The notes under the pieces are model-generated. The model was not told the origin of the DNA, ran no database searches, and saw nothing but the letters and a program-made list of their open reading frames with translations. 27,815 bases of DNA from a virus. Position numbers and translations under genes: made by a program. Shown here one piece after another: positions 1 through 27,815 of this stretch (position 1 is the stretch's first letter; each line of letters opens with the position of its first letter). Location: the IMG/VR virus record IMGVR_UViG_3300024301_001681, positions 1-27,815 of that record. One strand, written 5' to 3'.

Positions 1-2
1 TC

Positions 3-134
3 AATGAGAAGGGTTGGCTAGTTGCCCATGAGAATGACTATGGACTCACTACCTTTAGCAAGCCCATGAAACAGTTTAGCAAGAGTCGCCGCACATTCAA
101 ACAGATAGGTGAATATGATGAGCAAGACGGTTGA
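3..134 (+). CDS. 3' end of an unidentified gene (partial)
   Basis: An open frame enters from the left edge and runs 43 codons to a TGA at 132-134. The visible C-terminus is basic in the middle (KQFSKSRRTFKQ) and acidic at the very end (EYDEQDG). I do not recognise the family from so short a tail. It overlaps the start of the next gene, as most genes here do, which supports it being real. The start and product lie outside the window. Confidence 0.6.
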   Translation, partial: NEKGWLVAHENDYGLTTFSKPMKQFSKSRRTFKQIGEYDEQDG

Positions 135-384
135 TGTTGATTGCAGTGCTTGGCTCTCGGTGGACGGTGTTGAAACAAGTTGCTATTTTGGAGACGCCTG
201 TGAGCCGTTTGTTGTAAGTACCGAGTCACTTGAAGACTTAATTGATAAAGAACTTTTTGCACATACCGTTAATGGTGTTCTCCCTCCACGAGAAATTGAC
301 TCAGTACATGAGTTTCTAACAACATTGTTAAATGCATGTAAATACGCAGAAAAGCGTATTAAGGAGCTGACCCCGAGTGATTGA
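109..384 (+). CDS. Small acidic hypothetical protein
   Basis: A 91-codon frame starting at GTG 109; ATG codons at 115 and 118 in the same frame are equally plausible starts, and no strong ribosome binding site separates them. It overlaps the upstream partial gene and its TGA lies inside the start of the next gene, so it sits in a translationally coupled series. The protein is acidic in its first two thirds and has a short basic segment (KYAEKRIKEL) near the end. No motif, signal peptide or membrane segment is visible. Function unknown. Confidence 0.55.
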   Translation: MNMMSKTVDVDCSAWLSVDGVETSCYFGDACEPFVVSTESLEDLIDKELFAHTVNGVLPPREIDSVHEFLTTLLNACKYAEKRIKELTPSD

Positions 385-1069
385 ACCAAAAGAGTACCGT
401 AAAGACTTCGGCTTTACAAATAAGGGAAATTTCGTCAAGTATCTCAAAGCAAAAGACATTGTGATGCCTAACTGGACTCTCATTGAAAAGCGAGATGAGA
501 GAATTGTATCGGTCTTTTCGCATATACAAAAGAAATTATTGGTTCAATCAGGGCTTGACATTCAGAGTATTGTAGAGTATACTCGGGACACAATTAGAAA
601 TAACAACATTCTTTATTCGCTTAACAATCACGGTAGAGCGATTGAGGATGTGTACCATACTTGGATGCAGGGTTATATTGCTGAACTCGTATTCACGCCT
701 CTGATTGAGAGTTTACTGTCAGTGAATGATATTGCACGAAACGGTGGTGATGATCTCACTGACCCGAGTATGTTTAAACGAAAGGCTGATGCAGACTTGC
801 GTAGTGATAAGGGTAGATATCTTATTGATGTGCAAGCAGGATTTGGTGATACGAAAGGATATGATATCAAGTATCACAAGGTAAAAGAAGCATTGAGTAA
901 AAAGGATTGGAAGAGTTATGTATTCTTTGCTGATTGTGTTAATGGACAGTATCATTTGCAGAATCTAAATGCATTAGACGAGGCAGTGTTCTTACCGAAT
1001 CCTAGATGGGAAGGGCAACTGTGTCATACAATAAGCAATAAAGCGTTTAAGTCATTTTTAGGAGATTAA
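377..1069 (+). CDS. Hypothetical protein, possible PD-(D/E)XK-type nuclease
   Basis: A 230-residue protein starting at GTG 377, chosen because AAGGAG at 361-366 lies 10 bases upstream. Residues 95-155 contain an arrangement reminiscent of restriction-endonuclease-fold enzymes: Glu103 (YIAELVF), then Asp138/Asp140 (KADADL), then a hydrophobic strand ending IDVQ at 150-153. In the canonical motif the last position is Lys, so Gln153 would be a variant, or the resemblance may be accidental. No other domain is visible. It overlaps the preceding gene by 8 bases. A nuclease role is a weak inference; 'conserved phage protein of unknown function' is the safe reading. Confidence 0.6.
   Translation: MIEPKEYRKDFGFTNKGNFVKYLKAKDIVMPNWTLIEKRDERIVSVFSHIQKKLLVQSGLDIQSIVEYTRDTIRNNNILYSLNNHGRAIEDVYHTWMQGYIAELVFTPLIESLLSVNDIARNGGDDLTDPSMFKRKADADLRSDKGRYLIDVQAGFGDTKGYDIKYHKVKEALSKKDWKSYVFFADCVNGQYHLQNLNALDEAVFLPNPRWEGQLCHTISNKAFKSFLGD
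555..583 (+). promoter_or_regulatory. Candidate intragenic sigma70-type promoter
   Basis: TTGACA at 555-560, a 17-base spacer, and TATACT at 578-583. The same boxes and spacing occur at 7497-7525, in front of a gene. This copy lies inside the coding sequence of the 230-residue protein and could feed the acidic-protein gene at 1072, or be a chance match in codons for LDIQ and EYT. Confidence 0.35.
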
Positions 1070-1071
1070 TT

Positions 1072-1491
1072 ATGGCATCTTATAAAGTAAGTCCCAAGTA
1101 CAAGAAGTCTGTTGAAGAGGTTGAATTCTTCAAGAATGACAAAGGAGAGCGAATCTCTTGTGCTGTTCTTTGGAGAAGTGGTGAGTATATCATTCACCCC
1201 AAAAACGAAGAAGAAGAGCAAATGTTGCAGAACTTGGATGACGCATTTGTCTTTGAAGTCACAGCCTTTGAAGATTGGGAGCTTGATAGTACTTGGGACG
1301 GTTGTTCAGAAGACATCTCCTATCATGGTGTGGAAGATGAAGAACGGGTTGCACTCATGGAAGAATATTATGAAGAGAACGGATTCTGGGATATGTGTGA
1401 CGAATTCGGTTTTGAGTCAGAAGACTGTGAAATCTTTATTCACAATGGTGTTGAAGTTGAAACATGGGAAGGCTATAATACCAATTTGTAA
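1072..1491 (+). CDS. Highly acidic hypothetical protein
   Basis: A 139-residue protein with a well-placed ribosome binding site (AGGAG about 7 bases before the ATG), two bases after the previous stop. The first 25 residues are basic, and the rest is strongly acidic with many Glu, Asp, Trp and Tyr residues (for example EDEERVALMEEYYEENGFWD). There is no signal peptide or membrane segment. Acidic phage proteins sometimes act as DNA mimics or inhibitors, but nothing here proves it. A second long frame inside it (1112-1504) has no ribosome binding site and is treated as a shadow. Function unknown. Confidence 0.7.
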   Translation: MASYKVSPKYKKSVEEVEFFKNDKGERISCAVLWRSGEYIIHPKNEEEEQMLQNLDDAFVFEVTAFEDWELDSTWDGCSEDISYHGVEDEERVALMEEYYEENGFWDMCDEFGFESEDCEIFIHNGVEVETWEGYNTNL

Positions 1492-1500
1492 AAAAACATC

Positions 1501-1529
1501 TTGACATTCTCATATGAGTTTGTTATAAT
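1501..1529 (+). promoter_or_regulatory. Consensus sigma70-type promoter
   Basis: TTGACA at 1501-1506, a spacer of exactly 17 bases and TATAAT at 1524-1529, a perfect match to the bacterial housekeeping consensus. Transcription would start near 1536 and give a leader of about 55 bases before the winged-helix gene at 1591. Confidence 0.85.
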
Positions 1530-1536
1530 GTGCGCT

Positions 1537-1561
1537 GTAATGTACTAAACATTACTTTTTT
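1537..1561 (+). promoter_or_regulatory. Hairpin with T-run in the 5' leader
   Basis: GTAATGT (1537-1543), loop ACTAA and ACATTAC (1549-1555) form a 7-bp stem directly followed by six T (1556-1561). It lies at the very start of the predicted transcript from the 1501 promoter. The stem is AT-rich and weak for a terminator. It could be an attenuator, a 5' stabilising stem, or an operator for the downstream DNA-binding protein. Confidence 0.4.
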
Positions 1562-1590
1562 ATCATTAATGAAATGAAAGGAAATATATT

Positions 1591-1866
1591 ATGACTGAAG
1601 TTGTAAACTTTACTAAAACTCAGCGAGTCCTTCAGGCGTTTCAGTCTGGTGAGGAACTGTCTGCTAGCCAACTAACTGCACGATTTGGTGTTAAGAATCC
1701 TCGGGCACTCGTTTCTAGCCTGCGTATGCAGGGTTATCCGATCTACCTCAACGAAGGTACCCGTGATACTCGTGGTCGAGTCCGTACTTCTAAGTATCGT
1801 CTTGGCACCGCGAGCCGCGCAGTGATTGCCGCGGGCTATCAAGCCCTCGCTTCTCAAAATAGCTAA
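1591..1866 (+). CDS. Small winged helix-turn-helix DNA-binding protein
   Basis: A 91-residue basic protein. Residues 9-47 read as a helix-turn-helix (RVLQAFQSG, then SASQLTARFGV, then PRALVSSLRMQG). They are followed by a beta-wing-like stretch (PIYLNEG, then RGRVRTSKYRLG) at about 50-72, the layout of small winged-helix domains. It is a single-gene unit: a perfect sigma70-type promoter lies upstream, AAAGGA is 8 bases before the ATG, and a strong terminator follows. That isolation suggests high early expression, fitting a transcriptional regulator or abundant DNA-binding protein. Which sites it binds is unknown. Confidence 0.75.
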   Translation: MTEVVNFTKTQRVLQAFQSGEELSASQLTARFGVKNPRALVSSLRMQGYPIYLNEGTRDTRGRVRTSKYRLGTASRAVIAAGYQALASQNS

Positions 1867-1888
1867 TGCAACATTAGTCTATAAGGAA

Positions 1889-1918
1889 GGGGGAGTCGCA
1901 ATGCTCCCCCTTTTTTTT
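1889..1918 (+). terminator. Intrinsic terminator
   Basis: GGGGGAG (1889-1895), an 8-base loop and CTCCCCC (1904-1910) make a 7-bp GC-rich stem followed by eight T (1911-1918). It is the only strong intrinsic terminator I found and ends the winged-helix transcript just before the dCMP deaminase gene. Confidence 0.93.
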
Positions 1919-1928
1919 AGGAGAAAAT

Positions 1929-2363
1929 ATGGATAAGTGGCAAGACGCACACATGAAAGTCGCTGAAGTTTATGCGAGTCTTTCTTCTGCCGTTAGACTT
2001 AAAGTAGGCTGTGTTATTGTAAAAGACAAACGAATTATCAGCATCGGTTACAATGGCATGCCGAGTGGTTGGGACAATACATGCGAGAATAAAATCAAAT
2101 GGCCCAACGGTGATGTTCGCTTTACAGAAACAAAGCCCGAAGTCTTACATGCAGAGACTAATGCGATTGCTAAACTTGCTAGGTCTTCTGAGAGCGGTGA
2201 AGGAGCTGAATTGTATTGCACCCATGCACCCTGTCTAGACTGTGCTAAGTTAATTTATCAGTCAGGTATTGAGATGGTTTACTATAAACACCCCTATAAA
2301 AAAGATGACGGTCTTTCTTTTCTAAGAATGGGTGGTGTAGGAGTGATTAGACTTGAAGATTAG
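1929..2363 (+). CDS. cd: Deoxycytidylate (dCMP) deaminase
   Basis: A 144-residue zinc-dependent deaminase converting dCMP to dUMP, feeding dTTP synthesis for phage DNA replication. The zinc site is visible: His74-Ala-Glu76 (HAETNAIAKL), then Pro101-Cys102-x-x-Cys105 (HAPCLDCAKLIYQSG). The N-terminal GCVIVKDKRIISIGYNGMP and the length match the dCMP deaminase branch of the cytidine deaminase superfamily, including T4 cd. AGGAG lies about 7 bases before the ATG. It is the first gene after the terminator and overlaps the next gene. The family is clear; dCMP rather than another nucleotide as substrate follows from similarity. Confidence 0.92.
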   Translation: MDKWQDAHMKVAEVYASLSSAVRLKVGCVIVKDKRIISIGYNGMPSGWDNTCENKIKWPNGDVRFTETKPEVLHAETNAIAKLARSSESGEGAELYCTHAPCLDCAKLIYQSGIEMVYYKHPYKKDDGLSFLRMGGVGVIRLED

Positions 2364-3126
2364 TGTGGTAAGTGGAGGGTTTGATCCTATACATTCGGGA
2401 CATGTACACTTACTAAAGAATGCTAAATTGCTAGGCGACAAGTTAGTCGTGTTGCTTAACAGTGACGAATGGCTTACTCGCAAAAAAGGTAAACCATTTA
2501 TGTGTTTCAAAGAGCGCAATGCTATAATTGAAAATATGAAAATGGTGGACCTAGTCGTAGCAGTAGATGATGCTGATGACTCTGTTACTAAAGGACTGCA
2601 AGAAGTAAAAGATATATTTGGTAATCAACACGAATATATCTTTTGTAATGGTGGCGACAGAACCAAGTATAATATCCCTGAAATGGCAGTTGATGGTTAT
2701 GAATTTGTTTTTTCAGTAGGCGGAAAAAAAGAAAACAGCAGTAGTAAGATTTTGAGAGAATGGTCTTACCCTATGGAGAAAAGAGTGTGGGGTAAAATAT
2801 CAGAACTTTTTCAGGACGATGCTGTTAAAGTAAAGGAGCTAGTAATTGAGCCAGGTAAGGGTATCAGTTATCAGCGACATTTTAAGCGAAGTGAAATATG
2901 GTTCGTTAGTAAAGGTACTCTGAATATAAAACATGCGGTTAGACATCATACAGCATATCGCATACACACATTAAAAAAGGATGATGTGTTTACAGTACGA
3001 CAGGGAGATTGGCATCAAGCCTACAATACCAGCGACTCTCCTTGCCATATTATAGAAATACAGTTTGGAAGTGAAACCAACGAAGAAGATATTGAAAGAA
3101 TAGGATATTACAGAAATGATTTTTAG
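2353..3126 (+). CDS. Nucleotidyltransferase (HxGH) - cupin fusion
   Basis: A 257-residue two-domain protein starting at TTG 2353 inside the end of the deaminase gene, with GGAG about 9 bases upstream. Residues 1-140 are a cytidylyltransferase-like domain: SGGFDPIHSGH (7-17) carries the HxGH nucleotide-binding motif, and SSSKILRE (129-136) corresponds to the ISSTxIR-like motif. Residues 155-257 are a cupin like the C-terminal part of type II phosphomannose isomerases, with Gln174, His176, Arg179, Glu181 and Trp183 and a later His221. The expected role is activation of a phosphorylated sugar or polyol to an NDP or NMP derivative, with the cupin isomerising or binding a sugar. Substrate unknown. 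Its stop overlaps the converging gene by 4 bases, with no terminator between. Confidence 0.85.
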   Translation: MKISVVSGGFDPIHSGHVHLLKNAKLLGDKLVVLLNSDEWLTRKKGKPFMCFKERNAIIENMKMVDLVVAVDDADDSVTKGLQEVKDIFGNQHEYIFCNGGDRTKYNIPEMAVDGYEFVFSVGGKKENSSSKILREWSYPMEKRVWGKISELFQDDAVKVKELVIEPGKGISYQRHFKRSEIWFVSKGTLNIKHAVRHHTAYRIHTLKKDDVFTVRQGDWHQAYNTSDSPCHIIEIQFGSETNEEDIERIGYYRNDF

Positions 3127-3860
3127 TTGACCCTAACAATATTACCTGATGTTGTTGCATTCGCTGGAACTTTGTCTGTCACAACTATTCTACCTGCACT
3201 GTCTCCTCTACTAGGAGACTTGCTGTAGATTTTAGGAACATTCTTGTTATCTTTTGCATCAGGATCAAATACTTGATCCTCTCTTCTTGCTCTTAGACGA
3301 AAATACAAATCATGGCTTTTTGCATACGCCTTAGCTTCATAAAAATTTCCGTTTCTAAATTCTAATACATTTTTGTTTTGGTCGTATGAAGAAGAAGGCG
3401 ACATGCTTCCAATATACATGTAGTCAATAGGACCACCCATGTCTTTGTTCCCTACTACAATCTTTTCTTTATAGCTGACAGATATCTTACCATATACATC
3501 AGGTACTTTATCACCAGGAGAAATCTTTTTAATTAGGTGATTATATACTGCTTTCATAAATCTATCTGCTAGACCTGGCACTGCCAAGTTTATGCCTTTC
3601 AGACCACCACCCGCAAGAGATGGAGCAGATTCACCCTTCATAGAAATTCCTACTGTTTTCTTGTTGTGCAGGACAAGATTGACATCAATATAAGGCTCGG
3701 AACCAGATACTTGTCGTCCCTGGAACTTTTCGGCTTTCACAACATTGGCAACGGTAACTCCGCCAGCTTTCACACTGATAGCTACACCGTTTTTCTTTAC
3801 TGCATCGTTTATATCCTTAACGAATTTATTTTCTTGTCTTTCTGCGGATGAACCTGCCAT
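3123..3860 (-). CDS. Conserved phage protein of unknown function, possibly nuclease-fold
   Basis: A 245-residue protein, last of the leftward block, with AGGA about 9 bases before the ATG. The N-terminus (SSAERQENKFV) leads into SGSEPYIDVNLVL (52-64) and GISMKGESAP (71-80). An acidic residue, a strand and an xxK strand in this order resemble the core of PD-(D/E)XK folds, with Asp59 and Lys75 as candidates, but the second acidic position is Ser. A glycine-rich turn (LAGGGLKG) follows. The C-terminal 60 residues are basic and polar. No signal peptide. It might be a virion or DNA-processing protein; the nuclease idea is weak. Confidence 0.7.
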   Translation of the reverse strand: MAGSSAERQENKFVKDINDAVKKNGVAISVKAGGVTVANVVKAEKFQGRQVSGSEPYIDVNLVLHNKKTVGISMKGESAPSLAGGGLKGINLAVPGLADRFMKAVYNHLIKKISPGDKVPDVYGKISVSYKEKIVVGNKDMGGPIDYMYIGSMSPSSSYDQNKNVLEFRNGNFYEAKAYAKSHDLYFRLRARREDQVFDPDAKDNKNVPKIYSKSPSRGDSAGRIVVTDKVPANATTSGNIVRVN

Positions 3861-3863
3861 ATT

Positions 3864-4352
3864 TCATTGTCCTGCTAGTGGATTGGCTAGTGCTTCTTCA
3901 ATCTGTGTTGTGATAGATTTTCTTATGTCAAGCAATTCTTTGTTTGTACCTACTTCTAATTCGTACAGTCTTCTTCCAGTATCTCTAAGATCAACAAAAA
4001 CACTGTTTAAATCACCGTCTATTCTATTTATGCTTTCTTGCATAATGGTACGAGAATTGGTAAAACTTTCATTTTGTGCTGAAATTTGCGTTTCTAATGC
4101 ATCGATTGTTTGTCTTTGTGCGCTTATTGTTGTGTTTTGAGAAGCAACTGTCTCAGTGAGTACAGCAATCTCCTGTTCTATGCCAGATAAGTCTGGAGCA
4201 ACATATGCAGATATTTGCTCTTTCATATCCATGTAGTCTTTGTAGACTTCAAATCCTCCGTAGAGTGCGCCTACTGTTGAGGATAGTGCCATAACAATGG
4301 CAAGCATTTTGCCTCCCTTGAATTTGACTCCCCCAATTTCTAACTCAGTCAT
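3864..4352 (-). CDS. Membrane-anchored coiled-coil protein
   Basis: A 162-residue protein with one hydrophobic segment near the N-terminus (about residues 14-34, KMLAIVMALSSTVGALYGGF). A long alpha-helical region of heptad character follows from about 50 to 150 (for example IAVLTETVASQNTTISAQRQ). This is the layout of an inner-membrane-anchored rod, with no Cys and no enzymatic motif. It starts 8 bases inside the end of the large secreted protein and lies 3 bases from the next gene, so all are one transcript. It may organise the secreted partners at the envelope or be a virion-associated rod. Function unknown. Confidence 0.75.
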   Translation of the reverse strand: MTELEIGGVKFKGGKMLAIVMALSSTVGALYGGFEVYKDYMDMKEQISAYVAPDLSGIEQEIAVLTETVASQNTTISAQRQTIDALETQISAQNESFTNSRTIMQESINRIDGDLNSVFVDLRDTGRRLYELEVGTNKELLDIRKSITTQIEEALANPLAGQ

Positions 4353-6462
4353 CGTATTGGCTCCTTATGAGTTGATACATGCTTCCTTGACTTGTGGAAA
4401 ACATGTTGTAGTGTGTTCTGAAGTTGTCTCTTAATACAACTCCTTCATATATTTTTTCTTCATTGTAAAACTGTTTGTTATTTGTATATGCAGTATCATA
4501 GTACTGCCCAATATCTGTTCCTGATGCGAGAGTTGCAAGCATAGCAGTCTGACCTATAGCCGCTTTGTTGGACTCTTCTTTGTTCTTTTCTGCTATTGCC
4601 TCTGCCATTCTTTCTGCAAGGCTCTTTTCTTCTACTGCTTCCTCTTGCATTGACGGCATTTCCATTGGAATAATTGCAAATCCTATAGGCGCCGCGTCAC
4701 CAAGTGCTAAATTTTCTTGCACATTTTGTTCAGTTGAAGCATCTAAACTATCTTGAGAATCACTTTCTGAACTTTCTGACTGGGATTCCCCTGTCATAGA
4801 GAAAAATAACTCGGTGTCGCTTGAAAAAATGTCTCCTGCTATAGAGTTTGCACTGTTTTCTTCAATAGAACCAGATATTACACTAGAATTTTCACCATTT
4901 TCTGCAATTGATGTAGAATTTTCACCATTTTCTTGCGTTCCTAGCATATTTTGATCGCTATCAGACGAATTTTGCGCTTCATTTTGCGCTTTTTCTTCTA
5001 AATTAGACACCAAATCGTTTGCCATTGTGATTGAAAGTGAAATTGCAAGACTATTATTGCTTCTTGTGGCAGTTGGCTCGCTGATTTCTTCATTTATAGG
5101 GCTTTCTTCTAATTCTTCTAACATTGCAATCTCTTCTTCAGCAAGAATTTCTTCTTCCATGACATCAATCACTTCCAAATCTTCTAAAATTGCAATTTCT
5201 TCTTCAATTGGATCCATCGCTTCTGCTGTTGTGTATATTTCATCGACATATTCATCGGACATGTACATATTTTCTTCAAATGTACTCATGTCTTCTTCCA
5301 TAGGCGTAAATTCTTCTTCAGCAAAAGATGTATCATATAATGTACTTTGTGTATTATATGAATCATTTTCTACATTGTTTAGAATTGTTTCTTCTATTGC
5401 TAATAATGCCGATTCTGTTGCATAGTTAGGGCAAGAGGGTGATGATAGAGGGTCTAACTGGCACTGTTGGTCAAGATATGCTTCAGCGTAGCCAGGACAA
5501 CTACTATCATACAAAGAATCAAGTGAACACTGCTGGTCTAAGTACGCTTGAGCGTAGCCAGGGCATCCTGAATCATATAAAGCATCCGCAGAACATTGTT
5601 GGTCGTAATATGCTTCAGCATAACCAGGACAGCCAGAGTCATATAAAGCATCCGCAGAACATTGTTGATCGTAATACGCCTCTTCATATCCCTCACACGA
5701 TGTATCGTTTAATGGGTTACTACAATCTGGACCAGCGTCTATTGCTCCATACCCTTCATCGTCTCCATACCATGCTCTACCACCGTATAATGTTTGGCTG
5801 TGGAAATCAATATCAAATTCAGTCATGCCGCCTTGAGCATACATCAATTCGTTTACTTCAACATAATTGCCTGAACTGTCAGTTTTTTCTGTGTCACCCG
5901 TAAAACCAATCCATACACTGTGTTGAGTAATGTCAACCTCATCGTATATAAAGTCAAAAGAACCACCACTGTAAAGGTCTACTTGAAAAGTATTTGTATT
6001 AGATGTTCCATATTCTATTACATTATACCAAAGAAAAGATGAGTGTTGATTATCTGTCTTGTAATAGTATCCGGCTTCTCCGCTCCCATCTGGGTCTCTT
6101 AAATCAGTCCAAAGAGGAGCCAGCATGTATGAGAAATAACCGTTTCCACTGGGGTTGTAGCCAGAACAACATCCTTGGTTCCAAGTGTTAGGGTTGCCAA
6201 ACTGGCTAACAGGATCATAGAATAATAGAAATCCGTTACTGGACATCCATGCATCGGTGAATACGCCTCCCATATATGGAAAGCCATGTCCAAGTTGAAC
6301 ATGTGCGGTGCTGTCATCGACACCGGGCATCACTTGTGTCATTCCTTCAGGATTCAACATATCAGCTTGCCCGTATGTAGGCACGGGCAACATGAATGCA
6401 AATGCAAGGCAAAATGCGGCGAATATAATTATTCGACAGAGCGACTTATCTAAATTGTCCAT
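4345..6462 (-). CDS. Large secreted protein: NIDO-like domain, Cys repeats, acidic low-complexity region
   Basis: A 705-residue protein. Residues 1-32 form a signal peptide (basic start, IIFAAFCLAFAFMLP core). Residues about 50-215 resemble the extracellular nidogen (NIDO) domain: HGFPYMGGVFTDAWMSSNGF, LAPLWTDLRDPDGSG, NTFQVDLYSGG, SVWIGFTGD. Residues about 247-345 hold four to five 22-residue Cys repeats of type CSADALYDSGCPGYAEAY. A very acidic stretch (about 365-460) and a Ser/Asn/Glu-rich segment follow, then a more ordered C-terminal 130 residues. The ATG overlaps the TAA of the Asn-rich gene upstream. It is likely an exported surface or adhesion protein, either on the virion or on the infected cell. 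NIDO is inferred by motif resemblance. Confidence 0.85.
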   Translation of the reverse strand: MDNLDKSLCRIIIFAAFCLAFAFMLPVPTYGQADMLNPEGMTQVMPGVDDSTAHVQLGHGFPYMGGVFTDAWMSSNGFLLFYDPVSQFGNPNTWNQGCCSGYNPSGNGYFSYMLAPLWTDLRDPDGSGEAGYYYKTDNQHSSFLWYNVIEYGTSNTNTFQVDLYSGGSFDFIYDEVDITQHSVWIGFTGDTEKTDSSGNYVEVNELMYAQGGMTEFDIDFHSQTLYGGRAWYGDDEGYGAIDAGPDCSNPLNDTSCEGYEEAYYDQQCSADALYDSGCPGYAEAYYDQQCSADALYDSGCPGYAQAYLDQQCSLDSLYDSSCPGYAEAYLDQQCQLDPLSSPSCPNYATESALLAIEETILNNVENDSYNTQSTLYDTSFAEEEFTPMEEDMSTFEENMYMSDEYVDEIYTTAEAMDPIEEEIAILEDLEVIDVMEEEILAEEEIAMLEELEESPINEEISEPTATRSNNSLAISLSITMANDLVSNLEEKAQNEAQNSSDSDQNMLGTQENGENSTSIAENGENSSVISGSIEENSANSIAGDIFSSDTELFFSMTGESQSESSESDSQDSLDASTEQNVQENLALGDAAPIGFAIIPMEMPSMQEEAVEEKSLAERMAEAIAEKNKEESNKAAIGQTAMLATLASGTDIGQYYDTAYTNNKQFYNEEKIYEGVVLRDNFRTHYNMFSTSQGSMYQLIRSQYDD
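5430..5724 (-). repeat. Tandem 66-bp coding repeat (22-residue Cys repeat)
   Basis: Four to five copies of a 66-bp unit encode C-x9-C-P-G-Y-x-x-A-Y-x-D-Q-Q modules. Two neighbouring copies are nearly identical at the DNA level: TCATATAAAGCATCCGC begins at 5573 and again at 5639, exactly 66 bases apart. The outer copies have diverged. Two Cys per unit in an exported protein suggests disulfide-stabilised repeats. Confidence 0.9.
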
Positions 6463-7448
6463 TAGTCACAGATTTCTTCGTCAGGATATTCCTCACAAAA
6501 ATCAGCTTTTGTCCAAGCACGATATTCTATGTCATCATTGGATTGTAGTGTAGTTACTCTGGGTCTCACACCTTCAGGTAAATCTTCAGGATTGTTATCC
6601 CATCTTGCTGAGGCTTCTTCGCCTATTGCTCCCTCGAACGGACAAGGAGTACCAGCCATTCTCATGGCATTCCAAACTCTTTCATCTTGGCACATGAGAG
6701 ACACAGCGGCAACCTTCATTCCCATATCATAAAGAGTTTTACTTAATTTAATTCTTTCACAGTTTTCATCTCTCACTGCCTTACCACCCGACACACCAAA
6801 TATTTGTGTCTGTACTGCGCCACTGATACCTGTTGTACATAGGTCTTGAGAGTAAGAACTTCCTATACTAGGTGCAATTGCACTGGGAGGGGGAGACTTA
6901 ATTGTAGTCTCTGATCGATTGATGTTTTCGTTTCTGTTTGTATTCTCATTTGAAGTTGTTACATTGGAATCAGACCTAGATTCGCTGAAGTTGTTGTTAG
7001 TATTATTATTAGTATTGTTTGATGTACTAGTATTGGTATTGTTACTTGTAGTGTTGTTATTAATATTCTGATTCACATTTGAATTAGAATTGGTTGTGCT
7101 ATTAATAGTTGTGTTGTTCACATTGTTGTTATTGTTGTTATTTGTATTGTTACTACTAATAACTGTGTTGTTATTATTGGTATTGGTACTTACATTGGTG
7201 TTGAAGTTGTTATTGGTATTGGTACTTACATTGGTGTTGAAGTTGTTATTGGTATTGGTGCTGGTACTTGTATTCACATTGGTGTTTGTGTTAAGATTAG
7301 TGTTGGTATTTGTAGAGGTACTGGTAGAGTCTACCGTACTTGTTGTAGTAGTGTTATTATTAATATTTGTGGTCGAATCACTTGAATCTTGGGCAAATGC
7401 CGGAAGACTCAAGATAACAAAGCATAACGAAAGAAGTGACTTATTCAT
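6462..7448 (-). CDS. Secreted Asn/Thr/Ser-rich repeat protein with conserved Cys-containing C-domain
   Basis: A 328-residue protein. I chose the ATG at 7448 because AGGAGA lies 4 bases upstream and the protein then begins with a clean signal peptide (MNKSLLSLCFVILSLPAFA, cut before QDS); an in-frame start at 7481 would bury it. Residues about 20-180 are almost only Asn, Thr and Ser with some Val and Phe, including a 12-residue repeat (STNTNNNFNTNV). After a proline-rich hinge (SPPPSAIAPS) comes an ordered domain with six Cys (DLCTTGISGAVQTQ, DENCERIKLSKTLYDMGMK, LMCQDERVW, GTPCPFEGAIG) and an acidic end. It is first in the leftward block, behind a late-type promoter. Probably an exported, surface-exposed or virion protein; function unknown. 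Confidence 0.85.
   Translation of the reverse strand: MNKSLLSLCFVILSLPAFAQDSSDSTTNINNNTTTTSTVDSTSTSTNTNTNLNTNTNVNTSTSTNTNNNFNTNVSTNTNNNFNTNVSTNTNNNNTVISSNNTNNNNNNNVNNTTINSTTNSNSNVNQNINNNTTSNNTNTSTSNNTNNNTNNNFSESRSDSNVTTSNENTNRNENINRSETTIKSPPPSAIAPSIGSSYSQDLCTTGISGAVQTQIFGVSGGKAVRDENCERIKLSKTLYDMGMKVAAVSLMCQDERVWNAMRMAGTPCPFEGAIGEEASARWDNNPEDLPEGVRPRVTTLQSNDDIEYRAWTKADFCEEYPDEEICD
7176..7259 (-). repeat. Tandem 36-bp coding repeat in the Asn-rich gene
   Basis: Two identical 36-bp units (7176-7211 and 7212-7247) and the first 12 bases of a third (7248-7259). Each encodes 12 residues of the STNTNNNFNTNV type. The perfect identity suggests recent slippage or recombination, and copy number may vary between relatives. 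Confidence 0.9.
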
Positions 7449-7496
7449 CTTCTCTCCTAGCTTGCGATTGTAAAGAACCAAATGATCAAAAAAAGA

Positions 7497-7525
7497 TTGA
7501 CATTTGGCTTAGGACTAACTATACT
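7497..7525 (+). promoter_or_regulatory. Sigma70-type promoter, rightward
   Basis: TTGACA at 7497-7502, a 17-base spacer, and TATACT at 7520-7525. The predicted start near 7532 gives a leader of about 24 bases containing AAGGAG (7542-7547), ahead of the TTG-initiated gene at 7556. Confidence 0.8.
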
Positions 7526-7531
7526 GTAACT

Positions 7532-7539
7532 TATTTATA
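7532..7539 (-). promoter_or_regulatory. T4-late-type promoter, leftward
   Basis: The + strand reads TATTTATA, giving an exact TATAAATA on the - strand. With T4-like geometry, transcription starts near 7526 and leaves about 78 bases before the Asn-rich gene. The element overlaps the predicted start of the opposing rightward transcript. The position in a divergent gap makes it more credible than intragenic matches. Confidence 0.6.
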
Positions 7540-7555
7540 AGAAGGAGATTCTGCT

Positions 7556-7858
7556 TTGGGATTAATTTATACCTATAATCGCAGTAAGCGAAAAAAGTCT
7601 AAGAAAAAAAATGTTGAGGTTTATGCGAAATATAAACCCAAAAAGTTTACTCCCTTGCCTATCATGGAAACCCCTTACCGAAGAGAAACTCCTCACTACC
7701 CCAGTGTTGAAACTAATTCGCCTGTAGTCTGTGCTAGACCCGAAAGACAACAGTATACAGGAACACTAGTTAAAGGAATTGCTACAATGCACAAATCTAA
7801 TGCTGTTCCTATCATTGACGAACAACAGGCTAAAGACATCTCCCGTATGCGAAGATAA
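7556..7858 (+). CDS. Conserved small basic phage protein
   Basis: A 100-residue protein started by TTG at 7556, supported by AAGGAG 8 bases upstream and a promoter before it. The N-terminal 35 residues are very basic (GLIYTYNRSKRKKSKKKN). The C-terminus carries GIATMHKSNAVPIIDEQQ and ends SRMRR. I recall similar termini in small hypothetical proteins of marine T4-like phages, but have not checked this. No enzymatic motif. The basic N-terminus suggests nucleic-acid or virion association. Function unknown. Confidence 0.75.
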   Translation: MGLIYTYNRSKRKKSKKKNVEVYAKYKPKKFTPLPIMETPYRRETPHYPSVETNSPVVCARPERQQYTGTLVKGIATMHKSNAVPIIDEQQAKDISRMRR

Positions 7859-7861
7859 ATA
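7854..7861 (+). promoter_or_regulatory. Late-type promoter before the desaturase operon
   Basis: GATAAATA overlaps the stop of the preceding gene, matching the cyanophage-style late motif NATAAATA. The predicted start near 7867 lies about 10 bases before AAGGAG (7877-7882), a sensible spacing for the genes that follow. Confidence 0.5.
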
Positions 7862-7892
7862 GTCTTTTTAATATGGAAGGAGATTATGGAAG

Positions 7893-8195
7893 TTGAAGAG
7901 AAAAACTTTAACAGTCATGCTTATGTCAATATTTTTCTGGGCATGGCCCGTAAGACTTATAACTAAAAAGAACAACTGCTATTTCTGGACACTGGAGCAA
8001 CTCATAATGCACGGCGGCAGTGCAGAGTGGTATCCATCTAAACGATGGGCTGGTTATCATGTAGTTTGGGTAAGACCTGATGGGCAAAAGTTTGAATATA
8101 CACTTCCACGAATGGCTAAAAATACTCCATGGTGGGGACTTTTGTTTTATACTGGTGAAGTTAGACGCTTCAGGTCCTTCAGGAAAGACCAATGA
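7893..8195 (+). CDS. Hypothetical protein, N-terminal hydrophobic segment
   Basis: A 100-residue frame read from TTG 7893, about 10 bases after AAGGAG. The N-terminus is hydrophobic after a short basic start (KRKTLTVMLMSIFFWAWPVRL), giving a membrane anchor or signal-like segment. The rest is rich in Trp and aromatic residues (AEWYPSKRWAGYHVVWVRPDG). An ATG at 7886 sits closer to the ribosome binding site but opens another frame of only 26 codons, so start choice is unsettled. It joins the desaturase gene by an ATGA overlap, suggesting a membrane-linked accessory. Unknown function. Confidence 0.6.
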   Translation: MKRKTLTVMLMSIFFWAWPVRLITKKNNCYFWTLEQLIMHGGSAEWYPSKRWAGYHVVWVRPDGQKFEYTLPRMAKNTPWWGLLFYTGEVRRFRSFRKDQ

Positions 8196-8899
8196 ATCTA
8201 CCTTACTATCTTTTAGCTGGTCAGTTAGTTGCTATGACCAGTGTTTTCACAATGATACCCTATGCGACTCCTTTTGAGTGGCTTATAACTCTTATTGTCT
8301 ATTTTTGTATTATGACATTTGGCATCTCAATGGGATATCATAGATATTTTTCTCATAAGATGTTCAAGTGTCCTGTTTGGTTTGAATATGTTATGTTGTT
8401 TTTTGCACATCTAATGATGGTAGGTCCTGTAATTGTTTGGGTTGCGAATCATAGGCAACATCATAGATTTACTGACACAGAAAATGATCCACATTCACCT
8501 AAACATAAAGGATATTTTTATTCTTACTTCTTACAAGTTATAACGAAGATAGAGTTTAAATATGTTAGAGACTTGTTAAAAGTAAATAGATATAGAATGC
8601 AAGTTAAATACTACTGGCATGTACTGTTTGCTTGGGCAGGCGTTTTACTATTAATTGACCCTTTTGCAATCGTTTATGCTTGGCTAGCACCTGCAGGTCT
8701 TGCAAAGATTATAGGATCGCTTGTATTTTCTTACTCGCATCGTAGTGGTGAACCTCACGATGACTGGTTAGTGGGAATGCTTACATTTGGCGAAGGCTTT
8801 CATAGACAACACCATGACAAACCTTCTAAAGTAGTTTGGCACAATCATGACATAACAGGAATGATGATAAAGGCAATAGACAGAAATGTTAAAACATAA
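8192..8899 (+). CDS. Fatty acid (acyl-CoA type) desaturase
   Basis: A 235-residue integral membrane di-iron desaturase that would introduce a double bond into an acyl chain. All three histidine boxes are present: H50-RYFS-H55, H87-RQ-HH91 and H204-RQ-HH208 in GEGFHRQHHD. Hydrophobic segments at about 8-45, 63-84 and 140-180 match the delta-9 acyl-CoA/acyl-lipid desaturase topology. The protein is shorter than cellular members (usually about 280-320), mostly through short termini. It overlaps the preceding gene (ATGA) and the following oxygenase, so it is part of the tailoring operon. It may change membrane fluidity in the infected cell, or desaturate an acyl chain of the cassette's product. 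It needs host electron donors. Confidence 0.92.
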   Translation: MNLPYYLLAGQLVAMTSVFTMIPYATPFEWLITLIVYFCIMTFGISMGYHRYFSHKMFKCPVWFEYVMLFFAHLMMVGPVIVWVANHRQHHRFTDTENDPHSPKHKGYFYSYFLQVITKIEFKYVRDLLKVNRYRMQVKYYWHVLFAWAGVLLLIDPFAIVYAWLAPAGLAKIIGSLVFSYSHRSGEPHDDWLVGMLTFGEGFHRQHHDKPSKVVWHNHDITGMMIKAIDRNVKT

Positions 8900-9575
8900 A
8901 AAATTTGAATATCCAGCAATTGCAGAGTTGCCAATTGAGCCTGATCTAAATTTGATTCGAGAATTTATGAATGCTCACCAAGACAAGTGGCAAGATAATT
9001 ATAAAGCACATGAAGGACTATGTACTGCTAACGGAAAACTGGCAGATGTGAGCTATGGTAGTGTGGATCACATTACATTGACTGCACCTAACTTCAAAGC
9101 AGACGATGCACCGAAGACAGATTCGTTTGATGAGTTTAGTGCAAAAAATAAAATACGAAAGGATAACATACACCCATATATGGATGAGTATAACTGGTCT
9201 ACTCCTTTGGACTTTTACAAAGACTCAGACCTACATAAACACTTGACTTCTCTTTTTAAATCATCTATAATTAGAGTAAGAATTTCTCGCTCTCAACCAG
9301 GATTTGAGTTGCCTCCACATATAGATTATAATACGACTTATGCAGTCAGATTCATTATTCCTATACAGGGTAACACAGGCGTAATAAACAAGTTTTGGTA
9401 TAAGGGCGAAGAAATAGAGTATGAGATGAAAGAAGGTAGGGCATACTTTCTTAATGTTGGATACAAACACGCCGTCTATCATAATGGTAGTGAGCCTAGA
9501 TACTATTTGTTAGGCACTCTTGGCGGACAAGAGGATATAGAATGTTTGAGGTTAGAGAATATCACTGGACAATGA
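8886..9575 (+). CDS. 2-oxoglutarate/Fe(II) oxygenase, Asp/Asn beta-hydroxylase-like
   Basis: A 229-residue protein with the facial triad of 2OG oxygenases: His145-Ile-Asp147 (PPHIDYNT), distal His195 (YKHAVYHN) and Arg205 (SEPRYYLLG), which would bind 2-oxoglutarate. The spacing and the strand RFIIPIQGNTG between them resemble the aspartyl/asparaginyl hydroxylase-like group. The first 110 residues are specific to this protein. It overlaps the desaturase by 14 bases and the GNAT gene by 34. It would hydroxylate or oxidise an acyl, amino or sugar substrate made by the cassette. The substrate cannot be read from the sequence. Confidence 0.85.
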   Translation: MLKHKKFEYPAIAELPIEPDLNLIREFMNAHQDKWQDNYKAHEGLCTANGKLADVSYGSVDHITLTAPNFKADDAPKTDSFDEFSAKNKIRKDNIHPYMDEYNWSTPLDFYKDSDLHKHLTSLFKSSIIRVRISRSQPGFELPPHIDYNTTYAVRFIIPIQGNTGVINKFWYKGEEIEYEMKEGRAYFLNVGYKHAVYHNGSEPRYYLLGTLGGQEDIECLRLENITGQ

Positions 9576-10111
9576 GATGTGCTGTCGAGGACTTTCGACA
9601 AAAAACAGTTTTAGAAGGTAACGATGCTCTCCCACTGCACAAATATAATCCAGACTTTTTAGATGGTCAAAGTTTTTATGTTGTGGGAGAAAATGAGATA
9701 GCATCTCTTGCAGTATTAGAGCAAGACCATTATGCTACAGAAGATGACAGAGTTTTAAGAGCATGTAGATTTCATACTTTAAAAAAATATCGCAATCATG
9801 CTTTAGGAACTAAGTTGCTTCTGCCGTCTATGATTGAGTGGGCATCAAAGCGTGATTATGATTGTGTCTATTGGACACATGATGTTAATAACCGAGCATT
9901 GAATGCAATATATCAAAAGAAAAAGAATCCAGGACATTATAGTCATTTAAAAGATGACAAGTTTTGGAACAAATTACAATTTGATGATAGATGGTTATTT
10001 CAAGTAGATCCTAAAAGTGATTTGTTGCAGTATGTGTATTATATACCATTAAAAGATAACTATAAAATGAAACCTAAAAAATGCGTGGTGTGGAATGAAT
10101 ATAAAACCTGA
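9542..10111 (+). CDS. GNAT-family N-acetyltransferase
   Basis: A 189-residue protein with a GNAT core. ACRFHTLKKYRNHALGTKLL (about 74-93) contains the acetyl-CoA pyrophosphate loop R84-N-H-A-L-G-T90, followed by the helix LLPSMIEWASKRDYD and a strand, then NNRALNAIYQKKK (116-128) matching the conserved Asn/Tyr region. It overlaps both neighbours by 34 and 17 bases. It would transfer an acyl group to an amine on a sugar, amino acid or protein. The C-terminal 60 residues are extra to the minimal fold and may select the substrate. Confidence 0.8.
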   Translation: MFEVREYHWTMRCAVEDFRQKTVLEGNDALPLHKYNPDFLDGQSFYVVGENEIASLAVLEQDHYATEDDRVLRACRFHTLKKYRNHALGTKLLLPSMIEWASKRDYDCVYWTHDVNNRALNAIYQKKKNPGHYSHLKDDKFWNKLQFDDRWLFQVDPKSDLLQYVYYIPLKDNYKMKPKKCVVWNEYKT

Positions 10112-10721
10112 AACATTAGAAAGTTGGATTAAATTTATTAGATTTCACTCTGATTTGGCTGAATCATATATGGATTGTTTTTGGCTGAGTCAATTAAAAA
10201 GCAAAGAACATTTGTTAGATGCATTAGATGAAATAGCGACTTGCAATCGTGACCCTAATTTAGGAAATGTTTTTATCTTCGGTGGTTGGTATGGCGTAAC
10301 CTCTCAACTTATAATGGATTCTCTTGATTTTACATATGAGTCTATACACAGCATTGATATTAATCCTGTTTGTTCTTGGGTCTTTAGTGATGTTATAAAA
10401 GCTCCTAACACCTATGCTGTAACTGCTAATTGTGCTGATTACAAATACCCTCGACCTCCTAATATTGTTATCAATACTGTAACGGAGCACCTTACACAAT
10501 CAGATTATGACTCTTGGTGGAATAACATTCCTATAGGAACAGAATTCATTTTGCAGGGCAACGATTATTTTGAGCATCATCAACACATTAGATGTGCTAA
10601 AAATATGGATGAATTTTTAGCTATAAATAAAGTTACAGAATATCACGACAAACTAACTTGGTCTTTTTCTGGGCCTGATGATAAATTATATAATCGCTTT
10701 ATGGTATGGGGCAGTAAATGA
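10095..10721 (+). CDS. Class I SAM-dependent methyltransferase-like protein
   Basis: A 208-residue protein with a Rossmann-type SAM site: NVFIFGGWYGVTSQL (58-72) as motif I, and SIHSIDINPVCSW (83-95) with acidic residues after strand 2. IVINTVTEHL (about 125-134) would be strand 4. The usual GxGxG is relaxed to GGWYG, so the SAM assignment rests on overall layout. It overlaps the GNAT gene by 17 bases and the radical SAM gene by ATGA. It probably methylates the cassette product; target unknown. Confidence 0.72.
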   Translation: MNIKPETLESWIKFIRFHSDLAESYMDCFWLSQLKSKEHLLDALDEIATCNRDPNLGNVFIFGGWYGVTSQLIMDSLDFTYESIHSIDINPVCSWVFSDVIKAPNTYAVTANCADYKYPRPPNIVINTVTEHLTQSDYDSWWNNIPIGTEFILQGNDYFEHHQHIRCAKNMDEFLAINKVTEYHDKLTWSFSGPDDKLYNRFMVWGSK

Positions 10722-12133
10722 ATGAAGAGATAATGACAAGAGCCTTTGCGCTCCGTGATAAAATGGACACGGAAATCAGTCCTACTTTCTGTCTCGCTAA
10801 ATGGCATCACACACAATTATATTTACAAACAGGAATGACACATTCTTGTTATCATCCTGCACCACATAAAATTCCTCTTCTAAATTTAGATGACAATCCA
10901 GCACAACTGCACAATACACCACATAAAAAAGAAGAACGAAAACAAATGCTCAATGGTGAGAAGTGTGTTGGGTGTAAGTATTGTTGGAATGTTGAAGAGC
11001 TGGGAAGAGACTATGTATCAGATCGTGTAATTCGTTCAGGTAGTTTGTACACACCTGAAAGAGTGGAAGAAATTAAAACTAAGCCGTGGGACTTTGATGT
11101 AAACCCAGACTACATTGAAATTTCATTTAGCAATGAATGCAACTTTAAGTGCGGGTATTGTCACCCTAATTCTTCAAGTAGATTGGCGCAGGAAGTTAAA
11201 AAGTTTGGTCCGTACGACATGGTGAAAAATCACACTTTACAAACTGATCCTAAAGATATTATTCCTCTAGAAGAACAAAATCCTTATGTTGATGCATTTT
11301 GGAAGTGGTGGCCCGAGCTTTCTAAAACTCTGAATATTCTTCGTATCACAGGCGGAGAACCTCTGTTACACAAATCAACATATAGGGTGTTTGAAGAATT
11401 GAAACAAAACCCCAAACCTCATATGGAGATTAATGTAAATACAAACTTAGGCGTTCAAAATCGCCGTGTTGTAAAACTCGCTGAGTCAGTAAATGAATTA
11501 AGAAGAGAAAATAAAATTAAAGACTTTGCTTTATATACAAGCATTGATTGTTGGAATAAGAGAGCAGAATATATTCGTACTGGTCTTGATTTAGAATTGT
11601 GGGAAAATAATCTTGATACCTATGCAAATATTGCAAAAACTCCCGTGACACTAATGATTACATTTAATGCACTTACGGTTACAACATTTAAATCTTTACT
11701 TGAAAAAATACTAGAGTGGAGACAGAAATACCAAGGCATTATTATACCTAGCAGTAATAAACATGATACGGGAAGAACAATTAGATTCGATACTCCTTAT
11801 CTTAAAGAGCCTCTGCACTACGATATGAATATATTGCCTAAGCCTGAATTCATGCCTTACATGACTGAGTGTTTGTCTTTTATTTTTGAAAATGTAGATG
11901 ACGATGATCCTACAATGTTTCAAACAATGGAGTATGAGAAGTTTCGCCGTGTACATGATTATATGGAAAACACTTTATACGATGAAGACAAATTAGTTGA
12001 AGGCTGGACAGATTTCTACAATTGGTTTAATGAGTACGACCGTAGAAGAAACACAAATTTTTTGGAGACATTCCCAGAATATGAAGATTTTTATAACTGG
12101 TGTGGCGGGATTTCTAGGAAGTCATCTCGCTGA
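10718..12133 (+). CDS. Radical SAM protein, twitch-domain type
   Basis: A 471-residue radical SAM enzyme. The 4Fe-4S motif is Cys141-x3-Cys145-x2-Cys148 (SNECNFKCGYCHP), and TGGEPLLHK at 211-219 is the SAM-binding GGE motif. The N-terminal 100 residues hold a second Cys pattern (TFCLAKWHHTQLY, then CVGCKYCWNVEELG) of the kind seen in twitch-type radical SAM proteins, where an extra cluster may bind. The C-terminal 120 residues are acidic and aromatic. It sits between the methyltransferase and epimerase genes, overlapping both. It would modify a sugar or peptide radically (epimerisation, dehydrogenation or C-methylation); the reaction is undetermined. Confidence 0.88.
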   Translation: MNEEIMTRAFALRDKMDTEISPTFCLAKWHHTQLYLQTGMTHSCYHPAPHKIPLLNLDDNPAQLHNTPHKKEERKQMLNGEKCVGCKYCWNVEELGRDYVSDRVIRSGSLYTPERVEEIKTKPWDFDVNPDYIEISFSNECNFKCGYCHPNSSSRLAQEVKKFGPYDMVKNHTLQTDPKDIIPLEEQNPYVDAFWKWWPELSKTLNILRITGGEPLLHKSTYRVFEELKQNPKPHMEINVNTNLGVQNRRVVKLAESVNELRRENKIKDFALYTSIDCWNKRAEYIRTGLDLELWENNLDTYANIAKTPVTLMITFNALTVTTFKSLLEKILEWRQKYQGIIIPSSNKHDTGRTIRFDTPYLKEPLHYDMNILPKPEFMPYMTECLSFIFENVDDDDPTMFQTMEYEKFRRVHDYMENTLYDEDKLVEGWTDFYNWFNEYDRRRNTNFLETFPEYEDFYNWCGGISRKSSR

Positions 12134-13082
12134 TAGATTTATTGAGCTAGGGCACAAAGTTGCTGGAAACGATAATCTTATAGGTGGTTACAGAGACAAT
12201 GTAAATCCACAAGTATTGTTTTATGATGTTGATTGCAGAGATCGAATTCTCATGGCATCTATCATGCAAGGATACGACATTGTTGTACATTGTGCGGCAA
12301 CTGCACACGAAGGGCTGTCTGTATTCAGTCCCTCTTTTATCACAAAGAATATTTACGAGGCTTCAGTGTCTACAATTTCTGCTAGTATATCAGCAGATGT
12401 AAAAAGATTTGTTTTTTGTAGTAGTATGGCTAGATACGGAGAACAAGAAGCCCCCTTCACTGAAGAGATGCCAACTGCACCTGTAGATCCTTATGGTATT
12501 GCTAAAGTTGCGGCTGAACAAACTCTAAAGGCTTTATGCGAGGTTCATGGTATGGAATGGAACATTGCTGTTCCTCATAATATCATTGGGCCTAGACAGC
12601 GTTATGATGACCCTTACAGAAATGTTTTAAGCATCATGGCTAACAGAAATCTCAGAGGTTTGCCTTCATACATATATGGAGACGGCGAACAACAAAGATG
12701 TTTTTCTTATGTAGGCGATTGTATTAATTGTTTAGAGAAACTTGCGCTTGATGAAAGTATCACGCATGAAGTAGTAAATATAGGTCCTGATGAAAATCCA
12801 GTGACTATTAATGAGACTGCTAAAATGGTGGCTGATGTATGCGGAGTAAATCACAAACCAATCCATGTGCCTGATAGACCTAAAGAAGTTAAGTATGCAA
12901 CATGTTCTAGTGACAAAGCTAGAAAAATTTTAGGCTACGAAACAAAGACATCATTGTTAGATGCTATAAAAGAAACAGTTGAATATATTAGAGAAAAAGA
13001 ACCTAAAGAGTTTGATTATTCATTTGGTCTTGAAATACAAAATGATAAAACTCCGATTACTTGGAACAAAAGATTACTATGA
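12081..13082 (+). CDS. NAD-dependent sugar epimerase/dehydratase (extended SDR)
   Basis: A 333-residue extended short-chain dehydrogenase. I start it at ATG 12081, where the protein begins directly with the first beta strand (MKIFITGVAGFLGSHLADRF); an in-frame TTG at 11997 would add 28 unlikely residues. The NAD loop is GVAGFLG (7-13), and the catalytic set is Ser114/115 with Tyr138-x3-Lys142 (PYGIAKVAAEQ). NIIGPRQRYDDPYRNV is the usual substrate-loop region of UDP-glucose 4-epimerase relatives. It overlaps the radical SAM gene by 53 bases and the next gene by ATGA. It interconverts or dehydrates an NDP-sugar; substrate not readable. Confidence 0.9.
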   Translation: MKIFITGVAGFLGSHLADRFIELGHKVAGNDNLIGGYRDNVNPQVLFYDVDCRDRILMASIMQGYDIVVHCAATAHEGLSVFSPSFITKNIYEASVSTISASISADVKRFVFCSSMARYGEQEAPFTEEMPTAPVDPYGIAKVAAEQTLKALCEVHGMEWNIAVPHNIIGPRQRYDDPYRNVLSIMANRNLRGLPSYIYGDGEQQRCFSYVGDCINCLEKLALDESITHEVVNIGPDENPVTINETAKMVADVCGVNHKPIHVPDRPKEVKYATCSSDKARKILGYETKTSLLDAIKETVEYIREKEPKEFDYSFGLEIQNDKTPITWNKRLL

Positions 13083-14356
13083 AGCAATTTAATTTGTATT
13101 TTGACTCACACCCCTTTCATTATATAGAAGGTGGAAATGACCCCACATTGTTATCAAATCTTATTAATAGTAAAGCCGTTACAAAAGGCGGCAACAATGT
13201 ATATGGAACTGCGCCTGTTGCAAATGAAGGATGGGAAAATCAATATGGCGTAGAGACTTGTGGTGTAAGAGATGACCACTTTGCTATATGTGTGGGTGTG
13301 AGTACAAATCCAGATGATTGGGCTGGCTGGCTGCCTGGGCAAAAACCTTTTACTAGATATTTAACTGAAGTACAAAAAAGACAAATGCAAGCAAGAAAAT
13401 GTCTTCTTGTTTTAGATTCTTCTTTAGAAGGATATCACGATGAAAAACTTTGGCCCTGGTTTCATCAAGTTATGGCTGAATCAAACCTTCCTATTGATTG
13501 TTTAGTTTTTATTACGGGTAACTATATTGCAAGTGAGCAATACGATGCTTGGTGTAAAGAAAATAATATTACTGTCAAGTTAAAGGTTATAGGACATTGT
13601 CATTTTGAGAAGGCTGTGGGTTCTAAATTTATTCACGGCTTAGCAGGACCACTATCTGTCAACAAACACATTGATTATAAAGGAAATAACGAAACACTTA
13701 CTTTTAATGTATTACAAAAAAGACCTAGACTACATAGGTGTTGGTTTTATTCTACATTGAAATATGAGGGATTTTTAACTAAAGGAATTTTCAGTATGCA
13801 GAAAATCCCATTTGACCACCCAGATGACTATGAGATTGAGGGTAAAAAATATAGTTATGATTTAGATTTTATTCGGAGTGAACTTCCCTGGGGACCTCGC
13901 AATGACGAACACTCTGATTCGTTTTATATTGAGAGATTTAATTATGATGAGTGTTTGAAAACTTGGGTTACGGTTGTGAGTGAAGCATCTTTCTTTGATA
14001 GTGACAACACTAGATTTGTAAGTGAAAAAACATTTAAAGCAATTGCATCACGAAGCCCGTTTATAATTTTTGGAAATCGTGGAAGTTTGCAAACATTGAA
14101 GGAACTAGGATACAAAACATTTGACCGCTGGTGGGACGAGAGTTATGATGACTTACCTACTTGGGAAAGATATGATGCGATCATTAAAACAATGCATGAT
14201 ATTCATGCTATAGAAGATAAGATGGCTATGTTTTCAGAAATGCGGGAAGTGCTAGATTATAATTTTTACAATTTAATGAAGAACTCTTCGCAGCCTAATG
14301 TAAGTTGGAGAGAATTTACTAATTATTACATGGAGTATTTTAATGATGTCGCCTGA
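13079..14356 (+). CDS. Glycosyltransferase-like protein
   Basis: A 425-residue protein started at ATG 13079 in an ATGA overlap with the epimerase; an in-frame TTG at 13061 is less likely. The C-terminal half holds a block I associate with phage and bacterial glycosyltransferase-like proteins: LQKRPRLHRCWF, then RFVSEKTFKAIASRSPFIIF, then LKELGYKTFDRWWDESYD. The second glycosyltransferase-like gene (15193-16329) carries the same series, so the two are distant paralogues. No membrane segment. It would transfer a sugar onto a glycan, lipid or virion protein. The family assignment is from motif resemblance; donor and acceptor are unknown. Confidence 0.7.
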   Translation: MKQFNLYFDSHPFHYIEGGNDPTLLSNLINSKAVTKGGNNVYGTAPVANEGWENQYGVETCGVRDDHFAICVGVSTNPDDWAGWLPGQKPFTRYLTEVQKRQMQARKCLLVLDSSLEGYHDEKLWPWFHQVMAESNLPIDCLVFITGNYIASEQYDAWCKENNITVKLKVIGHCHFEKAVGSKFIHGLAGPLSVNKHIDYKGNNETLTFNVLQKRPRLHRCWFYSTLKYEGFLTKGIFSMQKIPFDHPDDYEIEGKKYSYDLDFIRSELPWGPRNDEHSDSFYIERFNYDECLKTWVTVVSEASFFDSDNTRFVSEKTFKAIASRSPFIIFGNRGSLQTLKELGYKTFDRWWDESYDDLPTWERYDAIIKTMHDIHAIEDKMAMFSEMREVLDYNFYNLMKNSSQPNVSWREFTNYYMEYFNDVA

Positions 14357-15224
14357 AAGATATAGACAGTTGAAAGAAAATTCTAAGAAAGAAAAACTTT
14401 TAATTGGAATTGGATGTAGTTTTACTCAGGGACAGGGTTCTCCTTCTGTTGAAGTTTGGGAAAAATTTAACTGGAATATCCCGAACGATCACATTATTCT
14501 TGAAGTAGAACATGAAGAAATTGCAGGAAGTTGGGTTAAACAAATATGTGATAATCACATGCCTGATTGGACTCCTATAAATCTAGGCGAAAGAGGATGT
14601 GGAAACCGTGCCTCAGCAAAATATCTAACGGCTCTTTATCCTGAACTCAATTTAGAGGATCCTAAAAAAGAAAAGATTGTTGTTTTCATGCTGACTGGAA
14701 CTGAGAGATATTCGATTGTACATGGTGATTGGGAAGAAAGATTCCATGGTATATTTAGAACTCTTTGGCCCTCACTTGACTCGGATGATGAAGTGTGGAG
14801 AGCCTATGCTAACTTTTATAGTGAAAAGGGGACACTGATAGAAAACTACTTTGCAATCAAGGAAGTAAAAGATTGGTGTAAATATAATAACGCAAAACTA
14901 TTACTTGTATCAGCATTTGATTTTTCATACCATAAAGATTACATGCCTATCTCTTTAAAATCTAAAATAGATGTAAACTTTGATTTAAATTTGTGGCTTC
15001 CTGAAGGACATCCCTCAGTTTTTCATATGCTACTAGATAAAGATGGTTTTGGATATAATATTCAAAATGGTGGTTACTGGTCAGAACTAAATTACTCAGA
15101 AAAATATCCTAAAGGCACTGAACATGTAAGTAGATGTTGTCATCCTAATTTAAAGGGGCATGCCGTTATTGCTGAAAAAATGTTTGAGGAACTTAATCGT
15201 AGAGAATTTTTTGATTCTCTATAA
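14343..15224 (+). CDS. SGNH/GDSL-type hydrolase or acyltransferase, altered triad
   Basis: A 293-residue SGNH-fold protein. Block I is LLIGIGCSFTQGQGS with nucleophile Ser26. Block II is NLGERGCGNRAS, and block V is CCHPNLKGHAVIAEK with His267. The Asp usually three residues before that His is Arg here (R-C-C-H), so the triad may be incomplete or served by another acid. Such proteins act as sugar O-acetyl esterases or acyltransferases. GGAG lies 7 bases before the ATG, and the gene overlaps the glycosyltransferase-like gene by 14 bases. Its last 32 bases overlap the end of the converging gene. Confidence 0.78.
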   Translation: MMSPERYRQLKENSKKEKLLIGIGCSFTQGQGSPSVEVWEKFNWNIPNDHIILEVEHEEIAGSWVKQICDNHMPDWTPINLGERGCGNRASAKYLTALYPELNLEDPKKEKIVVFMLTGTERYSIVHGDWEERFHGIFRTLWPSLDSDDEVWRAYANFYSEKGTLIENYFAIKEVKDWCKYNNAKLLLVSAFDFSYHKDYMPISLKSKIDVNFDLNLWLPEGHPSVFHMLLDKDGFGYNIQNGGYWSELNYSEKYPKGTEHVSRCCHPNLKGHAVIAEKMFEELNRREFFDSL

Positions 15225-16329
15225 ATCTATTTACCATATTACGATTGTTAGAACAAGGCCATTCTGCCAATCGTGTGATTTCTTTCAAATCATCTAGAGT
15301 GTATTGATTTATTTGATCTATTGTTTTGAATATTGCATCCATTCTTTTAGTATGATTTTCAATTTTATCATAACTCTCGTCCCAAAAAGTTGCAAAGGTA
15401 TAGAAACCAAACTTCCTTAAATATTCCAGGGTGTAAGGAGGAGCAACTAGTACAAAAGGCAGTCTACATCTCATAGCATCAAATGTTTTTTCACTAAAAT
15501 AAGCAGTGGGTTGCCCATATCTGGTTTCATTTACAATAGCAACACAGGATTCAGACATTGCAGTTATAAGGTCCGCTGGCTGTTCTACTTCTACATCAGG
15601 CGCCCTTCCAGCGTGGGTCAATGAAGAGATAGGGAGTGTCTCCTTTACATCAATCAGATTGGGTTTTAGACTCTTGTATTTTTCATGAATTTGAGGTAAT
15701 TTTTCATGCTCATACCATGCAACCGACTCTAACGGAACTTTCATTTCAAAGGGCCATGTATAGTATGAATCTTTTTCCCGAAGATACGCACTCGTCAATA
15801 GTCTATGCATTGCAAATCTTTTGTTTGTGCAAACAAATTTTTTCTTTTTAGGAATATCATCAGGGTATATTCCCTGTTGACCTACTTGTCGAATAAAAGT
15901 ATCAAAACAAGCTAAATTCAAATTCTTGTAGATGTGTTTGAAGTGTTTGTTGATGTTGTAGTCAGAAGTGTAAACATGTATTACAATGTCATGTTTTTTT
16001 TGTAGAGCAGAGAGACAATCTAATTCTATAGAACGAAGATTTGCATTTTCTTCCCATACATCTTCATGGTAAAAATAGCAAGATTTTTTTTCTTTGTTTA
16101 TATTATAGTAAGTGCTAGGCTCATATAGATAAAAATCAATATCTTCTAAAACCGAAAAATCTATTCCTGTTTCTTCAAGTGGTATTTTGTCTAAGCCAGT
16201 GTAAATAAAGACTGGTTTAATATCTGAAAAGTGATTAAAGAATCCTTTATCACGAAAATTTTCAAAGAAGCCTGTATGGTCTTCGTGACCAGGGACATTC
16301 CAATAATATAGAGTTTGTTCAAAGTGCAT
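15193..16329 (-). CDS. Glycosyltransferase-like protein, paralogue on the opposite strand
   Basis: A 378-residue protein, last in the leftward sugar block. I start it at ATG 16329, which shares its A with the TGA of the upstream gene; a GTG at 16332 is the alternative. It repeats the pattern of the gene at 13079: KKFVCTNKRFAMHRLL, then YFSEKTFDAMRCRLPFVLV, then LRKFGFYTFATFWDESYD. The N-terminal halves differ, as expected for different acceptors. It likely transfers a sugar in the same pathway. Its 3' end overlaps the converging SGNH gene by 32 bases. Confidence 0.7.
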   Translation of the reverse strand: MHFEQTLYYWNVPGHEDHTGFFENFRDKGFFNHFSDIKPVFIYTGLDKIPLEETGIDFSVLEDIDFYLYEPSTYYNINKEKKSCYFYHEDVWEENANLRSIELDCLSALQKKHDIVIHVYTSDYNINKHFKHIYKNLNLACFDTFIRQVGQQGIYPDDIPKKKKFVCTNKRFAMHRLLTSAYLREKDSYYTWPFEMKVPLESVAWYEHEKLPQIHEKYKSLKPNLIDVKETLPISSLTHAGRAPDVEVEQPADLITAMSESCVAIVNETRYGQPTAYFSEKTFDAMRCRLPFVLVAPPYTLEYLRKFGFYTFATFWDESYDKIENHTKRMDAIFKTIDQINQYTLDDLKEITRLAEWPCSNNRNMVNRFIENQKILYD

Positions 16330-16820
16330 CACATCTGCCCTGTTATCTGTAAAGTATATCTATCTTCAATTCCAATATTGCTTGCGGCATGAGGAGTATC
16401 TCCTTGCCACATTACAAACTCGCCTGCTCTCCAATTTACGATGGCTTCACCATCAATTTCAAAGTAATGCCCAGGTTTCCAATCTTCTAAGAAAATCACT
16501 GCTCTATGTACATCTTTGGGCTGTGTTCCGTATATTTCACAATATTTTTTGAAGTGGTCACTATGAGTCGGCATGATGTCTAGAGTCTGCATTTTATAGA
16601 ACACATAACCACAGCGAAATAATTTTAAAGTGTATGCAACAGAGAGAGTCCAATCAGGCATATCGTTAGGATAGCCATACATAGCACCATAAGTTTTGTC
16701 ATGATAATATCCTTGCAATAGCCAATCTTCGGCTTGTTTGCCTACAATAGGATCTTCTTTATAATCAAATTTTTTGTAATCATCATTCCAAGTTACTGGA
16801 ACTTTTCCTCTAATCACCAT
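16329..16820 (-). CDS. 2-oxoglutarate/Fe(II) oxygenase, small
   Basis: A 163-residue protein with a 2OG oxygenase core: HxD in IMPTHSDHFKKY, the strand KPGHYFEIDGEAIVNWRAGE, distal His in QGDTPHAASNIG and Arg in EDRYTLQITG. This order and spacing match compact hydroxylases of the phytanoyl/prolyl type. It is unrelated in length and N-terminus to the oxygenase at 8886. It overlaps the amidinotransferase by 11 bases and shares a base with the next gene, so it is translated with the guanidino-sugar genes and probably hydroxylates their product. Confidence 0.82.
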   Translation of the reverse strand: MVIRGKVPVTWNDDYKKFDYKEDPIVGKQAEDWLLQGYYHDKTYGAMYGYPNDMPDWTLSVAYTLKLFRCGYVFYKMQTLDIMPTHSDHFKKYCEIYGTQPKDVHRAVIFLEDWKPGHYFEIDGEAIVNWRAGEFVMWQGDTPHAASNIGIEDRYTLQITGQM

Positions 16821-17724
16821 TTCTCACAATATCCAATGTCACACAATGATGTCCACCGCCCAATGTTCGGCTGTGTCGTAAATCGACTGTATTTACTTTT
16901 ACATTGTATTTATCAAGTTTGTCAATGAGTACTTTTTGCTTAGGATCACACATAACAGTTTCTGGATTTACTGCTAAAAAGTTTAGCCCTATATAATTGC
17001 TGGCGTAAGGATAAGAATCAAAAGGTTGTTCAGCTAAGTCTTCTTTTCCTAACCATATAATATCCCAATTTTTAAATACTTCGGGTGCTTTCTTCACTCT
17101 GTCTTTGTTTATCACAACAAGCCCTTCTCTGACAGGACTTATCGTGCTATCAATGTGAACCCCACTGTAAATATCATCCAGCACATGTACGGTGTAATCT
17201 TTTCCTAAGGTTTCTTGTAACCATTTTGCTCCTTCAATGTTGCCGCTTGAACTTACAAGATACAATAAATCTTTTCCCAGCCTACATACATTTGCGGCAT
17301 CAAATTTTGCTTTCGGATTATCACATGTTATAATTTCATTGTCAAATGCATATTTTAGCGCATCTATTTCTTTCTTTCTAGTAGGAAAAATCATTGGTGC
17401 ATCAATTACTCTGTCACCAACAATTAATATTCGATCTCTTGGGCAGTAGTTGTACATGCCATCAAAAGAGGCAAATTTTAACGGTTCAGGTTTCCAGACT
17501 GTAGCGTATGCCATTAAACGAACTCCCATCATCCATAAGTCCTGATTTGCTTCTCTTATAATTTTATCTGACACAGGTCCTGAAGGAACAGGTGTATCTG
17601 TCCAAGCAGTTGTTTCTTCGGTTTTTCTATAGATGGGGCAGTTTACGGGCCAGTGTGCATTGCTTGCATCACCAACGAAAACATGCTTTAGTGGATCCCA
17701 TTCATTATTCGTATATGCGTACAT
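16810..17724 (-). CDS. Glycine amidinotransferase-like enzyme (AGAT/StrB1 family)
   Basis: A 304-residue member of the guanidino-group modifying superfamily. The expected catalytic residues are all present: Asp142 (FDAANV), His190 and Asp192 (GVHIDSTISP), and nucleophile Cys294 in RTLGGGHHCVTLD. YCPRDRILIVGDRVIDAPM (93-111) matches the substrate-binding strand of L-arginine:glycine amidinotransferase. AGAT-like enzymes move the amidino group from arginine to an amine (glycine in AGAT, an aminocyclitol in StrB1). It lacks the long N-terminal extension of animal AGAT. It overlaps the DegT-like aminotransferase by 20 bases, which suggests an amino sugar acceptor rather than glycine. Confidence 0.9.
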   Translation of the reverse strand: MYAYTNNEWDPLKHVFVGDASNAHWPVNCPIYRKTEETTAWTDTPVPSGPVSDKIIREANQDLWMMGVRLMAYATVWKPEPLKFASFDGMYNYCPRDRILIVGDRVIDAPMIFPTRKKEIDALKYAFDNEIITCDNPKAKFDAANVCRLGKDLLYLVSSSGNIEGAKWLQETLGKDYTVHVLDDIYSGVHIDSTISPVREGLVVINKDRVKKAPEVFKNWDIIWLGKEDLAEQPFDSYPYASNYIGLNFLAVNPETVMCDPKQKVLIDKLDKYNVKVNTVDLRHSRTLGGGHHCVTLDIVRNGD

Positions 17725-18292
17725 TTCTTAAATCAGGATATTTCACAGTTTGACATTGATTTTCTGCATATCTTAATAACTGAATTCCTTTTTCTGCTTC
17801 TTCAATTGTCGGTTTATAATGATATCCTACTTTAAAGTGTATTTGATCTTGCCATGGAGAAATAGTCAAGTCTCTTCCATCATAACACATTTGTTTCAAG
17901 TCTTTATATGCTTGAAGATTGTCAGTTAAAATCGCACCGCCTCTACCAATCTGTAAAGGCTTACTATGACCAAAACTTAAACATTGAAAACTTCTAGGGC
18001 GGTACATGTCTCTTTCAAGTCTTCTTGCACTATCCCAAATATCGGTATAAGCAAATCTATATTCACCAATCCAGTCTTGACTTTTTTCATTTAACCATGT
18101 ATACTTTATACCTAGTTTATGCATTACCATGGGAACACTAAGATAGGTAAAGGGAGTAAAAGCAGTACTCTTTACCTTGTTATAAATAAAACACAATTCA
18201 AGTGCATGGGTACAGCAGTCCGTCATTATACAGTACGGCGCACCCGTGAATTGAGCGAGTTTGTGTTCAAATTCGTAAATTACATCAAACAT
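17705..18292 (-). CDS. Compact DegT/DnrJ/EryC1/StrS-type aminotransferase
   Basis: A 195-residue protein resembling sugar aminotransferases of the DegT family but about half their usual 370-400 residues. The N-terminus has FEHKLAQFTGAPYCIMTDC followed by THALEL, the usual substrate/PLP loop. DIWDSARRLE (84-93) matches the Asp that contacts the PLP ring, and FGHSKPLQIGRGGAILTDN (107-125) gives Lys111 as the likely PLP lysine. The C-terminal small domain is missing. The frame is open and starts the leftward operon, so this is a compact enzyme, a substrate-binding relative, or an eroded one. It would supply the amine that the next gene product amidinates. Confidence 0.78.
   Translation of the reverse strand: MFDVIYEFEHKLAQFTGAPYCIMTDCCTHALELCFIYNKVKSTAFTPFTYLSVPMVMHKLGIKYTWLNEKSQDWIGEYRFAYTDIWDSARRLERDMYRPRSFQCLSFGHSKPLQIGRGGAILTDNLQAYKDLKQMCYDGRDLTISPWQDQIHFKVGYHYKPTIEEAEKGIQLLRYAENQCQTVKYPDLRNVRIYE
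18181..18188 (+). promoter_or_regulatory. Candidate late-type promoter for the rightward dehydrogenase operon
   Basis: An exact TATAAATA on the + strand, about 130 bases before the dehydrogenase gene and inside the opposing aminotransferase gene. If used, the transcript starts near 18194 and its leader is antisense to the start of the leftward operon. Several exact copies of this 8-mer are expected by chance in AT-rich DNA. Confidence 0.3.
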
Positions 18293-18320
18293 ATGATTTA
18301 TATATAAAGGCTGCTATAAT

Positions 18321-19466
18321 ATGAAAATTGGATTTATCGGAATTGGTAAGCTAGGTTTACCATGTGCAGAAAAGATTGCTGAAAAAGGTCATACGGTATA
18401 CGGCTATGATACTGACCCTAATATTCAGACAACACTAGTACAAAAAAAAGAGACAATTGAAGATACTGTAAAAGATTGTCATATTGTGTTTGTGGCTGTC
18501 CCCACCCCGCATCACCCTGATTATGACGGTAGCACACCTACACACCATTTACCCCCTAAAGATTTTTCTTATGATGTTGTAAAATCTGTTATCAGTGAAG
18601 CAGATTATCATATGAATAAAAATCAAATTCTTGTTCTAATTAGTACGGTTCTTCCTGGAACCGTAAGAAAAGAAATTGTTCCCTATATCTCTAATGCAAA
18701 GTTTTTGTACAACCCGTATCTTATTGCTATGGGAACTGTTGCATGGGATATGGTTAATCCTGAAATGGTTATGATAGGAAATGAAACAGGCGAACACGAT
18801 ACCGATGTAGGTGAGTTAATATATTTTTATAATAGCATTATGGAAAACTATCCTAGATATGTTGTTGGTACTTGGGACGAGTGTGAATGTATTAAAGTTT
18901 TTTACAACACCTTTATTAGTACAAAATTAGGACTTGTAAACATGATACAAGATGTTGCAGAGAGGCAGGGAAATATTAATGTCGATGTTGTAACTAAAGC
19001 CCTAGCAGACAGCACACATAGAATTATGAGTCCAATGTATATGAAAGCAGGTTTTGGTGACGGGGGAGCATGCCATCCTAGAGACAATATTGCTCTTCGT
19101 TTTATGTCTGAAGAATTAAATTTGAATTATGATATTTTTGATGCTATAATGAAAGCAAGAGAAATTCAATCTGAGAATATGGCAAAGGCAATATTGAAAC
19201 ATGGACTTAGAGTTTATTTTACCTCAGACTCTTATAAGCCAGGTGTTGAATACACACAGGGTAGCCCTAGTCTTTTAGTACAACACTATGTAAAAATGCA
19301 TGGGGGAGAAATTGTATCTTCTAATCCCGATGTAATAGTAAGAGTACATGAAATTGATAAAATTCCTCCTGTTACATGTGTTGTATTTGATCCTTGGAGA
19401 TCATATGTTTCGCCTAATGAAAAGCAAAAGGTAGTACATTATGGAAACACTAGAACCTTCAAATAG
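18321..19466 (+). CDS. UDP-glucose/GDP-mannose dehydrogenase family protein
   Basis: A 381-residue nucleotide-sugar dehydrogenase. The N-terminal NAD loop is FIGIGKLGLP (5-14). The central catalytic helix ECIKVFYNTFISTKLG holds Lys192 and Asn196, and Cys251 lies in FGDGGACHPRDNIAL, the thiohemiacetal-forming cysteine. The usual NPEFLREG motif reads NPYLIAMG (131-138), so the conserved Glu is Tyr. The family oxidises an NDP-hexose to the uronic acid in two steps; the missing Glu may change that. The C-terminal NDP-binding domain is shortened. Its start is only 28 bases from the diverging aminotransferase, and it overlaps the next gene by 26 bases. Confidence 0.88.
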   Translation: MKIGFIGIGKLGLPCAEKIAEKGHTVYGYDTDPNIQTTLVQKKETIEDTVKDCHIVFVAVPTPHHPDYDGSTPTHHLPPKDFSYDVVKSVISEADYHMNKNQILVLISTVLPGTVRKEIVPYISNAKFLYNPYLIAMGTVAWDMVNPEMVMIGNETGEHDTDVGELIYFYNSIMENYPRYVVGTWDECECIKVFYNTFISTKLGLVNMIQDVAERQGNINVDVVTKALADSTHRIMSPMYMKAGFGDGGACHPRDNIALRFMSEELNLNYDIFDAIMKAREIQSENMAKAILKHGLRVYFTSDSYKPGVEYTQGSPSLLVQHYVKMHGGEIVSSNPDVIVRVHEIDKIPPVTCVVFDPWRSYVSPNEKQKVVHYGNTRTFK

Positions 19467-20343
19467 AGTTCCTATTTTAGGTCAAAGAGTATATTCTAAC
19501 TCGTTAATTGTTAGGCATAACTTTCGCAACCTGTCTAGTATCTGGACGCCCGATGATGATAAAGAACGCTATTTAATAAACAAAGAAAGCGGTCTGGTTC
19601 CTGAAAGATATTTAGATCCTTCCGTTGTCCGCTACAAGTTTAATTCTCTCGGCTATCGAACTAAAGAGTTTGATGAATTTAAAGATGATGAATTTATGCT
19701 GTGTATAGGGTGTAGCTATACTGAAGGGACCGGAATAGCAGAAGAAGACATTTGGCATACTTATGTCGGCGGGAAGTTAGGTTTACCTGTTATGAATTTA
19801 GGCTACGGCGGTGCAGGACCTGATGTAGTTGAATTAAATATATTGCAATATTTTAAAGCCGGGTATCCTAAACCTAAAATAGTCTTGGTTCAATGGCCCG
19901 GATTTCTTAGAAAAATATTTGTGCCTGAAAGGCATAGACAAGAGCCCTATAGTATACATCCTGTTGTTCCTGCGAGCACCTTTGACACCGAGGGACATCA
20001 CAGTTACAATATGTTAGAAAAATTAGACAATACTTGGTTGGTGGAAAGATATTACACTTATAAGGAGCTTGCTTATATTGAGTGCTATCGGAACTACACT
20101 GCTGTTAATCTTATTTTAAAACAAGCAGGAATACCAACCTTCAATTTTACATTTGGTAACGATTTTGATTTTGAGAACAATATTCTTTTTAATTCTTCTA
20201 TGCAAATCGAAAATATAACACCAGGTATCACGGAAGAAGAAGATTCACATGATTTAGCTAGAGACTGCGGACATCCTGGTCCTATGTATAATAGAAAAAA
20301 TGCTGAAAAGATTTTACCTTTTGTAGAGAGGTTATTATCATAA
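19441..20343 (+). CDS. SGNH/GDSL-type hydrolase or acyltransferase (first of a tandem pair)
   Basis: A 300-residue SGNH-fold protein: block I MLCIGCSYTEGTG with Ser92, block II MNLGYGGAGPD, and block V ARDCGHPGP with Asp275 and His278. Before the fold lies a conserved lead-in, YKFNSLGYRTKEFDEFKDDE. PKIVLVQWPGFLRKIF follows block II. The gene next door shares all of these, so the two arose by duplication. No signal peptide, so the action is cytoplasmic, likely on a sugar or lipid-linked intermediate. The reaction may be deacylation or acyl transfer. Confidence 0.78.
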   Translation: METLEPSNRVPILGQRVYSNSLIVRHNFRNLSSIWTPDDDKERYLINKESGLVPERYLDPSVVRYKFNSLGYRTKEFDEFKDDEFMLCIGCSYTEGTGIAEEDIWHTYVGGKLGLPVMNLGYGGAGPDVVELNILQYFKAGYPKPKIVLVQWPGFLRKIFVPERHRQEPYSIHPVVPASTFDTEGHHSYNMLEKLDNTWLVERYYTYKELAYIECYRNYTAVNLILKQAGIPTFNFTFGNDFDFENNILFNSSMQIENITPGITEEEDSHDLARDCGHPGPMYNRKNAEKILPFVERLLS

Positions 20344-21215
20344 TGCGACTGCAACTTGTAAAAGAAAATATCCTATATAGACCTGATTTTAGCAATATAA
20401 CTGATGAGTGGTATTTTCCTGAAGAAAAAAGAAAGTATGAAAATGATTTAAGCGAGGGTAAGCTAGATCCTATATACCATACTAATACTTTGATGTACAA
20501 CTATAATTCTATGGGATATAGAACTGCTGAATTTGATACCTTTAAAGATCAAGGCTTTGTGTTAGTCTTCGGTTGTAGTTATACAGAGGGAGTGGGTTTA
20601 CATGAAGAACATATTTGGCATTCTCATATAACAAAAAATCACAACATTAGAGTTATGAATCTAGGCATAGGTGGAACTGGCTCTGATGCTATACGGTTTA
20701 ATAGCGCACTTTATTTGGCTAACAAGATGCCTAAACCAAGACTTGTTATATTTCAATGGCCCGGGTTTTATAGAAGACTATTTAGCCAAGCAGAGGACGA
20801 ATCAGGAAGAAGTATGTTAGCAATTATGCCTACAATAGGATTAGATGATGAAGTTACATCTACATATGAACAACAAGATAGAAAACACATAGCAATGAAA
20901 ATGGATGAAAAATGGTTTGTAGAAAGGTGGATAGCTTATCCTGATGAAATGAGAAACAGAGTATTTCAGGATATATTGGCTTCAATCACTCTTTTTAGAA
21001 CTTGGAATGTCCCTGTAATAAGTTTTGCTTGGGACGAATTTAATTTTAAAGAAGAAGATTGTGCAATGAATACATATAAAAATATATTGGATGTAAAATT
21101 AATTAATACCAATACGGTTCATGATTTAAGAGCAAGAGATGCATTGCACCCAGGACGAAATGTTCATAAACGAGTATACGATATTATAAAACCCAAGTTG
21201 GAGCGATATTTATGA
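20343..21215 (+). CDS. SGNH/GDSL-type hydrolase or acyltransferase (second of a tandem pair)
   Basis: A 290-residue paralogue of the preceding gene, joined to it by a TAATG overlap. It shares YNSMGYRTAEFDTFKDQGF, the nucleophile block LVFGCSYTEGVG (Ser79), MNLGIGGTGSD, PKPRLVIFQWPGFYRRLF and the end block RARDALHPGR with Asp266 and His269. The catalytic set is intact. Divergence is moderate outside these blocks, implying an old duplication and possibly distinct substrates or acyl positions. It overlaps the tiny basic gene that follows. Confidence 0.78.
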   Translation: MRLQLVKENILYRPDFSNITDEWYFPEEKRKYENDLSEGKLDPIYHTNTLMYNYNSMGYRTAEFDTFKDQGFVLVFGCSYTEGVGLHEEHIWHSHITKNHNIRVMNLGIGGTGSDAIRFNSALYLANKMPKPRLVIFQWPGFYRRLFSQAEDESGRSMLAIMPTIGLDDEVTSTYEQQDRKHIAMKMDEKWFVERWIAYPDEMRNRVFQDILASITLFRTWNVPVISFAWDEFNFKEEDCAMNTYKNILDVKLINTNTVHDLRARDALHPGRNVHKRVYDIIKPKLERYL

Positions 21216-21325
21216 AAAAATTTATTAATCGTATTAAAAAGAAATATCAAGAATGGAAACACAAAAGGCGGGTGAAAAAAAGACTCGCAGAAGTCCGAAA
21301 AAAGGATCCGTTTATCTATGATTAG
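21212..21325 (+). CDS. 37-residue highly basic peptide
   Basis: A short gene (37 codons) fitting exactly between its neighbours: its ATG overlaps the TGA of the SGNH gene (ATGA), and its TAG lies inside the start of the carbamoyltransferase gene. The product is packed with Lys and Arg (KKFINRIKKKYQEWKHKRR) and ends KKDPFIYD. The exact two-sided coupling argues that it is translated. A helical, nucleic-acid- or membrane-binding peptide, or one that binds the carbamoyltransferase, would fit. Function unknown. Confidence 0.65.
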   Translation: MKKFINRIKKKYQEWKHKRRVKKRLAEVRKKDPFIYD

Positions 21326-22754
21326 ATGGGGTGTATCATGTATGAATCATGATGCATCTTTATGTGTCATGGATGAGTCAAAAATACTTTTTGCTAGCCA
21401 CGCAGAAAGGTATAGTGGAGTAAAAAATGATGCGAACTTAAATGCAAATATTATTGCAGACGCTTTGATGTTTGGACAACCCAAAGAAATTCATTATTAT
21501 GAGAACCCTATATTAAAGACTGCTAGAAGATTATATGCAGGGCAGGGATTCAAATTTGACAATGTAAAAAAGGAACTTAAAAAGTTTGGTGTAAAGGCAC
21601 CAGTTAAGTGGGGCGAGCATCACAAGAGTCATGCCGCGGCAGGATTTTTTACTTCTCCCTTTAACGAAGCGGCTATATTAACCATTGATGCTATAGGCGA
21701 GTTTGATACAACCTCTATTTGGTATGGAAACAAAGAGATTCACTCTTTCTTCAAACTACGAAGCAAAAGATACCCTGATTCTTTGGGGCTGTTCTATTCA
21801 GCAATGACTGATAGAATAGGTCTTAAAGCAAACGAAGAAGAATACATTTTGATGGGAATGTCAGGGTATGGTAATCCGCAGAAACACTATGCAAGTGTAA
21901 AAAATCTTTTGTACTCAAACAAGAATTTTCATCGAGGGTGTAGAGATTTTATGCCCGAGTTAAAAGAAGATGATTATTTCGATTTAGCGGCAACAACCCA
22001 ATTAATATACGAACAAGAATTTATTGAGTTATTGCATTTAACACGAAGACTTACTGGTCAAAAAAATCTGGTGTTGATGGGCGGGTGTGCGCTGAACTGT
22101 TTAGCAAACAGATTTGCGTATGTCTATTTCGATAATGTTTGGATTATGCCTAATCCAGGCGATGCGGGCTCTTCTTTGGGTGCTATACTAGCACACACGC
22201 AACAACAAGCAGATTGGGAAAGCCCATACTTAGGTTACAATATACAAGGGGAGTATCCTGTTAATGAATTATTTAACGAACTTAAAACTACAGGCATTGT
22301 CGGCGTTGCTAATGGTAAGGCTGAGTTTGGACCCAGAGCATTGGGCAATCGTAGTCTTCTTGCTGACCCTCGTGGTCAACAAATGAAAGATGTAGTAAAT
22401 AGGATAAAGAAACGACAAGAGTTTAGACCGTTTGCACCCGTTATATTGCAAGAGGATGCACATAAATTTTTCGATGTTGATAAGGACTTTGAGTCTCCCT
22501 ATATGCAGTATGTTGTGAAATGCAAGCATCCTAAGAAGTATCCTGCTATTGTACATGTTGATGGTACTAGTAGGGTACAGACGGTGACTAAAACGCAACA
22601 CAGGGGCTTATACGAGCTCCTAACGCTATGGAAAAAGCATACTAAGTGTCCTATGCTATTGAATACAAGCCTTAACATTAAGGGTAAGCCCATAGTAAAT
22701 AACATTACAGATGCTAAACAATTTGAAGATAGATACCGAGTGAAAGTCTTTTAG
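21318..22754 (+). CDS. Carbamoyltransferase (NodU/CmcH/TobZ family)
   Basis: A 478-residue protein. The N-terminal Kae1-like domain begins GVSCMNHDASLCVMD and includes EHHKSHAAAGFFTSP (metal-binding His residues), LTIDAIGEFDTTS, NEEEYILMGMSGYG and LMGGCALNCLANR. The C-terminal YrdC-like part includes EFGPRALGNRSLLADPR, RQEFRPFAPVIL and LLNTSLNIKGKP. The family makes carbamoyl-adenylate from carbamoyl phosphate and ATP and carbamoylates a hydroxyl on a sugar or antibiotic. It is somewhat shorter than most members (about 520-600). It closes the rightward sugar operon. The acceptor is probably the cassette's sugar. Confidence 0.92.
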   Translation: MIRWGVSCMNHDASLCVMDESKILFASHAERYSGVKNDANLNANIIADALMFGQPKEIHYYENPILKTARRLYAGQGFKFDNVKKELKKFGVKAPVKWGEHHKSHAAAGFFTSPFNEAAILTIDAIGEFDTTSIWYGNKEIHSFFKLRSKRYPDSLGLFYSAMTDRIGLKANEEEYILMGMSGYGNPQKHYASVKNLLYSNKNFHRGCRDFMPELKEDDYFDLAATTQLIYEQEFIELLHLTRRLTGQKNLVLMGGCALNCLANRFAYVYFDNVWIMPNPGDAGSSLGAILAHTQQQADWESPYLGYNIQGEYPVNELFNELKTTGIVGVANGKAEFGPRALGNRSLLADPRGQQMKDVVNRIKKRQEFRPFAPVILQEDAHKFFDVDKDFESPYMQYVVKCKHPKKYPAIVHVDGTSRVQTVTKTQHRGLYELLTLWKKHTKCPMLLNTSLNIKGKPIVNNITDAKQFEDRYRVKVF

Positions 22755-22756
22755 AC

Positions 22757-22764
22757 GATAAATA
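22757..22764 (+). promoter_or_regulatory. Late-type promoter motif abutting a start codon
   Basis: GATAAATA lies immediately after the carbamoyltransferase stop. With T4-late geometry the transcript would start at about 22770, the A of the next ATG, so translation would be leaderless or the transcript would serve only genes further on. It is in a non-coding gap, which favours it over intragenic copies. Confidence 0.4.
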
Positions 22765-22769
22765 AAAAT

Positions 22770-23069
22770 ATGAAAAGCAATCTTATACATTTTCCTAGAC
22801 CATATTTAAGAACCGCCACTAACGGTTTCAAGATTAACCTGTATACGGAACAAGAAGTAGAAATGACCCTATTTTGTATAAATATTTGGGGTGATATAAA
22901 GTTTAAAGTAACTCAAGATGGTTTGCGAGGGCTATCATCTGACTTTGTTTTAACTAGTTTAGAAAGAGGATATTATAGCGGTTTATTGTCTGATGAAGCA
23001 AAGCGAGTTATAAATAGCATTATACAGAGTATTGAACCAATTCACTTAAAAAAGGAGCATAGTAAGTAA
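22770..23069 (+). CDS. Hypothetical protein
   Basis: A 99-residue protein with no ribosome binding site before its ATG and a late-type promoter motif directly upstream. It has alternating hydrophobic and polar stretches (TLFCINIWGDIKFKV) suggesting a small beta-rich domain, then a helical end (DEAKRVINSIIQSIEP). No known motif. It lies between the sugar operon and PhoH, and a later start is possible. Function unknown. Confidence 0.6.
   Translation: MKSNLIHFPRPYLRTATNGFKINLYTEQEVEMTLFCINIWGDIKFKVTQDGLRGLSSDFVLTSLERGYYSGLLSDEAKRVINSIIQSIEPIHLKKEHSK
23009..23016 (+). promoter_or_regulatory. Candidate late-type promoter before phoH
   Basis: An exact TATAAATA near the 3' end of the 99-residue gene, about 100 bases before the phoH ATG; the predicted start is near 23022. 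Position is reasonable, but the match is intragenic and chance copies are expected. Confidence 0.35.
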
Positions 23070-23112
23070 GTAAACCAGGACCTTTCCATTAACCACAACA
23101 AAAGGGTAACTA

Positions 23113-23868
23113 ATGCCTAAACGGAAGTCGAATCTTCAGATTGTACACGATGACTCACAACCAACATTTAACAAAAAACCTGGAGGGTGCAAACTTAGAA
23201 TAGATGATTTAGTAGTAATTGACCCGATGACTACAAACCAATCACTGTTCTTTCAACAATACAAAAAAGGGTCAGCCTTTCTATTGCACGGTGCGGCAGG
23301 AACAGGAAAAACATACATAGCACTATACAAAGCACTTGAAGAAGTGCTTGAAGCTGGAAATCCCTATAAAAAAGTAATCGTTTGTAGGTCAGCCGTCCCT
23401 TCCCGAGATATTGGTCACCTTCCTGGAGATCAAGCAGAAAAAACTGAAGTCTACATGCAACCCTATATAAACATGGTAGACGAACTATTCCCCGGCAAAC
23501 AAAACGCATTTGGTAGATTGCAAGAAGGCAAAAGTCTACAGTGGATGATTACCTCTTTTGTTAGAGGCATCACACTTGATAATGCAATCATAATCGTTGA
23601 TGAATGCCAAAATATGAATGACATGGAACTCAACTCTATTATGACAAGAGTTGGACATGACAGTAAAGTCATTTTCTGCGGAGATTTCAGGCAGTCTGAT
23701 CTGTATAAAAACAGAAACGATATGTCAGGATTACAAAAATTTATGGTCATTGCAGAGATGATGCCGTCCTTCAGCATCGTTGAATTTGGTGTCGATGATA
23801 TTGTCCGTTCAGATTTAGTTAAGGAGTATTTGGTCGCAAGAATGGCATATGAAGAACAATATGCTTGA
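23113..23868 (+). CDS. phoH: PhoH-like ATPase
   Basis: A 251-residue P-loop ATPase common in marine phages. Walker A is GAAGTGKT (60-67), preceded by the hydrophobic strand SAFLLH. VIVCRSAVPSRDIGHLPGD (88-106) is the PhoH family signature after the P-loop. Walker B is IIIVDECQNM (159-168) with Asp163 and Glu164, and VIFCGDFRQSDL is the sensor strand. The length matches phage PhoH. AAGGGT lies about 6 bases before the ATG. The cellular role is unsettled (an RNA-helicase-like or phosphate-starvation-linked function has been suggested). It precedes the exonuclease gene. Confidence 0.94.
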   Translation: MPKRKSNLQIVHDDSQPTFNKKPGGCKLRIDDLVVIDPMTTNQSLFFQQYKKGSAFLLHGAAGTGKTYIALYKALEEVLEAGNPYKKVIVCRSAVPSRDIGHLPGDQAEKTEVYMQPYINMVDELFPGKQNAFGRLQEGKSLQWMITSFVRGITLDNAIIIVDECQNMNDMELNSIMTRVGHDSKVIFCGDFRQSDLYKNRNDMSGLQKFMVIAEMMPSFSIVEFGVDDIVRSDLVKEYLVARMAYEEQYA

Positions 23869-23893
23869 CATTTTCAACTAAAGGTAGTATAAT
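23865..23893 (+). promoter_or_regulatory. Consensus sigma70-type promoter
   Basis: TTGACA at 23865-23870, a 17-base spacer and TATAAT at 23888-23893, a perfect consensus. The -35 box contains the TGA stop of phoH. The predicted start, seven bases past the -10 box, is 23900, the A of the exonuclease ATG, which implies a leaderless mRNA. Confidence 0.85.
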
Positions 23894-23899
23894 TATATT

Positions 23900-24559
23900 A
23901 TGTTTAAACATGTGAAAGAAATAGAAGACTTTGCAACCGATAAGACCGCTCCAGATGGCAGTAGAAAGTACTTTACTGAGTCTGGGGCGGCTTATCCTTC
24001 TGTCACTACAGTTTTGGGATACCAAAGCAAAGATTCAATCCTACAATGGCGAAAAAGAGTTGGTGAAGAAGAAGCTAACAAAATAAGTCGCCAAGCATCT
24101 ACCCGCGGCACAAAGATTCACTTGCTGTGTGAAAACTATCTCGACAATGAAGATGTCGATACAAGCAAACTGTCAATGCTTGATAAAATTATGTGGCAGT
24201 CTTTTCAACCGATTTTAAATCGTATTGATAACATACATGCACAAGAGATTGCGTTATACAGCGACCATCTAAGACTTGCTGGTCGAGTTGATTGCATAGC
24301 AGAGTTTGACGGTAAGTTAAGTATCATTGACTTCAAGACTTCAAGAAAGCCTAAGAAAAAAGAGTGGATTACAAACTACTTTGCCCAAGCGGCTGCATAT
24401 TCTATCATGTATGAAGAAAGAACTGGAACTCCTATAAATAGGTCTGTAATTTTAATTGCAGTAGAGGATGAAGAGCCGCAAGTCTTTATTGATAAACGAG
24501 ATAATTATGTTCATCATTTATTACATGCAAGAGACTTGTATGAATGTGACCACAAATGA
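23900..24559 (+). CDS. PD-(D/E)XK exonuclease (RecB/Cas4 type)
   Basis: A 219-residue RecB-family nuclease. Motifs occur in order: His74 (RGTKIHLLCE), Asp131 (LAGRVDCIAEF), Asp144-Phe-Lys146 (IIDFKTSRKP) and the QAAAY motif at 163-167 typical of RecB and Cas4 nucleases. N-terminal YPSVTTVLGYQSK is the common lead-in of phage single-domain members. No Cys cluster of the Cas4 kind is visible. It likely trims DNA ends in recombination or replication, or degrades host DNA. It is expressed from its own consensus promoter with almost no leader, and overlaps the radical SAM gene (ATGA). Confidence 0.88.
   Translation: MFKHVKEIEDFATDKTAPDGSRKYFTESGAAYPSVTTVLGYQSKDSILQWRKRVGEEEANKISRQASTRGTKIHLLCENYLDNEDVDTSKLSMLDKIMWQSFQPILNRIDNIHAQEIALYSDHLRLAGRVDCIAEFDGKLSIIDFKTSRKPKKKEWITNYFAQAAAYSIMYEERTGTPINRSVILIAVEDEEPQVFIDKRDNYVHHLLHARDLYECDHK
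24433..24440 (+). promoter_or_regulatory. Candidate late-type promoter before the radical SAM/SPASM gene
   Basis: An exact TATAAATA inside the exonuclease gene, about 115 bases upstream of the radical SAM ATG. Orientation and distance are suitable, but it is a bare 8-mer in AT-rich coding DNA. Confidence 0.25.
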
Positions 24560-25587
24560 AAAAACCAAACTTTTTAACAATAGAACCCACTTCTCAGTGT
24601 AATGCCAGATGTCCACAGTGCCCTAGAACACACGATACTACACTTGAGACTGATCCGCATCTTGTAATAGATGAGTGGTCAGCGGAAGAATTAAGAAATT
24701 TTGTAAATTCTCCTTGGTGCAGTAATATTATTTCCGCACATATTAACGGCAACTATGGCGATATAGTAATGCACTCACAACCAAAAGAACTTATTGAGGT
24801 TTTGCTGGATAAAGATATCTATAGTATCCTCATAAGCACAAACGGAGCCGGTTTGCACAAAACTTTTTGGTCATGGCTAGGCTCACAAAAAAATGTATCT
24901 GTAGAATTCGCTATAGAAGGTATCGACCAAAAAACCCACGAAATGTATAGAAGAAAAACACGGCTTGATGTTATTTTGAAAAATGCTAAAGCATTTATTG
25001 AGGCAGGCGGTAAAGCGGTATGGTATATGACACTATTTCGTCATAATTATAATCAACTTGACGCGGCTAAAAAAATGGCAGAGGAGTATGGGTTTAAAGA
25101 ATTCAAACATAGAAACTCAGAAAGATTTGTATTTAAAGACCTCATTGTATCAGACGGCGGGTACAGATTAGAACCTGCACCTGGAGTTCCTATAGGTATC
25201 GATGAATCTGATGATTTAGATAATTGGTATCATAATCCGCCGGTTGCTTCTAAACACATGTCTTTGTGGGAAGACATGTTAGTCAAAAGAGAAGGTAAGA
25301 TAAATTGTCATGCAATCAATAGAGAAAATCATTTGCACAACATATATCTCTCTGCTGATAAAAAACTTTGGCCCTGTTGTTTCATTCCTAATGAAGTTGA
25401 TTTAGGATACAAGATAGGACAAATGAATGATTGGATTAGACGCTTTTATGTCGAGCGAGGGTTAGATAGAAACTTTAACAGCCTATTGCTTCACACACCC
25501 GAAGAAATCATGAAAACTGGATTTCTTGAAGAAGTTATTAAGTGGGATATGGATGTATGTTACCAAAACTGTGCAGGATGTGCTTGA
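24556..25587 (+). CDS. Radical SAM/SPASM-type protein
   Basis: A 343-residue radical SAM enzyme with the cluster motif right at the N-terminus: Cys15-x3-Cys19-x2-Cys22 (SQCNARCPQCPRT). The C-terminal Cys set (Cys251, Cys274, Cys275, then Cys335, Cys339, Cys342 in CYQNCAGCA) fits a SPASM/twitch auxiliary cluster domain. There is no canonical GGE motif; the equivalent position reads HINGNYGD. SPASM proteins modify peptides or sugars and small molecules. It overlaps the exonuclease gene by ATGA, and its TGA lies inside the -35 box of the tmRNA promoter. Substrate unknown. Confidence 0.87.
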   Translation: MKKPNFLTIEPTSQCNARCPQCPRTHDTTLETDPHLVIDEWSAEELRNFVNSPWCSNIISAHINGNYGDIVMHSQPKELIEVLLDKDIYSILISTNGAGLHKTFWSWLGSQKNVSVEFAIEGIDQKTHEMYRRKTRLDVILKNAKAFIEAGGKAVWYMTLFRHNYNQLDAAKKMAEEYGFKEFKHRNSERFVFKDLIVSDGGYRLEPAPGVPIGIDESDDLDNWYHNPPVASKHMSLWEDMLVKREGKINCHAINRENHLHNIYLSADKKLWPCCFIPNEVDLGYKIGQMNDWIRRFYVERGLDRNFNSLLLHTPEEIMKTGFLEEVIKWDMDVCYQNCAGCA

Positions 25588-25617
25588 CAAATGTGTTTAA
25601 AGGATATATTATAAATA
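25584..25617 (+). promoter_or_regulatory. Overlapping sigma70-type and late-type promoters of the tmRNA gene
   Basis: TTGACA at 25584-25589, a 17-base spacer and TATTAT at 25607-25612 form a near-consensus host-type promoter with a start near 25619. An exact TATAAATA at 25610-25617 overlaps the -10 box and predicts a start near 25623. Both place the start at the 5' edge of the tmRNA, so the gene could be read early and late. Confidence 0.75.
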
Positions 25618-25684
25618 ATGTATCAGTTGATGAAGCGGACTGAAAGATTGTAGGACGCGGGTGCAATTCCCGCCAGCTCCACCA

Positions 25685-25744
25685 AAAGCATACTAGGCAC
25701 GGGCGTACAGTGTCGAAAATAAGACTTCCTAGTGTGCTTTTGAT
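25685..25744 (+). other. Intervening segment of the permuted pre-tmRNA
   Basis: These 60 bases separate the encoded CCA end from the GGGG start. AAAGCATACTAGG (25685-25697) pairs with CCTAGTGTGCTTT (25728-25740) over 13 bp with one G-U, leaving a 30-base loop. The stem nearly extends the acceptor stem, so processing enzymes (RNase P at the 5' GGGG, a 3' nuclease at CCA) would release the loop. Confidence 0.88.
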
Positions 25745-25820
25745 GGGGCTGAACAGGTTCGACTGCGATTGTATAGGACAAGTGGAGACTGATTGACTGG
25801 CAAAGTGCCATGTAATAACT

Positions 25821-25853
25821 GCCAACGATGAGGCATATGCTCTAGCCGCTTAA
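25821..25853 (+). other. tmRNA tag reading frame
   Basis: GCC resume codon followed by codons giving ANDEAYALAA and then TAA. E. coli's tag is ANDENYALAA, so the ending recognised by ClpXP and the N-terminal AND segment near the SspB site are kept. The bases before the resume codon, TAATAACT, occupy the position of the E. coli resume-setting sequence. Confidence 0.93.
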
Positions 25854-25917
25854 GGTTAGACGGGGTATGGGTTCCACCTTGTTATCAAACGGGCCTGTTT
25901 TAGCCTAAGGAGGTTTT

Positions 25918-26484
25918 ATGAGAATTATTTCATACATACTAACTTTAGCATTAGGGTTCGTAACAGGAACTTTTTTGTTTGAGCAAGAACCCATTATTGA
26001 ATCAGATAGCATTGTTGTTGATTTTGAACATACCCAGCCTGAAATAATAATCCCCGCATTAGACAGTGAAATAATTTGTTTAGCAAAAAACATTTACTTT
26101 GAGGCACGGGGCGAAAGTGTTTTTGGAAAAGTAGCAGTTGCTAGTGTTACTCTCAATCGAGTAGAAAGTCCTAATTTTCCAGACACTATTTGCGGTGTTG
26201 TATATCAAGCAAAATTAAGTCAATGGCATCTTGAACAAGGTAGAGAAGTTCCTCTCTTAAATCAGTGCCAGTTTAGTTGGTATTGCGATGGTAAGTCTGA
26301 TGAGATATATGACCATAAAACCTATGAAAGCATTTACAAGTTAGCTGAACTTGTATATAATATGGATATAGATGTTACTGATGGAGCTACACATTATCAT
26401 GCGGATTATGTTGAACCTAACTGGTCTAAAAGTATGCCAATGGTAGCAGTTGTAGATACACACATTTTTTATAAGATGAAATAA
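25918..26484 (+). CDS. SleB-type cell wall hydrolase (probable endolysin)
   Basis: A 188-residue protein. AAGGAGG ending 4 bases before the ATG is the strongest ribosome binding site seen here. Residues 1-21 are hydrophobic (MRIISYILTLALGFVTGTFL), a signal anchor. The catalytic domain from about 50 begins SEIICLAKNIYFEARGES with Glu62 and continues GKVAVASVTLNRVESPNFPDTICGVV and QCQFSWYCDGKSDE, then THYHADYVEPNWS. This is the SleB/hydrolase-2 pattern of peptidoglycan-cleaving lytic transglycosylase-like enzymes. It would lyse the host cell wall. The signal anchor suggests Sec export and delayed release, a SAR-type or periplasmic lysin. Confidence 0.9.
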   Translation: MRIISYILTLALGFVTGTFLFEQEPIIESDSIVVDFEHTQPEIIIPALDSEIICLAKNIYFEARGESVFGKVAVASVTLNRVESPNFPDTICGVVYQAKLSQWHLEQGREVPLLNQCQFSWYCDGKSDEIYDHKTYESIYKLAELVYNMDIDVTDGATHYHADYVEPNWSKSMPMVAVVDTHIFYKMK

Positions 26485-26486
26485 TT

Positions 26487-27338
26487 ATGCTACAGATGTC
26501 TCATTATGTTGTTACCGGTGGGTGTGGATTTATAGGATCTCATTTAGTTGAGGCTCTGTTAGCCATGGAATGTTGTGTAACTGTTGTTGATGACAAACGA
26601 AATGGAAAGCATGTAATAGATCACCCCTTTGTGCAGTATTTGCATTGTGCGGTAGAAGATGTTAATATCGCAACTGATACCCCTATTGATGGAATAATAC
26701 ATTTAGCAAATACTCCTAGAGTCCGTCTTTCTATGGAAGACCCTAAAGATGCTATTTTAAACAACATAGTTCCTACCGTGGCTGTTTGTGAATGGGCAAG
26801 AGAGTATAAGTGTCCATTATATTTTGCACAATCTTCAAGTAGACTTTCTTCAAGTGTCTACTCAAATCCATATACATTTGGAAAAACAATAGCAGAAGAG
26901 AATATAAAACTGTATAAAAAATTGTGGGGTATAAAAAGTCATTTGTTATATTTTTATAATGTGTATGGTCCTAGAGAAGCAGACTATGGAGAACATAGTA
27001 CTGTAATCAGGAGTTTTAAAAATCAAATATTGAAAAATGAACCACTAAGAATATATGGAAGTGGAAGAAAGTCAAGAGATTTTACTTTTGTTTCAGATGC
27101 TATAGCGGGTATAGTTAAATTGCTTTTGCTTACTCCCTCAAAGCGTCCTGATTATGTCATGTTGGGTAAGGGCGATCCTAAAACTATTCTTGAAATTGCA
27201 AAAGCGTTTGACCACCCTTACATTCATGAATTTGATAAACCCGGTGAAGCAGAAAAAACTTTTTGTGACAAACCATTCATCGAAGGAAAATTTGATGTGA
27301 TAGATTATATTAAAAAATGGAAAAAATTAAATGCATAA
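26487..27338 (+). CDS. NAD-dependent sugar epimerase/dehydratase, second copy
   Basis: A 283-residue extended SDR enzyme. The NAD loop is TGGCGFIGSHL (10-20), the catalytic residues are Ser117/118 and Tyr129-x3-Lys133 (NPYTFGKTIAEEN), and YNVYGPREADYGEHSTVI is the substrate loop. It is shorter than typical members (about 310-330). Starts at 26487 and 26496 are possible; no strong ribosome binding site separates them. It is only distantly similar to the epimerase at 12081, and lies outside the sugar cassette, between the lysin and gp33. It overlaps the gp33 gene by 8 bases. Substrate unknown. Confidence 0.87.
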   Translation: MLQMSHYVVTGGCGFIGSHLVEALLAMECCVTVVDDKRNGKHVIDHPFVQYLHCAVEDVNIATDTPIDGIIHLANTPRVRLSMEDPKDAILNNIVPTVAVCEWAREYKCPLYFAQSSSRLSSSVYSNPYTFGKTIAEENIKLYKKLWGIKSHLLYFYNVYGPREADYGEHSTVIRSFKNQILKNEPLRIYGSGRKSRDFTFVSDAIAGIVKLLLLTPSKRPDYVMLGKGDPKTILEIAKAFDHPYIHEFDKPGEAEKTFCDKPFIEGKFDVIDYIKKWKKLNA

Positions 27339-27621
27339 GTTAGTAGTAGATAATGACTTAACTGATAAGTCAAAAGTGACCGATGTGTTTCTTATAACGA
27401 AACAATTCAAAACACAGGTTGAGTTTTCTCAGCATATTGAAAAAAAAGCACACAAGACAAATAGTAGTCTAATTGACATTTTGGTTGAATATTGTGTAAA
27501 GCAAGAGATTGAAATTGAATCGGTCAAAAAACTAGTCACGCCTTCTCTTAAAGAAAAAATTAAGGTGGAGGCAGAATCTCTTAACTTGATGAAAGAAAAA
27601 ACAGGTAAACTCCCCTTTTAA
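27331..27621 (+). CDS. 33: T4 gp33-like late-transcription co-activator
   Basis: A 96-residue protein. The pattern FSQHIEKKAHKTNSSLIDIL, then VEYCVKQEIEIESVKKLVTP, then LKEKIKVEAESLNLMKE, ending GKLPF, resembles the late promoter accessory protein of marine T4-like phages, which links RNA polymerase to the sliding clamp at TATAAATA promoters. The next gene resembles gp59, and genes 33 and 59 are neighbours in T4, which supports the call. T4 gp33 is slightly longer (about 112 residues). It fits the late-type promoter motifs in the window. No strong ribosome binding site; it overlaps the epimerase gene. Confidence 0.8.
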   Translation: MHKLVVDNDLTDKSKVTDVFLITKQFKTQVEFSQHIEKKAHKTNSSLIDILVEYCVKQEIEIESVKKLVTPSLKEKIKVEAESLNLMKEKTGKLPF

Positions 27622-27635
27622 TATGAGATGCACTG

Positions 27636-27815
27636 ATGGAACCGTTTGAAGTATATCGTTTATATTTGGCACTCAAACTTCACTTCACTACAAAAGAGTA
27701 TGACATAACAAAAACTAAGGGAGCAGTAAGAGCAAGCGAAAAGGCTTTCTTAAAAAGAAAAGACCTTTTATCTATTCGTAAGATTGCTAGAGACTATACA
27801 AGAAAAGAAGCAATA
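27636..27815 (+). CDS. 59: T4 gp59-like helicase loader (5' part only)
   Basis: An open frame of 60 codons from ATG 27636 to the right edge. The start, MEPFEVYRLYLALKLHFTT, followed by YDITKTKGAVRASEKAF, matches the N-terminal DNA-binding domain of the gp59 family, which loads the gp41 helicase onto gp32-coated single-stranded DNA at forks. Earlier ATG codons at 27623 and 27628 open frames that stop at once. Adjacency to the gp33-like gene is the T4 arrangement. The C-terminal domain is beyond the window. Confidence 0.82.
   Translation, partial: MEPFEVYRLYLALKLHFTTKEYDITKTKGAVRASEKAFLKRKDLLSIRKIARDYTRKEAI

Follow-up and report, generated by a model that had tools for sequence, protein, structure and literature searches.

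T4-like phages with a circularly permuted tmRNA gene in two pieces at a fixed genomic slot, and its probable role in ribosome rescue during infection

The 27,815-base IMG/VR virus record analyzed here (the window), which is probably a fragment, encodes a circularly permuted, two-piece tmRNA at approximately positions 25620-25900 of the plus strand, as identified using both Rfam (cmscan) and ARAGORN (Table 1). From sequence comparison, we consider it highly probable that this is a functional, phage-resident permuted ssrA gene that has long been kept in one genomic slot and sustains ribosome rescue in the course of infection. The RF04321 (tmRNA_permuted) model matches positions 25622-25853 (+), scoring 98.8 bits (cut-off 47; E-value 2.3e-18); RF01850 (beta_tmRNA) matches positions 25583-25918 with 88.6 bits, barely above its cut-off of 84; and RF01849 (alpha_tmRNA), the model proposed for the search in an earlier note on this sequence, yields a lower score of 59 bits, also above its cut-off (50). 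With three Rfam models exceeding their cut-offs, the outcome of no match to any tmRNA model is excluded. ARAGORN independently reports a permuted tmRNA with the tag ANDEAYALAA*.

The earlier note, made from the letters alone, had placed a phage-borne permuted tmRNA gene at 25621-25895, which is correct within a few bases, and most of the anatomy that it described holds. The permuted order agrees with the RF04321 match and the ARAGORN call, the terminal CCA is indeed encoded, the acceptor stem comprises 7 bp with two-sided changes among relatives, the helix predicted between the pieces is represented by two cross-piece helices, and the tag frame runs cleanly from GCC to TAA. The phage assignment is likewise borne out; this is a virus record with T4-type core genes. 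In the predicted precursor fold, the spacer hairpin stacks on the acceptor stem.

Table 1. Features of the window and of the tmRNA genes of cultured relatives (paired strands are joined by "with")
Feature	Position	Strand	Remarks
PDDEXK exonuclease (PF12705, phrog_298)	23900-24559	+	upstream border of the slot
Radical SAM protein	24556-25587	+	directly 5' of the tmRNA; end overlaps the -35 box
Composite promoter	25584-25617	+	sigma-70 elements overlapping a T4-type late motif
-35 box TTGACA	25584-25589	+	followed by 17 nt and TATTAT (25607-25612)
TATAAATA, T4-type late promoter consensus	25610-25617	+	overlaps TATTAT
Acceptor piece	~25622-25684	+	ends in encoded CCA (25682-25684), preceded by A25681
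Acceptor piece, 5' strands of cross-piece helices	25622-25628, 25646-25652	+	pair with 25787-25793 and 25764-25770, respectively
T arm	25657-25661 with 25669-25673	+	within the acceptor piece
Acceptor stem, 3' strand	25674-25680	+	7-bp stem
Intervening spacer	25685-25744	+	60 nt
Spacer hairpin	25684-25697 with 25728-25741	+	14 bp, starting at A25684
Coding piece	25745-25898	+	from G25745; 3' end approximate
Acceptor stem, 5' strand GGGGCTG, then D-like loop	start of coding piece	+	
Coding piece, strands of cross-piece helices	25764-25770, 25787-25793	+	
Coding-piece hairpin	25798-25810	+	
Tag reading frame	25821-25853	+	resume codon GCC; TAA ends at 25853; peptide ANDEAYALAA
3' pseudoknot	25862-25898	+	within the coding piece
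3' pseudoknot helix GGGGU/ACCUU	25862-25866 with 25876-25880	+	
3' pseudoknot helix AUGGGUUC/GGGCCUGU	25867-25874 with 25891-25898	+	
Cell wall hydrolase / endolysin-like (PF07486, phrog_938)	25918-26484	+	starts ~20 nt past the tmRNA
Late-transcription coactivator, T4 gp33-like (PF16805, phrog_254)	27331-27621	+	downstream border of the slot
Melnitz ssrA (Methylophilales phage)	MZ577097, 45984-46436		permuted two-piece
Mosig tmRNA (Pelagibacter phage)	MT647606, 111467-111805		tag GEDNFALAA
HTVC008M tmRNA (Pelagibacter phage)	NC_020484, 145120-145461 (= L143 9121-9462)		tag ANFNEYALAA; no annotated feature in the record

The fold of the window tmRNA is markedly stable, with a minimum free energy z-score of -3.66 and none of 200 shuffles as low. 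Across nine phage sequences, the window among them, 96.8% of the cells form standard pairs, and 13 pairs show two-sided change compared to a mean of 5.5 in shuffled data and none of 500 shuffles as high; because the structure model was drawn from the window itself and the compared sequences are related, these shuffles do not translate into a probability, and slid registers, in which 0 to 3 such pairs are found, serve as the control for relatedness. In this set, the two cross-piece helices are paired in 100% and 96.8% of the cells, two-sided swaps turn up in the acceptor stem (G-C to C-G), the T arm (C-G to G-C) and the pseudoknot (U-A to C-G), among others, and 9 pairs of the spacer hairpin show two-sided change. 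The third pair of the acceptor stem (G3-U70) is G-U in all nine sequences; a G-U pair at this position is the alanine identity signal of alanine tRNAs, and the window molecule combines it with the CCA end.

Comparison of the window with the related locus L003 reveals only 4 differences in the 209 positions of the mature pieces, two of which make up one compensated T-arm pair; in the adjacent radical SAM gene, 19 of the 104 fourfold sites differ. The spacer cannot be aligned between the two, and its sequence is wholly different in L003 and L005, with the hairpin retained. This conservation argues for long purifying selection on the tmRNA.

The gene order in the window is PhoH, PDDEXK exonuclease, radical SAM, tmRNA, endolysin-like hydrolase, epimerase and gp33, and the combination of gp33 (PF16805), PhoH and the PDDEXK exonuclease identifies this marine phage as T4-like (Kyanoviridae-like). 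The window tmRNA had no blastn match in the phage collection, which, for a search of this type, does not imply absence of homologues; these were found by synteny. The slot was surveyed in the 80 IMG/VR loci whose PDDEXK genes ranked as closest, which are the top 80 of a larger number and include a few near-duplicates; 45 of them carry gp33 downstream of PDDEXK, and in 38 of these 45 contigs a permuted tmRNA, detected by ARAGORN or Rfam, lies between the two genes. No standard-form tmRNA was seen in the 45 slots, and seven lack a tmRNA detectable by either method, so that the gene is dispensable. The tmRNAs of Melnitz, Mosig and HTVC008M, annotated in the first two, likewise lie between PDDEXK and gp33; in these three phages and in the relative L022, gp59-like and gp32 genes come next. 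Elsewhere in the window (8192-8899), an ORF is reminiscent, on visual inspection, of a fatty acid desaturase, an unusual cargo; its only match is a weak one, to a PHROG whose function is not assigned.

In five relatives (L002, L003, L005, L006 and L016), a small ORF (MSNPYELR...) flanked by the repeat GGTATGGGYTCCACC...AACGGGCC is located between the tmRNA and the hydrolase. The window (25860-25917) and L007 have no such ORF, and their last tmRNA arm is identical to the downstream repeat copy of L006, a pattern that would fit loss of the ORF via recombination between the repeats. The last arm of the window pseudoknot looks recombinant, with several G-U wobbles among its pairs following the apparent recombination.

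Two-piece tmRNAs are not new to phages, and the window tmRNA is a further member of this known group. Buchholz et al. 2022 described a two-piece tmRNA in the OM43 phage Melnitz and in 17 of the 47 contigs clustering with it, and found that 53 of 133 distinct phage tmRNA structures were two-piece, 50 of these 53 being marine or aquatic (PMC9004378). Together with the slot survey (38 of 45 contigs from the best 80 loci), these data do not support the view that a tmRNA gene, which the earlier note held to be uncommon in phages, is unusual for this group. The same authors also proposed that such tmRNAs function in recycling and tagging and have an early promoter (PMC9004378); what is added here is the slot frequency, the composite promoter and the analysis of conservation, none of which we came across in a limited literature search.

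Melnitz shares with the window the permuted two-piece gene, the T4-like phage background, the PDDEXK-gp33 slot and a TTGACA-N17-TATAAATA promoter, but its tmRNA fits best to the alpha model (106.7 bits) and has a longer tag, ANDNYVPVDYALAA. In Melnitz, a glutamine riboswitch aptamer overlaps the annotated 3' part of ssrA, whereas none was found in the window, and the radical SAM and endolysin-like genes flank the window copy, not that of Melnitz. Mosig and HTVC008M also have a permuted gene in the slot before gp33, but differ from the window in their tags, in a best fit to the alpha model and in that no composite promoter was found. In Mosig, an Rfam manA RNA motif is present upstream of genes (L142 5165-5372). 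The permuted tmRNAs of bacteria (RF01850 betas, and RF01849 alphas including SAR11) resemble the window in gene order, G-U pair in the acceptor stem, tag and 3' pseudoknot. However, a true beta reaches 251.5 bits on the beta model, far above the window, and the captured SAR11 spacers are mostly 11-12 nt long in contrast to the 60 nt in the window.

At the 5' end of the tmRNA, the composite promoter, which is conserved in relatives, takes the form TTGAC-N17/20-TATAAATA, and its sigma-70 elements in the window match the consensus in 11 of 12 positions. We surveyed the window record, Melnitz, Mosig, HTVC008M, L067 and the 80 top-ranking loci of the slot survey for TTGAC-N(17-22)-TATAAATA and found 16 occurrences, 15 of which precede a tmRNA (12 flagged by script plus L266, L267 and L270, whose tmRNAs start with AGAC where the script tested GGAC); the only one located away from a tmRNA among the surveyed loci is TTGAC-N20-TATAAATA before Melnitz gp32 (L141 10660). 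The pattern did not occur in letter-shuffled sequence. Taken alone, the count of TATAAATA is unconvincing as promoter evidence, with 7 copies in the window against 3.4 expected and as many in 4 of 100 shuffles; the motif becomes convincing only through its constant position and the TTGAC that accompanies it.

The overlap of a sigma-70 element with a T4-type late element suggests that the window tmRNA is expressed throughout infection. Such dual-phase expression is not universal, since L003-L005 retain TTGACA and the -10 box but have lost TATAAATA, and Mosig and HTVC008M show neither these sigma-70 elements nor TATAAATA. No terminator-like site was found between the window tmRNA and the next gene. 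In L006, the 60 bp at 5003-5062 duplicate the stretch that lies upstream of the tmRNA, promoter included, and stand before an inserted lipoprotein-like ORF.

These features are best explained by the following scheme. As read from the sequence and its comparison, a single predicted transcription unit begins with the acceptor piece, driven by the composite promoter; in the precursor, the halves of the acceptor stem pair and the spacer forms its hairpin, the CCA is already encoded, and the coding piece supplies a resume codon for alanine and the tag with its ALAA end. By analogy with bacterial two-piece tmRNAs, host RNase P and 3' nucleases would remove the spacer, leaving two molecules held together by the acceptor stem and the cross-piece helices; the host alanyl-tRNA synthetase would charge the product via G3-U70; and host SmpB would deliver it to stalled ribosomes, resulting in their release and in a proteolysis tag on the broken protein. 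No SmpB gene was noticed within the 27.8-kb fragment, so that SmpB would have to be provided by the host. The benefit to the phage could be that ribosome rescue is upheld after host transcription shut-off and during mRNA decay, which would make ribosomes and amino acids available for the synthesis of late proteins. Most likely, then, the phage keeps the tmRNA to keep host SmpB-dependent ribosome rescue running during infection. A broader proposal, which we put forward only tentatively, is that in a large aquatic T4-like lineage ssrA is nearly a core gene, kept at one set position next to the late-transcription switch gp33, that in many members the dual sigma-70/late promoter is nearly exclusive to the tmRNA, and that rescue would be under phage control during the entire infection.

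A working tmRNA could also be maintained mainly because it tags particular host or phage proteins for proteolysis and thereby recycles amino acids, as put forward by Buchholz et al. 2022 (PMC9004378), although we consider it unlikely that this, and not ribosome rescue, is the main gain. All 42 tags called by ARAGORN in the slot survey (best 80 loci of more) end in L/I/V-A-A, in keeping with a functional tmRNA, although this uniform end is not independent evidence because ARAGORN may favour AA-ending tags. The window tag and 33 of these 42 end in ALAA, which speaks for tagging, but upstream of the AA end the tags are highly variable. Tagging and rescue come from one reaction and therefore cannot be separated by sequence.

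Still less probable is that the RNA is primarily a decoy for host SmpB, dampening host trans-translation. Such a role has been proposed for the tmRNA of mycobacteriophage DS6A, which consists of the tRNA-like domain only, and a molecule of this kind is reported to inhibit tmRNA, perhaps via SmpB titration (PMC4131195, PMC11915505). A decoy, however, would need none of the resume codon, tag frame, stop and 3' pseudoknot that are retained among the relatives of the window tmRNA.

With respect to origin, the earlier note pointed to alphaproteobacteria and to SAR11 for comparison; an affinity of this kind is not supported by the present data. The window scores higher with the beta model than with the alpha model, and this beta score exceeds that of any of the 298 other Pseudomonadota genomes sampled (best 73.3). 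In the trees, whose deep nodes are weakly supported and whose sampling was limited (no OM43 (Methylophilales) sequence was recognized among the few betas, and the extraction pattern missed many SAR11 loci), the window tmRNA belongs to a phage lineage of its own, outside the sampled SAR11 and beta tmRNAs. Given that this lineage is nested in neither group, and that the nearest same-slot isolates infect either SAR11 (Mosig, HTVC008M) or OM43 (Melnitz), the permuted order, which had been regarded as the best host clue, is a weak one and does not settle the host. Covariance scores were rejected for host assignment as well, because close relatives flip (L024 is best with beta, L022 with alpha), and so was the tree with its weak deep nodes.

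Capture from a host, suggested in the earlier note, finds no support as a recent event in this separate phage lineage, and we conclude that the gene has resided in phages for a long time, in one slot of a T4-like lineage. Host ssrA is a common integration site of prophages, and a pattern search of viral contigs yielded many tmRNA-bearing contigs that could be prophages or integration-site fragments, but it is highly improbable that the window gene stems from recent host capture or is left over from an integration site, with no function in the phage, considering that it is intact and covaries across divergent relatives, occupies a fixed slot in T4-like phages, sits on a long separate branch and has accumulated almost no substitutions in the mature pieces.

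These observations caution against the use of gene permutation as a host marker. The fixed slot, the recurrent composite promoter and the sustained purifying selection speak for ribosome rescue as a function under selection in these phages, and the cultured relatives Melnitz, Mosig and HTVC008M offer a clear handle for testing this role.
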